64,000 nucleotides of DNA. It comes from Cellulomonas gilvus ATCC 13127. Lineage in GTDB: Bacteria; Actinomycetota; Actinomycetes; Actinomycetales; Cellulomonadaceae. The DNA lies in assembly GCF_000218545.1 (NCBI RefSeq), contig NC_015671.1:2046001-2110000 (forward strand), in the 5' to 3' direction. The notes under the pieces were generated by a model. It had not been told where the DNA came from. It made no database searches and saw only the letters and a program-made list of their open reading frames with translations. A program made the translations under genes and the position numbers. Positions 1 to 64,000 of this stretch are shown piece by piece. Numbering within the stretch: position 1 is the stretch's first letter; the number at the start of each line of letters is the position of its first letter.

Positions 1-283
1 CCGACACCTCGACGAGGGTCGGCTCGCCTCCCTGGCGCGGCACCCTGGGCCGCGGCGACTCAGACCACCGCACCTCGGGCCGCCTCGCCTCGGCCCCGCG
101 CGCCTCGACGTGCTGCCCCTCGGGCTGCTGCGCCTCGGCGCGCTGCAGGTGGACGCTGCGCGCACCGGTGCGGAGCTCGGCGTGCGCCAGGGCGAGCCGG
201 GCACGCGCCACCCGCTCCTCCCGCGTCAGCACCTCGACCGCCATGCCCGCCCCTGTGTCCGACTCCAGCCCCGGAGGGCTCAT
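1..283 (-). CDS. N-terminus of an SOS-controlled protein, possibly ImuA'-like (runs off left edge)
   Basis: An open frame of 94 codons starts at an ATG (281-283) and continues past the left edge, so only the N-terminus is visible. After a short leader it reads as a charged helix rich in Arg, Ala and Glu (EERVARARLALAHAEL), then becomes Pro/Arg/Glu-rich. A perfect actinobacterial LexA box lies about 60 bases upstream of the ATG, so the gene is almost certainly part of the SOS response. In actinobacteria an SOS-boxed gene with this kind of N-terminus is often the RecA-like mutagenesis accessory protein ImuA', followed by imuB and dnaE2. That identity is inferred only, because the conserved core lies outside the window. 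Confidence 0.6.
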   Translation of the reverse strand, partial: MSPPGLESDTGAGMAVEVLTREERVARARLALAHAELRTGARSVHLQRAEAQQPEGQHVEARGAEARRPEVRWSESPRPRVPRQGGEPTLVEVS

Positions 284-343
284 CTGCGCGGACGCCTCTG
301 ACCTGCGGCGATGCTCTGGCCGACACCGAGAGAGACGTCATGT

Positions 344-359
344 TCGAACGTCTGTTCGA
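344..359. promoter_or_regulatory. LexA (SOS) box
   Basis: The 16-base sequence TCGAACGTCTGTTCGA is a perfect inverted repeat, TCGAAC-N4-GTTCGA, matching the LexA operator known from Mycobacterium and other actinobacteria. It lies 61 bases upstream of the leftward ATG at 283 and about 175 bases upstream of the rightward arsR-like gene, so the leftward gene is the likely target. Confidence 0.9.
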
Positions 360-533
360 CATCTCTAGTACACGCTCCGCATCGCGTGATGTCAACCTGC
401 CGTCCGCTCGCAGCGCGCCCACCCGACCCGCCCGGCGTCGTCGACCGGGACCAACGGCCACCCGTCGCGCGCGGCCTACGGCGTATGGTTTGACAGATTC
501 ATCAAGCCGTCAGGCGTCTCCCTGGAGTCCCCC

Positions 534-878
534 GTGCCCCTGCGCGCCCACGGCGTCGACCGCCCCCTGGCCGACGTCAAGGCCGACCTGTTCAAGGCCC
601 TCGCCCACCCCGTGCGGGTCCGCACGCTCGAGCTGCTGGTCGAGCGCGACCGGCAGGTCGCCGAGCTGCTGACCGAGCTCGGGCTCGAGGCCTCTCACCT
701 GTCCCAGCACCTCGGGGTGCTCCGCCGCGCCGGCGTGGTGACCGCACGCCGCACGGGCAACGCCGTGCACTACGCGCTGGCCCAGCCCGCGGTCGCGGAC
801 ATGCTCGCGGCCGCGCGCGCCGTGCTCGTCGACGCCGCCGCCCGCCGGCACGACCTGCTCGCGGAGGACCCGGCATGA
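534..878 (+). CDS. ArsR/SmtB-family transcriptional regulator
   Basis: This 114-residue winged-helix protein has the ArsR pattern: an N-terminal helix with LFKALAHPVRVRTLELL (about residues 20-36), a recognition helix around ASHLSQHLGVLRRAGVV (residues 53-69) and a wing with GNAVHYAL. There are no cysteines, so a metal-thiolate sensor is unlikely and the signal is unknown. The start is a GTG at 534. Its stop overlaps the ATG of the SulP transporter by four bases (ATGA), so the two are co-transcribed and the regulator probably controls the transporter. Family assignment is firm; the ligand is not known. Confidence 0.85.
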   Translation: MPLRAHGVDRPLADVKADLFKALAHPVRVRTLELLVERDRQVAELLTELGLEASHLSQHLGVLRRAGVVTARRTGNAVHYALAQPAVADMLAAARAVLVDAAARRHDLLAEDPA

Positions 879-2668
879 GCACCGCGGACCCGGACGGACC
901 GGCCCCGCGCGTCACCAGCGCGGCACGCGCGCACCCCGGCGCGCTGCTCGTCGCGGCCCGCCGCCGCTTCACCGCGCTGGCACCCCGGCGCGACGACTAC
1001 ACGGGCCTGGCCCGGTCCTGGCGGCGAGACCTGCTCGCGGGCCTGACGGTCGCGATCGTCGCCCTGCCGCTCGCGCTCGGCTTCGGCGTGTCGTCCGGGC
1101 TCGGCGCCGCGGCAGGCCTCGTGACGGCCGTCGTCGCGGGTGCGGTCGCGGCCGTGCTCGGCGGCTCCCACCTGCAGGTCAGCGGACCGACGGGCGCCAT
1201 GACGGTGGTGCTGCTGCCCGTGGTCGCGCGGTTCGGCCCGGAGTCGGTGCCCGTCGTGGCGATCATGGCGGGCGGGATCGTCGTGCTTGCGGGCGTGCTG
1301 GGGCTGGGCAGGCTCGTCGCCTACATCCCGTGGCCCGTGGTCGAGGGGTTCACGGTCGGCATCGGCGTGGTCATCGCGCTCCAGCAGGTCCCGCTGGCCC
1401 TCGGCACGCCTGCCGCGCACGGCACCAACGCCGCGCTCGTCGCGGCCCGCACGCTGACGGCGGTCGACTGGTCCGCGGCCGTGGCGCCGCTCGCGCTCGT
1501 CGCGCTGTCGGTCGCCCTGCTGGTCGTGCTGCCGCGGGTCCGGCGCGGCCTGCCCGCCTCGCTCGTCGCGGTCGTCGTCGCGACGCTCGTCGCCGAGCTC
1601 GCGCACCTGGACGTGGACCGCATCGGCGCGCTGCCCCGCTCGCTGCCCGCGCCGCACGTGCCGGTGATCGACGCGACCACCACCAGCGTGCTCTTCTCGT
1701 CCGCGCTCGCCGTGGCGGCGCTCGCGGCGCTCGAGTCGCTGCTGTCCGCGCACGTGGCCGACGGCATGGCCGACGACCTGCCGCGCACGCGCCCCAACCG
1801 TGAGCTGGTGGGCCAGGGCCTGGCGAACGTCGCCTCGGGCCTGTTCGGCGGCCTGCCCGCGACGGGCGCGATCGCGCGCACCGCGGTCAACGTGCGCTCG
1901 GGCGCCCGGACCCGCCTCGCGGCGCTCAGCCACGCCGCGGTGCTGGCCGGCGTCGTGTACCTGGCCGCGTCGTGGGTGGGTCGCATCCCGCTCGCGGCCC
2001 TGGCCGCCGTGCTGCTCGTCACCGCGGCGCGCATGGTCGACGTGTCCACCGCCGCGGCCATCTGCCGCTCGGGCCGGTCCGGCGCGACCGTCTTCGTCGC
2101 GACGCTCGTCGTGACCGTGGTGTTCGACCTGGTGCTGGCCGTGGAGGTGGGCGTGGCGGTCGCCGCGGTGCTCGCGCTGCGCGCGGTCGCGCGTGCGAGC
2201 GGCCTGCACCGTGAGGACGCCCCCGACGAGGTGGTGCACGCCGACGACGAGCGCGTGCTGCTGCACGAGCACATCGCGGTGTACCGGATCGACGGTGCGC
2301 TGTTCTTCGCGGACGTGCGGCGGTTCCTCGACGAGATCGCGCTGGTCAGCGACGTGCGCGTGGTGGTGCTGCGCCTGTCCAGCGTGAGCGTGCTGGACAC
2401 CAGCGGCGCGCACGCGCTCGCGCAGATCGTCGCGGACCTGCAGCACCGCGGGATCGTCGTGCTGCTCAAGGGGCTGCGGCCGCAGCACCGCCGCGTCGTG
2501 GAGTCGGTGGGTGTGCTCGACGTGCTCGCGCACGAGCACCACCTGTTCGACGACCTCGACGAGGCGCTCGCGCACGCCCGCTCGCACGTGCGCCGCGAGC
2601 GGGCCACGATGGGCGCTGCCGCCAGTCCGGGCACCGGCCCGGGCCCGACGAAGCCGGAGGAGCCGTGA
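875..2668 (+). CDS. SulP-family anion transporter with STAS domain
   Basis: The 597-residue product is an SLC26/SulP permease. About 45 residues of cytosolic leader precede the membrane domain, which begins near LLAGLTVAIVALPLALGFGVSSG and keeps the family pattern QVSGPTGAMTVVL. A C-terminal STAS domain (about residues 450-560) contains the typical VLDTSGAHAL motif. The substrate could be sulfate, bicarbonate or another anion; no carbonic-anhydrase domain is fused to it. It overlaps arsR upstream (ATGA) and the PEBP-like gene downstream (GTGA), giving a three-gene transcription unit. Confidence 0.9.
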   Translation: MSTADPDGPAPRVTSAARAHPGALLVAARRRFTALAPRRDDYTGLARSWRRDLLAGLTVAIVALPLALGFGVSSGLGAAAGLVTAVVAGAVAAVLGGSHLQVSGPTGAMTVVLLPVVARFGPESVPVVAIMAGGIVVLAGVLGLGRLVAYIPWPVVEGFTVGIGVVIALQQVPLALGTPAAHGTNAALVAARTLTAVDWSAAVAPLALVALSVALLVVLPRVRRGLPASLVAVVVATLVAELAHLDVDRIGALPRSLPAPHVPVIDATTTSVLFSSALAVAALAALESLLSAHVADGMADDLPRTRPNRELVGQGLANVASGLFGGLPATGAIARTAVNVRSGARTRLAALSHAAVLAGVVYLAASWVGRIPLAALAAVLLVTAARMVDVSTAAAICRSGRSGATVFVATLVVTVVFDLVLAVEVGVAVAAVLALRAVARASGLHREDAPDEVVHADDERVLLHEHIAVYRIDGALFFADVRRFLDEIALVSDVRVVVLRLSSVSVLDTSGAHALAQIVADLQHRGIVVLLKGLRPQHRRVVESVGVLDVLAHEHHLFDDLDEALAHARSHVRRERATMGAAASPGTGPGPTKPEEP

Positions 2669-3204
2669 CCTCGATCATCCGTCCCGTCGCACCGGACCCG
2701 TACGGCCTGCTGCCTCAGGTCCCGTCGTTCGACGTCACCAGCACCGACTGGACGCACGGCGCGCCCGTGCCGGACGTGCACACCAACACCGACGCCGGCC
2801 GGAACGTGTCCCCTCAGGTCTCCTGGTCGGGCTTCCCGCGCGAGACGGCGGGCTTCGCGGTCAGCGTGTTCGACCCGGATGCGCCCGGCGTCGCGGGCTG
2901 GTTCCACTGGACCGTCCTGGGCCTGGGGTCGGACGTGACGTCGCTCGCATCCGGCGCGGGCTCACCCGACGGCGCCGGGCTGCCCGCGGGCGCGTTCCAG
3001 CTCCGCAACGACGACGCCACGGTCGGCTACATCGGCTGCGCACCTCCCCCGGGCGACCAGGTCCACCGCTACTTCCTGGCCGTGCACGCTCTCGACTCAG
3101 CGGACCTGGGGCTCTCGCCCGACTCCCCGCCCGGCGCGGTGAGCTGTGCTCTGGTGTTCCACACGCTGGCCCGCGGCGTGCTGGTCGGCACGTACCAGCG
3201 CTGA
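2665..3204 (+). CDS. YbhB/YbcL-type PEBP (Raf kinase inhibitor-like) protein
   Basis: The 179-residue protein matches the bacterial phosphatidylethanolamine-binding-like family. It shows the N-terminal region leading to NVSPQVSWSGFPRETAGFAVSVFDPDAP, the FHWTVLGL segment, and a late HRYFLAVHALD motif; together these shape the small anion-binding pocket. No signal peptide is present, so it is cytosolic. The GTG start overlaps the sulP stop by four bases, which suggests co-translation. The biochemical role of bacterial members is poorly defined, and its link to anion transport here rests only on position. Confidence 0.85.
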   Translation: MTSIIRPVAPDPYGLLPQVPSFDVTSTDWTHGAPVPDVHTNTDAGRNVSPQVSWSGFPRETAGFAVSVFDPDAPGVAGWFHWTVLGLGSDVTSLASGAGSPDGAGLPAGAFQLRNDDATVGYIGCAPPPGDQVHRYFLAVHALDSADLGLSPDSPPGAVSCALVFHTLARGVLVGTYQR

Positions 3205-3228
3205 GCCGCGGTGGGTACGCTGCGCGGC

Positions 3229-3792
3229 GTGACGCTGGGGACGCTGACCTGGGAGCCCGCGCTCGACCACCTGGACCTGGTGGCCTCGAGCACCGCACGT
3301 GCGCTGACCGCCTGGGCGGAGCACGACGACGAGGTCGCGCGCGCCGTGCTCGTCACGTCGATCGACCCGGACCTCGCGGACACGGCCGCGCTCACCGCGG
3401 CGTTCGCGCTGCCGCCGTCCGCGTCGGTCAACTGCGTCCTGGTCGCGGGCCGGCGTGAGGGCACCGAACGCATCGCGGCCGCCGCGGTGCGCGCGACCAC
3501 GCGCGCCGACGTCAACAACGCCGTCAAGCGCCTGCTCGACGTGCGCAAGGCATCCTTCCTGCCGATGGACCGCGCGACCGCCGAGTCGGGCATGGAGTAC
3601 GGCGGCATCACGCCCGTCGGCCTGCCGGACGGCTACCGCGTCCTGGTCGACGCGCGCGTCGCGGAACCCGACGAGTCGGGTGGCCTGGTGGTGATCGGCA
3701 GCGGCCTGCGCCGGTCCAAGATCGCGCTCCCGGGCACCCTGCTGGCGCGTCTGCCCGGCGCGGAGGTCGTCGAGGGTCTCGCCCTGGCTTGA
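3229..3792 (+). CDS. YbaK/ProX-like aminoacyl-tRNA deacylase domain protein
   Basis: The 187-residue protein has the YbaK/prolyl-tRNA-editing fold. Recognisable are the VNCVLVAGRR strand, NNAVKRLLDVRKASF with the conserved lysines, and the loop GGITPVGLP that lines the pocket in this family. Such proteins hydrolyse mischarged aminoacyl-tRNA (for example Ala- or Cys-tRNAPro), although substrates vary. The start chosen is the GTG at 3229, because TACGCT at 3216-3221 ends seven bases before it, as expected for a leaderless transcript. An in-frame GTG at 3211 is an alternative. Confidence 0.8.
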   Translation: MTLGTLTWEPALDHLDLVASSTARALTAWAEHDDEVARAVLVTSIDPDLADTAALTAAFALPPSASVNCVLVAGRREGTERIAAAAVRATTRADVNNAVKRLLDVRKASFLPMDRATAESGMEYGGITPVGLPDGYRVLVDARVAEPDESGGLVVIGSGLRRSKIALPGTLLARLPGAEVVEGLALA

Positions 3793-3944
3793 CGCTGGTC
3801 GGGGTCCGCTTTGACCGGTCGTTGACCCCTCGATGGAGCGCTCTCGACCTCGTCGGCAGACCGCCGCGAATCGGGCGGTGACACGTGTCCGAACCGGGAC
3901 CGACGTCCCGTCAGGAGCGCCGCGCGCCAGCCGAACATCAGGAC

Positions 3945-4055
3945 ATGGACACGCTCCTGGCAGACCCGCACGACGAGGTTCTGGTCGCCACCGTCACGAC
4001 CTTCCTCGCCGCCTCCTCCGCGCTCGACGACGACTTCCCGCCCTTCTGGGACTGA
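3945..4055 (+). CDS. possible small acidic protein, 36 aa
   Basis: A 36-codon frame begins at ATG 3945 and ends at TGA 4053-4055. It reads as a hydrophobic Leu/Val/Ala stretch followed by a strongly acidic, aromatic C-terminus, SALDDDFPPFWD. Nearly every third codon position is G or C, as in the surrounding real genes, which argues for translation. An in-frame GTG at 3885 would add 20 residues, but codon use there is poorer. No clear ribosome-binding site sits at the usual distance. The product is not recognised. It lies alone between the YbaK-like gene and the convergent RNA methyltransferase gene. Confidence 0.4.
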   Translation: MDTLLADPHDEVLVATVTTFLAASSALDDDFPPFWD

Positions 4056-4063
4056 CGCGCCCC

Positions 4064-4092
4064 ACCCCCGCGCGCGGCCCCCAGGCGGGGGT
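4064..4092 (-). terminator. hairpin at the end of the trmH-type gene
   Basis: ACCCCCGC (4064-4071) pairs with GCGGGGGT (4085-4092), leaving a 13-base loop. The hairpin touches the stop codon of the leftward RNA methyltransferase gene and lies just past the small rightward frame, so it could act in both directions. No T-run is present, as is common in high-GC actinobacteria. Confidence 0.5.
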
Positions 4093-4925
4093 CAGCCGAC
4101 CCGCGTCGCCCAGAACGCCACGGCCCCCGCGGCCGCGACGTTGAGCGAGTCGACCCCGCCCGCCATGGGGATACGCACGACGAGGTCGCACGCCGCGATC
4201 GTCGCGTCCTTCAGCCCGTCGCCCTCGGCGCCGAGCACCACCGCGAGCCGCTCCGGCGGGTCCGCGACCAGCTCGTCGAGCGTGATCGCGTCGTCGGACA
4301 GCGCGAGCGCCGCGGTCACGAACCCGGCCTCGCGCAGCGCGTCCACCCCACCGGGCCACGGGTCGATCCGCGTCCACGGCACCTGGAACACCGTGCCCAT
4401 CGAGACGCGCACCGACCGCCGGTAGAGCGGGTCAGCGCAGCGCGGCGTGACCAGCACGGCGTCGACGCCGAGCGCGGCGGCCGAGCGGAACGCGGCGCCG
4501 ACGTTGGTGTGGTCCACCACGTCCTCGAGGACCGCGACGCGCCGCGCCCCGGCCAGGACGTCGGACAGCGCGGGAAGCGCGGGTCGGTGCATCGCCGCCA
4601 GCGCACCCCGGTGCACGTGGAAGCCGGTGATCTGCTCGAGCACGGCCTCGTCGGCCACGAAGAGCGGCACCACGGCGTCGTCGTCGACCGTCTGCATCAT
4701 GCGCTCGAGGTCCGCGACCCACCGGGGGGCCAGCAGCACCGAGCGCGGGCGGTGCCCGGCGCGCAGCGCGCGCTCCAGCACCGTCGAGGACTCCGCGATG
4801 TAGAGGCCCTTGGCGGGCTCGTGCCGCGAGCGCAGCGCGACGTCGGTCAGCGAGACGTAGTCGGCCAGGCGCGGGTCGGACGGGTCGGTCACGGGGATCA
4901 GGTCGAGGCGCGGCACGCGCGCCAT
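4092..4925 (-). CDS. TrmH/SpoU-family RNA 2'-O-methyltransferase
   Basis: The 277-residue protein carries all three SPOUT motifs: NVGAAFRSAAALG (motif 1, about residues 142-154), the glycine-rich GAEGDGL (motif 2) and IPMAGGVDSLNVAAAGAV (motif 3), which form the knotted SAM-binding site. The N-terminal ~110 residues match the SpoU substrate-binding region seen in rRNA methylases. It transfers a methyl group from SAM to a ribose 2'-hydroxyl of tRNA or rRNA; the exact nucleotide cannot be told from sequence. It is transcribed alone, convergent with the small ORF and followed in the same direction by no gene. Confidence 0.88.
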   Translation of the reverse strand: MARVPRLDLIPVTDPSDPRLADYVSLTDVALRSRHEPAKGLYIAESSTVLERALRAGHRPRSVLLAPRWVADLERMMQTVDDDAVVPLFVADEAVLEQITGFHVHRGALAAMHRPALPALSDVLAGARRVAVLEDVVDHTNVGAAFRSAAALGVDAVLVTPRCADPLYRRSVRVSMGTVFQVPWTRIDPWPGGVDALREAGFVTAALALSDDAITLDELVADPPERLAVVLGAEGDGLKDATIAACDLVVRIPMAGGVDSLNVAAAGAVAFWATRVG

Positions 4926-4947
4926 GATCCCAGGACCGCGTGCCGCC

Positions 4948-6204
4948 TCAGCCCAGCGTGACGGCCGCGGGCGATCCCGTGACGGCGAACGTCGCGGTCC
5001 GGTCCCCCGCGTGCACCTGGTAGTCGCCGCGCCACCCGCGCACGGTCACGCGGCCCGCGCCGTCCGTGCGCATCGTCGTGGGCGCGTGCCACCACTGGCC
5101 CCGGACCAGGTCGCGCAGCGCGTCGTACGCGGGCTTGGTGGTCCCGTCGGTACGGACCAGGCCCGCGGGCGCGCCCAGCCACGCACCCTCGTCGGCCAGG
5201 CCCCAGTACGTGATCGCCTTCACCGCGGGGTGCTCGGCGAGCAGCGTGTAGTGCGCGACGATCTCGGCCGCCTGCCGCTCCTCGCCCTGCGGCGTCGACG
5301 GCCACGAGTCGACCCGGTGGTCGTTGAGGTCGACGATCTCCTTCGGCATGAGCTCACCGGAGACGAGCGTCGTCTCGGTCAGGTGCAGCGGCAGGCCGAA
5401 CCGGGAGAACCGCTCGAGCACACGGTGCGTCTTGTCCACGCCCCACCAGCCCTGGTGCATGTGGCTCTGCAGCCCGAGCGCGTCGACGTGGATCCCGGCG
5501 GCGAGCACGTCCTCGACCAGGTGCTCGTACGCCGGCGACATGTCGAAGTCGTTGAGCAGCAGCGTCGCGCGCGGGTTGGCGGCGCGTGCCGTCTCGAACG
5601 CGAGCCGGACGGTCTCCACGCGGCCCTTGTGCCGGGCCAGGGGCGTGATCGCGTTCTCCTCGGCGGTGAACACGGGCATGATCACCACCTCGTTGATGGC
5701 GTCCCACGTGTCGATCAACCCCACGAAGTCGGTGACGTCACGCGTGATGCGCTCGCGCTGGATCCGCTCCACCTCCTCGAGCGGGCGGCCCAGGAGCCAC
5801 TGCGGGGCGAGCGTGTGCCACATCAGCGGATGCCCCTTGACCCGCACGCCGCGCTCGACGAACCAGCGGGCCGCGGCCCGCAGCCGCGCGGTGTCCGGGC
5901 GGCCCTCCTCGGGCTCGAAGCCGCGCCAGTAGAACGGCAGCGTCGCGGTGTCGAACAGGTCCAGCCACAGTTCCTCGAGCCGGCGTGCACCGGTGGGCGA
6001 CGCACCCCCGAACGCGGGTTCGGGGGTGTCGTCACCGTCGTGGTTGGCGAGTCCGACGAAGTCGAAGCCCGTGCACCCGAACGCGAACGCGTGCCGCGTC
6101 TGGGCGACCGTGACGTCCTGGTCGGCGAGCGGTGCGCCGTGGGCGTCGTGCACGGTCAGGACCGTCTCGACGGTGCGCTGGGCGAGGCCGGTGCTGCTCG
6201 ACAT
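4948..6204 (-). CDS. intracellular GH10 endo-beta-1,4-xylanase
   Basis: The 418-residue protein is a family 10 glycoside hydrolase. It has KGHPLMWHTLAPQWL (about residues 123-137), the acid/base motif WDAINE with Glu172, and the nucleophile strand LHLTETTL with Glu277. The usual Asp two residues after the nucleophile (T-E-L-D) is replaced by Thr. There is no signal peptide, so it should work in the cytosol on imported xylo-oligosaccharides or aryl-xylosides. About 40 N-terminal residues and the last ~45 are beta-rich. The start is ATG 6204, with GGAG a few bases upstream. A LacI-type operator lies ~43 bases upstream, and an MFS permease gene sits directly upstream on the same strand. Confidence 0.9.
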   Translation of the reverse strand: MSSSTGLAQRTVETVLTVHDAHGAPLADQDVTVAQTRHAFAFGCTGFDFVGLANHDGDDTPEPAFGGASPTGARRLEELWLDLFDTATLPFYWRGFEPEEGRPDTARLRAAARWFVERGVRVKGHPLMWHTLAPQWLLGRPLEEVERIQRERITRDVTDFVGLIDTWDAINEVVIMPVFTAEENAITPLARHKGRVETVRLAFETARAANPRATLLLNDFDMSPAYEHLVEDVLAAGIHVDALGLQSHMHQGWWGVDKTHRVLERFSRFGLPLHLTETTLVSGELMPKEIVDLNDHRVDSWPSTPQGEERQAAEIVAHYTLLAEHPAVKAITYWGLADEGAWLGAPAGLVRTDGTTKPAYDALRDLVRGQWWHAPTTMRTDGAGRVTVRGWRGDYQVHAGDRTATFAVTGSPAAVTLG

Positions 6205-6246
6205 GGGTCTCCTTCGCGGTGCGGCGCGCCGGGCCCGGACGCCGTG

Positions 6247-6258
6247 GAGAACGTTATC
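6247..6258. promoter_or_regulatory. LacI-type operator before the cytosolic GH10 gene
   Basis: GAGAACGTTATC has the form GANAACGTTNTC, a palindrome around a central CG typical of LacI-family operators. On the minus strand it contains TAACGT, which could be the -10 element of the GH10 gene starting at 6204, so a bound repressor would block initiation. It overlaps the TAA stop of the MFS gene. Confidence 0.6.
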
Positions 6259-7528
6259 GAACTCGGGCGGCACGTCCGCCCACCAGCGCCGCGACGCCGC
6301 CGAGCGCGGCCGCGACCGGCACCACCAGGAACGCGTCGTGCATGCCGAACGCGTCCGCGAGCGCACCCAGCAGGAACGGCGCGACACCGATCGCCAGGCC
6401 GCCCGCAAGCGTCGCGCGGGACTGCGCGACGTCCTGCGCGTCGGGCGCGGTCGCGAGCAGCAGAGCGATGGACAACGGGTACTGCGCGCCGTAGCCGAAC
6501 CCCGCGACCACGAGCCCGACCACCGCGACCGCGGGCGTGCTCGCGGTCCACAGCACGGCCCACCCCAGGATCGCGACGACGAACGAGCCGGCCAGCAGCA
6601 GCGCGGGCCGCACGCGCAGCGACAAGGGGCCGACGAGGAAGCGCACCGCGGACATGCCCGCGAGCAGCCCCGCCGTCGTCGCGGTCGCGATCCCGGCGCC
6701 CGCACCCGTCTGCTCACGCACCAGGTCCGTGGACCAGTACGTCGTCGCGTTCTCGAGCGCGATCGCGGCGATCACGGCCACCAGGAAGAACCACCCCGCG
6801 GGGCTCGTGCGGTGCCGGACGGGAGGATGGTGCAGCTCGACCACCGCGACCGCGAGCGCCTCGACCGAGCCCAGCACCGGGGCCACGCCGTCGGGCGCCG
6901 TCGGGGGCTCGTACGGCACCGCGGGGCTCGTCGTCGGCGCCTCCGCTGCCGTCCCGGGCGTCGCCGCGGGTGTCATCGCCCCGCCGGGGCGGATGCGGGA
7001 CGTGAACCACCACGTCGCGCCCGCCAGCAGGACCGTGACCGCGACCGCGGGCCGCCAGCCCCACCCGATCGCGACGCTCGCGCCGACGGCGAGCGGACCG
7101 ACCAGCCCCACGCTGGACCCCACGCCGTTCGCCTCGGTCACCGCGGCCGACGCGGCAGGACCGTGGTGCAGCGCGAGCCCGGGCTGGGCCGACGAGATCG
7201 CGACGTTGCCGCCCAGCGACAGCACCAGCATCGCGGGCAGGCTCACCGCGAGCGACGGTGCCAGGACCAGCGCGAGCACCCCGAGCGCGACGAGTGCGAG
7301 CGAGACCTGCAGGGCCGCCCGCCGGCCGCGCCGCGTGACGAGCCGGGGCGTGAGCCCCGCGGCGACCACCGCACCCGCGGCCATGGCCGTGCCGTGCAGA
7401 CCGGCCTGCGCGGCGGTGATGCCGAACTCGTCGGCCAGCAGCGACACGCTCGGGTTGAAGCTGTAGAGGAGCCACCCCCACGTCACGAAGCAGCCGTAGA
7501 AGGTCAGGGTCAGCCGGTCGCGGCGCAC
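6254..7528 (-). CDS. MFS transporter
   Basis: The 424-residue protein is a 12-helix major facilitator. The first helix is LTLTFYGCFVTWGWLLYS, the loop between helices 2 and 3 carries TRRGRRA, and the central cytosolic loop of ~70 residues is Pro/Thr/Ala-rich. The second half has RFLVGPLSLRVRP as the matching loop. The GTG at 7528 is chosen as start because TATCCT (7535-7540) ends six bases before it, a leaderless arrangement. The substrate is unknown. Its position upstream of a cytosolic xylanase suggests sugar or oligosaccharide uptake, but drug or nitrate/nitrite-type MFS roles cannot be excluded. Confidence 0.8.
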   Translation of the reverse strand: MRRDRLTLTFYGCFVTWGWLLYSFNPSVSLLADEFGITAAQAGLHGTAMAAGAVVAAGLTPRLVTRRGRRAALQVSLALVALGVLALVLAPSLAVSLPAMLVLSLGGNVAISSAQPGLALHHGPAASAAVTEANGVGSSVGLVGPLAVGASVAIGWGWRPAVAVTVLLAGATWWFTSRIRPGGAMTPAATPGTAAEAPTTSPAVPYEPPTAPDGVAPVLGSVEALAVAVVELHHPPVRHRTSPAGWFFLVAVIAAIALENATTYWSTDLVREQTGAGAGIATATTAGLLAGMSAVRFLVGPLSLRVRPALLLAGSFVVAILGWAVLWTASTPAVAVVGLVVAGFGYGAQYPLSIALLLATAPDAQDVAQSRATLAGGLAIGVAPFLLGALADAFGMHDAFLVVPVAAALGGVAALVGGRAARVR

Positions 7529-7596
7529 CGCACGAGGATACGGGCGCGCGGACGCGGCACCCCGGGACCTGCCGGTCGCGGCTCGCGGCGCAGCAG

Positions 7597-7631
7597 GAGG
7601 GGCGGGGCGCCGTTCGCGCACCCCGCCCCTC
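7597..7631 (-). terminator. strong hairpin after the LPMO gene
   Basis: GAGGGGCGGGG (7597-7607) pairs perfectly with CCCCGCCCCTC (7621-7631) around a 13-base loop. It lies 16 bases beyond the LPMO stop and upstream of the leaderless promoter of the MFS gene, separating the two transcription units. Confidence 0.7.
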
Positions 7632-7646
7632 GTGAAGCGTGCGTGC

Positions 7647-8735
7647 TCAGGCCGAGCAGGTGGCCGTGAGCGCGCCCGGCGTCCCCGAGCCGATGAAGCC
7701 GACGTTGGCGGACGCTCCAGCACCCAGCGACGCGTTCCAGGCCGCCGGGCTGATGGTGCTCCCGGACAGCGTCCCGCCCCAGATCTGGCTGATCGTCGCG
7801 CCGCCCACCTGCACGGACCACGAGCGGATGGGCGCGGAGCCCGCCGTGACCACGACGTCGCCGATGTAGCCGCCGGGCCACGTGCTGGAGACCTTCACGG
7901 TCGCGGTGCACGCACCGCCGGGCTGCGTCGTCGGACCGGACGTCGGCCCGCTCGTCGGCTCAGAGGTGGGCTCCGAGGTGGGCTCGGTGGTGGGCTCGGT
8001 CGTGGGTTCGGTGGTGGGCTCGCTCGTCGGCTCCGTGGTCGGTTCGGTGCCGCCGCCGATCATGATGTCCGAGCACAGGTAGTACGACTGGTCGAGGTGG
8101 CTGGCCTGCCAGATCGTGTAGAGCACGGCGCGCCCGCTGCGCCCCGGGAGGTCGATGTCGGTCTGGTACAGGCCCGTGGTCGGGTAGCGACCGGTCGTCT
8201 TCAGCAGCTCGAGGTCCGACCACGCGAGCGCTTTGGTCGTCGGGTCGTACCCCGGCTTGCTCACGTAGACCTTGAGGTAGTCGGCGCCGTGCTTCGCGCT
8301 GTCGGTGAGCGTCAGCGTGAAGCTGTTCGGCACGCTCGTCGTCGTCCACCGTCCGGGCGTGTCGAGCGAGCCGTAGCGGCCGTCGAAAGTTCGGCCGGCG
8401 CTGCACAGCTGGCCGTCCGGGATCGCAGCCTCGTGGTTGCCCGCGACGCCCTCACGGAACAGGCCGTTCCAGTTCCACATGGTGTTGGGGTCGGCCTGGA
8501 ACGCCGCCCAGCACATGGGGTCTTCGTCGGCCATCTCGGGGTTGAGGTGGTCGGAGCCCCACCGCAGCCAGCAGCCGTAGTTGCGGCTCGCGGGGTCGGT
8601 CACCGAACCGTGCGCGCTCGCGCCGGGCGCCGCGAGCGTCGTGACGCCGAGCGCGACCACGATCGCGACGGGCAGTGCGAGCGCGATCCGGCGCAGCCGC
8701 CGCAGCGGCCCTGTCCGGTCGGGAGAACGTCGCAT
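7647..8735 (-). CDS. secreted AA10 lytic polysaccharide monooxygenase with CBM2
   Basis: The 362-residue precursor has an Arg-rich n-region, a hydrophobic core and an ASA cleavage site that leaves His42 as the mature N-terminus, as required for the copper histidine brace. The second brace histidine is His149 (AKHGADYLKVY), and Tyr218 of QSYYLCSD occupies the axial position that is often Phe. A linker of ten four-residue [T/S][E/G]PT units (residues 230-272) joins a C-terminal CBM2 (276-362, terminal cysteines, Trp in STWPGGY and QIWGG). It oxidatively cleaves crystalline cellulose or chitin outside the cell. ATG 8735 follows an AGGAGG site; an upstream in-frame start has none. Confidence 0.93.
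   Translation of the reverse strand: MRRSPDRTGPLRRLRRIALALPVAIVVALGVTTLAAPGASAHGSVTDPASRNYGCWLRWGSDHLNPEMADEDPMCWAAFQADPNTMWNWNGLFREGVAGNHEAAIPDGQLCSAGRTFDGRYGSLDTPGRWTTTSVPNSFTLTLTDSAKHGADYLKVYVSKPGYDPTTKALAWSDLELLKTTGRYPTTGLYQTDIDLPGRSGRAVLYTIWQASHLDQSYYLCSDIMIGGGTEPTTEPTSEPTTEPTTEPTTEPTSEPTSEPTSGPTSGPTTQPGGACTATVKVSSTWPGGYIGDVVVTAGSAPIRSWSVQVGGATISQIWGGTLSGSTISPAAWNASLGAGASANVGFIGSGTPGALTATCSA
7920..8048. repeat. 12-bp tandem repeat coding for the LPMO linker
   Basis: Ten units of 12 bases encode the [T/S][E/G]PT linker of the LPMO. Units near 7960-8040 are almost identical at the DNA level, so slippage could change linker length between strains. It is coding sequence, not an intergenic array. 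Confidence 0.8.
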
Positions 8736-8847
8736 GGTTCCTCCTGGAGGTCGGAGCACGTGCGCACGGGACCCGCCACGCTGCGGGCCCCCGGACGTGC
8801 AGGCGCGGTCAGCCCACCGTCCGGCCGCGCGCGTCCGCGCGGCAAGC

Positions 8848-8861
8848 GCCGAATCGGTTCA
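8848..8861. promoter_or_regulatory. possible LacI-type site upstream of the LPMO gene
   Basis: On the minus strand this reads TGAACCGATTCGGC, an imperfect palindrome around CG. A close copy (TGAACCGTTTCGCC) occurs upstream of the secreted xylanase gene at 32256-32269. It lies 113 bases upstream of the LPMO ATG. The same stretch is part of a weak GCCGAA/TTCGGC inverted repeat (8848-8871) that could instead end the ABC exporter transcript. Confidence 0.35.
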
Positions 8862-8882
8862 CCCGTTCGGCGCAGCCGCGTC

Positions 8883-10865
8883 TCAGACCTCCTCGGCGAC
8901 CGCCGCCGCGAACTGGCTCTGGTACAGCCGGGCGTACGCTCCGCCCGCCGCCAGGAGCTCGTCGTGCGTGCCCTGCTCGACGATCGCGCCGCGCTCCATG
9001 ACCAGGATCGCGCTCGCGTCGCGGATCGTGGACAGGCGGTGCGCGATCACGAACGACGTCCGGCCGACCCGCAGCGCGTTCATCGCCTTCTGCACCAGCA
9101 CCTCGGTGCGCGTGTCCACCGACGACGTCGCCTCGTCGAGGATGAGGATGCTCGGGTCGGCCAGGAACGCGCGCGCGATCGTCAGTAGCTGCTTCTCACC
9201 CGCGGACACCCCCGCGCCGTCGTCGTCGATCACGGTCTCGTAGCCGTGCGGCAGCGTCCGGACGAACCGGTCCACGTGCGTGGCCTGCGCCGCCGCGACC
9301 ACCTGCTCGTGCGTCGCACCGTCGACGCCGTAGGCGATGTTCTCTTCGATCGTGCCGCCGAACAGCCACGTGTCCTGCAGCACCATCCCCATGCGGCGGC
9401 GCAGGTCGTCGCGCGTCAGGTCCCGCGTGTCGACGCCGTCGAGCGTGATGCGGCCACCGTCGACCTCGTAGAACCGCATGAGCAGGTTGACCAGCGTGGT
9501 CTTGCCGGCCCCCGTGGGGCCGACGATCGCGATGGTCTGACCCGGCTCCGCCACCAGCGACAGGTCGCGGATGAGCGGCTCGTCGGGGCGGTAGGAGAAC
9601 GCGACGTGCTCGAACGCGACGCGGCCGCGGACCGGCTCCGGCAGCTGCGCGGCGGGCTCCGGGTCCGGGCTCTGCTCGGGCGCGTCGAGCAGCTCGAACA
9701 CCCGCTCCACGGATGCGACACCCGACTGCAGCAGGTTCGCCATGCTCGCGATCTGCGTGATCGGCTGCGTGAACTGGCGGCTGTACTGGATGAACGCCTG
9801 CACGTCCCCGAGGCTCATGGTCCCCGAGGCGACGCGCAGCCCGCCGACCACCGCGATGATCACGTAGTTGAGGTTGGACAGGAAACCCAGCGCGGGCTGG
9901 ATGATCCCGGAGATGAACTGCGCGCGGTAGCTCGCGTCGTACAGCGCGTCGTTGCGCTCGGCGAAGACCTGCGCGGCCTCGCGCTGGCGGCCGAACACCG
10001 TGACCAGCGTGTGCCCGGTGAACATCTCCTCGATGTGCGCGTTCAGCGCTCCCGTGTGGGCCCACTGCTCGATGAACCGAGGCTTGGACCGCTTCGCGAT
10101 CGCGGCCGCGACCGCCATCGACAGCGGCACGGTGACCAGCGCGACCACCGCGAGCAAGGGCGAGATCCAGAACATCATCGCGAGCACGCCCACCACCGTG
10201 AGCACCGAGGTGATCACCTGGCTCAGCGTCTGCTGGAGCGTCTGCGCGACGTTGTCGATGTCGTTGGTCACGCGTGACAGCAGCTCGCCGCGCGGCTGCT
10301 GGTCGAAGTACCCGAGCGGCACGCGGTGCAGCTTGGCCTCGACGTCCGCACGCAGGCGCAGCACCGCCCGCTGCACGACGCCGGCCGTCATGCGCCCCTG
10401 GGCCCAGCCGAACAGGAACGAGCCCACGTACACGGCGAGCACCACCACCAGGATGGTGCCGAGCCGGTGGAAGTCGACGCCGACGCCGGGGACGACGTCC
10501 ATGCCCGCCACCAGGTCCGCGAACTGGTCCTGCCCGCGGTCCCGCAGGGCCGCGACGGCCTGCTCGCGCGTCGTCCCCGCGGGGAACACGCCCAGCTGCT
10601 TGCCGACGATGCCGTCGAACAGCACGTTGGTCGCGTTGCCGAGCAGCTTGGGGCCGATCACGGCGAGGATCACCGACGCGACGCCCAGCACGACGATCGC
10701 GACGAGCCGCAGCCGCTCGGGGCGCAGCTCACGCAGGAACCGGGCGCCGGAGGCCGCGAAGTTCGCCGACTTCTCCCCCGGCATGCCCATGCCGCCCATC
10801 GGGCCGGGGCCGCGGTGCCCGGATCCGGGCTGGCGGGCCGGTGCGGTGGTGCGCTGCTCGCTCAC
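8883..10865 (-). CDS. ABC exporter half-transporter, catalytically complete NBD
   Basis: The 660-residue protein fuses a six-helix exporter domain to a nucleotide-binding domain. About 65 residues precede the first helix, including a Gly/Met/Pro-rich stretch. The NBD has Walker A GPTGAGKTTLV and an intact Walker B LILDEATSSVD with the catalytic Glu, but its signature is VSAGEKQLL instead of LSGGQ. The partner encoded just upstream has the opposite pattern, so the two should form a heterodimer with one consensus and one degenerate ATP site. The GTG start overlaps the partner's stop (GTGA). The substrate is probably a drug or lipid, judged from the family. Confidence 0.88.
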   Translation of the reverse strand: MSEQRTTAPARQPGSGHRGPGPMGGMGMPGEKSANFAASGARFLRELRPERLRLVAIVVLGVASVILAVIGPKLLGNATNVLFDGIVGKQLGVFPAGTTREQAVAALRDRGQDQFADLVAGMDVVPGVGVDFHRLGTILVVVLAVYVGSFLFGWAQGRMTAGVVQRAVLRLRADVEAKLHRVPLGYFDQQPRGELLSRVTNDIDNVAQTLQQTLSQVITSVLTVVGVLAMMFWISPLLAVVALVTVPLSMAVAAAIAKRSKPRFIEQWAHTGALNAHIEEMFTGHTLVTVFGRQREAAQVFAERNDALYDASYRAQFISGIIQPALGFLSNLNYVIIAVVGGLRVASGTMSLGDVQAFIQYSRQFTQPITQIASMANLLQSGVASVERVFELLDAPEQSPDPEPAAQLPEPVRGRVAFEHVAFSYRPDEPLIRDLSLVAEPGQTIAIVGPTGAGKTTLVNLLMRFYEVDGGRITLDGVDTRDLTRDDLRRRMGMVLQDTWLFGGTIEENIAYGVDGATHEQVVAAAQATHVDRFVRTLPHGYETVIDDDGAGVSAGEKQLLTIARAFLADPSILILDEATSSVDTRTEVLVQKAMNALRVGRTSFVIAHRLSTIRDASAILVMERGAIVEQGTHDELLAAGGAYARLYQSQFAAAVAEEV

Positions 10866-12604
10866 GCTGCCTCCTCCTCGCTGATCTGGGAGAAGACGAT
10901 CTCCTGGTACGTCTCGTTGCCGGCCAGCAGCTCGGCGTGCGTGCCGCGCCCGACGACCGCACCCTCCTCGAGCACGACGATCACGTCGGCGTGCCGGATC
11001 GTCGCGACCCGTTGCGCGACGATGAGGACCGCGGCGTCCCGCGTCTGCGGCACGAGCGCGGCCCGCAGCGCCGCGTCGGTCGCGTAGTCCAGGGCCGAGA
11101 ACGAGTCGTCGAACAGGTACAGCCGTGGTCGGCGCACCAGCGCCCGGGCGATCGCCAGGCGCTGCCGCTGGCCGCCCGACAGGTCCGTGCCCCCCTGGGC
11201 GACCGGCGCGTCGAGCCCTCCGGCCATCTCCTCGACGAACCCGCGCGCCTGCGCGACCTCGAGCGCCGCCCACAGCTCGTCGTCGGTCGCGCCCGGGCGA
11301 CCGTACTCGAGGTTCGAGCGCACGGTGCCGGAGAACAGGTACGGCTTCTGCGGCACCAGGCCGATCTGGCCGCCGAGCTCCTCGGGCGCGACGTCACGCA
11401 CGTCCACGCCGCCGAGCAGCACCGCGCCCGCCGTCACGTCGTACAACCGCGGGATCAGGTGCAGCAGCGTCGTCTTGCCCGCGCCCGTGGAGCCGATGAT
11501 CGCGGTGGTCCGGCCCGGCTCGGCCACCAGGTCGACGTCGTGCAGCACGGCGCTCTCCGCACCCGGGTACCGGAACTCCACGCCCCGCAGCTCGAGCCGG
11601 CCACGCTGCACCGGGTCGGCCGGCAGCGGCACCGGGACCTGCGGCGGGAGCACGGAGGGCGGGGTGTCCAGCACCTCGCCGATGCGGCCCGCCGCGACGA
11701 TCGCGCGCGGGAAGAGCACGAACATCATCGTGCTCATCATCACGGCCATGAGGATGTAGGCGATGTAGGACAGGAACGCCGTGAGCTGGCCGATCTGCAT
11801 GTGCCCGGAGTCCACGCGGTGACCGCCGAACCAGATCACCCCCGTGCTGGTCGCGTTGAGCACGAGCATGACCGCGGGGAACATGAGCGCCATGAGCTGC
11901 CCCGTGCGCAGCGACGTCACGAACAGCTCGCGGTTGGCGCCGTCGAACCGCTGAGTCTCGCGGTCCTCGCGCACGAACGCGCGCACCACCCGGATGCCCG
12001 TGATCTGCTCGCGCAGCACACGGTTGATCGCGTCGATGCGCTTCTGCATGACCCGGAAGTACGGGACCATCCGCGAGACGATCAGGCCGATCAGCACCGC
12101 GAGCACCGGCACCGCCACCAGCAGGATCAGGGACAGGCCCGCGTCCTCCTGGAGCGCCATGACCACGCCACCGACGAGCATGATGGGCGCCATGATGACG
12201 AACGTGAACGTCATCAGCACCACCATCTGGACCTGCTGCACGTCGTTGGTGGTGCGCGTGATGAGCGTCGGCGCGCCGAACTGACCCAGCTCCTGCGCGG
12301 AGAACGTCTGGACCGTGCCGAACAGCCGCGCGCGCACGTCGCGGCCGAAGCCCATGGCCGCGCGTGCGCCGAACCACACCGCCACGATCGCGCACACCAC
12401 CTGCAGCAGGCTGATCGCGAGCATCACGCCGCCCAGGCGCATGATCCGGTCGATGTCGCCCGGCACCACGCCCTCGTCGATGATCCGGGCGTTGAGGCTG
12501 GGCAGGTACAGCGTCGCCAGCGTCTGCACGAGCTGCAGCACGACGACGGCCGAGACAGCCACCGCGTACGGGCGCAGGTGCTCACGCAGGAGTCGGACAA
12601 GCAT
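10862..12604 (-). CDS. ABC exporter half-transporter with degenerate catalytic site
   Basis: The 580-residue protein begins with a six-helix domain (first helix about residues 12-38) and ends with an NBD. Walker A is GSTGAGKTTLL and the signature is a canonical LSGGQRQRL. Walker B reads LYLFDDSFSALD, with Asp in place of the catalytic Glu. This is the classic degenerate half of heterodimeric exporters such as TM287/288 and BmrCD. The ATG at 12604 overlaps the tetR stop by one base (TGATG), and its own stop overlaps the second half-transporter. The three genes therefore form one operon, presumably repressed by the TetR protein. Confidence 0.88.
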   Translation of the reverse strand: MLVRLLREHLRPYAVAVSAVVVLQLVQTLATLYLPSLNARIIDEGVVPGDIDRIMRLGGVMLAISLLQVVCAIVAVWFGARAAMGFGRDVRARLFGTVQTFSAQELGQFGAPTLITRTTNDVQQVQMVVLMTFTFVIMAPIMLVGGVVMALQEDAGLSLILLVAVPVLAVLIGLIVSRMVPYFRVMQKRIDAINRVLREQITGIRVVRAFVREDRETQRFDGANRELFVTSLRTGQLMALMFPAVMLVLNATSTGVIWFGGHRVDSGHMQIGQLTAFLSYIAYILMAVMMSTMMFVLFPRAIVAAGRIGEVLDTPPSVLPPQVPVPLPADPVQRGRLELRGVEFRYPGAESAVLHDVDLVAEPGRTTAIIGSTGAGKTTLLHLIPRLYDVTAGAVLLGGVDVRDVAPEELGGQIGLVPQKPYLFSGTVRSNLEYGRPGATDDELWAALEVAQARGFVEEMAGGLDAPVAQGGTDLSGGQRQRLAIARALVRRPRLYLFDDSFSALDYATDAALRAALVPQTRDAAVLIVAQRVATIRHADVIVVLEEGAVVGRGTHAELLAGNETYQEIVFSQISEEEAA

Positions 12605-13266
12605 CAGGAGCCCCCTGGTTCGGCTGTCGGGCGCGCGAGCGCCCCGTGCAGGAAGTGGTCGGCCAGGACGTCGAGCCCCGGGACGCGTGCTGTGGTCCCG
12701 CGCCGTTGCGCATCCACCCGCAGGACCGTCACGCCCATGAGCGTCGCCGTCATGAGGTCGACGACGTCGACGAGCGGCCGCGCGAACCGTGCCGCATCCG
12801 GGGCGAGCAGCTCCTCGACCGCGATCCGCAGCTCGGCCTGCCCGGCCTCCTGGCGCTGCGCGAAGCCGCGCATGCGCTCGTGAGCGTCGGGCCCCGGGAC
12901 GGCGCACGCGGCCCGCACGGCCTCGTGCAGGATCGACATCCAGCGCATCGAGTCCGCGGACCGCGCCAGACCGATCTCCATGACCGACCGCACCCGGTCC
13001 TCGAGCGGCAGGTCCCGCGGGATCGCGCGGACGGCCGGGACGTCGTCGGCGGGGTCGACGGCCGCCAGCACCGCCTCACGGACCAGCGCGAGCTTGTCCT
13101 CGAACACCCGGAACAGCGTGCCCTCGGCGACGCCCGCGGCCTGCGCGAGCTCCTTGGTGGTGACCGCAGCACCACGCTCGAGCAGCACGGGCCGCACGGC
13201 GCGCAGGATCGCCGTCCGCCGCTCGTGCGGCGGCAGCGGCGACGCGCGGCGGGTCCGGGGATGCAC
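12604..13266 (-). CDS. TetR-family repressor of the ABC exporter operon
   Basis: The 220-residue protein has a TetR DNA-binding N-terminus: RRTAILRAVRPVLLERG, then TTKELAQAAGVAEGTLFRVFEDKLALVREAV (helix-turn-helix, about residues 35-65). The C-terminal ligand domain is helical and shows no recognised ligand signature. The GTG at 13266 is the best start because TAGCCT (13274-13279) ends seven bases upstream, giving a leaderless transcript. A longer GTG start at 13293 would lie inside the operator. The 9-bp inverted repeat just upstream of the -10 element is its likely binding site, so it should repress itself and the exporter. Confidence 0.87.
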   Translation of the reverse strand: MHPRTRRASPLPPHERRTAILRAVRPVLLERGAAVTTKELAQAAGVAEGTLFRVFEDKLALVREAVLAAVDPADDVPAVRAIPRDLPLEDRVRSVMEIGLARSADSMRWMSILHEAVRAACAVPGPDAHERMRGFAQRQEAGQAELRIAVEELLAPDAARFARPLVDVVDLMTATLMGVTVLRVDAQRRGTTARVPGLDVLADHFLHGALARPTAEPGGS

Positions 13267-13279
13267 GCGAGCGAGGCTA

Positions 13280-13299
13280 GAGTGAGTGAGCACTCACTC
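13280..13299. promoter_or_regulatory. TetR-type operator
   Basis: GAGTGAGTGAGCACTCACTC is a perfect 9-bp inverted repeat with a two-base centre. It abuts the TAGCCT -10 element (13274-13279) of the tetR-exporter operon, so binding would cover the spacer and block RNA polymerase. GAGTGAGTG-type half-sites are common for TetR-family repressors. Confidence 0.85.
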
Positions 13300-13319
13300 G
13301 CAAGCGGTTTCGCGGGGAG

Positions 13320-13357
13320 CGCAGAAGGCCCGGCGGGTGTCCGCCGGGCCTTCTGCG
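13320..13357 (-). terminator. perfect 17-bp hairpin after the SPFH gene
   Basis: A 17-base stem (13320-13336 with 13341-13357, outer bases CGCAGAAGG/CCTTCTGCG) encloses only four loop bases. It lies 23 bases past the stop of the leftward SPFH gene and before the tetR operator, so it insulates the two leftward units. There is no T-run. Confidence 0.8.
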
Positions 13358-13380
13358 TCGTGGTGCGCCGCGTGCGCGGG

Positions 13381-14655
13381 TCAGCCCTGCGCGGGCGGGG
13401 CGGGCGGGCCGGGGTCGGGTCCCTTGCGCAGCCACTCGTCGTCCGCGGCACCCGGCGCGGGAGCCCCCGACGCGGGCGGCACCGGCGCCGGCGGGGCGGG
13501 CGGCGCGTCGGGCGCGTGCCGCGGCGGGACCGCGGCGCCGCCCGGGCGCTGGCCCAGCTCGGCGGCGGGGTCGAACGGCCGGCCCGAGAGCGTCCCGGCC
13601 GACGTCGCGTCCGCGGTCGCCGCCGCGGACTCGCGCTTGGCCTCGGCGAGCGCCTCGGCCGGGTCGGTGAGTGCGACAGGCGGCAGGTCGTCACCCAGCG
13701 GCGAGGTCCCCGCGGGCCGCGAGCCCGCGGGTGCGCCGTCCCCACCGAACGCACCGCCGAAGCCCTGCGCCATCTGTCCCAGCGCACCGGTCAGCTCGCT
13801 CGGCAGGAACCACATCTTGTTGGACGGGTACGCCGCGATCTTGGGCAGCGTCTGCAGGTACTGGTAGGCCAGCAGCTTGGGGTCGGCGTCACCGCGGTGC
13901 ACGGCGTCGAAGACCTGGAGGATCGCGCGGGCCTCACCCTCGGCACGCAGGATCGCCGACTGCGCCTCACCCTCGGCACGCAGGATCGCCGACTGCTTCT
14001 CGCCCTCGGCCGTGAGGATCTGCGACTGCTTGACACCCTCGGCGGTGAGGATCGCGGCACGGCGGTCCCGCTCGGCGCGCATCTGCTGCTCCATCGAGCC
14101 CTGCACCGAGGCGGGCGGGTCGATGGCCTTGAGCTCGACGCGGTTGACGCGGATGCCCCACTTGCCCGTGGCCTCGTCCAGCACGCCGCGCAGCTGGCCG
14201 TTGATCTGGTCACGGCTCGTGAGGGTCTGCTCGAGGTCCATCGAACCGATCACGTTGCGCAGCGTCGTCACGGTGAGCTGCTCGATGCCGGTGATGTAGT
14301 TCGCGATCTCGTAGACCGCCGACTTGGGGTCGGTCACCTGGAAGTAGATGACCGTGTCGATGCTCACGACCAGGTTGTCGGACGTGATCACGGGCTGCGG
14401 CGGGAACGAGACGACCTGCTCGCGCAGGTCCACGCCCGCGCGCACACGGTCGACGAACGGGATCAGCAGGTGCAGGCCCGCGTCGAGCGTGCGCGAGTAG
14501 CGCCCGAGCCGCTCGACGATGACCGCCACGGTCTGCGGCACGATCCGCACCGAGCGGAACAGCGCGATGACGACGAACAGCAGGACGAGCCCGAGCACGA
14601 CGATCAGCGCGATCTGTCCGACGTTCGTCGTCGTCGTGGTGGTGTCCTCCAGCAT
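13381..14655 (-). CDS. SPFH/band-7 (stomatin-like) membrane protein
   Basis: The 424-residue protein has one N-terminal membrane helix (IALIVVLGLVLLFVVIALF), a band-7 domain from about residue 30 to 190 containing QTVAVIVERLGRYSRTLDAGLHLLIPFVDRV, and a coiled coil with near-identical AEGE-QSAILR units. A Pro/Ala/Gly-rich tail of ~130 residues follows. Such proteins form rings on the inner membrane face and scaffold proteases or microdomains, often with a NfeD partner, which is encoded just upstream here. The ATG at 14655 follows an AGGAGG site at good spacing. Family and pairing are secure; the clients are unknown. Confidence 0.9.
   Translation of the reverse strand: MLEDTTTTTTNVGQIALIVVLGLVLLFVVIALFRSVRIVPQTVAVIVERLGRYSRTLDAGLHLLIPFVDRVRAGVDLREQVVSFPPQPVITSDNLVVSIDTVIYFQVTDPKSAVYEIANYITGIEQLTVTTLRNVIGSMDLEQTLTSRDQINGQLRGVLDEATGKWGIRVNRVELKAIDPPASVQGSMEQQMRAERDRRAAILTAEGVKQSQILTAEGEKQSAILRAEGEAQSAILRAEGEARAILQVFDAVHRGDADPKLLAYQYLQTLPKIAAYPSNKMWFLPSELTGALGQMAQGFGGAFGGDGAPAGSRPAGTSPLGDDLPPVALTDPAEALAEAKRESAAATADATSAGTLSGRPFDPAAELGQRPGGAAVPPRHAPDAPPAPPAPVPPASGAPAPGAADDEWLRKGPDPGPPAPPAQG
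13931..14062. repeat. 33-bp tandem repeat inside the SPFH gene
   Basis: Four 33-base units encode the coiled-coil repeat of the SPFH protein. The first two (13931-13963 and 13964-13996) are identical base for base; the next two are diverged. Identity at synonymous positions points to recent duplication or gene conversion. Confidence 0.85.
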
Positions 14656-14729
14656 GGGGCCTCCTAGGTCCGGTGCGGACGAGCGGGGTGGAGCAGGTCA
14701 GAGCCCGGCGGGATCGGGCGGGGCGTCGG

Positions 14730-15164
14730 TCAGTCGGGCACCGCGGGCAGCACCACCGCGGTCGCGCCGTCGATCTGCGCGACGCGCACCTCGGTGCCGG
14801 GCGGGAGCGCGTCGCCCGCGGGCGTCCGTGCGCTCCAGACCTCGCCCGCGAGCTTGACGCGTCCGGCCTCGGACGTGACGGTGGCCAGCACCACGGCGGG
14901 CCGGCCGACGAGCGCGGCGGCGTTCGTCTCCGCGAGCGGCGTCCGCTCGCGCAGGTGCCGCAGGAGCCACGGGCGCAGCGTGGCGAGCAGCACCACCGAC
15001 GTGACCGCGGCGGCCAGGATCTGGCCCCACACCGGCGCACCCATGGCGTGCGCGGCACCGCCGGCCAGCGCGCCGCCGGCGAACATCACCAGCACCAGGT
15101 CCAGCGACAGCATCTCGAGGATCCCCAGCACGAGTGCGCCGCCGACCCACCAGAGCCAACCCAC
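14730..15164 (-). CDS. NfeD-like membrane protein
   Basis: The 144-residue protein has an N-terminal membrane region of three or four short helices (WLWWVGGALVLGILEMLSL, VLVMFAGGALAGGAAHAMG, ILAAAVTSVVLLATL) and a C-terminal OB-fold of about 60 residues (GRVKLAGEVWSARTP, GTEVRVAQIDGATAVVL). It is the truncated NfeD1b type without a protease domain, the usual partner of SPFH proteins. The GTG at 15164 has GGAGG six bases upstream and is preferred over a GTG at 15185. It lies 74 bases upstream of the SPFH start in the same direction. Confidence 0.87.
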   Translation of the reverse strand: MGWLWWVGGALVLGILEMLSLDLVLVMFAGGALAGGAAHAMGAPVWGQILAAAVTSVVLLATLRPWLLRHLRERTPLAETNAAALVGRPAVVLATVTSEAGRVKLAGEVWSARTPAGDALPPGTEVRVAQIDGATAVVLPAVPD

Positions 15165-15286
15165 GGCAGTCCTCCGTCCCGGCACCGGGCAACGGCGCCT
15201 GGGACCGATCCTATGCGTCTCCTTGACGATCCCGTGGGGTGCGTCCCCAGGCGGACCACGCAGGAGCGGTCAGGACGAACCGGACG

Positions 15287-16078
15287 TCAGGCCGGGGTGG
15301 CCGCGCGCGCCGACCAGCGCTCGCCGTGCCGCGCGAGCACCAGGTCCAGCCCGAACGCGCCCGAGAGCTGCTCGGACGTGAGCACCTCGTCGATCGGCCC
15401 GCTCGCGTGCACCCGGCCGTCGCGCAGCAGCATGAGATGCGTGAAGCCCGGCGGGATCTCCTCGACGTGGTGCGTGACCAGCACCAGCACGGGCGACCGG
15501 TCGTCCGCCGCGAGCTCGGACAGCGCCGAGACCAGCTCCTCGCGCCCGCCCAGGTCGAGCCCGGCGGCGGGCTCGTCGAGCAGCAGCAGCTCCGGGTCGG
15601 ACATGAGCGCGCGGGCGATCTGGACGCGCTTGCGCTCACCCTCGCTGAGGGTGCCGAAGTACCGCTCCCCCAGGTGCTCGACGCCGAACGCGCGCAGCAG
15701 GTCGGTCGCACGCGACTCGTCGAGGTCCTCGTACGACTCGCGCCAGCGCCCCGTGACCCCGTACGCCGCGGTCAGCACCACGTCCCGGACGGTCTCGCCC
15801 GACGGGATGCGGTCCGCGAGCGCCGCGCTCGACAGCCCGATCCGCGGACGCAGCTCGAACACGTCCACCGCGCCGAGCCGGCTGCCGAGCAGCGCGGCCG
15901 CACCGTGCGTGGGGTGCATCCGGCCGGACGCGACCTGCAGCAGCGTCGTCTTGCCCGCGCCGTTGCGGCCGAGCACCACCCACCGCTCGCCCTCACGCAC
16001 CGTCCACGACACCTGGTCCAGGATCGTCGTCGTCCCTCGTCGGATCGTCACGTCCTGCAGGTCGAGCACGTCGGTCAT
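15287..16078 (-). CDS. stand-alone ABC transporter ATP-binding protein
   Basis: The 263-residue ATPase has Walker A GRNGAGKTTLLQ, signature LSEGERKRVQIARAL, Walker B LLLLDEPAAGLDLGG and switch histidine VTHHVEEIP. No permease gene is adjacent, and it resembles lone ATPases of the ModF/YlmA kind whose partner is unknown. TAGGGT at 16085-16090 ends six bases before the ATG, so the message is leaderless. The function may be transport with a distant permease or a non-transport ATPase role. Confidence 0.85.
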   Translation of the reverse strand: MTDVLDLQDVTIRRGTTTILDQVSWTVREGERWVVLGRNGAGKTTLLQVASGRMHPTHGAAALLGSRLGAVDVFELRPRIGLSSAALADRIPSGETVRDVVLTAAYGVTGRWRESYEDLDESRATDLLRAFGVEHLGERYFGTLSEGERKRVQIARALMSDPELLLLDEPAAGLDLGGREELVSALSELAADDRSPVLVLVTHHVEEIPPGFTHLMLLRDGRVHASGPIDEVLTSEQLSGAFGLDLVLARHGERWSARAATPA

Positions 16079-16172
16079 GCCCTGACCCTAACCGCCCCGG
16101 ACGGGCACCGAGCGTCACGCCCGCGGTCCGGGCGCGCATGAGCCGCGCGGGCCGAGCACGTACCGTCGGGGG

Positions 16173-16952
16173 GTGACCGACGCGCTGGAGCTGCCCCGCT
16201 CGACCGTGCTGGCGCTGTGGCTCGCCACGAGCCGCCGCCCGCTGGGCGACGCCGCCGTACGCGCCGTGCAGGACGAGGACGAGCCGCACGAGGTGACCGA
16301 CGGCGCACCCGGTGACCCGCTCGCGACGACGCGCCCGTTGAGCGACGCGATCGCCGGGTGGGCGCGTGCGGGCACGCTCGAGGCGGTCGCCATGGCACCC
16401 GTCCCCGGAGACGTCGCGGGCGTCCCGGCCGCGGTCTCGCAGCAGGCGCTCGAGGCCGGCGAGGTGCTGCTGCTGCACGTGGACGGCACGTCGCTCGCGC
16501 TCGTCCCGCACGTGGTCGAGTTCGGCTCGGCGCTCGAGCCCGGACACCTGGTCACGTGGCACGTCACGCAGGTCGACGACTGGCGCCTGCGGGTGCAGGC
16601 GCTCGGCTCGCTCGAGGACGCGGACCGCGGGCTGCGCCAGGGCCTGGCCCAGGTCACCGAGGCGCTCGTGCGGCTCGACGTCGCGCACTGGGACACCGAG
16701 CGCGCGGACCGTGTGCTGAGCCTGCGCGACGCCGCGCTGCCGACGTGGCGGCTGCCGGACCGGCTCGACGCCCGGCGCGCCCGCGTGCTCGCGAGCGCCG
16801 CGCGGCTGCTCGCGATCGTCGACGTCGCGCTGCGGGACGACGGCGGCGCGGTGAGCCTGTGGCAGGCCGACCAGCGCACCGCGGCGCTGCGCGACGTCGA
16901 CCGGCTCGCCCGTCGCGCGCTCACGGCCGCGACGCACGCGCGGTCGGTCTGA
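16173..16952 (+). CDS. hypothetical actinobacterial protein, 259 aa
   Basis: The protein is acidic and soluble, with no signal peptide or membrane helix. The first ~25 residues (LELPRSTVLALWLATSRRPLGDAAVRAVQ) form a helix, the centre is a mixed alpha/beta region with LVPHVVEFGS and TWHVTQVDDWRLRVQAL, and the C-terminal ~100 residues are Arg/Ala-rich helices. No catalytic motif is recognised. TACCGT (16161-16166) ends six bases before the GTG start, so it is leaderless. It lies tail-to-tail with the glycogen synthase gene. Coding bias is strong, so the gene is real even though its role is unknown. Confidence 0.75.
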   Translation: MTDALELPRSTVLALWLATSRRPLGDAAVRAVQDEDEPHEVTDGAPGDPLATTRPLSDAIAGWARAGTLEAVAMAPVPGDVAGVPAAVSQQALEAGEVLLLHVDGTSLALVPHVVEFGSALEPGHLVTWHVTQVDDWRLRVQALGSLEDADRGLRQGLAQVTEALVRLDVAHWDTERADRVLSLRDAALPTWRLPDRLDARRARVLASAARLLAIVDVALRDDGGAVSLWQADQRTAALRDVDRLARRALTAATHARSV

Positions 16953-16979
16953 CGTCCGGCCCGAGGGGCCGGACGATCC

Positions 16980-18206
16980 TCAGCGCAGGACCGAGCGGTA
17001 CACGTCGAGCGTCTGCTCGGCGACCGCCGTCCAGGAGAAGTGCTCCTCGACGCGACGCCGGGCCGCGACCCCCCACGCGGCGGCGCGCGTCGGATCGCCG
17101 ACGGCCTGGGTGAGCGTCTCCGCCAGGTCCGCGACGAACCGCTCGGGGTCGCGCGGCGTGCCCGTGCCGTCCTGCACCTGGTCGATCGGGACGAGCCACC
17201 CGGTCACTCCGTCGTCGACCACCTCCGGGATGCCGCCCGTGGCCGTACCGACGACGGGCAGCCCCACGGCCATGGCCTCGAGGTTGACGATGCCCAGCGG
17301 CTCGTAGACCGACGGGCAGACGAAGACCGTGCCGTGCGCGAGGACCGCGACCAGGTCGGGCCGCGGCAGCATCTGCTCGATCCACACGACGCCCGAGCGC
17401 CGCTCGCGCAGCTGTGCGACGAGGCCGGTGACCTCGGCCGCGATCTCCGGGGTGTCGGGGGCGCCCGCGCACAGCACCAGCTGGACCTCGGGCGGCAGCG
17501 ACTCGGCGGCGCGCAGCAGGTACGGCAGGCCCTTCTGCCGCGTGATACGCCCGACGAACACGACCGCGGGACGCTCGGGGTCGACGCCCAGCGCGCGCAC
17601 GGTGCGCTCGGCCGCGGCGACCGCGTCGTCGTCCGTGGGGCGCTGCCAACCCGCGAGGTCGATGCCGTTGTGCACCACGTGCACGCGCGCGGGGTCGACC
17701 GCGGGGTAGCTGCGCAGGATGTCCGCGCGCATGCCGCCCGAGACCGCGATCACGCCCGCGGCGGACTCGTACGCGGTCCGCTCGACCCAGCTCGAGACCG
17801 CGTACCCGCCGCCCAGCTGCTCGGCCTTCCACGGCCGCAGCGGTTCGAGGCTGTGCGCGGTCAGCACGTGCGGCACGCCGTGCAGCAGGCTCGCGACGTG
17901 GCCCGCGAAGTTGGCGTACCAGGTGTGCGAGTGCACCAGGTCGGCGCGCACGCCGTCGTCGCCGACGAGACCCACGCCCGCCGCGATCTCGAGGTCGACG
18001 CCGAGGGTCTGCAGCGCACCGTTGGTGCCGGCCAGCCCGGCGGGCACGTCGTACCCGAGCACGCCCGGGGCCTCGCGCGGCCCGTCGAAGCAGTGCACCC
18101 GCACGTCGATCGAGCGCCGCAGCACCGCGGAGAGCTCCTCGACGTGCACCCCGGCACCGCCGTAGACGTGCGGGGGGTACTCGCGGGTGAGCATGTCGAC
18201 GCGCAC
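16980..18206 (-). CDS. glgA: GT4 glycogen synthase / maltose-1-phosphate synthase (GlgA/GlgM type)
   Basis: The 408-residue GT4 enzyme starts with the nucleotide-sugar fold RVDMLTREYPPHVYGGAGVHVEELS and has the phosphate-binding FVGRITRQKGLPYLL and the E-x7-E motif in YEPLGIVNLEAM. In actinobacteria this family uses ADP-glucose. The closest studied relative by arrangement is M. tuberculosis Rv1212c (GlgM), which makes maltose-1-phosphate and is also divergent from glgC. It may therefore feed the GlgE pathway rather than elongate glycogen directly. The start is GTG 18206, with a GGAGG-like site upstream. It is head-to-head with glgC across a 134-base region. Confidence 0.88.
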   Translation of the reverse strand: MRVDMLTREYPPHVYGGAGVHVEELSAVLRRSIDVRVHCFDGPREAPGVLGYDVPAGLAGTNGALQTLGVDLEIAAGVGLVGDDGVRADLVHSHTWYANFAGHVASLLHGVPHVLTAHSLEPLRPWKAEQLGGGYAVSSWVERTAYESAAGVIAVSGGMRADILRSYPAVDPARVHVVHNGIDLAGWQRPTDDDAVAAAERTVRALGVDPERPAVVFVGRITRQKGLPYLLRAAESLPPEVQLVLCAGAPDTPEIAAEVTGLVAQLRERRSGVVWIEQMLPRPDLVAVLAHGTVFVCPSVYEPLGIVNLEAMAVGLPVVGTATGGIPEVVDDGVTGWLVPIDQVQDGTGTPRDPERFVADLAETLTQAVGDPTRAAAWGVAARRRVEEHFSWTAVAEQTLDVYRSVLR

Positions 18207-18340
18207 GGTCTGCCTCCAGAGGTCCTCGACGATCCTGCGGCTGGGCGCCCGGTGGCGCCGACCCGTCCGATGCGCGACACGCTAGCGCGTCGGCGACCCC
18301 AGACCTCGCCGCCGACCGCGCCGGGGCCTAGGGTCGGGGC

Positions 18341-19582
18341 ATGGCAACACCCCGTGTCCTGGCCATCGTCCTCGCAGGTGGCGAGGGCAAGCGACTCATG
18401 CCGCTCACCGCGCACCGCGCGAAGCCCGCCGTGCCGTTCGGCGGGATCTACCGGCTGGTCGACTTCGCCCTGTCGAACGTCATCAACTCCCACTACCTGC
18501 ACGTGATCGTGCTGACCCAGTACAAGTCGCACAGCCTGGACCGGCACGTCTCGAAGACGTGGCGCATGTCGGCCCTGCTCGGCAACTACGTCGCGGCCGT
18601 CCCCGCGCAGCAGCGCGTGGGCAAGCACTGGTACCTCGGCAGCGCCGACGCGATCTACCAGTGCCTCAACATCATCGACGACGAGCGCCCCGACATCGTC
18701 GTCGTGGTCGGCGCCGACCACGTCTACCGCATGGACTTCTCGCAGATGGTCGACGCGCACATCGCGTCGGGCGCCGAGCTCACGGTCGCGGGCATCCGCC
18801 AGCCGATCAGCGAGGCCGACCAGTTCGGCGTGATCGAGACCGACCCGCTCGACCCGACGCGCATCAAGGCGTTCCGGGAGAAGCCGTCCGACCCGGTCGG
18901 GCTCGCGGACTCGCCGCTCGAGGTGCTCGCATCCATGGGCAACTACGTGGTCAACGCGGACGCGCTCATCCGTGCCGTGTCCGAGGACGCCGAGAACGTC
19001 AACAGCCGGCACGACATGGGCGGGGACATCGTGCCCGCATTCGTCGAGCGCGGCACCGCGGCGGTCTACGACTTCATCCGCAACGACGTGCCGGGCTCCA
19101 CGCCGCGCGACCGCGACTACTGGCGCGACGTCGGGACGATCGACGCGTTCTACGAGGCGAACATCGACCTCATCGCGGTCGAGCCCGTGTTCAACCTGTA
19201 CAACGACGAGTGGCCGCTGCACACGGGCTACACGGGCCTGCCGCCCGCCAAGTTCGTGCACGCCGGCGCGGGCCGCCTGGGCCACGCCGCGGACTCGATC
19301 GTCTCCCCCGGCGTGGTCGTCTCGGGCGCGACCGTCTCGGGCTCGGTGCTGTCCCCCGGGATCCGGCTGCACTCGTGGGCGCAGGTGACCGACTCGGTCC
19401 TGATGGACGGCGTGCAGGTCAGCCGGTACGCGCAGGTGCACCGCGCGATCCTCGACAAGAACGTCATCGTCCCCGAGCGCGCGCGCATCGGGCTCGACCA
19501 CGAGCACGACCTGGCACGCGGCTTCACCGTGACCGAGTCGGGCCTGACCGTCGTGCCGAAGGGCTCGATCATCACCGACTGA
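18341..19582 (+). CDS. glgC: glucose-1-phosphate adenylyltransferase
   Basis: The 413-residue enzyme makes ADP-glucose from ATP and glucose-1-phosphate, the committed step of glycogen synthesis. The N-terminal nucleotidyltransferase domain has [29 protein letters not shown]; substrate motifs [18 protein letters not shown] and ASMGNYVV follow; the C-terminal ~120 residues form a left-handed beta helix ([16 protein letters not shown]). The length is typical for bacterial GlgC. The ATG at 18341 is preceded by TAGGGT (18329-18334) at six bases, so it is leaderless. It faces away from the glycogen synthase gene. Confidence 0.97.
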
Positions 19583-19602
19583 GGCCGCCCGGCCACGGTG
19601 TG

Positions 19603-19635
19603 AACGACCCCGGTCCGACGAGGGCCGGGGTCGTT
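19603..19635 (+). terminator. glgC terminator overlapping the serB promoter
   Basis: A 14-base stem (AACGACCCCGGTCC at 19603-19616 with its partner at 19622-19635, one G-T pair) has a five-base loop. It lies 20 bases past the glgC stop. The serB -10 element TACCCT (19635-19640) begins at its last base, so termination and initiation signals are packed together. Confidence 0.8.
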
Positions 19636-19646
19636 ACCCTGCGTCC

Positions 19647-20300
19647 GTGACCGACCGCCCCCGCCCCGCCGCCGGCCTGCTCGTGATGGACGTCGACTCG
19701 ACCCTCATCACGTCCGAGGTGATCGAGCTGCTCGCCGAGCACGCGGGTTCGCGGGCGCGCGTCGCGGAGGTCACCGAACGCGCCATGCGCGGTGAGCTCG
19801 ACTTCACGGCGTCGCTGCACGAGCGTGTCGCGACGCTTGCCGGGCTCCCCGAGTCGGTGCTCGCTCTGGTGGCGCACGAGATCGAGCTGTCCCCCGGCGC
19901 CCGTGAGCTGGTCGCCGACGTGCAGGGCCGCGGGTGGGCCGTCGGGCTCGTCTCGGGCGGATTCGTCGAGCTGGTCGCGCCGCTGGCCGCCTCGCTGGGG
20001 ATCGACCTGTTCCGCGCCAACGCGCTCGAGGTGGCGGACGGGCACCTCACGGGCCGGGTCTCCGGACCCGTCGTCGACCGGGCGGCCAAGGCGGTCGCTC
20101 TGCGGGAGTACGCCACCGCCGTGGGTGTGCCGCTCGAGCGCACGGTCGCGATCGGCGACGGCGCGAACGACCTCGACATGCTCGCGACGGCGGGGTTCGG
20201 CATCGCGTTCAACGCCAAGCCCGTGGTCGCGGCGCAGGCCGACGCGACCATCGAGGGGCGGCTCGACGCGGCGCTCGCGCTGCCGCCGCTCGCGCGCTGA
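19647..20300 (+). CDS. serB: phosphoserine phosphatase
   Basis: The 217-residue HAD-family enzyme hydrolyses O-phosphoserine to serine, the last step of serine synthesis. It shows the catalytic DVDSTLI (nucleophile Asp and acid Asp two residues later), the motif II segment GLVSGGF, the lysine of RAAKAVALREYA and the metal site AIGDGANDLDMLATAG. It lacks the N-terminal ACT domain of longer actinobacterial SerB2 proteins. The GTG start follows TACCCT by six bases, so the message is leaderless. It ends seven bases before the stop of a convergent phosphatase gene. Confidence 0.92.
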   Translation: MTDRPRPAAGLLVMDVDSTLITSEVIELLAEHAGSRARVAEVTERAMRGELDFTASLHERVATLAGLPESVLALVAHEIELSPGARELVADVQGRGWAVGLVSGGFVELVAPLAASLGIDLFRANALEVADGHLTGRVSGPVVDRAAKAVALREYATAVGVPLERTVAIGDGANDLDMLATAGFGIAFNAKPVVAAQADATIEGRLDAALALPPLAR

Positions 20301-20306
20301 GCGCCG

Positions 20307-20819
20307 TCAGCCGGGCGTGACCAGCCGCGCGAGCCGCGCGGCGCGGGGTGCGAGGTCGCCCCACGGACCGGTGTGCTCCAGCAGCGACCACGACGCGGTC
20401 GGTACGCCGACCTGCACACGTGCGAGCGCGGCCTCGTCGGACCCGGGTCCCGCGAGCGTCGACGCCAGGTGGGACATCGTGGGCTCGTGGCCGACCACGA
20501 CGAGCGTCGCGACGTCGTCCGGTGCGTCGGCCAGCAGCGCCAGCAACGAGCGCATGCCCGCGTCGTACACCTCGTCGCGGTACTCCACGCGCGGCTCGGC
20601 GGCCAGCGACGCACGCACGAGCTCCCACGTCTGCCGGGTGCGCACGGCCGACGAGCACCAGACGAGGTCCGGTGCGATGCCCGCCTGCTCGAGCGCGGCG
20701 CCGACGCCGGGGCACTGGCGTCGCCCCTGCAGCGCGAGCGGACGCTCGTGGTCGGGCATGCCGTCGGGGTGCTCGGCCTTGGCGTGCCGCAGGAGCACCA
20801 GGCGGCGGGAGGTGGTCAC
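20307..20819 (-). CDS. SixA-type histidine phosphatase
   Basis: The 170-residue protein has the phosphohistidine motif as LVLLRHAKAEHPD near the N-terminus, SSAVRTRQTWE, and the second catalytic His in VVVGHEPTMSHLA. These place it in the small SixA subgroup of the histidine phosphatase superfamily. It dephosphorylates an unknown phosphoester or phosphohistidine substrate. GTG 20819 is taken as the start, since the preceding residues of the longer frame are not conserved-looking. The gene is convergent with serB. Confidence 0.85.
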   Translation of the reverse strand: MTTSRRLVLLRHAKAEHPDGMPDHERPLALQGRRQCPGVGAALEQAGIAPDLVWCSSAVRTRQTWELVRASLAAEPRVEYRDEVYDAGMRSLLALLADAPDDVATLVVVGHEPTMSHLASTLAGPGSDEAALARVQVGVPTASWSLLEHTGPWGDLAPRAARLARLVTPG

Positions 20820-20896
20820 GCGACCAGCGTGCCACACGCGCGCACGCGCTCCCGCGACCGGCCGCGGCGCCCGTCCGTGGGTACGTGCGAGGACCG

Positions 20897-21394
20897 TCAG
20901 CGGTCGGCGGACCCCGGGTGCCAGGCGAGCGACTGCACCACCGCGGTGCGGCCCAGGTCCTGCACGTCCTGCTCGGACAGCACGAACACGTCCGGCACCT
21001 CGGTCGGCATCGCGGGACGTGAGGTCCCGCTCTGCGCAGGCCCGCGCGGGCTGATCGCCACCGGCTGGGCCGACTCGGTCGCCGCGAGGGCCAGCCGCTC
21101 GTACGGGTCACGGCGCGCCGCCTCGTCGGGTGCGAGCGCCCCGATCGCGACCAGCACGGCCCGGGCGTCCTCGAGGTAGCTCTCACGCACCCACTGCGCC
21201 CACATCGGCAGCGCGTCGAACCGCAGTCCCGCGTGCGCGGGCCGGCGCTCGAACAGAGTCCGCGCCGCGAGCTCGACGAGCTCGACGGACCGACGTTCCT
21301 CGGCGGACGCCCGGGCGCGTGCCGCACGCTCCTCGTCGAGAGCCTTGCGGTACTGCGCGACGCGATCCGCGACGTTGTCGGCTGCGACGTCCAT
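20897..21394 (-). CDS. hypothetical protein, 165 aa
   Basis: No family is recognised. The N-terminal half is a charged helix (VADRVAQYRKALDEERAARARASAEERRSVELVELAARTLF) that could be a coiled coil. The middle has FDALPMWAQWVRESYLEDARAVL, and the last third is Pro/Ser-rich with a closing LSEQDVQDLGRTAVVQSLAWHPG. The ATG at 21394 has AGGGGAG at good spacing, so it is preferred over a start at 21439. It lies between the histidine phosphatase gene and fabI, all leftward. Confidence 0.7.
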   Translation of the reverse strand: MDVAADNVADRVAQYRKALDEERAARARASAEERRSVELVELAARTLFERRPAHAGLRFDALPMWAQWVRESYLEDARAVLVAIGALAPDEAARRDPYERLALAATESAQPVAISPRGPAQSGTSRPAMPTEVPDVFVLSEQDVQDLGRTAVVQSLAWHPGSADR

Positions 21395-21481
21395 GCCACT
21401 CCCCTGGTCCAGCTCCTGCACTGACCTACCTATCGGCACGTCGGCGCGGAAGTTGACCCCGTGGGCACGTGACTTTGCGGG

Positions 21482-22252
21482 TCATTGACCCATCGCGTGC
21501 ACACCGCCGTCGACGTGCACGATCTCGCCCGTCGTCGCGGGGAACCAGTCGGAGAGCAGGGCCGCCACGGCGCGCGCGGTGGGCTCGGGATCCGTCACGT
21601 CCCAGCCGAGCGGCGCACGCGTGGACCAGTTCGCCTCCATCGCCTCGAAGCCCGGGATGGACTTGGCGGCGGTGGTGCGGATCGGCCCCGCGGAGACCAG
21701 GTTCACGCGCACACCCGAGGCGCCCAGGTCGCGCGCCAGGTAGCGCGACGTCGACTCGAACGCGGCCTTGGCCACGCCCATCCAGTCGTACACCGGCCAC
21801 GCGAACTTCGCGTCGAACGTGAGGCCGACGATCGAGCCGCCACCCGTGAGCAGCGGCTGCGCCGCGACCGCGAGCGACTTGAGCGAGTACGCCGAGACCT
21901 CGAGCGCCGTGGCGACGTCCGCCCACTCACCCGCCAGGAAGTTGCCGCCCATGACGGACTGCGGCGCGAAGCCGATGGAGTGCACCACGCCGTCGAGCGA
22001 GTCCAGGCCGGCCTCGCGCACGCGGTCCGCGAGCGCGGCCAGGTCCTCGGCGTCCGTGACGTCGAGCTGCACGACGGGCGCCTCCTGCGGGAGGCGGCGC
22101 GCGATCGCCTGGGTGAGCCGGAACTGACGTCCGAAGGATGTGAGCACCACCTGGGCGCCCTCCTCCTGGGCCAGGCGCGCGACGTGGAACGCGATCGATC
22201 CGTCGGTCAGGACGCCGGTGACGAGCAGCTTCTTGCCGGTGAGCAGGCCCAT
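21482..22252 (-). CDS. fabI: enoyl-[acyl-carrier-protein] reductase (NADH)
   Basis: The 256-residue enzyme is a FabI/InhA-type short-chain dehydrogenase that reduces trans-2-enoyl-ACP in fatty acid elongation. It has the atypical nucleotide site KKLLVTGVLTDGSIAFHVARLA, the segment VVHSIGFAP, and catalytic Tyr and Lys in YDWMGVAKAAFE, followed by NLVSAGPIRTTAAK lining the triclosan/isoniazid pocket. It lies 38 bases downstream of fabG, the same order as mabA-inhA of mycobacteria, so the two are one operon of type II fatty acid synthesis. Confidence 0.95.
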   Translation of the reverse strand: MGLLTGKKLLVTGVLTDGSIAFHVARLAQEEGAQVVLTSFGRQFRLTQAIARRLPQEAPVVQLDVTDAEDLAALADRVREAGLDSLDGVVHSIGFAPQSVMGGNFLAGEWADVATALEVSAYSLKSLAVAAQPLLTGGGSIVGLTFDAKFAWPVYDWMGVAKAAFESTSRYLARDLGASGVRVNLVSAGPIRTTAAKSIPGFEAMEANWSTRAPLGWDVTDPEPTARAVAALLSDWFPATTGEIVHVDGGVHAMGQ

Positions 22253-22290
22253 GCGTGGTCTCTCTTCTGCTGGAGCGGTCAGGGGGTGCG

Positions 22291-23058
22291 TCAGTGGCCC
22301 ATGCCGAGGCCGCCGTCGACCGGCAGCACGGCTCCGCTGATGTAGCCGGCCTCGGGCGAGGCGATGAACTCGACGGCGGCGGCGACCTCGTCGGGCTGGG
22401 CGAAGCGGCCCGCGGGGACCGCCGCGCGGTAGGACGCCTGCGTGGCCTCGGGCAGCGCACGCGTCATGTCCGTGTCGATGAACCCGGGGGCGACGACGTT
22501 GGCGGTGATCCCGCGCCCGCCGAGCTCACGCGTGATCGAGCGGGCCATGCCCACGAGCGCCGCCTTGGAGGAGGCGTAGTTGACCTGGCCCGGGCCGCCG
22601 TACAGGCCGACGACGGACGAGATCAGGACGATGCGGCCGCGGCGCAGCCGGATCATCGGCTTGCTGGCCCGCCGCACGCAGCGGAACGCGCCCTTGAGGT
22701 TGACGTCGAGCACGTCGTCGAACTCCTCGTCGGTCATCCGCATGAGGAGCTGGTCACGCGTGATGCCCGCGTTCGCGACGAGCACCTCGACCGGTCCGAG
22801 CTCGGCCTCGACCTGGCTGAACGCGGCGTCCACCGACGCGCTGTCCCGCACGTCGCCGACGACGCCCAGCACGCCGTCGGGCAGGTCGCCCGAGCGGTAG
22901 AGCGTGGCGACCCGGTCCCCCGCGGCCACGAAACGCTCGGCGATCGCACGGCCGATGCCGCGGTTCGCGCCGGTCACGAGCACGACGCGGGGCGCCCGCT
23001 CGGGCGCGGTCGGGGCGACGGCCGGCTGGGTGGTCGCGTTGTCGGATGTCTCAGGCAC
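22291..23058 (-). CDS. fabG: 3-oxoacyl-ACP reductase
   Basis: The 255-residue short-chain dehydrogenase has an Ala/Pro-rich leader of ~23 residues, then the NADPH site VVLVTGANRGIGRAIAERF, the NAGITRDQLLMRM segment, catalytic SSVVGLYGGPGQVNYASSKAAL with Ser, Tyr and Lys, and the C-terminal GGLGMGH. It reduces 3-oxoacyl-ACP in the elongation cycle and is paired with fabI downstream. TACCGT lies eight bases before the GTG start, suggesting a leaderless or nearly leaderless message. Confidence 0.93.
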   Translation of the reverse strand: MPETSDNATTQPAVAPTAPERAPRVVLVTGANRGIGRAIAERFVAAGDRVATLYRSGDLPDGVLGVVGDVRDSASVDAAFSQVEAELGPVEVLVANAGITRDQLLMRMTDEEFDDVLDVNLKGAFRCVRRASKPMIRLRRGRIVLISSVVGLYGGPGQVNYASSKAALVGMARSITRELGGRGITANVVAPGFIDTDMTRALPEATQASYRAAVPAGRFAQPDEVAAAVEFIASPEAGYISGAVLPVDGGLGMGH

Positions 23059-23187
23059 GGTTCACGACGGTAGCCGAGCCCACGCGCGGCCCGGGGCACC
23101 GGCACGGCACAGTTTGCGGGCGGACAGTTGTGGGAGCCCCACAAAACGGCGACCCGCCGCCGCGCCACCGGGACGTACGATCGTGGG

Positions 23188-23505
23188 GTGAGCAACCGCC
23201 GCGAGCCCGAGGTGCACCGCATCAGCGCGGCACCCGAGCCGCTGTCGCAGGACGTGGCGCGCCGCCAGCGCCGCTACCTGGTGCAGATGGGCGTCCGCGT
23301 GCTGTGCTTCCTGCTCGCGATCGTCACGTGGTCCCACGTGCCGACGTGGTTCTCGCTGGTGCTGATCGTCGCTGCCGTGGTCCTGCCCTACGTGGCGGTG
23401 CTGCTCGCGAACGCGGGCCGCGAGCGCAGGGACGTCGAGGTGTTCGTCGACCCGCGGATGCTGCCCGGCGGGGGCCGTCCCGGTGAGCTGGGGAGTGACC
23501 GTTGA
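23188..23505 (+). CDS. DUF3099 membrane protein
   Basis: The 105-residue protein has a short N-terminal region with HRISAAPEPLSQDVARRQRRYLVQMGVR, typical of DUF3099, followed by two membrane helices (VLCFLLAIVTW and WFSLVLIVAAVVLPYVAVLLA). Its function is unknown, though it is widely conserved in actinobacteria. TACGAT (23176-23181) ends six bases before GTG 23188, so the gene is leaderless. Its stop overlaps the start of the 82-residue gene downstream. Confidence 0.82.
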   Translation: MSNRREPEVHRISAAPEPLSQDVARRQRRYLVQMGVRVLCFLLAIVTWSHVPTWFSLVLIVAAVVLPYVAVLLANAGRERRDVEVFVDPRMLPGGGRPGELGSDR

Positions 23506-23750
23506 ACCTGTTCGCGCCGGATGCCGTCGACGAGCTCGTGTGCAGCGCACGGCGGTGCCGCAACGAGCCCGCGTGGGGCCTGCTGTGGAACAACCCGAAG
23601 CTGCACACCGCCGAGCGGCGCAAGGTGTGGCTCGCGTGCGAGGACCACCGCGAGCACCTCACGCAGTACCTGGACGTCCGGGGGTTCCTGCGCGACACCG
23701 TGCCCGTGGACGCGCTCGAGCGCACCGGGCCGGCGGCGGAGCCGTCGTGA
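23502..23750 (+). CDS. small Cys/His protein, 82 aa, unknown function
   Basis: The frame starts at TTG 23502, overlapping the DUF3099 stop (TTGA). It has cysteines in CSARRC and CEDH with a following His, a spacing that could bind one zinc ion, and conserved-looking tryptophans in EPAWGLLWNNPKLHT. Proteins of this look are often labelled acetone carboxylase in databases, but at 82 residues it cannot be that enzyme. It sits between the DUF3099 and SURF1 genes and is probably co-transcribed with them. Confidence 0.7.
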   Translation: MNLFAPDAVDELVCSARRCRNEPAWGLLWNNPKLHTAERRKVWLACEDHREHLTQYLDVRGFLRDTVPVDALERTGPAAEPS

Positions 23751-23766
23751 CGGCCGCGGGTCGGCC

Positions 23767-24717
23767 GTGACCCCAGCCCGGCGGCGCGCGACCGCGCTGG
23801 TGCTGGTGGGCGTGCTGGTGGCGACCGCGTGCGTGTTCCTGGGCCGCTGGCAGTGGCACCGGCACGAGTGGCGGGACGCGCAGATCGCGATCGTGGAGGC
23901 CAACTACGACGCGGCACCCCGCCCGGTCGTGGACGTGCTGCCCGAGCCCACGTCACCTCTGCCCGACGACGCGCAGTGGCGCCCCGTGACGCTCACGGGC
24001 CGCTACCTGCCCGAGGCGACCGTGATGCTGCGCAACCGGCCCGTGGACCAGAACCCCGCGTACCACGTGCTCGTGCCGTTCCAGGACTCGGCCTCGGGCG
24101 CGGTCCTCGTCGTCGACCGCGGGTGGGTGCCCACGGGCGAGGACGCGAGCCAGGCGGTCGACGTCCCCGCGCCGCCCACGGGCGAGGTCACGCTCGTCGT
24201 GCGCCTGCGCACCGCCGAGCGGCCGTCGTCGCGCACCGCGTCACCCGGCTGGGTGCACGCGATCGCCCCGGCCCAGGTGCTCCCCGCGGGTGGTCTGCCG
24301 GAACGGACCGAGGCCTTCACCGGAGCGTACGGTCAGCGCGTCTCCGAGGACCCGGCGCCGCAGGTCCTGCCCGCGCCGCTCGCGGAGCCCGACCTGGACC
24401 CCGGCTCGCACCTGTCGTACGCGTTCCAGTGGTGGGTGTTCGCGCTCGGGGCGCTGCTCGGCCTGTCCTGGCTCGCCCGACGCGAGCTGGTCGACGAGCG
24501 CGACGGCGTGTTCGACCCGACGCGTGAGCCTGCACCGGAGCCGCCCGCGGTGGGCACCGGGCTCGACGAGCCCGGCGTCGCCGCGGGGCGGACGCCGGTC
24601 CACGACGACCGGCAGCCCGCGCCCGCACGACGCCGTCCCCGCCGGCGCGAGGGGCGCGCGGAGGCGGAGGAGGACGCCCTGATCGAGGCGCAGCTCGAGG
24701 ACGACCTGCGCGCGTGA
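23767..24717 (+). CDS. SURF1-family cytochrome oxidase biogenesis protein
   Basis: The 316-residue protein has two membrane helices bracketing a periplasmic-side domain: ALVLVGVLVATACVFLGRWQWHRHEWR near the N-terminus and FQWWVFALGALLGLSWLAR near residue 235. SURF1 motifs include GRYLPEATVMLRNRP, YHVLVPF and VVDRGWVP. A charged, Pro/Arg-rich tail of ~65 residues is specific to actinobacteria. SURF1 assists insertion of heme a into cytochrome c oxidase, which fits the ctaA gene elsewhere in this window. The GTG at 23767 is the first plausible start after the upstream stop. It ends four bases before the convergent ABC-F gene. Confidence 0.88.
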   Translation: MTPARRRATALVLVGVLVATACVFLGRWQWHRHEWRDAQIAIVEANYDAAPRPVVDVLPEPTSPLPDDAQWRPVTLTGRYLPEATVMLRNRPVDQNPAYHVLVPFQDSASGAVLVVDRGWVPTGEDASQAVDVPAPPTGEVTLVVRLRTAERPSSRTASPGWVHAIAPAQVLPAGGLPERTEAFTGAYGQRVSEDPAPQVLPAPLAEPDLDPGSHLSYAFQWWVFALGALLGLSWLARRELVDERDGVFDPTREPAPEPPAVGTGLDEPGVAAGRTPVHDDRQPAPARRRPRRREGRAEAEEDALIEAQLEDDLRA

Positions 24718-24721
24718 CCCC

Positions 24722-26320
24722 TCAGGCCAGCGTGATCAGGTCGAGGTAGTCCGCGCTCCACAGGTCCTCGTCACCGTCGGGCAGCAGCAGCACGCGCTCG
24801 GGGTCGAGCGCCGCGACCGCGCCCTCGTCGTGGCTGACGAGCACGACCGCGCCCTTGTAGCCGCGCAGCGCCGCGAGGATCTCCTCACGGCTGGCCGGGT
24901 CCAGGTTGTTGGTCGGCTCGTCGAGCAGCAGCACGTTCGCCGAGGACACGACGAGCGCCGCGAGCGCGAGCCGGGTCTTCTCCCCGCCGGACAGCACGCG
25001 CGCGGGCTTGTCCGCGTCGTCACCCGAGAACAGGAACGAGCCGAGCACCGAGCGCACCTGCGTGTCGGTGAGGTCCGGTGCGGCCGTGCGCAGGTTCTCC
25101 ACGACCGTGCGGTCGAGGTCGAGCGTCTCGTGCTCCTGCGCGTAGTAGCCGAGCTTGAGCCCGTGGCCGGGGTGCACCTCACCCGTGTCCGGACGCTCCA
25201 GACCGGCGAGCATGCGCAGCAGCGTCGTCTTGCCCGCGCCGTTGAGGCCCAGCACGACGACGCGCGACCCGCGGTCGATCGCCAGGTCGACGCCCGTGAA
25301 GACCTCCTGCGACCCGTAGGACTTCGACAGGTCCGACGCGGTCAGCGGGGTCCGGCCGCATGCGGCGGGCTCCGGGAAGCGCAGCCGGGCGACCTTGTCG
25401 CTCACGCGCGCGGCCTCCAGACCGGTGAGCATCTTCTCGGCACGGCGCGCCATGTTCTGGGCGGCGACCGCCTTGGTGGCCTTGGCACGCATCTTGTCGG
25501 CCTGCGCGATGAGCGCGGCGGCCTTCTTCTCGGCGTTGGCCCGCTCGCGACGGCGGCGCTTCTCGTCGGTCTCCCGCTGCAGCAGGTACGCGTCCCAGCC
25601 GAGGTTGTACTGGTCGAGCGCGGCGCGGTTGGCGTCCAGGTGGAACACCTTGTTCACGGTCGCGCGCAGCAGCTCGACGTCGTGCGAGATCACCACGAAC
25701 CCGCCCGAGTAGGTCTTGAGGTAGTCGCGCAGCCACGCGATCGAGTCGGCGTCCAGGTGGTTGGTCGGCTCGTCGAGCAGCAGCGTGTCGACGCCCGAGA
25801 ACAGGATGCGCGCGAGCTCGACCCGGCGGCGCTGACCGCCGGACAGCGTCCCGAGCGACTGACCCAGCACACGGTCGTCGAGGCCCAGGTTGGCCGTGAT
25901 GCGGTGCGCCTCGGACTCCGCGGCGTACCCGCCCGCGGCCGTGAAGCGGGCCTCGAGGCGCGTGTAGCGCTCCATGGCCTTCTCCCGCTCGGCGTCGTCG
26001 GTGCTCGCCATGAGCGTCTCCGTGGCCCGCATGGCCCGGACGATCTCGTCGAGGCCGCGCGCGGACAGCACGCGGTCCAGCGCGAGCACGCCCAGGTCAC
26101 CCGACGCGGGGTCCTGCGGCAGGTAGCCCACCTCGCCCGAGCGCGAGATCGTGCCGGAGGACGGCTGCGTCTGACCCGAGAGCGTCTTGGTCAGCGTGGT
26201 CTTGCCGGCCCCGTTGCGGCCGACGAGGCCGATGCGGTCCCCCGCCGCGATCCGGAAGGACGTCTCGGCGAGGAGCTCGCGTGCGCCGATGCGCAGGCCG
26301 ACGCCCTGGGCTGTGATCAC
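24722..26320 (-). CDS. ABC-F family ATPase
   Basis: The 532-residue soluble protein has two ABC domains with no membrane segments. The first has GRNGAGKTTLTK, LSGGQRRRVELARIL and LLLDEPTNHLD; a charged linker rich in Arg/Lys (TDEKRRRRERANAEKKAAALI) joins the second, with GLNGAGKTTLLRM, LSGGEKTRLALAALV and LLLDEPTNNLD. ABC-F proteins bind the ribosomal E site and act in translation control or antibiotic protection; which role applies here is open. GTG 26320 with GGAGG upstream is chosen as start. A -10-like TAGGAT lies about 70 bases upstream. Confidence 0.9.
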   Translation of the reverse strand: MITAQGVGLRIGARELLAETSFRIAAGDRIGLVGRNGAGKTTLTKTLSGQTQPSSGTISRSGEVGYLPQDPASGDLGVLALDRVLSARGLDEIVRAMRATETLMASTDDAEREKAMERYTRLEARFTAAGGYAAESEAHRITANLGLDDRVLGQSLGTLSGGQRRRVELARILFSGVDTLLLDEPTNHLDADSIAWLRDYLKTYSGGFVVISHDVELLRATVNKVFHLDANRAALDQYNLGWDAYLLQRETDEKRRRRERANAEKKAAALIAQADKMRAKATKAVAAQNMARRAEKMLTGLEAARVSDKVARLRFPEPAACGRTPLTASDLSKSYGSQEVFTGVDLAIDRGSRVVVLGLNGAGKTTLLRMLAGLERPDTGEVHPGHGLKLGYYAQEHETLDLDRTVVENLRTAAPDLTDTQVRSVLGSFLFSGDDADKPARVLSGGEKTRLALAALVVSSANVLLLDEPTNNLDPASREEILAALRGYKGAVVLVSHDEGAVAALDPERVLLLPDGDEDLWSADYLDLITLA

Positions 26321-26469
26321 GTGGTGGTTTCCTCCGGAAAGGCTCAGCGCGTCTTGGTCGCACGCACAAGCGCCGTCAATCCTAACGACCACTAGCGTGA
26401 CGACCTGCCGCAATATCTGTCACCGCGGCGCCGACGAGCGCACGAGCCACCCCACCGAGGAGCAGACCC

Positions 26470-27087
26470 GTGACCGACGCACGCCCCGCACCCGCGACCG
26501 CCCCGCTGCCCACGCCCGCCGCACGGAGCCGTTCGCTCGCGACGGACGTCGCGCTCGTCTCGTCGTTCGCGGCGTTCATCGCGGTGTGCGCGATCCTGCC
26601 CGGCATCCCCACGGGCACGGGCGTGCCGATCACGCTCCAGACCTTCGGCGTGATCCTCACGGGCCTCGTCCTGGGCTGGCGGCGTGGCGCGCTCGCCACG
26701 CTCCTCTACGTCGCCGTGGGCCTCGCGGGCGTGCCCGTCTTCGCAGGCGGTGCCGGTGGCCTCGGCGTCCTGGCGGGCGCGTCGGTGGGCTACCTGCTGG
26801 CGTTCCCGCTGGGCGCGGCGCTCGCCGGCTGGCTCGCGGGTGCGGCCTCTGGCGTGACCGGGCGCGCCCGCTACCTGGTGCTCGTCGCGAGCGGGCTGGT
26901 CGCGAGCGCGCTGACCATCCACCCCCTCGGCATCCTCGGGATGGTCGTGCGCATCCCGGCCACCTGGGCCGAGGCGTTCGGCTACGGCGCGGTGTACTTC
27001 CCCGGCGACGTGCTGAAGACGCTGCTCGCCGCGGCGGTCGCGACCGCGGTCTTCGCGCACTACCCGGACCTGCTGCGCCGCCGATGA
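26470..27087 (+). CDS. bioY: biotin transporter substrate-binding subunit BioY
   Basis: The 205-residue membrane protein is the S-component of the biotin ECF transporter. It has about six helices and the BioY motifs GTGVPITLQTFGVILTGLVLGWRRG and VAVGLAGVPVFAGGAGG, and a late AEAFGYGAVYFPGDVLKTLLAA. It captures biotin outside the cell. The GTG start has GAGGAG at good spacing. Its stop overlaps bioM (ATGA), and bioN follows, so the full three-part transporter is encoded in one operon. No biotin synthesis gene is nearby. Confidence 0.95.
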   Translation: MTDARPAPATAPLPTPAARSRSLATDVALVSSFAAFIAVCAILPGIPTGTGVPITLQTFGVILTGLVLGWRRGALATLLYVAVGLAGVPVFAGGAGGLGVLAGASVGYLLAFPLGAALAGWLAGAASGVTGRARYLVLVASGLVASALTIHPLGILGMVVRIPATWAEAFGYGAVYFPGDVLKTLLAAAVATAVFAHYPDLLRRR

Positions 27088-27830
27088 TCGAGCTGCACGA
27101 CGCGCTGGTCACGGCCTGGACGCCCGACCCCGCGGGCGGGCCCGACACCGTCACGCGCCTGCTCGGCCCCGTGTCGCTGCGGCTGACGGAGCGTCGCATC
27201 GCGGTGATCGGCGCGAACGGCTCGGGCAAGTCGACGTTCGCGCGGCTGCTCAACGGGCTCGTCCTGCCCTCGGCCGGGCACGTGCGGGTGGACGGCCTCG
27301 ACACCGACGCCGACGGGCCCGCGGTGCGGCGGCGCGTCGGGTTCGTGTTCACCGACCCCGACGCCCAGATCGTGATGCCGACCCCGCTCGAGGACGTCGC
27401 GCTCTCACTGCGTCGCCTCGAGCCGGACGCTGCGCGCCGCGACGAGCGCGCGCGTGACGCGCTCGCGCGCGTGGGGCTGGCCGAGCGCGCCGAGCTGCCC
27501 GTGCACGCGCTGTCCGGCGGGCAACGGCAGCTGCTCGCGCTGACCAGCGTGCTCGCCACGTCGCCCGACGTCCTGGTCTGCGACGAGCCGACCACGCTCC
27601 TGGACCTGCGGTGGCGCGACGTGGTCGACGAGCTCCTGGCCTCGTTGCCCCAGCAGGTGGTGGAGGTCACGCACGACCTCGAGGCCGCGCTGCGCGCCGA
27701 CCGGGTCCTGATGGTCGACGACGGGGACGTGGTGCACGACGGCGAGCCGGCCGAGGCGGTCGCCCGGTACCGCGCGCTGATGCGCGACCGCGCGGCGCTC
27801 GCCACACGCACCGGACCGGCCCCCGCATGA
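27084..27830 (+). CDS. bioM: energy-coupling factor ATPase for biotin uptake
   Basis: The 248-residue ATPase powers the BioY-BioN complex. It has Walker A GANGSGKSTFARLLNG, a Q-loop FVFTDPDAQIVMP typical of ECF ATPases, signature LSGGQRQLLALTSVL, Walker B VLVCDEPTTLLDL and switch His in EVTHDLEAA. Start and stop overlap bioY and bioN by four bases each (ATGA), indicating translational coupling. A single ATPase gene suggests an A-homodimer rather than the EcfA1/A2 pair. Confidence 0.93.
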   Translation: MIELHDALVTAWTPDPAGGPDTVTRLLGPVSLRLTERRIAVIGANGSGKSTFARLLNGLVLPSAGHVRVDGLDTDADGPAVRRRVGFVFTDPDAQIVMPTPLEDVALSLRRLEPDAARRDERARDALARVGLAERAELPVHALSGGQRQLLALTSVLATSPDVLVCDEPTTLLDLRWRDVVDELLASLPQQVVEVTHDLEAALRADRVLMVDDGDVVHDGEPAEAVARYRALMRDRAALATRTGPAPA

Positions 27831-28516
27831 CCGCAGGACCGCTGCGACCCACCTGGACCGGCCCCCTGGGGCTCCACCAGCCCGGCACGTCACCGGTCCA
27901 CCGCATGCCCGCCGTGGCCAAGCTGGTCGTGCTCGCGGTCGCGGGGGTCGCCGTCGTGCTCGTGCGCGGACCGGTCAGCGCGCTCGTCGCGCTCACCGCA
28001 ACGGTCGCGGTGCACCTCGCAGCGCGGCTGTCCTGGCACCGCACGCGGCGCGGGCTGCGCGCCACCCTGGTGGTCGCCGCACTCGTGGGCGGGTTGCAGA
28101 CGTGGACGCGGGGCTGGGCCACGGGCCTCGAGGCGGCGCTCGACCTGGTCGCACTCGTGCTGCTCGCGACCGCCGTGACCGCGACGACCCGGTCCGACAC
28201 GCTGCTCGACGTCGTCCAGCGCGCCGCACGACCGCTCCGGCACGTGGGTCTGCCTCCCCAGACCGTCGCGCTCGCGAGCGGCCTCATGCTGAGCTCGATC
28301 CCCGTGCTGGTGCGCTCGGCGCACGAGTCACGGGACGCAGCGCGCGCGCGCGGGCTGGAGCGGAACCCGGTCGCGCTCGTCGCACCCGCCGCGGTCCGGA
28401 TGGTCGGTCACGCGCGCGCCACCGGGGAAGCGCTCGCGGCGCGCGGCATCGGCGAGCCCGAAGGCCCGACGGCGCACGGTCCGTCCGGACGCGCGCGGAC
28501 CGCACGGGGCGACTAG
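27827..28516 (+). CDS. bioN: energy-coupling factor transmembrane subunit BioN
   Basis: The 229-residue T-component has four or five helices and the two Ala-Arg-Gly coupling motifs of the family, in DAARARGLERN and ALAARGIG, which dock into the ATPase. A basic C-terminal tail follows. It links BioY to BioM in the membrane. The start overlaps bioM; the TAG stop is also part of the TAGCGT -10 element of the next gene. Confidence 0.9.
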   Translation: MTAGPLRPTWTGPLGLHQPGTSPVHRMPAVAKLVVLAVAGVAVVLVRGPVSALVALTATVAVHLAARLSWHRTRRGLRATLVVAALVGGLQTWTRGWATGLEAALDLVALVLLATAVTATTRSDTLLDVVQRAARPLRHVGLPPQTVALASGLMLSSIPVLVRSAHESRDAARARGLERNPVALVAPAAVRMVGHARATGEALAARGIGEPEGPTAHGPSGRARTARGD

Positions 28517-28526
28517 CGTCCGTGGC

Positions 28527-29408
28527 GTGACGTTCCAGGAGGGTGGCAGCTTCGGCGGGGGCCGGGTCCGGACGCGCAGCGGCGGCGGTCGCGGCGCGGC
28601 GATCGGTGGCGGCATCGGTGGCGTCGGCCTGCTCGTGGTGCTGGCCATCGCGCTGCTCTCGGGCGGCAACATCGACCCGAGCGCGCTGCTCGGCGGCGGT
28701 GGTGGCGGACCCGAGCAGGAGAGCACGGTCGACGTGTGCAGCGCGCAGGAGGCCAACACGGACCGCACGTGCCGCCTCTCGGCCACGGTCGACGCACTCG
28801 ACACCTACTGGGCGCCCGCGCTGTCCGACGCGCGCGCGGACATCCCGGAGGTCGTCTCCTTCACGGACGGGACCGCCACCGGCTGCGGCCAGGCCTCGGC
28901 GGCGACCGGGCCGTTCTACTGCCCGCCCGACCAGTCGATCTACCTCGACCTCGGCTTCTTCGACACGCTGAGCAGCCAGTTCGGCGCGCAGGGCGGTCCG
29001 CTCGCCGAGATGTACGTCGTCGCGCACGAGTACGGGCACCACATGCAGCACGTCACGGGCATCTTCGACGAGGCCGATCGCAGCGGCACGGGTGCGGACT
29101 CGGACTCGGTGCGCCTCGAGCTGCAGGCCGACTGCTACGCCGGGCTCTGGGCCGGCCACGCCGCCACCACGAAGGACCCGGACACCGGCGTGACGTACCT
29201 GGAACCCATCTCGTCCGACGAGCTCGCGCAGGCGCTCGACGCGGCCGCCACGGTCGGTGACGACCACATCCAGGAGCAGCAGCAGGGCGGCGTCAACCCC
29301 GACTCCTGGACGCACGGCTCGAGCGAGCAGCGCCAGCGGTGGTTCACGCGCGGCTACGAGCAGGGCAACGTCGCGGCGTGCGACACGTTCGCCGCCGACT
29401 CGCTCTGA
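28527..29408 (+). CDS. YpfJ/KPN_02809-type neutral zinc metallopeptidase
   Basis: The 293-residue protein has a Gly/Arg-rich cytosolic leader, a membrane anchor (GVGLLVVLAIALLSGG) and an extracellular domain with the zinc-binding HEYGHHMQHVTGI (HExxH, about residues 167-171), with further conserved RLELQADCYAGLWAGH whose Glu/Asp could supply the third ligand. Four or more cysteines may form disulfides. Substrates are unknown. GTG 28527 is seven bases past TAGCGT (28514-28519), so transcription is leaderless and separate from bioN. Confidence 0.88.
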   Translation: MTFQEGGSFGGGRVRTRSGGGRGAAIGGGIGGVGLLVVLAIALLSGGNIDPSALLGGGGGGPEQESTVDVCSAQEANTDRTCRLSATVDALDTYWAPALSDARADIPEVVSFTDGTATGCGQASAATGPFYCPPDQSIYLDLGFFDTLSSQFGAQGGPLAEMYVVAHEYGHHMQHVTGIFDEADRSGTGADSDSVRLELQADCYAGLWAGHAATTKDPDTGVTYLEPISSDELAQALDAAATVGDDHIQEQQQGGVNPDSWTHGSSEQRQRWFTRGYEQGNVAACDTFAADSL

Positions 29409-29475
29409 CCACGTCAGCGGCCCGCGCCCGGGACGGCGCACCGCCCCGGCGTACGACCTGCGGCAGACTCGCGCC

Positions 29476-30435
29476 ATGACCACCGCCGAGGACTCCGCCC
29501 GCGTCGCCGTCTACATCGACTTCGACAACATCGTGATCTCCCGGTACGACCAGGTGCACCGTCGCGGCGCGTTCCAGTCGGACGACGCCCGGCACCACCG
29601 CCTGGACGCAGGCGGTGAGGTCCCGGCCAAGCTGCAGGCCGCGCGCGTCGAGGTGGACGCGATCATCGACTACGCGTCGTCGTTCGGGCGTGTCGTGGTC
29701 AGCCGTGCGTACGCCGACTGGTCGCAGCCGGTCAACGCGGGCTACCACCAGCAGCTCATCGATCGCGCGGTCGACCTCACGCAGCTGTTCCCCGTGGGTC
29801 CGCGCATGAAGAACGGCGCGGACATCCGGCTCGCGGTCGACGTCATCGAGGACCTGTTCCGCCTCGAGGACCTCACGCACGTCGTGATCATCGCGGGCGA
29901 CTCGGACTACATCGCGCTCGCGCAGCGGGCCAAGCGGCTCGGCCGGACGGTGATCGGCGTCGGGGTCGCGGGGTCCACGAGCCGCTCGCTCATGTCCGCG
30001 TGCGACGAGTTCGCGGACTACGACGCGCTGCTGGACGCGAGCACCACGCCTGAGGACGACGACGAGCCCGAGGCGCTGGCCCCGGAGCCCACGACCGCGG
30101 CCACGCCGCCCCCGACGGGTGCGCCCGCCGGGGACGGCGGCCAGGCCGCCGCTCCGCCTGCGGCCGCACCCGGTGACCGGGCGGCGCAGCGCCGCGCCAC
30201 CCAGCTGCTCATGCGTGCGATGCGCCTGGTGCACGCGAAGAAGGACGACGAGCCGTGGCTGTCCTACGGCGAGGTCAAGAACCAGATGATGCGGCTCGAC
30301 CCCGCGTTCGTCGAACGTCCGCTCGGCTACTCGTCGTTCAGCGACTTCGTCGCGTCCCGGTCGAGCATCGTGGAGATCAGCAAGGAGTCCGCCAAGCACC
30401 AGCCGCGCGTGCGGCTGCGCCCGAGCTACCGCTGA
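29476..30435 (+). CDS. NYN-domain (PIN-like) protein with C-terminal OST-HTH/LOTUS domain
   Basis: The 319-residue protein begins with a NYN nuclease-like domain: VAVYIDFDNIVIS, later NGADIRLAVDVIEDL and VVIIAGDSDYIALAQRAKRLGR, which supply the acidic metal-binding residues. A Pro/Ala-rich linker (about 195-240) leads to a LOTUS/OST-HTH domain (LMRAMRLVHAKKDDEPWLSYGEVKNQMMRLDP... SSFSDFVAS). LOTUS domains bind RNA, including G-quadruplex RNA in some members. The pairing suggests an RNA-targeting nuclease of the LabA-like group. Its targets are unknown. Confidence 0.87.
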   Translation: MTTAEDSARVAVYIDFDNIVISRYDQVHRRGAFQSDDARHHRLDAGGEVPAKLQAARVEVDAIIDYASSFGRVVVSRAYADWSQPVNAGYHQQLIDRAVDLTQLFPVGPRMKNGADIRLAVDVIEDLFRLEDLTHVVIIAGDSDYIALAQRAKRLGRTVIGVGVAGSTSRSLMSACDEFADYDALLDASTTPEDDDEPEALAPEPTTAATPPPTGAPAGDGGQAAAPPAAAPGDRAAQRRATQLLMRAMRLVHAKKDDEPWLSYGEVKNQMMRLDPAFVERPLGYSSFSDFVASRSSIVEISKESAKHQPRVRLRPSYR

Positions 30436-30442
30436 TCCCGGC

Positions 30443-30480
30443 CGGTCCGGCCGTCGTCACTGCCGACGACGGCCGGACCG
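30443..30480. terminator. bidirectional terminator between NYN and xylanase genes
   Basis: A perfect 16-base stem (30443-30458 with 30465-30480; arms begin CGGTCCGGCC and GACGACGGCC) encloses six bases. It lies eight bases past the NYN stop and 30 bases before the stop of the convergent xylanase gene, so it can serve both. Confidence 0.85.
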
Positions 30481-30510
30481 AGCACCGCCCCCTGCCCGGG
30501 GCCGTGCCTC

Positions 30511-32924
<2,414 letters not shown>

Positions 32925-32925
32925 G

Positions 32926-32956
32926 GCCGCCCGCGCACGCGGCGCGCGCGGGCGGC
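32926..32956. terminator. bidirectional hairpin between GNAT and suf genes
   Basis: GCCGCCCGCGC (32926-32936) pairs with GCGCGGGCGGC (32946-32956) around nine bases. It sits between the GNAT stop and the stop of the last suf gene and can terminate both transcripts. Confidence 0.75.
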
Positions 32957-32961
32957 ACCGC

Positions 32962-33287
32962 TCAGATGTTGAAGCCGAGCGCGCGCATCTGCTCGCGGCC
33001 GTCGGACGTGATCTTCTCCGGGCCCCACGGCGGCATCCACACCCAGTTGATGCGGAAGCCGTCGACCAGGCCGTCGAGCGCCTGCGCCGACTGGTCCTCG
33101 ATGACGTCGGTCAGCGGGCAGGCCGCGGACGTGAGCGTCATGTCGATGACCGCGGTGTTCTGCTCGAGCATGATCCCGTACACGAGGCCGAGGTCGACGA
33201 CGTTGATCCCGAGCTCGGGGTCGATCACGTCGCGCATCGCCTCCTCGACGTCCGCGACGGTCGTCGGTGACGGAGTGGTGGGCGTGG

Positions 33288-33291
<4 letters not shown>
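32962..33291 (-). CDS. sufT: SufT/MIP18-type Fe-S assembly factor (DUF59)
   Basis: The 109-residue protein has the DUF59 core VEEAMRDVIDPELGINVVDLGLVYGI and the cysteine-containing TLTSAACPLTD, then WMPPWGPEKI near the C-terminus. SufT helps maturation of Fe-S proteins. The ATG overlaps the sufU stop (ATGA), and it is the last gene of the suf operon, as Rv1466 is in M. tuberculosis. Confidence 0.92.
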
Positions 33292-35134
<1,843 letters not shown>

Positions 35135-35890
35135 TCAGGCCTGGGCCAGGTAGCGGTCGTAGCCCTCGTTCTCGAGGCGCTCGGCGAGCTCCGGGCCGCC
35201 CTCCTCGGCGATCCGGCCGTCGACGAAGACGTGCACGAAGTCCGGGGTGATGTAGCGCAGGATGCGCGTGTAGTGCGTGATGAGCAGCACGCCCACCTCG
35301 GTGCTCGAGCGCACGCGGTTCACGCCCTCCGAGACGATGCGCAGCGCGTCGACGTCGAGGCCGGAGTCCGTCTCGTCGAGGATCGCGATGCGCGGCTTGA
35401 GCAGCTCCATCTGCAGGATCTCGTGGCGCTTCTTCTCACCGCCCGAGAACCCCTCGTTGACGGACCGCTCCGAGAACGCCGCGTCCATGCGCAGGTTCTC
35501 CATCGCGCCCTTGACGTCCTTGACCCACGTGCGCAGCGGCGGGGCCTGGCCGTCGATCGCCGTCTTCGCGGTGCGCAGGAAGTTCGAGACCGACACGCCC
35601 GGCACCTCGACCGGGTACTGCATCGCCAGGAACATGCCGGCGCGCGCACGCTCGTCGACGGACATCGCCAGGACGTCCTCGCCGTCGAGCAGCACGGTGC
35701 CGTCGGTGATCTGGTACTTGGGGTGGCCGGCCAGCGAGTAGGCCAGCGTCGACTTGCCCGAGCCGTTCGGGCCCATGATCGCGTGCGTCTCGCCGCTGTT
35801 CACGGTCAGGTCCACACCGCGCAGGATGGGCTTGGGGCCCTCCTTGGTCTCGACGCTGACGTGCAGGCCGCGGATCTCCAGGGTGGTCAT
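35135..35890 (-). CDS. sufC: Fe-S cluster assembly ATPase SufC
   Basis: The 251-residue ABC-type ATPase drives the SufBCD scaffold. It has Walker A GPNGSGKSTLAYSLAGHP, signature FSGGEKKRHEILQMELL with the SufC-typical LLKPRIAILDETDSGLD Walker B, and switch His in LITHYTRIL. It binds both SufB and SufD and remodels them to expose cluster-building residues. It follows the Rieske gene by 26 bases. Confidence 0.96.
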   Translation of the reverse strand: MTTLEIRGLHVSVETKEGPKPILRGVDLTVNSGETHAIMGPNGSGKSTLAYSLAGHPKYQITDGTVLLDGEDVLAMSVDERARAGMFLAMQYPVEVPGVSVSNFLRTAKTAIDGQAPPLRTWVKDVKGAMENLRMDAAFSERSVNEGFSGGEKKRHEILQMELLKPRIAILDETDSGLDVDALRIVSEGVNRVRSSTEVGVLLITHYTRILRYITPDFVHVFVDGRIAEEGGPELAERLENEGYDRYLAQA

Positions 35891-35916
35891 GCGGGGTTGC
35901 TCCTAGTCAGGGGGGT

Positions 35917-36249
35917 CTAGAGGGTCCGGTCGACGTCGACGAGCACGCGCTCGCCGTCCAGCGTGACCGGGTAGACGGGGACCGGGGTGACGGCCGGCGG
36001 GCCGAGCGGCTTGCCGCTGCGCAGGTCGAACCGCGACCCGTGCAGCCAGCACTCGATCGTGCAGCCCTCGACCTCGCCGTCGGACAGCGAGACGGCGCCG
36101 TGCGAGCAGATGTCGCTGATCGCGTGCAGCTCGCCGTCGTCGTCGCGCACCAGCGCGACCTCGACGGTGCCCGTCTCGGCCTCGAGCTCGACGCGCAGCG
36201 TGCCGCCCGTCGGGACGTCCGAGGCGTAGCAGGCGAGCTGTGCGGTCAT
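35917..36249 (-). CDS. Rieske-type [2Fe-2S] ferredoxin in the suf operon
   Basis: The 110-residue protein has the Rieske motifs CSHGAVSLSDG and CWLHGSRFDLRSGKPLGPP (C-x-H...C-x2-H), the ligands of a [2Fe-2S] cluster. It resembles small ferredoxin subunits of ring-hydroxylating oxygenases, but no oxygenase is nearby. Its place between sufD and sufC suggests a role as electron donor to cluster assembly or as a resident client. Its ATG overlaps the sufD stop. Confidence 0.92.
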   Translation of the reverse strand: MTAQLACYASDVPTGGTLRVELEAETGTVEVALVRDDDGELHAISDICSHGAVSLSDGEVEGCTIECWLHGSRFDLRSGKPLGPPAVTPVPVYPVTLDGERVLVDVDRTL

Positions 36250-37544
36250 GCGCTCGTCCCGGCGGGCGTGGTGCCGGCACCCGGGGCCTGGTCGAGCACC
36301 GACATCGCACCCTCGAGCTCGGACTCGATGGCCGCGATGAGCCGCTCCTCGACCTCCGGCACGCCGATCTCGTGCACGAGCTCGGCGAAGAAGCCGCGCA
36401 CCACGAGCCGGCGTGCGTCGGGCTCGGGGATGCCGCGCGCGCGCAGGTAGAACAGCTGCTCGTCGTCGAAGCGACCCGTCGCGGACGCGTGGCCCGCACC
36501 CTCGATGAGCCCGGTCTCGATCTCCAGGTTCGGCACCGAGTCGGCGCGCGCACCGTCGGTGAGCACCAGGTTGCGGTTGAGCTCGTACGTGTCGGTGCCC
36601 TCGGCCGCCGCGCGGATCAGCACGTCGCCCACCCACACCGTGTGCGCGCCCGCGCCCTGGAGCGCGCCCTTGTACGTCACCCGGCTCACGCAGCTCGGGA
36701 CCGCGTGGTCCACGAACAGCCGGTGCTCCTGGTGCTGCTCCGCGTCCGCGAAGTACAGCCCGAGCATGGTGACCGAACCGCCCTCGCCCGCGAACTCGGC
36801 GTCGGGCGTCACGCGGACGACGTCGCCGCCGAGCGTCACGACGATGTGCTTGACCGTCGCGTCGCGGCCGACCTTGAGCCGGTGCGACGCCGCGTGCACC
36901 GAGCCGTCGGCCCAGTCGTGCACGGAGACGACCGTCAGGTGCGCACCGTCCTCGGCCACGATCTCGACCGTCTCGGTGAGCGCGGCGTGCCCGACGTGGT
37001 CGATCACGACCGTGCCCTGCGCCATGGCCTCGGCCCGGATCACCAGGTGGGCCGCGCTCGGCTCGAGCGGCGCCCCGGCGGTGCCCGCACCCTCGACGCC
37101 CTCGACGCGCACGGAGGTGACCTTGGAGGACACCGACTCGCGCGGCAGCGTGACGAGCGTCGCGCGCGGCGCGGACGCCCACGCGACTGCGGCGGTGCGG
37201 TCGCCGGGCTTGCCGACGACGCCCAGGCGCGCGTCACCGCGGTCGACGATCTCGACCGAGACCTCGGGCGACTCGACGACGGTCGTGAGCACGCCGTGCC
37301 CGTCCAGCACGCCGTCCGTCCCCGCGGCGAACAGCGGGGCCAGACGCGCGACGGGCGCGAACCGCCACTCCTCCTCGCGTCCCGTGGGGACGGGGAAGTC
37401 CGCGACGTCGAAGGACGTGCGGCGCTCGGCGCGCGAGGCCTCGGGCACCGCGGCGGGCGGCCGGACGCTGTGCGTGTGCGCGCCGTCCGCGGTGGCGCGC
37501 GAGTGGTCGGTGGACAGCCCCGACTCGTTCGTGGTGGTCGTCAT
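36246..37544 (-). CDS. sufD: SufD scaffold subunit
   Basis: The 432-residue protein is the SufB paralogue that pairs with it. About 45 disordered residues precede the start motif FPVPTGREEEWRFAPVARL; the beta-helix core contains GGDVVRVTPDAEF and the C-terminal part has DDEQLFYLRARGIPEPDARRLVVRGFFAELV, the SufC-docking region. ATG 37544 overlaps the sufB stop (TGATG). Confidence 0.94.
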   Translation of the reverse strand: MTTTTNESGLSTDHSRATADGAHTHSVRPPAAVPEASRAERRTSFDVADFPVPTGREEEWRFAPVARLAPLFAAGTDGVLDGHGVLTTVVESPEVSVEIVDRGDARLGVVGKPGDRTAAVAWASAPRATLVTLPRESVSSKVTSVRVEGVEGAGTAGAPLEPSAAHLVIRAEAMAQGTVVIDHVGHAALTETVEIVAEDGAHLTVVSVHDWADGSVHAASHRLKVGRDATVKHIVVTLGGDVVRVTPDAEFAGEGGSVTMLGLYFADAEQHQEHRLFVDHAVPSCVSRVTYKGALQGAGAHTVWVGDVLIRAAAEGTDTYELNRNLVLTDGARADSVPNLEIETGLIEGAGHASATGRFDDEQLFYLRARGIPEPDARRLVVRGFFAELVHEIGVPEVEERLIAAIESELEGAMSVLDQAPGAGTTPAGTSA

Positions 37545-38983
37545 CAGCCGACGGCCCCTTCCATCTGCAGCTCGATGAGGCGGTTCAGCTCGAGGGCGTA
37601 CTCCATGGGCAGCTCGCGCGCGATGGGCTCGACGAACCCGCGCACGATCATGGCCATGGCCTCGGTCTCCGGCATGCCTCGGGACATGAGGTAGAACAGC
37701 TGGTCCTCGCTCACGCGCGAGACCGTGGCCTCGTGCCCCATCGACACGTCGTCCTCGCGGACGTCGACGTACGGGTAGGTGTCGGAGCGGGAGATCTGGT
37801 CGACGAGCAGCGCGTCGCACAGCACGTTGCTCGCGGAGTGCGCCGCACCCTCGAGGATCTGCACCAGGCCGCGGTAGGACGTCCGCCCACCACCGCGCGC
37901 GACCGACTTCGAGACGATCGACGACGACGTGTGGGGCGCCGCGTGCACCATCTTCGAGCCCGCGTCCTGGTGCTGGCCCTCGCCCGCGAACGCGATCGAG
38001 AGCGTCTCGCCGCGGGCGTGCTCACCCATGAGGTAGATCGCGGGGTACTTCATGGTGACCTTGGAGCCGATGTTGCCGTCGACCCACTCCATGGTCGCGC
38101 CCTCGGCCGCGGTCGCCCGCTTGGTGACGAGGTTGTACACGTTGTTCGACCAGTTCTGGATGGTCGTGTACCGGACCCGCGCGTTCTTCTTGACGATGAT
38201 CTCGACGACCGCGGAGTGCAGCGAGTCCGACGAGTACACGGGCGCGGTGCAGCCCTCGACGTAGTGCACGTACGAGCCCTCGTCGGCGATGATCAGCGTG
38301 CGCTCGAACTGGCCCATGTTCTCGGTGTTGATGCGGAAGTAGGCCTGCAGCGGGATCTCGACGTGCACGCCCGGCGGCACGTAGACGAACGACCCGCCGG
38401 ACCAGACCGCGGTGTTGAGCGACGCGAACTTGTTGTCGCCCGGCGGGATGACCGAGCCGAAGTACTGCTCGAAGATCTCGGGGTGCTCGCGCAGGCCCGT
38501 GTCGGTGTCCAGGAAGATGACGCCCTGCTCCTCGAGCGACTCCTGGATCTGGTGGTAGACCACCTCGGACTCGTACTGCGCGGCGACGCCGGCCACGAGG
38601 CGCTGCTTCTCCGCCTCGGGGATGCCCAGACGGTCGTACGTGTTCTTGATGTCCTCGGGCAGGTCGTCCCAGCTGGCCGCCTGCTTCTCGGTGGACCGCA
38701 CGAAGTACTTGATGTTGTCGAAGTCGATGCCCGACAGGTCCGCGCCCCACCAGGGCATGGGCTTCTTGTCGAACATGCGCAGCGACTTGAGCCGCGTCTT
38801 GAGCATCCACTCGGGTTCGTTCTTGAGCCGCGAGATCTCGCGGACGACGTCCTCGGACAGGCCGCGCCGTGCCGTGGCGCCCGCGGTGTCCGTGTCGTGC
38901 CAGCCGTAGTTGTAGCTGCCGATCGAGGCGATCGCCTCGTCCTGCGTCATCGGCTGTGCCGGGTCCTGCGTGGGTGCACTCAT
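37544..38983 (-). CDS. sufB: SufB scaffold subunit
   Basis: The 479-residue protein is the main scaffold for new Fe-S clusters. Conserved segments are [74 protein letters not shown] with a cysteine, and [32 protein letters not shown]. No intein is present, unlike in some mycobacterial SufB proteins. ATG 38983 overlaps the sufR stop, so repressor and scaffold are translationally coupled. Confidence 0.96.
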
Positions 38984-39747
38984 GCGATCGTTCCTTCCGG
39001 GGCGAGCACAGGGGGGTTCGTCGTCGTGGGTGTGCGGTGACCTCGGGTGCGGGCGACCGGGATGTTCGTGGTGCACACGTGGCCCCCGCGCGCGAGCGTG
39101 GCCAGGCGCTGCACGTGGACGCCGAGCAGGCGCGAGAACGCGCGCGCCTCGGCGTCGCACAGCTGCGGGAACTCGTGCGCGACGTCCTGCACCGGGCAGT
39201 GGCCCTGGCACAGCTGCACGGCGTGCGTCCCGGGCACGGGGCGGGCCGAGGCCGCGTAGCCGTCCTCCGAGAGCGCACGCGCGAGCGCCTCGGTCCGGGC
39301 CGCGACGTCGTCCTCGGCGACGTCGCGCAGACGTGCCGCGAGCCGCTGCTCGAGCTCGGCCACGCGCTGCTCGGCGAACCCGGCGACCGCGTCGGCCCCC
39401 GCGGTGTCGGCCAGGTAGCGCAGCGCCTGCGCGGCGATCTCCGCATAGCGGTGCGAGAGCGCGGACTGCCCGTTGGTGGTCACCACGTAGCGGCGCGCGG
39501 GCCGGCCGCGGCGCACGGGGCCGACCTCGGCGCCGTCGTGCACCGCGATCTGGTCGGTGCTCTCCAGCACGCCGAGGTGACGACGGATCGCGGCGGGCGT
39601 CAGGTCGAGACGCGTGGCCAGGTCGGCCGCGCTGATCGGGCCCTGTCCGGCCACGATCTGCAGCACACGCTGACGCGTGCCCGCGTCGTGCGACGAGTCC
39701 GCCGTGGCGTCGGGCGCGAGCGGCGTGACGGGCAGCATCCCGCTCAT
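38980..39747 (-). CDS. sufR: SufR, Fe-S-sensing repressor of the suf operon
   Basis: The 255-residue DeoR-like winged-helix protein has [27 protein letters not shown] as the helix-turn-helix (about residues 37-63), the wing [12 protein letters not shown], and four cysteines in the order C-x3-C-x12-C-x27-C. That spacing matches my recollection of the cluster-binding cysteines of M. tuberculosis SufR (Rv1460). With a cluster bound it represses suf; cluster loss should relieve repression. ATG 39747 has GGGAGG upstream. A palindromic operator lies 53-74 bases upstream. Confidence 0.93.
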
Positions 39748-39793
39748 CCCACCTCCCGGAACCGGCGACGGCCCCGGCGACCACCGGGGCACT

Positions 39794-39799
39794 CGTATA
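39794..39799 (-). promoter_or_regulatory. suf operon -10 element
   Basis: On the minus strand this is TATACG. Seventeen bases further upstream lies TTCGGC (39817-39822) as a weak -35. The palindrome at 39800-39821 fills the spacer, so SufR binding would exclude RNA polymerase. Confidence 0.55.
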
Positions 39800-39821
39800 T
39801 CGGCAACATGGTTGTTGCCGA
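39800..39821. promoter_or_regulatory. SufR operator
   Basis: Two perfect 9-base arms, TCGGCAACA and TGTTGCCGA, are separated by TGGT. It is the only strong palindrome between sufR and the insertion element and lies on the suf promoter, so autoregulation by SufR is likely. Confidence 0.8.
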
Positions 39822-39894
39822 ATTCGTTCCGCGCAAGGAAGGCTTGCCTTCGCGCGGCATCCGTCGGCGTGACGTCGCTCACCGGGGAGGGGCA

Positions 39895-39900
39895 CCTAGA
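39895..39900. repeat. left copy of the IS target-site duplication
   Basis: CCTAGA directly precedes the left end of the IS481-family element and is repeated exactly at 41016-41021. It fits the NCTAGN target known for IS481. Confidence 0.9.
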
Positions 39901-39927
39901 TGTTGTGGCTCATGAGGTTGGTGACGC
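39901..39927. repeat. left terminal inverted repeat
   Basis: It begins TGTTGTGGCTCATGAGG. Compared with the right end it differs only at bases 5 and 6 over 27 bases. Confidence 0.9.
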
Positions 39928-40012
39928 GGCTGGGGGTGTGAGGGAGGGGTAGGCCCCGGCGGCAGGATGGAAGTGCGACCAACCAACTGCTGCGCGAAGG
40001 ACCTACCCCTCG

Positions 40013-41020
40013 ATGAGCCACGCTAACGCCCCGTTCACCCCCGAAGGGCGGCTGCGGCTCGTGCGCCGCTGCGCCCACCGACCGATCGCTCACGTCGCTG
40101 CCGAGGCGGGCATCTCTCGGCAGTGCCTGTCGAAGTGGAAGGCCCGGTTCGACGAGTTGGGCGAGGTCGGGCTGGCCGACCGGGCGAGTGTCCCTCACGC
40201 GTCCCCGACCCAGCTCGAGCCCGACCTGGTCGCGTTGATCGAGACGTGGCGCCGGGAGCACAAGTGGTCGGCCCGGGCGATCCACCTCGAGCTGGTCCGC
40301 CGCGGGCACCAGGTCTCGGTCGCGACCGTCGGGCGGTGGCTGGTCCGCCTGGGCATCAGCCGGCGCCGCGACATCGACCCCGACGGGTCGATGAACCGCA
40401 CCGCGGGCCGCATCACCGCCCGCTACCCCGGTCACATGGTCCATCTGGACGTCAAGAAGGTCGGGCGCATCCCCGATGGCGGCGGCTGGCGCGCTCACGG
40501 GCGCGGCTCAGCGGCGGACAAGGCCGCCCAGCGGGCCAAGACCAAGGGCGCCCGCGCCGGCTACGTCTACCTGCACTCCGCCGTCGACGGCTTCTCCCGA
40601 CTGGCCTACACCGAGCACCTGCCCGACGAGAAGGCAGCGACCACGATCGGGTTCTTCTGCCGGGCACGGGCGTTCTTCGCCGCCCACGGCATCAACCGGC
40701 TGGTCCGGGTGGTCACCGACAACGGCGCGAACTACACCGCCAAGGCGTTCACCCGGACGGTGACCGCGTTCGCCTCGCGTCACCAGCGGATCCGTCCGCA
40801 CACTCCCCGGCACAACGGCAAGGTCGAGAGATACAACCGGATCCTGGCCGAGGAACTCCTCTACGCCCGCATCTGGACCTCCGAGGCCGAGCGGGCCGCA
40901 GCGATCAAGATCTGGAACGTCCACTACAACTACCATCGCTGCCACACCGCCGCCGGCAACCAGCCCCCGGCCTCACGCCTCCACGCAGGCGTCACCAACC
41001 TCATGAGCCGGAACACCTAG
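40013..41020 (+). CDS. IS481-family transposase
   Basis: The 335-residue DDE transposase has an N-terminal helix-turn-helix region (HVAAEAGISRQCLSKWKARF, about residues 27-46), a second HTH around SVATVGRWLVRLGI, and a rve integrase core with catalytic Asp146 (HLDVKKVGR), Asp236 (VVTDNGANY) and Glu272 (GKVERYNR), spaced D-x35-E. The last eight codons lie in the right inverted repeat, and the TAG stop (41018-41020) belongs to the target duplication, not to the element. ATG 40013 follows 112 bases of noncoding left end. No frameshift is seen. Confidence 0.95.
   Translation: MSHANAPFTPEGRLRLVRRCAHRPIAHVAAEAGISRQCLSKWKARFDELGEVGLADRASVPHASPTQLEPDLVALIETWRREHKWSARAIHLELVRRGHQVSVATVGRWLVRLGISRRRDIDPDGSMNRTAGRITARYPGHMVHLDVKKVGRIPDGGGWRAHGRGSAADKAAQRAKTKGARAGYVYLHSAVDGFSRLAYTEHLPDEKAATTIGFFCRARAFFAAHGINRLVRVVTDNGANYTAKAFTRTVTAFASRHQRIRPHTPRHNGKVERYNRILAEELLYARIWTSEAERAAAIKIWNVHYNYHRCHTAAGNQPPASRLHAGVTNLMSRNT
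40989..41015. repeat. right terminal inverted repeat
   Basis: The reverse complement begins TGTTCCGGCTCATGAGG and matches the left end except for two bases. It overlaps the 3' end of the transposase gene. Confidence 0.9.
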
Positions 41021-41021
41021 A
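41016..41021. repeat. right copy of the IS target-site duplication
   Basis: CCTAGA repeats the left flank. It supplies the transposase stop codon TAG and also the first four bases of TAGACT (41018-41023), the presumed -10 element of the next gene. Confidence 0.9.
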
Positions 41022-41031
41022 CTCGTCGTCC

Positions 41032-41975
<944 letters not shown>

Positions 41976-41979
<4 letters not shown>

Positions 41980-42761
41980 CGACCGGTGCGGACCGCCCGG
42001 CGGTGGGCACGCACGCCGGCGCCGCACCCACGGCGCGACGCATCGCCGCGCAGACCGCGTTCGAGGCGCGCGCGATCCTCCGCAACGGCGAGCAGCTGCT
42101 CGTGACGGTCGTCGTCCCCGTGCTCGCGCTGATCGCGCTGGTCCAGGTCGAGTCGCTCGACGTGGACACCGGCGGGCTGCGACGCATCGACTTCTTCGCG
42201 CCCGGTGTGCTCGCGCTGGCCGTGATGACCTCGTCGTTCACGTCGCAGGCGATCGCCTCGGCGTTCGACCGGCGCAACGGCGTGCTGCGGCTGCTGTCCA
42301 CCACGCCGCTCGGCCGCGGGGGGCTGATCGCCGGCAAGGTGCTGGGCGTGCTGGTGGTGGAGGTCGTGCAGGTGCTCGTCATCGGCCTGACCGCGGTCGC
42401 GCTCGGCTGGCGTCCCGACGCCGCGGGCGTCGGGCTCGCGCTCCTGGCCGTCGCGCTCGGCACCGCGGCGTTCACGTCGCTCGCGCTGCTGGTCGCCGGG
42501 ACGCTGCGCGCCGAGGCCGTGCTCGCGGTCGCCAACCTGGCCCTGCTGCTCCTGGCTCTCGCGGGGGGCGTCGTCGTGCCCGCCGACCGGCTGCCCGGCG
42601 CGCTGCAGCACGTCGCGGTGCTGCTGCCCTCGGGCGCGCTGGGCGAGGCGATGCGCGGTGCGTTCCAGCACGGCGCGATGCCCGCGTGGTCGGTCGTCGT
42701 GCTGGTCGGCTGGACCGCCGCGCTGGGCTGGGGCGCGACGCGGCTGTTCCGCTGGCACTGA
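41976..42761 (+). CDS. ABC-2 type permease
   Basis: The 261-residue protein has six membrane helices, with FEARAILRNGEQLLVTVVVPVLALIALVQ at the first and RRIDFFAPGVLALAVMTSSFTSQAIA leading to the second, as in ABC-2 permeases. It overlaps the ATPase gene by ATGA, and both form the exporter. Neighbouring ctaA suggests a link to respiratory heme biogenesis, which is not proven. Confidence 0.87.
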
Positions 42762-42853
42762 GGTCGACGACGCGTGCGCCGGCCCGTCGCCGCGGACAGA
42801 GGTCACACCCGTGACGGCCGACGAGGGACGGGTCGCCGCCTAGGCTGGGCGCC

Positions 42854-43837
42854 GTGACCGCGCCGCACGCCGCCCCGCCCGCCGCACCCTCCGGACCCCG
42901 CTCGCCGGCGGCGCGCGCACGGGACGCGCTGGTCGGGCTGTGGCGGCGCGTGAGCGGCTGGTTGAGAGGCCACGCGCGAGGCGTGCTGGTGGTGAACCTG
43001 ATCACGCAGGTCGCGATCGTCGGGACGGGCGGCGCCGTGCGCCTCACGGGCTCGGGGCTCGGCTGCTCGACCTGGCCGCAGTGCGAGCCGGGCACGTTCG
43101 TGCCGCGCCTGCACGACGCGATGACGTACCACCCGTTCGTCGAGTTCGGGAACCGGCTCATGACGTTCGTGCTGGCTGCCGCGGCGGTCGCGGTCGCGGT
43201 CGTCGTGTGGCCGGACCGGACGCGCAGCACGGCCTACCGCCGGCTGGGCTGGGTCCCGCTCGCCGGCGTCGCGGCCCAGGCCGTGATCGGCGGCGTGCTC
43301 GTGCGCCTCGAGCTCCCGCCGATCCTCGTCTCGTTCCACTTCCTGGTGTCGATGGTGCTGGTCGCGCTGTCGCTCGTGCTGCTGCACCGTTCGACCGAGG
43401 GTGACGGCCCGCCGCGCGTGGTCGTCGACCCCGTCACACGCGTCGCCGCGCACGTGCTCGTCGCGCTGCTCGTCGTGGTGCTCGTGCTGGGCACCCTGAC
43501 CACCGGTGCGGGCCCGCACTCGGGCGACGACGAGGTGGGCTACCGGCTCGCGGTCGACCCGATGCTCATGGCGATGATCCACGCGGCGTCCGTGTGGGCG
43601 TTCACCGCGGTGCTGCTCGCCGTGCTGTGGCGCGTGCGCGGCGCCGCGGGGACGCCCGCGCTGCGTCGCGCCGCGTGGACGCTGCTGGCGCTGGGTGCGC
43701 TCCAGGGGGCCATCGGGTACGTGCAGACCGCGACCGGCCTGCCGATCGCGCTGGTCAACCTGCACCTGATCGGCGCGGCGCTGCTCACGGCGGGCACCAT
43801 GCGGGTCTGGCTCGGCACCCGGGAGCGCATCGCCTGA
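42854..43837 (+). CDS. ctaA: heme A synthase (CtaA/COX15)
   Basis: The 327-residue membrane protein oxidises heme O to heme A for aa3-type cytochrome oxidase. It has eight helices in two four-helix halves, with heme-ligand histidines in YHPFVEFGNRLMTF, SFHFLVSMVLV, MIHAASVWAF and NLHLIGAALL, and a cysteine pair near GLGCSTWPQCEPG in the first loop, as in B. subtilis CtaA. TAGGCT (42841-42846) ends seven bases before GTG 42854, giving a leaderless message. A SURF1 gene elsewhere in the window serves the same oxidase. Confidence 0.93.
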   Translation: MTAPHAAPPAAPSGPRSPAARARDALVGLWRRVSGWLRGHARGVLVVNLITQVAIVGTGGAVRLTGSGLGCSTWPQCEPGTFVPRLHDAMTYHPFVEFGNRLMTFVLAAAAVAVAVVVWPDRTRSTAYRRLGWVPLAGVAAQAVIGGVLVRLELPPILVSFHFLVSMVLVALSLVLLHRSTEGDGPPRVVVDPVTRVAAHVLVALLVVVLVLGTLTTGAGPHSGDDEVGYRLAVDPMLMAMIHAASVWAFTAVLLAVLWRVRGAAGTPALRRAAWTLLALGALQGAIGYVQTATGLPIALVNLHLIGAALLTAGTMRVWLGTRERIA

Positions 43838-43904
43838 TCCCGCCGTGCCTCGGCCGTCGGAAACTCCTTGCCCGTGTGTCGGAGGTCACATCTAGAGTCG
43901 CGGC

Positions 43905-44930
43905 ATGACCGACGAGCACCCGCACCAGCACCGCGCCGGCGCGCAGGCACCCCCGCAGGACGGCCCCCCGGCCGTCGTCGCGCGAGGCCTGGTCAAGCGC
44001 TACAAGGACGTCACCGCGCTCGCGGGAGTCGACCTCACCGTCACGTCGGGGACCGTGCTGGGCCTGCTCGGGCCCAACGGCGCCGGCAAGACGACCGTCG
44101 TCCGCATCCTCACCACTCTCCTGCGGCCCGACGAGGGCACCGCGCACGTCTCGGGGATCGACGTGCTGCGGGACCCGCGCGCCGTGCGGCGCAGGATCGG
44201 GCTGTCGGGCCAGTACGCCGCGGTCGACGAGTACCTCACGGGCTTCGAGAACCTCGAGATGATCGGGCGGCTCTACCACCTGGGCAAGGTGCGCGCGCGT
44301 GAGCGGGCGCGCGAGCTGCTCGCGCAGTTCCGGCTCGAGGACGCGGCCGACCGTCCGTCCCGCACGTACTCCGGCGGCATGCGTCGGCGGCTCGACCTGG
44401 CGGGCGCTCTCGTCGCACGGCCGCCGGTGATCTTCCTCGACGAGCCGACCACGGGCCTCGACCCGCGCGGCCGGGCCGACATGTGGGCGGTCATCCAGAC
44501 GCTGGTCGCGAACGGCACCACGCTGCTGCTGACGACGCAGTACCTCGAGGAGGCCGACGTGCTCGCGGACGAGATCGTCGTGATCGACCACGGCAAGGTC
44601 ATCGCGCAGGGCACCGCGGACCAGCTCAAGCTCCAGGTCGGCGGCGAGCGCCTCGAGCTCACGGTCGCGGACGGCAGCACGCTCGAGCAGGCCCGCACGC
44701 TGCTCGAGCCGCTGGGGGTCGGCCACGCGACGGTGGACGCCGCTCGGCGCTCGCTGCTCATGCCCGTCACCGGCGGGGTCGGCACGCTCACCGACGGGCT
44801 CCGCCTGCTCGACGACGCGGGCATCGCGCTCGACGACGTGGGCCTGCGCAGACCCACGCTCGACGACGTCTTCCTCACGCTCACTGGCCGCCCGGCGGAC
44901 GACGCGGCCCCGACGAACGGAGCGGCCTGA
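43905..44930 (+). CDS. DrrA-type ABC exporter ATP-binding protein
   Basis: The 341-residue ATPase has Walker A GPNGAGKTTVVRILTTLL, signature YSGGMRRRLDLAGALV, Walker B VIFLDEPTTGLDPRGR and a long C-terminal part with the DrrA-specific LRRPTLDDVFLTLTGR. Such proteins power export of polyketides, lipids or drugs. TAGAGT (43893-43898) ends six bases before ATG 43905, so the message is leaderless. The stop overlaps the permease gene by one base. Confidence 0.9.
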   Translation: MTDEHPHQHRAGAQAPPQDGPPAVVARGLVKRYKDVTALAGVDLTVTSGTVLGLLGPNGAGKTTVVRILTTLLRPDEGTAHVSGIDVLRDPRAVRRRIGLSGQYAAVDEYLTGFENLEMIGRLYHLGKVRARERARELLAQFRLEDAADRPSRTYSGGMRRRLDLAGALVARPPVIFLDEPTTGLDPRGRADMWAVIQTLVANGTTLLLTTQYLEEADVLADEIVVIDHGKVIAQGTADQLKLQVGGERLELTVADGSTLEQARTLLEPLGVGHATVDAARRSLLMPVTGGVGTLTDGLRLLDDAGIALDDVGLRRPTLDDVFLTLTGRPADDAAPTNGAA

Positions 44931-45742
44931 TGCCCATGCCCACGGTGCTCAGCGACGCGCACGTCGTCGCGCGGCGCAACATCATCAAGATCAAGCGCGT
45001 CCCGGACCTGCTGGTCTTCACGACGCTCTCGCCGATCATGTTCGTGCTGCTGTTCGCGTACGTGTTCGGCGGTGCGATCCAGGTGCCGGGCGGCGCCGAC
45101 CCGGACGCCTACCGCGAGTTCCTCATGGCAGGGATCTTCGCCCAGACCGTGATCTTCGGCGCGACGATCACCGGCGCCGGACTCGCGGAGGACATCAAGA
45201 AGGGCATCATCGACCGGTTCCGGTCCCTGCCGATGGCACCGTCGGCCGTCCTGACCGGCCGCACGCTGTCCGACGTCGTCAACAACGTCATCGTGCTGGT
45301 CGTGATGTCCCTGACCGGTCTGCTGGTGGGCTGGAGCATCCACAGCTCGTTCGGCGAGGCGGTGCTCGGCTTCACGCTGCTCATCGTGTTCGCCTACGCG
45401 ATCTCCTGGATGATGGCGTGGCTGGGCATGCTCGTGCCGAGCGTCGAGGTGTTCAACAACGCCACGTTCATCGTGATCTTCCCGCTCACGTTCGTGGCGA
45501 ACACGTTCGTCCCGCTCGAGTCGCTGCCCAAGGTGCTGCAGACGTTCGCCGAGTGGAACCCGGTCTCGGCCGTCACCCAGGCGTCGCGTGAGCTGTTCGG
45601 GAACATCCCGCCGCAGGTGCCGGAGCCGACCTCGTGGCCGCTGCAGAACGCCGAGCTCTACACCGCGATCTGGGCCGTGCTGATCCTGCTGGTCTTCATC
45701 CCGATCGCGAACGCGCAGTACCGCCGCAGCACGAGCCGCTGA
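44930..45742 (+). CDS. DrrB-type ABC exporter permease
   Basis: The 270-residue protein has six helices and the ABC-2 signature region FLMAGIFAQTVIFGATITGAGLAEDIKKGIIDRFRSLPMAPSAVLTGRT. It pairs with the DrrA-type ATPase. ATG 44930 overlaps the upstream stop (TGATG); ATG 44936 is an alternative. The cargo cannot be deduced from sequence. Confidence 0.9.
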   Translation: MPMPTVLSDAHVVARRNIIKIKRVPDLLVFTTLSPIMFVLLFAYVFGGAIQVPGGADPDAYREFLMAGIFAQTVIFGATITGAGLAEDIKKGIIDRFRSLPMAPSAVLTGRTLSDVVNNVIVLVVMSLTGLLVGWSIHSSFGEAVLGFTLLIVFAYAISWMMAWLGMLVPSVEVFNNATFIVIFPLTFVANTFVPLESLPKVLQTFAEWNPVSAVTQASRELFGNIPPQVPEPTSWPLQNAELYTAIWAVLILLVFIPIANAQYRRSTSR

Positions 45743-45749
45743 CCGCGAC

Positions 45750-45783
45750 GCGAAGGGCCGGTGCCACGGCACCGGCCCTTCGC
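45750..45783. terminator. bidirectional terminator between drrB-type and NUDIX genes
   Basis: GCGAAGGGCCGGTGCC (45750-45765) pairs with its perfect complement at 45768-45783. The inner bases must open to form the loop. It separates convergent genes. Confidence 0.85.
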
Positions 45784-45799
45784 CATCGTTCACCTCGGA

Positions 45800-46405
45800 C
45801 TACAGCGCGACCTGCTCGAGCGTGGACCAGCCCCGTGCGCGGGCCGCGGCGGCCGCCAGGACGCCGATCGTCGTGGTCGGGCTCGCGAACCGGTCACCCA
45901 GCACGCCCGCGACCGCCTCGTCGAGCGGCACCCACACCGGCACCATCGCGGCCTCCTCGTCCGTGCGGGCGAACCGCTCGGCCTCGGGGACCGGCGTGAG
46001 ATCCCGCGCCAGGAACACCGTGATGTGCTCGGACGATCCCCCGGGTGTCGTGAAGAACTCGACGAGCCGCCACCACCGGCCGGCCACCAGGTCCGCCTCC
46101 TCGGCGAGCTCGCGGGCCGCGGCCAGGACGGCCGGCTCCCCCGCGACGTCCAGGAGCCCCGCGGGGGGCTCCCACAGCACGTGCCGCGCCGGGTGGCGGT
46201 ACTGCGAGAGCAGCAGCACCCGGTCCTCGTCGTCGAGCGCGATCACCGCGACCGCGCCGGTGTGCGCCACGTACTCACGCACCACCTGGGTGTCGCCGAG
46301 ATCGACCACGTCACGCGCGAGGTCCCACACGCGGCCGCGGTAGACGACCTCGTGCTCGAGCACGTCACGGGACGTCGCGACGTCCCGCGGGTCGGCCGGG
46401 GGCAC
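45800..46405 (-). CDS. NUDIX hydrolase, ADP-ribose pyrophosphatase type
   Basis: The 201-residue enzyme has a Nudix box GLLDVAGEPAVLAAARELAEEADL (G-x5-E-x7-REL-x-EE) and EFFTTPGGSSEHITVFLARDL, with the Pro about 15 residues after the box typical of ADP-ribose pyrophosphatases. The equivalent mycobacterial gene is Rv1700, also directly after pyrG. GTG 46405 lies two bases after the pyrG stop, so the genes are coupled. Confidence 0.93.
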   Translation of the reverse strand: MPPADPRDVATSRDVLEHEVVYRGRVWDLARDVVDLGDTQVVREYVAHTGAVAVIALDDEDRVLLLSQYRHPARHVLWEPPAGLLDVAGEPAVLAAARELAEEADLVAGRWWRLVEFFTTPGGSSEHITVFLARDLTPVPEAERFARTDEEAAMVPVWVPLDEAVAGVLGDRFASPTTTIGVLAAAAARARGWSTLEQVAL

Positions 46406-46407
46406 GC

Positions 46408-48075
46408 TCAGCCCTCGTCCTGCCGCGCGAGCGCGGCACCCACGAGCCCCGCGAACAGCGGGTGCGCGCGGTTCGGACGGGACTTGAACTCCGGGTGCGC
46501 CTGCGTCGACACGTAGTAAGGGTGCACGTCGCGCGGCAGCTCGACGAACTCGACCAGCGAGGTGTCGGGCGAGACGCCCGAGATCACCAGGCCGGCGCCC
46601 TCGAGCTGCTCGCGGTAGGAGTTGTTGACCTCGTACCGGTGGCGGTGCCGCTCGCTGATGCGCGTGGCCCCGTACGCCTCGGCGACCACGGAACCCGGCG
46701 TCAGCAGCGCGTCGTACGCGCCCAGCCGCATGGTGCCGCCCAGGTCCCCGGCGCCGCCCACGATCGCCCGCTGCTCGGCCATGGTGGCGATCACCGGGTG
46801 CGCGGGGTTGTCGTCGAACTCCGAGGAAGACGCACCCTCGAGGCCCAGCACCGTGCGCGCGTACTCGATCACCATGCACTGCAGGCCCAGGCAGATGCCG
46901 AGCGTCGGCACCAGGTTCTCGCGGGCCCAGCGCAGCGCGCCGAGCTTGCCCTCGATGCCGCGGACACCGAAGCCACCGGGCACGAGCACCGCGTCGACAC
47001 CCTCGAGCGCGGAGCGCGCGCCGTCGGGCGTCTGGCAGTCGTCGGACGTGACCCACCGGATCACGACCTTCGCATCGTGGTGGAAGCCACCCGCACGCAG
47101 CGCCTCGGTCACCGAGAGGTACGCGTCGGGCAGGTCGATGTACTTGCCGACGAGCGCGATCTCCACGCGGTGCGCGGGCTGGTGGACGCGCTCGAGCAGC
47201 TCGTCCCACCCGCTCCAGTCGACGTCCCGGAACGGCAGTCCCAGTCGCTGCACGGCGTAGGCGTCGAGGCCCTCGGCGTGCAGCACACGCGGGATGTCGT
47301 AGATGCTCGGCGCGTCCTTCGCCGTGACCACACCCTCGACGTCGACGTCGCAGAACAGCGCGATCTTGCGCTTGATGCTGTCCGGCACGTCGCGGTCGGC
47401 ACGCAGCACGATCGCGTCCGGCTGGATGCCGATGTTCCGCAGCGCGGCGACCGAGTGCTGCGTCGGCTTGGTCTTGAGCTCGCCCGACGGGCCGATGTAC
47501 GGCAGCAGCGAGACGTGCAGGAAGAAGACGTTGTCGCGGCCCAGGTCGTGCCGCACCTGACGGGCGGCCTCGAGGAACGGCAGCGACTCGATGTCGCCGA
47601 CGGTCCCGCCGATCTCCGTGATGATCACGTCGACCTCGTCGGAGGCCTGCGACCGCATGCGGGACTTGATCTCGTCCGTGATGTGCGGGATGACCTGGAC
47701 GGTATCCCCCAGGTACTCGCCCCGGCGCTCCTTCGCGATGACCTGCGAGTAGACCTGACCGGTCGTCACGTTGGCCGAGCCCACGAGGTTCACGTCGAGG
47801 AACCGCTCGTAGTGGCCGACGTCGAGGTCGGTCTCAGCCCCGTCGTCGGTGACGAACACCTCGCCGTGCTGGAACGGGTTCATCGTCCCGGGATCGACGT
47901 TGATGTACGGATCGAGCTTCTGCATCGTGACCCGCAGGCCACGGGAGCGAAGGAGCCGGCCGAGGCTGCTCGCCGTCAGGCCCTTGCCGAGAGAGGATGC
48001 AACCCCCCCGGTGACGAAGATGTGCCGGGTCAGGTGGTCCGACCGCCCGGGGAGTCGGTGCGCGCGCTCTGTCAC
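46408..48075 (-). CDS. pyrG: CTP synthase
   Basis: The 555-residue enzyme makes CTP from UTP, ATP and glutamine. The synthase half has [28 protein letters not shown] and [27 protein letters not shown]; the glutaminase half has the nucleophile Cys in [10 protein letters not shown] and the late His/Glu pair in [13 protein letters not shown] 48075 lies eight bases after TAGCCT. It follows the MurJ gene by 11 bases but has its own promoter-like element. Confidence 0.97.
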
Positions 48076-48086
48076 GGGATTCCAGG

Positions 48087-49775
48087 CTACCCGACGTCCG
48101 GACGTCCGCGGTCCGATCCGGGGGTGAGTCGGGACACCTCGTCGTCCGTGGGAGCGTGCGGCACCGGCTCGCGCTCGACGCGCAGCACCGCGAGGACCGT
48201 CTGCCGGTCGAGCGTCGCGACCGCGAGCGCCACCACCACGAGCGCGACGACGGCGCCGCCGGCACCCGCGCCGAGGGCCGACAGCACACCGGGTCCGGCC
48301 ACGTCCTGCGCGGCGTCGGCCACCCAGCGGCCCGCGAGCGCCCCGGCGGACCCGCCGGACACCAGCACCGCCGCCGTGCGCGCGAGCCCGGTCAGGCTCC
48401 CCCGCCCGGCCGCGCGGCGCAGCAGCACGAGCGCGGCAGCACCGCCGGTCACCATCCCGAGGCTGCTCGCCGCGCCGATCGCGACCACCGCGGCGTCGCC
48501 GGGGACGCGGGCTCGGACCAGCACCACCACCGCGCACGCCATCACGCCCCAGCCCAGGACGTTCGCGAGCACCGCGCTGCGCCCGCGCTCGAGCGCGTAC
48601 AGCGCACGCGACCCGTGGAACAGGACCGCGAAGCCCGCGAGCCCGGGCATCATCCACGTGAGCGTGAGGCCCATCTGCCGGGCCAGGGGCGCGTCGTGCG
48701 CGATCACCGCGAACACGGTGCCGACCGCGGACGCGGCCGCGACCACGACCGCCGCGCCCGCCCCCGCCGCCACGAGCACACCCCGCGTCGTCGCCGCCGC
48801 CATGCGGGCGAAGCCGGCGACGTCGCGGCTCGCCGCACGTGCCGCGAGCCGCGGGAACGTCGATGTCGCGAGCGGCACCACGAGCACCGCGTACGGCAGG
48901 AGGTAGACCTGCTGCGTGTACAGGAATCGCGTGAACGTGCCGTCGTCGGCGAAGGTCCGCCACGAGGACGCTGCCATCACGACGAGCATCGTGAGCTGCT
49001 GGGCCGCGACCGAACCGACTCCCGCGAGCGCGAGCGTGCGCAGCCGTCGCGCGACGCCCGGGGGGAAGCGCAGCGTGGGGCGCAGCCGCACCCCCAGCCG
49101 GTGCACCGGCACCAGCATCGGCAGGCACATCGCGGCGACGCCCGCGGTGGTGCCCCACGCCAGGACCTCGAGCGCTCCCGCGCCCAGACCGTCCGGATGG
49201 GCCCGCTCACCGTGCGAGAGCGCGCCGTAGACCAGGTAGGTCGCCATGACCACGACCGAGGACAGCACGGGCGCGAACGCGGGCCAGAAGAACCGCTTGT
49301 GCGCCTGGAGGACCGCGTACAGCAGCACCGCGACGCCGTACATCGGCACCTGGACGGCGAACACCACGACGAAGTACTGCACGACCCGTGCCTGCTCGGG
49401 CGTGCTCGCGAGCGCGTGCGCGAACGGTCCCGAGACGGCCGCGAGCAGCGCGGCCAGCGGCCCCAGGACCAGCAGGGTCCAGCCGAGTGCGCCCGAGGCG
49501 GTGCGCTCGACCTCGCGTGCGTCGCCGCGTGCGATCGGACCCGCCAGCAGCGGGATCAGGGCGCCCGCGAGCGCACCCCCGGCGGCGACCTCGAACAGCA
49601 CGTTGGGCATGATGTTCGCCCAGTTGTACGCGTCGCCGATCGGTCCCGGACCCACCTCGGACGCCTGCAGGAGCCACCGCCCGAAGCCGAGCACCCGGGA
49701 CAGCACCGTGACCGCGGCGATCATCGCCGCGGCGCCGGCCAGCCCGCCGAGCGCGCGGCGGGCGGCGGGGCTCAC
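48087..49775 (-). CDS. MurJ/MviN-family lipid flippase
   Basis: The 562-residue protein has about 14 membrane helices and the MurJ start [30 protein letters not shown] followed by [31 protein letters not shown]. Basic residues in the first loops line the cavity of the family. It moves a lipid-linked glycan precursor across the membrane. The main peptidoglycan murJ usually lies elsewhere in actinobacteria, so this could be a second copy. Its GTG overlaps the stop of the PNPT-like gene. Confidence 0.88.
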
Positions 49776-50665
49776 CCGTCCGTCGCCGGCGGCCGCACCG
49801 GGGTGTGCACGGGTCGACGGCCCCAGCGGTCGATGTCCCGCAGGACGGGGGTCGCCTCGATCACGGACGTGAAGCTCACCTTCTCGCTCGCCACCGTCAG
49901 GCCCACCGCCGCGGCCAGCGCCGCCAGGCGGACCGCGCGCGAGCCGGACAGGACCAGCGCCGCGCCCAGCGCGGCACCCAGCGCGTTGGCGCCGCCGTCG
50001 CCCAGCATGTCGGTCTCGGCCAGGTCCTGGTCGGCCGCCGCGGACGCGGCGCCGACGACCGCGCCCGCCGCGACGCCGCCGCGTCCGGGCAGCAGCGCGA
50101 TCGGCGCCGTCACGAGCACGGTCGCCTTGAGCGCACGCCCGGGGCGCAGGTCCAGCAGGTTGACCAGGTTCGCGCTCGCCGCGATCAGCGCGCCCGACGC
50201 CAGGACGTCCGCCGACCAGCCGGCCGCGCCACGGCGCCGACCGTCCGGATGCGTGACCGGTGTGGCCACCGCCGCGGCGAGGACCGCGCCGGCGCCGATG
50301 CCGAGGACCTTGAGCCCGCCCGTGGTGACCTTGCCGTGCGCGAGCGCGCCCAGATGGCCCCGCAGACCCTTGCGGCGGTCCTCGAGGTCCTCGCCGAGGT
50401 CGTCGACGATGCCGAACGCGGCCCCGGCGCCCGTCGCGAGCGCGAGTGCGGCGGCGGCCCGTGCGTCGGGCGCGCACGTCACAGCCCCGGCGAGAACACC
50501 GGCCGCGACCGCGGGCCCCTCGAGCATGCTCACGGGCTCACCGCGGTGGTTGGTGCGCAGCCATCGCTCCTGCCCGCCGGGAGCACTCTCCTCGAGCGCG
50601 GCACGCGTCAGCGTGGTCGCCGTGCGCCCCAGCAGCGCGGCGACCAGTCGGCGCGCCGCGCTCAC
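49772..50665 (-). CDS. short MraY/WecA-like (PNPT) membrane protein
   Basis: The 297-residue protein shows motifs of polyprenyl-phosphate GlcNAc-1-phosphate/MraY transferases: NHRGEPVSMLEGP, the acidic pair GIVDDLGED, the NLVNLLDLRPGRALK catalytic region and DMLGDGGANALGA. It is 50-60 residues shorter than typical MraY, and the His-rich final loop of MraY is absent. It likely loads a sugar phosphate onto a polyprenyl carrier or is a diverged, inactive relative. It overlaps the MurJ and mctB genes by GTGA on both sides, so donor-loading and flipping may be coupled. Confidence 0.8.
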   Translation of the reverse strand: MSAARRLVAALLGRTATTLTRAALEESAPGGQERWLRTNHRGEPVSMLEGPAVAAGVLAGAVTCAPDARAAAALALATGAGAAFGIVDDLGEDLEDRRKGLRGHLGALAHGKVTTGGLKVLGIGAGAVLAAAVATPVTHPDGRRRGAAGWSADVLASGALIAASANLVNLLDLRPGRALKATVLVTAPIALLPGRGGVAAGAVVGAASAAADQDLAETDMLGDGGANALGAALGAALVLSGSRAVRLAALAAAVGLTVASEKVSFTSVIEATPVLRDIDRWGRRPVHTPVRPPATDG

Positions 50666-51735
50666 CCCTGGGTCCCCGTCGTGGAGTCGGGGTCCGGCGC
50701 GTCGCCCTCGTCGCCCGAGGTGTCGTCCTGCTCCTCGACCACCACGGGCGTGCGGTCCACGGGAGTGAGCTCGACCGCGTCCGGGACCAGCGTCTCGCCG
50801 TCGCCCGAACCGTAGTGCCCGTTGACGTCACCGATCCGTGCGGCGAGCGCGAGCGGGACCGTGATCTGAGCGCTCGCCAGCTGCACGTCGGACACGGTCG
50901 TGAGGGCGCCAGCGAGCGCGTCGTCGCCCAGGACGGCCTGGACGAGCGAGCCCTCGACCCGAGGCCCGTCCGCGAGCACGGCACCCTCGGACAGCTGCTG
51001 GGCGGCCGACAGGACCGCGAGCTGCGCCTCGAGCACCGCCGCGCCCGCCTCCGGGGACGGCGTGGCTGCCTCCTCCTGCGCGGACTCGCTCACCGGCACA
51101 GCGAGGACCACGAGCGCGTCCGCACCCGTCGTGACGTCCTCCTGCAGCGAGACGAGCGGGTTGTCGCCGCCCGTGAGGATCGCGAGGATGTTCTGCGCGT
51201 CGGCGCTCAGCGCATCGGGTGCGGCCGGGTCCGCGCCGGCCAGGCCCTGCACCAGGGTCTGCGCGAGCCGCTCGTCGAGCGTGGCATCCGCCGCGGGGGC
51301 CGGGTCGAGGTTCTCCGCGAGCAGGCCCGCGAGCTGGTTCCGGAACGACCGCACGTCCGGGTCGTACCACGCGTCGGTCAGCGTCGCGTGCGCCGTGACC
51401 TCGGCTCCCGACTGCGTGAGGCGCTCGTCGACGGCCGTCCGGACGGACTCGTCGACCGCGCCGAGCGCGAGCACCGCGACGCGGCGGCCGGACAGCGAAC
51501 CGGCCAGCAGCCGCTCCCCGGACGCGTCGATGAAGCCGCGCGCCTCCTGGAGCTCGCCGCTCGTACGGTCCAGCTCGCCGCGCAGCTCGTCCTTCTCGGT
51601 GCGCAGCTGCTCGACCTGGCCGGTGAGCGTGTCGCCGATCGTCTCCTTGAGCGGGCCGGCGCCGAGCGCGATGCCCACCGCGAGCGCGAGGAACACGGAG
51701 ATCAGGGAGACGAGGTGGTAACGGAAGTCGATCAC
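50662..51735 (-). CDS. steB: MctB/SteB-type protein (DUF3186)
   Basis: The 357-residue protein has one N-terminal membrane helix in MIDFRYHLVSLISVFLALAVGIALGAGPL, a coiled coil (GQVEQLRTEKDELRGELDRTSGELQEA) and a large external domain, then an acidic tail. In M. tuberculosis Rv1698 is called copper transporter MctB; in Corynebacterium the homologue SteB acts with SteA in cell separation. The neighbouring steA gene favours the second role. GTG 51735 is the only start that keeps the helix at the N-terminus. Confidence 0.9.
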   Translation of the reverse strand: MIDFRYHLVSLISVFLALAVGIALGAGPLKETIGDTLTGQVEQLRTEKDELRGELDRTSGELQEARGFIDASGERLLAGSLSGRRVAVLALGAVDESVRTAVDERLTQSGAEVTAHATLTDAWYDPDVRSFRNQLAGLLAENLDPAPAADATLDERLAQTLVQGLAGADPAAPDALSADAQNILAILTGGDNPLVSLQEDVTTGADALVVLAVPVSESAQEEAATPSPEAGAAVLEAQLAVLSAAQQLSEGAVLADGPRVEGSLVQAVLGDDALAGALTTVSDVQLASAQITVPLALAARIGDVNGHYGSGDGETLVPDAVELTPVDRTPVVVEEQDDTSGDEGDAPDPDSTTGTQG

Positions 51736-51766
51736 TGCACGAACTTTCGGTCGGCGGGGCGGGCGG

Positions 51767-52954
51767 TCACGCGCCGCCTCCGAAGAGGCCGGACACCCAT
51801 GACGTGAGGTCGTCGATGCGCGCACCCGTCAGGCCGAAGAAGGTCTGCCCCGCGGCGGTCGACGCGAGCGCGACCCCCAGGGCGAACAGACCGGCCAGGA
51901 CGAGGAGCACGAGCTGGACGTTGGAGATGCGCTGACGGTAGAGACGCGAGACGCCCTTCGCGTCGACGAGCTTGCCGCCGACGCGCAGGCGCGTGAGGAA
52001 CGTGCTGGCCATGCCGGAGCGCCCCTTGTCGAGGAACTCCACGAGGGTCGCGTGCGTCCCGACCGCGACGATGAGCTCGGCGCCCTTGTCGTCGGCCAGC
52101 AGCATCGCGACGTCCTCGCTGGTGCCCGTGGCCGGGAACACGACGTGCGGGACGCCGAGCTGCTCGACGCGCGCGAGCCCGGGCGCACGACCGTCCCGGT
52201 AGGCGTGCACGACGATCTCCGCGCCGCACGTCAGCGAACGGTCGGAGACCGAGTCCATGTCCCCGACGATGAGGTCCGGCCGCCAGCCCGCGTCGAGGAT
52301 CGCATCGGCGCCGCCGTCCACCCCGATGAGCACCGGGCGGTACTCGCGGATGTACGGCCGCAGCGTGACCAGGTCCTCCTTGTAGTGGTACCCGCGGACG
52401 ACGATCAGCACCTGCCGGCCGTCGATCACGGTGTCGATGTCCGGCACGCCGACGCCGTCGAGCAGCAGGTCCCGCTCGCGGCGCAGGTAGTCCATCGTGT
52501 TCGCCGCGAACGACTCGAGCTGCACGGACAGGCCCGCGCGGGCCTCCTCCATCGCGAGCGCGACGCTCGCCTCCGTCAGCTCGACGCCCTCGGCCACGAG
52601 CGTGTCACCGTCGTAGACCGCACCGTCGAGCACCCGCACCGGATGGCCCTCGGTGATCGACATGACGTCGGGGCCGAGGTCGTCGATCAGCGGGATGCCC
52701 GCCGCGACCAGGATCTCCGGGCCGAGGTTCGGGTAGCGGCCGGACGTGGACCGCGCGGCGTTGAGCACGGCCGCCGGCTGGCACGCGACCAACGCCTCGG
52801 CCGAGACGCGGTCGAGGTCCTCGTGGTCGATGACGGCGACGTCACCGGGACGCAGACGCTTCGTCAGGGACTTGGTCCGGCGGTCGACACGGGCAGACCC
52901 GCCGACGCCCGGCTCAGGCGTGGGGGTACGACGACGACGCAAAGTGGCTCTCAT
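51767..52954 (-). CDS. steA: SteA, cell-separation protein with TPK-like fold
   Basis: The 395-residue protein has a thiamin-pyrophosphokinase-like catalytic domain (VLIGVDGGADAILDAGWRPDLIVGDMDSVSD, ATGTSEDVAMLLADDKGAELIVAVG) that probably binds nucleotides without kinase activity, and a C-terminal membrane helix (VQLVLLVLAGLFALGVALA). In Corynebacterium SteA recruits SteB to the septum, where they promote RipA-dependent daughter-cell separation. It follows recN by six bases and precedes steB. Confidence 0.92.
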   Translation of the reverse strand: MRATLRRRRTPTPEPGVGGSARVDRRTKSLTKRLRPGDVAVIDHEDLDRVSAEALVACQPAAVLNAARSTSGRYPNLGPEILVAAGIPLIDDLGPDVMSITEGHPVRVLDGAVYDGDTLVAEGVELTEASVALAMEEARAGLSVQLESFAANTMDYLRRERDLLLDGVGVPDIDTVIDGRQVLIVVRGYHYKEDLVTLRPYIREYRPVLIGVDGGADAILDAGWRPDLIVGDMDSVSDRSLTCGAEIVVHAYRDGRAPGLARVEQLGVPHVVFPATGTSEDVAMLLADDKGAELIVAVGTHATLVEFLDKGRSGMASTFLTRLRVGGKLVDAKGVSRLYRQRISNVQLVLLVLAGLFALGVALASTAAGQTFFGLTGARIDDLTSWVSGLFGGGA

Positions 52955-52960
52955 CGTGGC

Positions 52961-54694
52961 TCATCGTCCCACGTCGGACAGCTCCAGAAGCTCTGCTGCG
53001 TGGATACGTGCCGCATCGGAGTCCTCCTGACCGGACAGCATGCGGGCGAGCTCGCGCACGCGCTCGTCTCCCGTGACGGACCTCACGTCCGAAGCCGTCA
53101 CAACGTCGACGCCCTCGCGCACCGACTTCGTCACGACCAGGTGGCGGTCGGCGAACGCGGCGACCTGCGCGAGGTGGGTCACGACGATCACCTGGGCGTC
53201 GCCCGCGAGCGCCGCGAGCCGCCTGCCCACCTCGACCGCCGCACGGCCGCCGACGCCCGCGTCGACCTCGTCGAACACGAACGTGCCCGGACGGTCCGCA
53301 CCGGCTCCGTGCGCGAGCGCGACCTCGAGCGCGAGCATCACGCGCGACAGCTCACCGCCCGACGCGCCCTTGGCGAGCGGCCTCGCCGGCGCCCCGGCGT
53401 GCGGCACCAGGAGCATCTCGACGTCGTCGGCGCCCCACGGCCCCGGCTGGTCGGCGGGCCGGACCTCGACGTGCACCTGCGCACCGGCCATGGCCAACCC
53501 CGCCAGCTCGGCCGAGACCGCCGCCGCGAGGCGTTGGGCGGCGTCGGCGCGCGTCGCGCTCAGCGTCGCGGCGAGCGCGGCTATCCGGGCGTCGAGGTCG
53601 GCGAGCTCGGTCCGCAGGTCCTCGATGCGCTGGCCGCCACCCTCGAGCTCGAGCAGACGCAGACCCGCGGTCTGCGCCCAGTCGAGCACCTCCGCGACGT
53701 CGGAGCCGTACGCGCGCGTCAGGGTGCCGAGCTCGGCGCGGCGCTGGTTGACCACCTCGAGCCGACGGGGGTCGGCGTGCAGGTCGTCGGCGTACGCCGA
53801 GAGCTCGGTGGCGATGTCGGCGAGCAGGTAGCCCGCCTCTGCGACGCGGCGGCCCAGCTCGGCGAGCGTGGCGTCGTGCGACGCGACGTGCTCGAGCGCG
53901 CGTCTGGCCTGCTCCACGAGCTCGACGCCCGTGAGCGCGTCGCTCGCGCCGTCGTTCTCCCCCGCGAGCGCGGTGTGCGCGGTCGCGGCCGCGACCCGCA
54001 GGTCCTCGGCGTGCGCGAGCCGCTGCTCCTCCGCGGCCAGCTCGACGTCCTCGTCGGGCTGGGGGTCCACCCGCTCGACCTCGGCGAGGCCGAGCCGCAG
54101 CAGCTCAGCCTCGCGCGAGCGCTCCTGCGCACGTGCCACGAGCTCGTCCAGCTCGGCCTGGAGCCGTGCCCGACCGGACCACGCGTCGCGGTAGTCCGTC
54201 AGCGTCCGGGCGTGCTCGGGCCCCGCGAACTCGTCGAGCGCGGCGCGCTGGTGCGCGGGTGCGCGCAGCCGTGCCTGGTCCGCCTGGCCGTGCACCGTCA
54301 CCAGCTGCTCCGCGAGCTCGGCGAGCACACCCTGCGGCACGGAGCGGCCGCCGACGAACGCGCGTGACCGGCCCGAGCCCGCGTCACCGCCCGCGGAGAC
54401 GGTCCGCACCAGCAGGAGCGAGCCGTCGTCGTCGACCGACCCGCCCGCGTCGCTCGCCCGTTCGAGCGCAGGGTGGCCGGGCTCGAGCACCACGCGACCC
54501 TCGACCGAGGCACCGGCCGAGCCGGTGCGGACCGTCGCCGGGTCCGCCTTGCCGCCGAGCAGGAGCGAGAGGGCGGTGAGCACCATGGTCTTGCCTGCAC
54601 CGGTCTCGCCGGTCACCACGGTCAGGCCGGGGCCGAGCGCGACGTGCGCGGCGCCGATCACACCGAGGTCGGCGATGCGGATCTCCTCGATCAT
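52961..54694 (-). CDS. recN: DNA repair protein RecN
   Basis: The 577-residue SMC-like ATPase has Walker A VVTGETGAGKTMVLTALSLLLGG near the N-terminus, long coiled coils in the middle, a signature region LAKGASGGELSRVMLALEVAL and Walker B TFVFDEVDAGVGG. It acts in double-strand break repair. RecN is SOS-induced in many bacteria, but I see no LexA box before it; here it is coupled to nadK (ATGA overlap). Confidence 0.95.
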   Translation of the reverse strand: MIEEIRIADLGVIGAAHVALGPGLTVVTGETGAGKTMVLTALSLLLGGKADPATVRTGSAGASVEGRVVLEPGHPALERASDAGGSVDDDGSLLLVRTVSAGGDAGSGRSRAFVGGRSVPQGVLAELAEQLVTVHGQADQARLRAPAHQRAALDEFAGPEHARTLTDYRDAWSGRARLQAELDELVARAQERSREAELLRLGLAEVERVDPQPDEDVELAAEEQRLAHAEDLRVAAATAHTALAGENDGASDALTGVELVEQARRALEHVASHDATLAELGRRVAEAGYLLADIATELSAYADDLHADPRRLEVVNQRRAELGTLTRAYGSDVAEVLDWAQTAGLRLLELEGGGQRIEDLRTELADLDARIAALAATLSATRADAAQRLAAAVSAELAGLAMAGAQVHVEVRPADQPGPWGADDVEMLLVPHAGAPARPLAKGASGGELSRVMLALEVALAHGAGADRPGTFVFDEVDAGVGGRAAVEVGRRLAALAGDAQVIVVTHLAQVAAFADRHLVVTKSVREGVDVVTASDVRSVTGDERVRELARMLSGQEDSDAARIHAAELLELSDVGR

Positions 54695-55686
54695 GCGCCG
54701 CCTCCGCGGGTGATCCCGTCCCGCAGCACGGGGTCGAGCGCGGGGTCGAGCGCTGCATCGGGCGCCGGTCCCGGCGACGGCGCGTCGGGCAGCACCGCCT
54801 CGCGCCCCGCCGCCTCACGCACCGTCGCCGGCGCGTGCGCGGTCCCGCGCCCTCGCCAGCCCTCGACGGGCAGGGCGAACTTGTTGACCAGCCGCGTCGT
54901 GAACGGTGCCGGGGTCAGCCGGGCCAGACGCACCGGGACGGGGCTCCGGGTGATCTCGACGCGCGAGCCGCGCGGGACCTCGAGGCGGCGGCGGCCGTCG
55001 CACGTGAGAAGGCCCGCGGCGGGCGAACGGTCCAGCACCTCGATCGCGAGCGTGCTGCGCGGACCGACGACCAGCGGTCGCGCGAACAGCGCATGTGCGG
55101 ACATCGGCACCAGGATCATCCCGTCGACGTCGGGCCACACCACCGGGCCGCCCGCGGAGAACGCGTGCGCGGTCGAGCCCGTCGCCGTCGCCGTGACGAT
55201 CCCGTCGCAGCCGAAGCTGGACAGGGGCCGTCCGTCCACCTCGACCGCGACCTCGAGGATCCGCGACTCGCCCTTCTCGAGCGCGGCCTCGTTGAGCGCC
55301 CAGTCGTGCACCACGCGTCCGTCGGGAGCCTGCACGCGCACGGCGATGGTCATGCGTTCCTCGACGGTGAAGTCGCCCGCGGTGACGCGACGCACCGCCT
55401 CCCCCACGTCGTCACGTTCGCTCTCGGCGAGGAACCCCACGTGCCCCAGGTTGACGCCGAGCAGCGGGATCCCGCACGCACGCGTCAGCTCGGCCGCGCG
55501 CAGGATCGTGCCGTCCCCGCCCAGGACGACCGCGATCTCGACCTCGGGGAGGTCGTGGGCGGTCGCGTCCTCGTCGACGACGACGGGCTCCACGCCCGCC
55601 GCCTCGAGCTCCTGCACTGCCTCCCGCATCGCGAGGACCGCCTCGCTCCGGCCCCCGTGCGTCACGACGAGCGCACGTCGCGTCAC
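54691..55686 (-). CDS. nadK: NAD kinase
   Basis: The 331-residue enzyme phosphorylates NAD to NADP. It has the GGDGT motif in VVLGGDGTILRAAEL, NLGHVGFLAE, and TATGSTAHAFSAGGPVVWP for NAD binding. A Pro/Ala-rich tail of ~45 residues extends beyond the usual end. GTG 55686 overlaps the tlyA stop. The tlyA-nadK-recN order is that of Rv1694-Rv1696. Confidence 0.95.
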   Translation of the reverse strand: MTRRALVVTHGGRSEAVLAMREAVQELEAAGVEPVVVDEDATAHDLPEVEIAVVLGGDGTILRAAELTRACGIPLLGVNLGHVGFLAESERDDVGEAVRRVTAGDFTVEERMTIAVRVQAPDGRVVHDWALNEAALEKGESRILEVAVEVDGRPLSSFGCDGIVTATATGSTAHAFSAGGPVVWPDVDGMILVPMSAHALFARPLVVGPRSTLAIEVLDRSPAAGLLTCDGRRRLEVPRGSRVEITRSPVPVRLARLTPAPFTTRLVNKFALPVEGWRGRGTAHAPATVREAAGREAVLPDAPSPGPAPDAALDPALDPVLRDGITRGGGA

Positions 55687-56528
55687 AGCACACCCCCGGC
55701 CCAGTCGCCGTTCGTGACGCGCGCGATCGGCTCCTCGGGCACCGTCGGCGCCGGGGCCGGCGACGGGCCCTGGGCGGGTCCCGCCGGTGCGTCGGCCGGC
55801 CGGAGCCACAGGAAGTACTCGACGTTGCCGCTCGGACCGGGCAGCGGGCTCCGCACGACACCCGCGACCGCCAGCCCCAGCCGCGCGGCCTCGTGCGCGA
55901 CGCCGCTCACCGCGCGAAACCGCAACCCTGCGTCCCTGACCACACCACCCGACCCGAGGAGCTCCCGCCCGACCTCGAACTGGGGCTTGACCATGACCAG
56001 CAGGTCGGCGCCCGGCGCGGCGACGCCCTGCAACGCCGGCAGGACCAGGCCGAGCGAGATGAACGACAGGTCGGCGACGACGAGCGACGGGGCGGGGGCG
56101 AGGTCGCCCGCGGCCAGGTGGCGCACGTTGACGCCCTCGCGGACCTCCACGCGCGGGTCCGCACGCAACGCGGCCACCAGCTGGTCGTGCCCGACGTCGA
56201 CCGCGTGGACGCGTAGCGCACCACGCCGCAGCAGGACGTCCGTGAACCCGCCCGTGCTTGCGCCCGCGTCGAGACACACGCGCCCCGTCACGTCGAGCGA
56301 CGGCAACGCGTCGAGCGCGCCCGCCAGCTTGTGCCCCGCGCGCGAGGCGTACGCGGGCTCGTCCGGTGCATCGACCTCGAGTCCCGCCTCCGGCGTCACC
56401 GAAGCCGCGCTCCGCACCACCGGGTGGCCGTCCACGGCCACCCGGCCCGCCTTGATGAGCTCTCCCGCATGCCGGCGCGAGCGCGCCAGACCCCGCCGCA
56501 CGAGCTCGGCGTCGAGCCGCGTCGTCAT
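55683..56528 (-). CDS. tlyA: TlyA-type rRNA 2'-O-methyltransferase
   Basis: The 281-residue protein joins an N-terminal S4 RNA-binding domain (RLDAELVRRGLARSRRHAGELIKAGRVAVDG) to an FtsJ-like methyltransferase with the SAM site VCLDAGASTGGFTDVLLRRG and catalytic residues including VADLSFISLG and VKPQFEVGRE. TlyA methylates cytidine riboses in 16S (C1409) and 23S rRNA (C1920, E. coli numbering), which makes ribosomes sensitive to capreomycin. A Pro/Ala-rich extension of ~35 residues is at the C-terminus. Confidence 0.94.
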   Translation of the reverse strand: MTTRLDAELVRRGLARSRRHAGELIKAGRVAVDGHPVVRSAASVTPEAGLEVDAPDEPAYASRAGHKLAGALDALPSLDVTGRVCLDAGASTGGFTDVLLRRGALRVHAVDVGHDQLVAALRADPRVEVREGVNVRHLAAGDLAPAPSLVVADLSFISLGLVLPALQGVAAPGADLLVMVKPQFEVGRELLGSGGVVRDAGLRFRAVSGVAHEAARLGLAVAGVVRSPLPGPSGNVEYFLWLRPADAPAGPAQGPSPAPAPTVPEEPIARVTNGDWAGGVL

Positions 56529-56532
56529 CGCG

Positions 56533-56793
56533 TCACCCCTGCGTCTCGGCGAGGCGGTCCTGCAACGCGCCGTGCACGGCGTCGAACGCCGCGACGTGGC
56601 GGCTCAGCGGAGCGTCGGCGAGCCCCTCGAGAGCACGCAGCGCCTCGTCCACCGACGCGTCCCCCGTCGAGGCCTCCGCGCGCGCACGGGCGGTCTCGAC
56701 GTGCGCCGCCAGGTCCGCGGGCGACGCGGGCGCGTGCGCGGCTCGGGGCGCCACGGGGCCCGAGCCCTCGTCGTGCGTCGCCGGACCGTCCAT
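56533..56793 (-). CDS. small hypothetical protein, 86 aa
   Basis: The 86-residue protein has a low-complexity N-terminal third (Pro/Ala/His) and two predicted helices (DLAAHVETARARAEA and VDEALRALEGLADAPLSRHVAAFDAVHGALQDRLAE). No family is recognised. ATG 56793 has GGAGG upstream; a longer frame to 56835 lacks one. It sits between the HAD gene and tlyA, the position of the small Rv1693 in mycobacteria. Confidence 0.72.
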   Translation of the reverse strand: MDGPATHDEGSGPVAPRAAHAPASPADLAAHVETARARAEASTGDASVDEALRALEGLADAPLSRHVAAFDAVHGALQDRLAETQG

Positions 56794-56886
56794 CGCCGCC
56801 ACCCCTCTCCCGTGCGCTCGTGCGTGCGCGCCCACGCTACCCGGCGCCGCCCACGGCGCACGGCGCCACCCACAGCCGCCCGCGGC

Positions 56887-57927
56887 TCAACGCCCGGACA
56901 GCTCCGCGGCCAGCTCCGGCACGCTCGAGGGCTCGAGCGCGCCACCCTCGTCGACCCACGCCCACGCGGCCCCGCACGCCGCACGCACCAGGTCCAGCTG
57001 CGCGTCGTCCGACGTGTGCCGACCGCGTCCGAGCTCGAGCGCGCCGTCCACCACGCGTGCACTCGCGGCACCGCACGTCCACCAGCCGTCACCCGCACGT
57101 GCCGGGGCCTCGTGCGCCACCAGGAGCGCACGCAGGTCGGCACCGATGTAGTGCGGGCGCTCGCCCGGCACCGCGAGCACGTCGTCGCGCGCCGAGCTGA
57201 CGCCCGTGAGCACGTGCAGCCCGGCGAAGTCGCCCGAGCGCGCGCCCGCCAGATCGGTGTCGAGCCGGTCGCCGACCACGAGCGCCTCGCGGGCGCCCGC
57301 CCGTTCGACCGCCATCCGGTACATCGTCGGCGAGGGCTTGCCAGCACTGTCCGGGGCGACGCCCGTGGCGGCGCGCACCGCACCGACCAGCGACCCGTTC
57401 CCGGGCGCGAACCCGCGCGCCGTCGGCAGGCTCAGGTCCAGGTTGGACGCGACGTGCCACGCACCCCGCTCCACCGCGTACGCCGCCTCCGCGAGCTGCG
57501 CCCACCCGACCTCGGGGGCGAAACCCTGGGCCACGGCGGCCGGCGCGTCGTCCGCCGACTCGACGACGACGTACCCGGCCTCCCGCACCGCGGTCCGCAG
57601 CCCCGCCCCGCCCACGACGAGCACCCGCTCGCCCTGAGGCAGCCGGGAGCGCAGCAGGGCGGCAGCGGCCTGCGCAGCCGTCATGACCTCCTCGGGCGAC
57701 GTCGGGATGTCGAGCTCGGTGAGCTGTGCGGCCACCGAGCCCGGCTCACGCGACGCGTTGTTCGTCACGAACACCAGCCGCATGCCTCGTTCACGCGCCC
57801 CGGCGAGACCGTCGGACGCGAACGGGATCGGCTCGTGACCGCGGTACGCGACGCCGTCGAGGTCGACGAGCGCCAGGTCGTACCGCTCCGCGAGCGGCGT
57901 GGCCGACGCGAGCAGCCCTCCGCTCAC
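56887..57927 (-). CDS. HAD-IIA family hydrolase (NagD/Rv1692-like)
   Basis: The 346-residue phosphatase has motif I LALVDLDGVAYRG, motif II VFVTNNASR, a C2 cap, the late Lys in GKPSPTMYRMAVERAG and the metal site VVGDRLDTDLAGARSGDFAGLHVLTG. The M. tuberculosis homologue Rv1692 is a glycerol-3-phosphate phosphatase. A C-terminal domain of ~60 residues extends beyond NagD. GTG 57927 overlaps the stop of the RGG-TPR gene. Confidence 0.9.
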   Translation of the reverse strand: MSGGLLASATPLAERYDLALVDLDGVAYRGHEPIPFASDGLAGARERGMRLVFVTNNASREPGSVAAQLTELDIPTSPEEVMTAAQAAAALLRSRLPQGERVLVVGGAGLRTAVREAGYVVVESADDAPAAVAQGFAPEVGWAQLAEAAYAVERGAWHVASNLDLSLPTARGFAPGNGSLVGAVRAATGVAPDSAGKPSPTMYRMAVERAGAREALVVGDRLDTDLAGARSGDFAGLHVLTGVSSARDDVLAVPGERPHYIGADLRALLVAHEAPARAGDGWWTCGAASARVVDGALELGRGRHTSDDAQLDLVRAACGAAWAWVDEGGALEPSSVPELAAELSGR

Positions 57928-60446
57928 CGCTCCTCCCGCCCGTCCTCGGTGTCGGCGCCGGGCGCCTCGACGTCCGCGGCACCGTCCACGTCCGCCTCCG
58001 CGGCCTCGCCCCGGTCCACGTCGTCGACCTCCACGTCGTCCAGGTCCTCGCCCTCCACCCGCACGTCGTCCAGGTCCTCGTCGTCGGCGGACTCCTCGTC
58101 CTCGACGTCGAACACGACGACGTCGTCGTCCTCGTCGTCCGCGCCTTCGACCGCAGCGATCTCGGCCGCGCTGAAGCGCGCGAGCTCCTGCTGCGCGTCC
58201 TGCTCACGGCCGGCCGCCTCGAGCGCGGCCGCGCGCGCGACCGCGACGCGCACCGCGATCGGTCCGGAGAGCCGCTGCAGCGCGGGACCGGCGAGCACAG
58301 CGACCGCCGCCTCGGGCTCCTGCAGGTCCAGCCGCGCGCCGCTGACGACGATCGCCAGCTCGACGCGCGTCTCGGCGTCGAGCTGATCGGCCTCCGGGCT
58401 CTGCGCGAGCGCGATCGCCCGCTCCGGCCGGCCGAGCCCTCGCTCGCAGTCGGCCATGACGGCCAGGTGCTCGGACGAGCCGTTGAGCCTGCGGACCGTG
58501 CGCAGCTCACGCAGCGCCTCGGCGTACCGGCCCGTGCGGTACGCGGCGAGGCCTGCGGCCTCACGCACCACGTCCACGCGCCCACCCCGGCGCACCGCCG
58601 CCTGGGCGTGCTCGTACGCCAGCTCGGGGTCGGTGTCGAGCAGCCGGCCGACCATCACCAGGTGACGGCCGACCTGCCACGCGTTGTCCTTCGACAGCGT
58701 GCGCAGCGGTCCGCGCGCGGCGCGGTCCAGGTCGCTGAAGGACACCTCGTCCGGGATCTCCGGCCCGACGACGCGCTGGTCCTGCGGCGGTCGCGTCGGA
58801 CGTCGCTCGTCCGACGACCACGCACCCGCTCCGGTCCGGGCGTCGCTCGAGCCAGAGCGGCTCCACCCGCCGCGGTCGCCACGACGGTCGTCACGTTCGG
58901 CCGGGCGTCCGCCGCCGTGGCCGGGCCGCCCGTCCTCGCGCCGCGGTCGCTCGACCGCACCCGAGCGGCCGCTGCCGTCCGGGCGTCGGTCCCCCGAGCC
59001 GTACGCCGGCCTGCGGTCGTCCGAGCGCCGGTCGCCGACGCCGGGACGTCGGTCGTCGCGCCAGCCGGCGGCCGGGCGTCGCTCGCCCTGCGGTGCAGTG
59101 CCCCGGTCCGGCCGACGGTCACCCCGATCCGCCCCGCGCGCGTCCCCGGCTCGCTCGTCGCGCGCCCAAGGACGCGCTCCGCCGGACGTCGGGCGCGGCT
59201 CGTCGCGCCGCGGGCGTTCGCCGTTCGCTGCGGGACGGCCCGTGCCGCGGTCGTCCCTCGACGACCGTCGGTCGGGGTACGCGCCCCCACGGGGGGCCGC
59301 TGACCTCGTGCCGTGCGACGACTCGCCGCCACCCGTCCACGAGCTGCGGGTCGGTCCGCCACGCTCCTCGGAACGGCCCGCCCGGCCGTCCGCGCCGCGA
59401 TACCCGCCGTCACGATCGCCGGTCGACGAGTCCCGCTCGCCGGACGTCCGTCCTTCGGAGCCCGCGTCACGTCCGCCGAAGCCACGCTGACCGGCGGCGC
59501 CGCGGTCGCCCGAGCCCCCACGGCCGCCGAAACCGCCGCGCTCACCCGAGCCCCCACGGCCACTGAAGCCTCCGCGCTCACCGGCAGCTCCGCGTCCACC
59601 GGCACCATCGCGCGCGCCGGATCCTCCGCGGGGACCGCTCGACCGGGCGTCGTCCCAGCCGCGCGCAGCCGTCCCGGGACGGCGGTCACCACCGTCACGT
59701 CCGTCGTACGCCCCTCGCGTGGCGGGCGACCCTCCACGCGTGGCACCTGAGCTGTCACCACGGCGCGCGTAGCCGCCCCGCTCGCCGTCGCCGCTCGAGG
59801 AGAAGCCGCCGCGAGGGCCGGACGGGCGCGCGCCACGCTCAGGCCGCGAGCCCCCGAACCCCGGGCGGGATGCTCCGCGCTCACCACGAGACTCAGGCCG
59901 CACGCCACGCTCTCCGCCGAACGACGCACGTCCGCCGTCACGAGATCCCCCACGCGCGCTGTCGTCACCACGCTGAGGACGCGACCCCGCAGCAGAGCCA
60001 CCCCGCCCGTCGTCCCACGAACCGGTGCGACCCTGGGACGGGCGCCCCCCATCGCCGCGACCGTCACCGCGCCGCGGTCCCTGGGACCACGCGCCGCCAC
60101 CGGCGGCGCCGCCCCTGGCGTCAGAGCCTCGACCCGACGCGCCGCGCTCCGACCACCCGCCCGGCGAACCGGTCACGCGCCCACCGGACTGCCCGGCCCC
60201 GCGCGAGGAGTACGCACCCCGGGGACCGCCCGAGCCGTCCTCACCACGACGCGCGCGGGAGCTGTCGCGCGCACCCGCAGGCCGCGAGTCACCGAACCGG
60301 CCCGTGCCGCGGCGATCACCCGACTCGCCCTGGCCCGAGGCGCGTCCGCCGGACGGACCACCGCCCGCGAAACGCCCGCCGCCGGCGGACCCACCACGCT
60401 CGTCCCGTCCACGCGCTGCGCGTGCGTCCCTGTCGTCGCTGTTCAT
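57924..60446 (-). CDS. RGG-rich disordered / TPR / acidic-tail protein, 840 aa
   Basis: The C-terminal part resembles the ~250-residue TPR protein found before the HAD gene in this locus (Rv1691-like): about residues 554-765 hold helical repeats such as AYEHAQAAVRRGGRVDVVREAAGLAAYRTGRYAEALRELR. The first ~550 residues are unlike that family: almost only Gly, Arg, Ser, Asp, Ala and Pro, with RGG, GGR and DRR recurring throughout, as in eukaryotic RGG-box RNA-binding proteins. The last ~70 residues are acidic (DDEDDDVVVFDVEDEES). The frame is unbroken over 2.5 kb. ATG 60446 has AGGAG upstream. It lies just downstream of the rRNA terminator. RNA binding or phase separation is an inference. Confidence 0.85.
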   Translation of the reverse strand: MNSDDRDARAARGRDERGGSAGGGRFAGGGPSGGRASGQGESGDRRGTGRFGDSRPAGARDSSRARRGEDGSGGPRGAYSSRGAGQSGGRVTGSPGGWSERGASGRGSDARGGAAGGGAWSQGPRRGDGRGDGGRPSQGRTGSWDDGRGGSAAGSRPQRGDDSARGGSRDGGRASFGGERGVRPESRGERGASRPGFGGSRPERGARPSGPRGGFSSSGDGERGGYARRGDSSGATRGGSPATRGAYDGRDGGDRRPGTAARGWDDARSSGPRGGSGARDGAGGRGAAGERGGFSGRGGSGERGGFGGRGGSGDRGAAGQRGFGGRDAGSEGRTSGERDSSTGDRDGGYRGADGRAGRSEERGGPTRSSWTGGGESSHGTRSAAPRGGAYPDRRSSRDDRGTGRPAANGERPRRDEPRPTSGGARPWARDERAGDARGADRGDRRPDRGTAPQGERRPAAGWRDDRRPGVGDRRSDDRRPAYGSGDRRPDGSGRSGAVERPRREDGRPGHGGGRPAERDDRRGDRGGWSRSGSSDARTGAGAWSSDERRPTRPPQDQRVVGPEIPDEVSFSDLDRAARGPLRTLSKDNAWQVGRHLVMVGRLLDTDPELAYEHAQAAVRRGGRVDVVREAAGLAAYRTGRYAEALRELRTVRRLNGSSEHLAVMADCERGLGRPERAIALAQSPEADQLDAETRVELAIVVSGARLDLQEPEAAVAVLAGPALQRLSGPIAVRVAVARAAALEAAGREQDAQQELARFSAAEIAAVEGADDEDDDVVVFDVEDEESADDEDLDDVRVEGEDLDDVEVDDVDRGEAAEADVDGAADVEAPGADTEDGREER

Positions 60447-60620
60447 CTCGTGCTCTCCTCGCGTCAACGCTCATCGTCTCATCCGGGCGGCACCGTCTCG
60501 CCCGGTGCGGCACACGCTCGACAGAGGCGGGCACCCGCCGGGCCCGCAACCGGGAAGCCACGGGCGAGCCGCGGCACCGTAGCGGGCATCGACGACGCCA
60601 AGCACAGAAGCGCCCAGAAA

Positions 60621-60657
60621 CAGAACAAGCCACCCCGCGATGGGGTGGCTTGTTCTG
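60621..60657 (-). terminator. rRNA operon terminator
   Basis: A 16-base stem (CAGAACAAGCCACCCC at 60621-60636 with 60642-60657) has a five-base loop. On the minus strand it is followed by a pyrimidine-rich stretch. It ends the rRNA transcript about 170 bases before the RGG-TPR gene. Confidence 0.9.
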
Positions 60658-60663
60658 AATGGT

Positions 60664-60782
60664 GTCCGGCGGCGTCCTACTCTCCCACACCCTGGCGAGT
60701 GCAGTACCATCGGCGCTGAAGGGCTTAGCTTCCGGGTTCGGAATGGGACCGGGCGTTTCCCCTTCGCTATGACCGCCGTAAC
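60664..60782 (-). rRNA. rrf: 5S ribosomal RNA
   Basis: The minus strand begins GTTACGGCGGTCATAGCG and ends GACGCCGCCGGACA, with the universal CCCATTCCGAACCCGGAAG loop and GGGAGAGTAGGACG near the 3' end. Terminal arms CGGCGG and CCGCCG pair. Exact ends are estimated to within a few bases. Confidence 0.93.
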
Positions 60783-60871
60783 TCTGTCGAGTTGTGAACG
60801 GGACCCCCGTGGGGGTGTCGTTCGTTTCTCGGGAACCGCACAGTGGACGCGTAGCATTGAAAAGTTGTGGT
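60783..60871 (-). other. 23S-5S spacer
   Basis: This 89-base spacer contains a short C5/G5 hairpin at 60803-60816 and, next to the 23S end, CCACAA, which can pair with TTGTGG just before the 23S 5' end to form the processing stem. No tRNA is present. Confidence 0.7.
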
Positions 60872-63975
<3,104 letters not shown>

Positions 63976-64000
63976 ACAAAGACTTTGATTCAAAGATGCT
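63976..64000 (-). other. end of the 16S-23S spacer
   Basis: Only 25 bases of the internal spacer are in the window. They include CTTTGAATCAAAG, a short inverted repeat, and TTTGTGG beside the 23S 5' end, which can pair with the 3' flank of 23S for RNase III processing. The 16S gene lies beyond the right edge. Confidence 0.75.

Follow-up and report, generated by a model that had tools for sequence, protein, structure and literature searches.

A TPR protein with an arginine-rich N-terminal region and an acidic C-terminal tail is encoded throughout the Actinomycetes; elsewhere in the phylum it is sparser. The usual place of its gene is directly 3' of an rRNA operon. An RNA-related role of this protein is plausible. 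The member described here was analysed in a window of 64,000 nt from Cellulomonas gilvus ATCC 13127 (NC_015671.1, positions 2,046,001–2,110,000), numbered from its first letter.

The gene is an open reading frame on the minus strand (57924..60446; ATG at 60446, stop codon at 57924–57926) encoding 840 amino acids, and a genome search gave one match to it in its own genome. The protein consists of an Arg/Gly/Ser/Asp-rich low-complexity region (residues 1–552, 58791..60446), a TPR solenoid core (residues 553–765, 58152..58790) and an acidic tail (residues 766–840, 57927..58151). The 23S rRNA gene (60867..63975; Rfam RF02541, 2756.5 bits) and the 5S rRNA gene (60664..60780; Rfam RF00001, 102.7 bits) lie upstream on the same strand, with 217 nt from the end of the 5S gene to the TPR gene. 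Downstream, also on the minus strand, are an HAD-IIA hydrolase (56887..57927; TIGR01460, 108.4 bits against a cut-off of 100.15), whose GTG overlaps the TPR gene stop codon, and the TlyA rRNA methyltransferase (55683..56528; TIGR00478, 198.3 bits against a cut-off of 185.8), which starts approximately 1.4 kb downstream of the TPR gene; the local order is TPR–HAD–TlyA–RecN. An earlier sequence-only reading had given the same coordinates, strand and domain order, with the rRNA operon directly upstream and tlyA nearby.

The division into an arginine-rich low-complexity N-terminus, a TPR core and an acidic tail, proposed in that reading, was borne out, with net charges of +38 for the 552-residue region and −34 for the tail. 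Residues 1–552 contain 27.9% Gly, 20.7% Arg, 11.4% Ser, 10.3% Ala, 9.4% Asp and 4.1% aromatic residues and no Lys, and include tandem repeats. From this composition the region is expected to be disordered; its Arg, Gly and aromatic contents are only suggestive of a phase-separating scaffold. RGG, GGR and DRR had been reported throughout. The triplets are indeed present, but in the last third RGG yields to DRR/RRD/RRP (three against 14), and the 24 RGG/GGR triplets of the whole region are not significantly above the 17.9 ± 3.9 of 1000 residue shuffles and thus follow from composition. As the triplets are not clustered beyond composition, the protein was not assigned to the RGG-box family and RGG boxes were rejected as a specific motif.

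To judge from the differences among relatives, the N-terminal region is coding. Between two orthologues with TPR cores 98% identical (L060 and L062), codon positions 1, 2 and 3 of this region differ at 64, 53 and 147 sites and pN/pS is 0.37; over the 14 closest pairs pN/pS is 0.31–0.73, below 1 in every pair. That the region is untranslated and the real protein begins near the TPR domain is highly improbable. Such a reading could appeal to high-GC DNA, which leaves frames open by chance, and to the GTG codons at 91 and 182, the latter preceded by GGAG. These two and codon 1 are the only in-frame ATG, GTG or TTG codons within codons 1–552; there is none in codons 183–552, which counts against translation starting near residue 550, the outcome that the sequence-only reading had named as fatal to its proposal. 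The third-position bias, the MNSD or MNSE start of 14 of 19 N-termini (18 from the same genus and that of the window) and a conserved upstream element described below, ATGAGACNATG, also speak against it. A downstream start was therefore rejected on the missing start codons and the coding-type differences.

Orthologous loci numbered 140, of which 25 were dropped (running off the stretch or ambiguous), leaving 115 readable upstream. Starts were taken as the first ATG with a Shine–Dalgarno-like match, so that single lengths and gaps may err, the shortest above all. The N-terminus is net-positive in 113 of the 115 loci, with lengths of 22–761 residues, and the C-terminus is acidic in all 115. This contradicts the earlier view that a short TPR protein is all that is normally encoded at the locus. 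Among the 18 same-genus orthologues measured the N-terminus is long in every case (376–654 residues), and no close relative devoid of an Arg/Gly-rich region, which would have spoken against the proposal, was met with among them. As the arginine-rich N-terminus occurs class-wide, the idea that a short TPR protein had acquired an RGG region by local fusion was rejected.

Two genomes of 49% GC, close relatives of each other, bear on the origin of the arginine. Their N-termini contain 48 Arg and no Lys, compared with 122 Arg and 111 Lys in matched segments of three genes nearby (Fisher p = 2.4e-12). On these two mutually close genomes, GC pressure was rejected as the sole cause of the arginine-richness. 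The same N-termini carry RPSS/GRPSS repeats, so that the RGG box itself is not what is kept. The small-genome locus L091 has 15 Arg and nine Lys in its N-terminus. The charges of the N- and C-terminal tails are anticorrelated over the 115 loci (Spearman −0.50, uncorrected for phylogeny and with redundancy retained), which fits, and does not prove, a pairing of the arginine-rich region with the acidic tail.

The core was predicted by AlphaFold with pLDDT mostly 94–98 as an array of paired antiparallel helices, as in TPR repeats. The TPR assignment follows from this predicted fold because the Pfam TPR models remain below their gathering scores (TPR_16, 18.1 against 32.7 bits; TPR_2, 14 against 27 bits). 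Pfam often misses divergent TPRs. Searched whole with Pfam and NCBIfam, the protein gave weak TPR-type and other sub-threshold matches only, and a sequence search of solved structures gave one weak match (MamA, E = 0.0053). Among the 50 structure neighbours shown, many TPR proteins were tied, several of them peptide-binding and none standing out; no RNA-binding protein stood out either. The tail comprises 75 residues, 38 of them acidic, with a 30-nt tandem repeat at 58006–58086, and bears the hydrophobic–acidic motif VVVFDV (residues 776–781; 58104..58121, minus strand). Of 126 orthologue tails with at least 30 residues, 68 match a wide pattern built on this motif (shuffle mean 1.8, maximum 7); the count varies with pattern width (55/127 versus 68/126), and a narrower pattern was found in 20 of 20 same-genus tails. 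In the AlphaFold model the motif was not placed on the TPR core, at a low pLDDT of 52–53.

Of 60 stretches within the class, 55 have a 5S gene upstream of the TPR gene in the same orientation (19/20 in the same genus, 18/20 in the same order and 18/20 in the rest of the class), the stretches lacking an upstream rRNA match including L081, L091 and L222. The gap from 5S to the start codon has a median of 182 nt and is within 914 nt in 54 of 55 cases; the 914 nt of L075 is too long, the chosen start lying in an N-containing stretch and the distance having been measured from a second, divergent 5S. Of the 140 loci, 130 have an HAD gene and 130 a TlyA gene on the strand of the TPR gene, and tyrS precedes the rRNA operon in 15 of 20 stretches. 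For the neighbourhood count, the query for NAD kinase was a window open reading frame presumed from the expected gene order to be this gene. Since tyrS, HAD and TlyA are conserved too within the class, the adjacency of TPR gene and rRNA need not be functional. Outside the class, 19 of 31 stretches have rRNA in the 4 kb upstream and none was found in the other 12, some of which offered little sequence to look in; the chosen starts of L267 and L281 fall in or beside rRNA. In the 11 of these stretches with 5–6 kb downstream, rRNA was present in eight and HAD or TlyA in three, a contrast limited to these 11 because the other 20 have about 2 kb or less downstream.

A 16-bp hairpin 3' of the 5S gene (60621..60657, minus strand; −32.2 kcal/mol, z = −7.7) is a likely rRNA terminator, and a hairpin of at least 7 bp was predicted no more than 70 nt after 5S in all 55 loci. 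The space from hairpin to start codon is 11–40 nt in nine of the 55 gaps (eight genomes). A Shine–Dalgarno-like GAGGAG (60455..60460, minus strand) precedes the ATG, as GAGGAG-type sequences do in the same-genus gaps listed. Further upstream is a conserved ATGAGACGATG (60472..60482, minus strand), which may serve as an extended −10 element of a promoter (TGAGACGAT). ATGAGACNATG was found in the window and in 12 of 19 same-genus gaps, in 11 of them 36–45 nt 5' of the chosen start codon, with 12 occurrences in 446,648 bases of same-genus loci on both strands. A scan of positions 60300–60900 of the window with the sigma-70 consensus found no promoter.

Of 118 Actinomycetes genomes sampled, 104 contain the family, whereas 66 of 109 genomes in the phylum outside the class gave no match. 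The gene is retained in genomes of 0.8 Mb and of 1.3–1.4 Mb; in one small-genome family it is absent from four of six sampled members, two of these four genomes being 100% and 93% complete. MSMEG_3754, named as the Rv1691 orthologue, was among the high-confidence proteins pulled down with the RNA-polymerase beta subunit; the tagged protein brought down no DNA, and the authors allow that it may associate with RNA (PMC7092591). It is also listed in the M. smegmatis ClpC1 interactome (PMC10433963), and the second mycobacterial rRNA operon is placed downstream of tyrS (PMC10218544). The papers found on the mycobacterial member describe a TPR protein whose function is unknown, or only list it; the search returned no description of an rRNA-linked TPR protein, no functional test of the family and no RNA-binding results for it.

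We tentatively prefer, at somewhat short of likely, an adaptor that binds RNA and works, close to RNA polymerase, on rRNA that is nascent or undergoing maturation; both the RNA binding and the handling of rRNA are inferred. Many weak contacts from the N-terminus, rich in Arg and poor in Lys, would keep RNA bound, the TPR solenoid would engage a partner protein, and the acidic tail may partly neutralize the arginine-rich region, if the two pair, and present its VVxFDL-type motif to a second partner. Output of the protein would be tied to rRNA synthesis through gene position, with read-through of the rRNA terminator presumably driving the gene where there is almost no promoter space; in Cellulomonas it probably has a promoter of its own. 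The consistent charges of the two termini, arginine kept over lysine at 49% GC, rRNA adjacency in and outside the class, the nine gaps with 11–40 nt between hairpin and start codon, and presence in small genomes count for such an adaptor. The RNA-polymerase pull-down fits it (PMC7092591), and actinobacterial Rho insertions that increase RNA affinity offer a precedent (PMC4499133, PMC8828861). Against it count the conserved neighbourhood, the stretches without rRNA and the genomes without the gene, as well as the compositional origin of RGG, the tail motif left undocked in the model and the ClpC1 listing. If the protein handles rRNA, it would be an actinobacterial rRNA-coupled assembly or transcription factor with built-in scaling to rRNA output.

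It is unlikely, though by no means negligible, that the N-terminus arose as a by-product of mutation, with GC-rich repeats growing and shrinking in frame and tolerated as a loose tether, and that the TPR core is responsible for all of the function. The spread of lengths, the tandem repeats, the weak constraint, the RGG count and the mixed Arg and Lys of L091 would all follow; arginine without lysine at 49% GC, a net-positive N-terminus in nearly all loci and pN/pS below 1 in every pair would not. A general transcription-associated factor on RNA polymerase or nascent mRNA, its place reflecting inherited gene order and no special tie to rRNA, is rather unlikely: it accommodates the mycobacterial pull-down (PMC7092591) and the class-wide conservation of tyrS and the downstream genes, but in the 11 stretches outside the class with 5–6 kb downstream it is rRNA rather than HAD or TlyA that mostly adjoins, and gaps with almost no promoter room would couple the gene to rRNA transcription. 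We regard as improbable a bolder version of the adaptor, a dedicated scaffold rich in arginine, produced in amounts proportional to rRNA synthesis, that would bring RNA polymerase, maturation factors and the nascent rRNA together in a condensate centred on rRNA and so be the bacterial equivalent of the GAR-domain proteins of the nucleolus. Slightly more doubtful still is a co-chaperone or proteolysis adaptor that binds peptides through its TPRs and has charged tails for solubility only, which the resemblance to several peptide-binding TPR folds and the ClpC1 interactome (PMC10433963) would suit, but which leaves the preference for Arg over Lys and the rRNA linkage unexplained.

Among known systems, the mycobacterial Rv1691/MSMEG_3754 cluster has the published order lprJ, Rv1691, Rv1692, Rv1693, tlyA, ppnK, recN (PMC3072309), which parallels TPR–HAD–TlyA–RecN in the window. 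With its TPR, HAD and TlyA genes on one strand, the locus was placed in this group by gene order. The most compact class members (L209, L218 and L222), which we presume to be mycobacteria, have N-termini of 41–86 residues and tails of 14 residues. Eukaryotic RGG/GAR-box RNA-binding proteins have an Arg/Gly-rich low-complexity region with RGG/GGR triplets. The TPR protein has such a region in common with them but differs in that its RGG count reflects composition and in its TPR solenoid and acidic tail. The N-terminal insertion of actinobacterial Rho (M. tuberculosis, Micrococcus luteus) is described as hydrophilic, predicted to be disordered, poorly conserved and increasing RNA affinity (PMC8828861, PMC4499133), and the Rho of the C. 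gilvus genome bears a RDRDRDRKRGRGR stretch. Rho is a hexameric motor, whereas the present protein has a TPR core instead; neither Pfam nor NCBIfam gave a Rho match in it, the genome's own Rho is encoded elsewhere and the protein was not counted among carriers of the insertion. A DEAD-box helicase of the same genome (L238) has an Arg/Gly-rich stretch near its C-terminus, so that a like composition occurs in the RNA machinery of the same cell; there it is a short tail on an enzyme, whereas in the TPR protein the low-complexity part makes up two thirds of the length.

The long N-terminus of the window gene (57924-60446, minus strand) is real, and the sequence-only reading had observed it correctly on the TPR core. 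Between two orthologues with TPR cores that are 98% identical (L060 and L062), 64, 53 and 147 differences fell at codon positions 1, 2 and 3 respectively, with a pN/pS of 0.37; over the 14 closest orthologue pairs pN/pS ranged from 0.31 to 0.73. In-frame ATG, GTG and TTG are all absent from codons 183 to 552 of the window gene. MNSD or MNSE stands at the start of 14 of 19 printed N-termini (the window and 18 from the same genus, two of the 20 same-genus sequences being left out).

The TPR core was present in 57 of 60 Cellulomonas genomes, 142 of 149 from Actinomycetales and 104 of 118 from Actinomycetes, counts which include the window's own genome. A wider sample of 119 genomes yielded 53 with a match, comprising 10 inside the class and 43 of 109 outside it. 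The gene was missing from four of six sampled members of a small-genome family. A set of 140 loci was made up of 40 from the order, 80 named loci and 20 from the class; 115 of them could be read through the whole upstream part, and the other 25 were dropped. Among these 115 the N-terminus measured 22 to 761 residues (median 354), contained 13% to 34% Arg and was net-positive in 113, and the C-terminus was acidic in all. The combination of an Arg-rich N-terminus and a TPR core is not local to the window genome, and the premise that the locus normally encodes only a short TPR protein was wrong. N-termini from beyond the class are often short, down to 7 residues under the start-choice rule used, and several Arg-rich ones span 240-420 residues.

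GC content was rejected as the sole cause of Arg-richness: in L212 and L224, loci of small genomes with 49% GC, the N-terminal region contains 48 Arg and no Lys, compared with 122 Arg and 111 Lys in matched segments of three nearby genes (Fisher p 2.4e-12). A counter-case is L091, which belongs to a genome of 0.8 Mb (15 Arg, 9 Lys). Because the region in L212 and L224 is only 8% Gly and is built of RPSS/GRPSS repeats, the conserved trait is Arg within a low-complexity chain and not an RGG box. In the window gene RGG/GGR triplets were not in significant excess (24 versus 17.9 +/- 3.9 in shuffles). The strongest rival to action on rRNA, which we regard as unlikely, would have the N-terminus arise as a by-product of repeats that the protein tolerates. 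A 30-nt tandem repeat at 58006-58086 encodes part of the acidic tail, and both tails may therefore vary in length through repeats. Further tandem repeats were noted in the window at 7945-8049 and 13931-14043 (periods 12/36 and 33, respectively).

Across the 115 loci, net charge in the N-terminal tail is correlated with that in the C-terminal tail (Spearman -0.50, without correction for relatedness). Of 126 tails at least 30 residues long, 68 contain the short hydrophobic-acidic motif [VIL]x[VILSF][FYVI]D[LVIAT], compared with 1.8 in shuffles (maximum 7). Since this motif is not docked on the TPR core in the AlphaFold model (pLDDT 52-53), binding by a partner in trans would be as likely.

The rRNA operon directly upstream was borne out, and the link to rRNA proved both deeper and better supported than a single sequence could reveal. 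A same-strand 5S rRNA precedes the gene in 55 of 60 fetched class stretches (same genus 19/20, same order 18/20 and rest of the class 18/20, the last drawn from 19 genomes). Those without it are L081 and L091 (one family), L222, and L077 and L221, in which the contig ends close upstream of the gene. The 5S-to-gene gap has a median of 182 nt and is at most 914 nt in 54 of the 55, the remaining one being 3,280 nt. In L075 a second, divergent 5S rRNA (63.6 bits) lies between the normal 5S and the TPR gene. A hairpin of at least 7 bp was predicted in the first 70 nt after the 5S in all 55 loci; in nine of them (eight genomes) only 11-40 nt separate it from the start codon. That leaves a promoter hardly any space, and transcription of these nine genes is therefore probably by read-through from the rRNA.

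Outside the class, a blastn search using the 5S and the 23S end of the window as queries placed rRNA no more than 4 kb upstream of the gene in 19 of 31 stretches. Downstream sequence extends to 5-6 kb in 11 of the stretches; eight of the 11 have rRNA upstream and three have HAD or TlyA. For the other 20, of which two gave HAD or TlyA, the downstream sequence is too short for such a comparison. Among the hits outside the class, 10 of the 26 on the plus strand have the gene's upstream side within 2.5 kb of a contig start, and none of the 17 on the minus strand has its downstream side that close (tallied by hand from the match table). This asymmetry is expected where assemblies break at rRNA operons, and is an independent sign of rRNA adjacency.

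In 15 of 20 stretches a same-strand tyrS precedes the rRNA operon; that of the window genome was confirmed by TIGR00234. Three outside-class stretches (L276, L280 and L282) contain tyrS, somewhere on the same strand, and no rRNA. tyrS-rrn-TPR is thus an old gene order. In the excerpt of PMC10218544, the second mycobacterial rRNA operon is placed downstream of tyrS. In L081, a stretch without rRNA, tyrS directly precedes the TPR gene; the operon was either lost from the site or never present. In genome G230 the rRNA operon plus TPR gene is present twice (L213 and L214, with L261 and L262). tyrS was found upstream of one copy (L261), and it is the other copy (L214) alone that is followed by HAD, TlyA and RecN, as though recombination at the rRNA had split the locus. 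Between the HAD gene and tlyA the window has a 100-residue ORF (56533-56835, minus strand), with similar stretches in class loci L216 and L219; an NCBIfam search with it gave no match.

The element ATGAGACNATG occurs at 60472-60482 in the window and in 11 of 19 same-genus gaps (L061, L063-L068, L072-L074 and L076), 36-45 nt ahead of the chosen ATG. The same-genus loci contain 12 copies in 446,648 bases (both strands), the sole further one being in L075. TGAGACCAT is a putative extended -10 element, and ATGAGACNATG may be a genus-specific promoter element.

Gene order, rather than direct sequence comparison, suggests that the window gene belongs to the Rv1691/MSMEG_3754 group. In the excerpts of PMC7092591, MSMEG_3754, described as the Rv1691 orthologue, was chosen from among the high-confidence proteins of a pull-down with the RNA-polymerase beta subunit; the tagged protein brought down no DNA, and the authors remark that it may simply be RNA-associated. 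Other excerpts give the mycobacterial gene among ClpC1 interactors (PMC10433963), its surrounding cluster (PMC3072309) and its name only, in a list (PMC11754781).

As part of an old gene order, rRNA adjacency is a reason for testing an rRNA role and no proof of one. The best single explanation, offered tentatively, is that the protein acts on nascent or maturing rRNA; it is favoured by the rRNA setting, the RNA-polymerase pull-down and the analogy with Rho in combination. The interpretation in the sequence-only reading was upheld in part, as to the rRNA setting and not as to a normally short protein. The analogy with Rho makes RNA the most likely ligand of the N-terminal region, which would hold it through many weak Arg contacts; the acidic tail would then be an internal competitor, and the TPR core would form the protein-binding arm. 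Actinobacterial Rho has hydrophilic insertions, predicted to be disordered, that increase RNA affinity, according to excerpts of PMC4499133 and PMC8828861. In the window genome, Arg-rich stretches similar in make-up to the N-terminus of the window gene are present in Rho itself and in a DEAD-box helicase.
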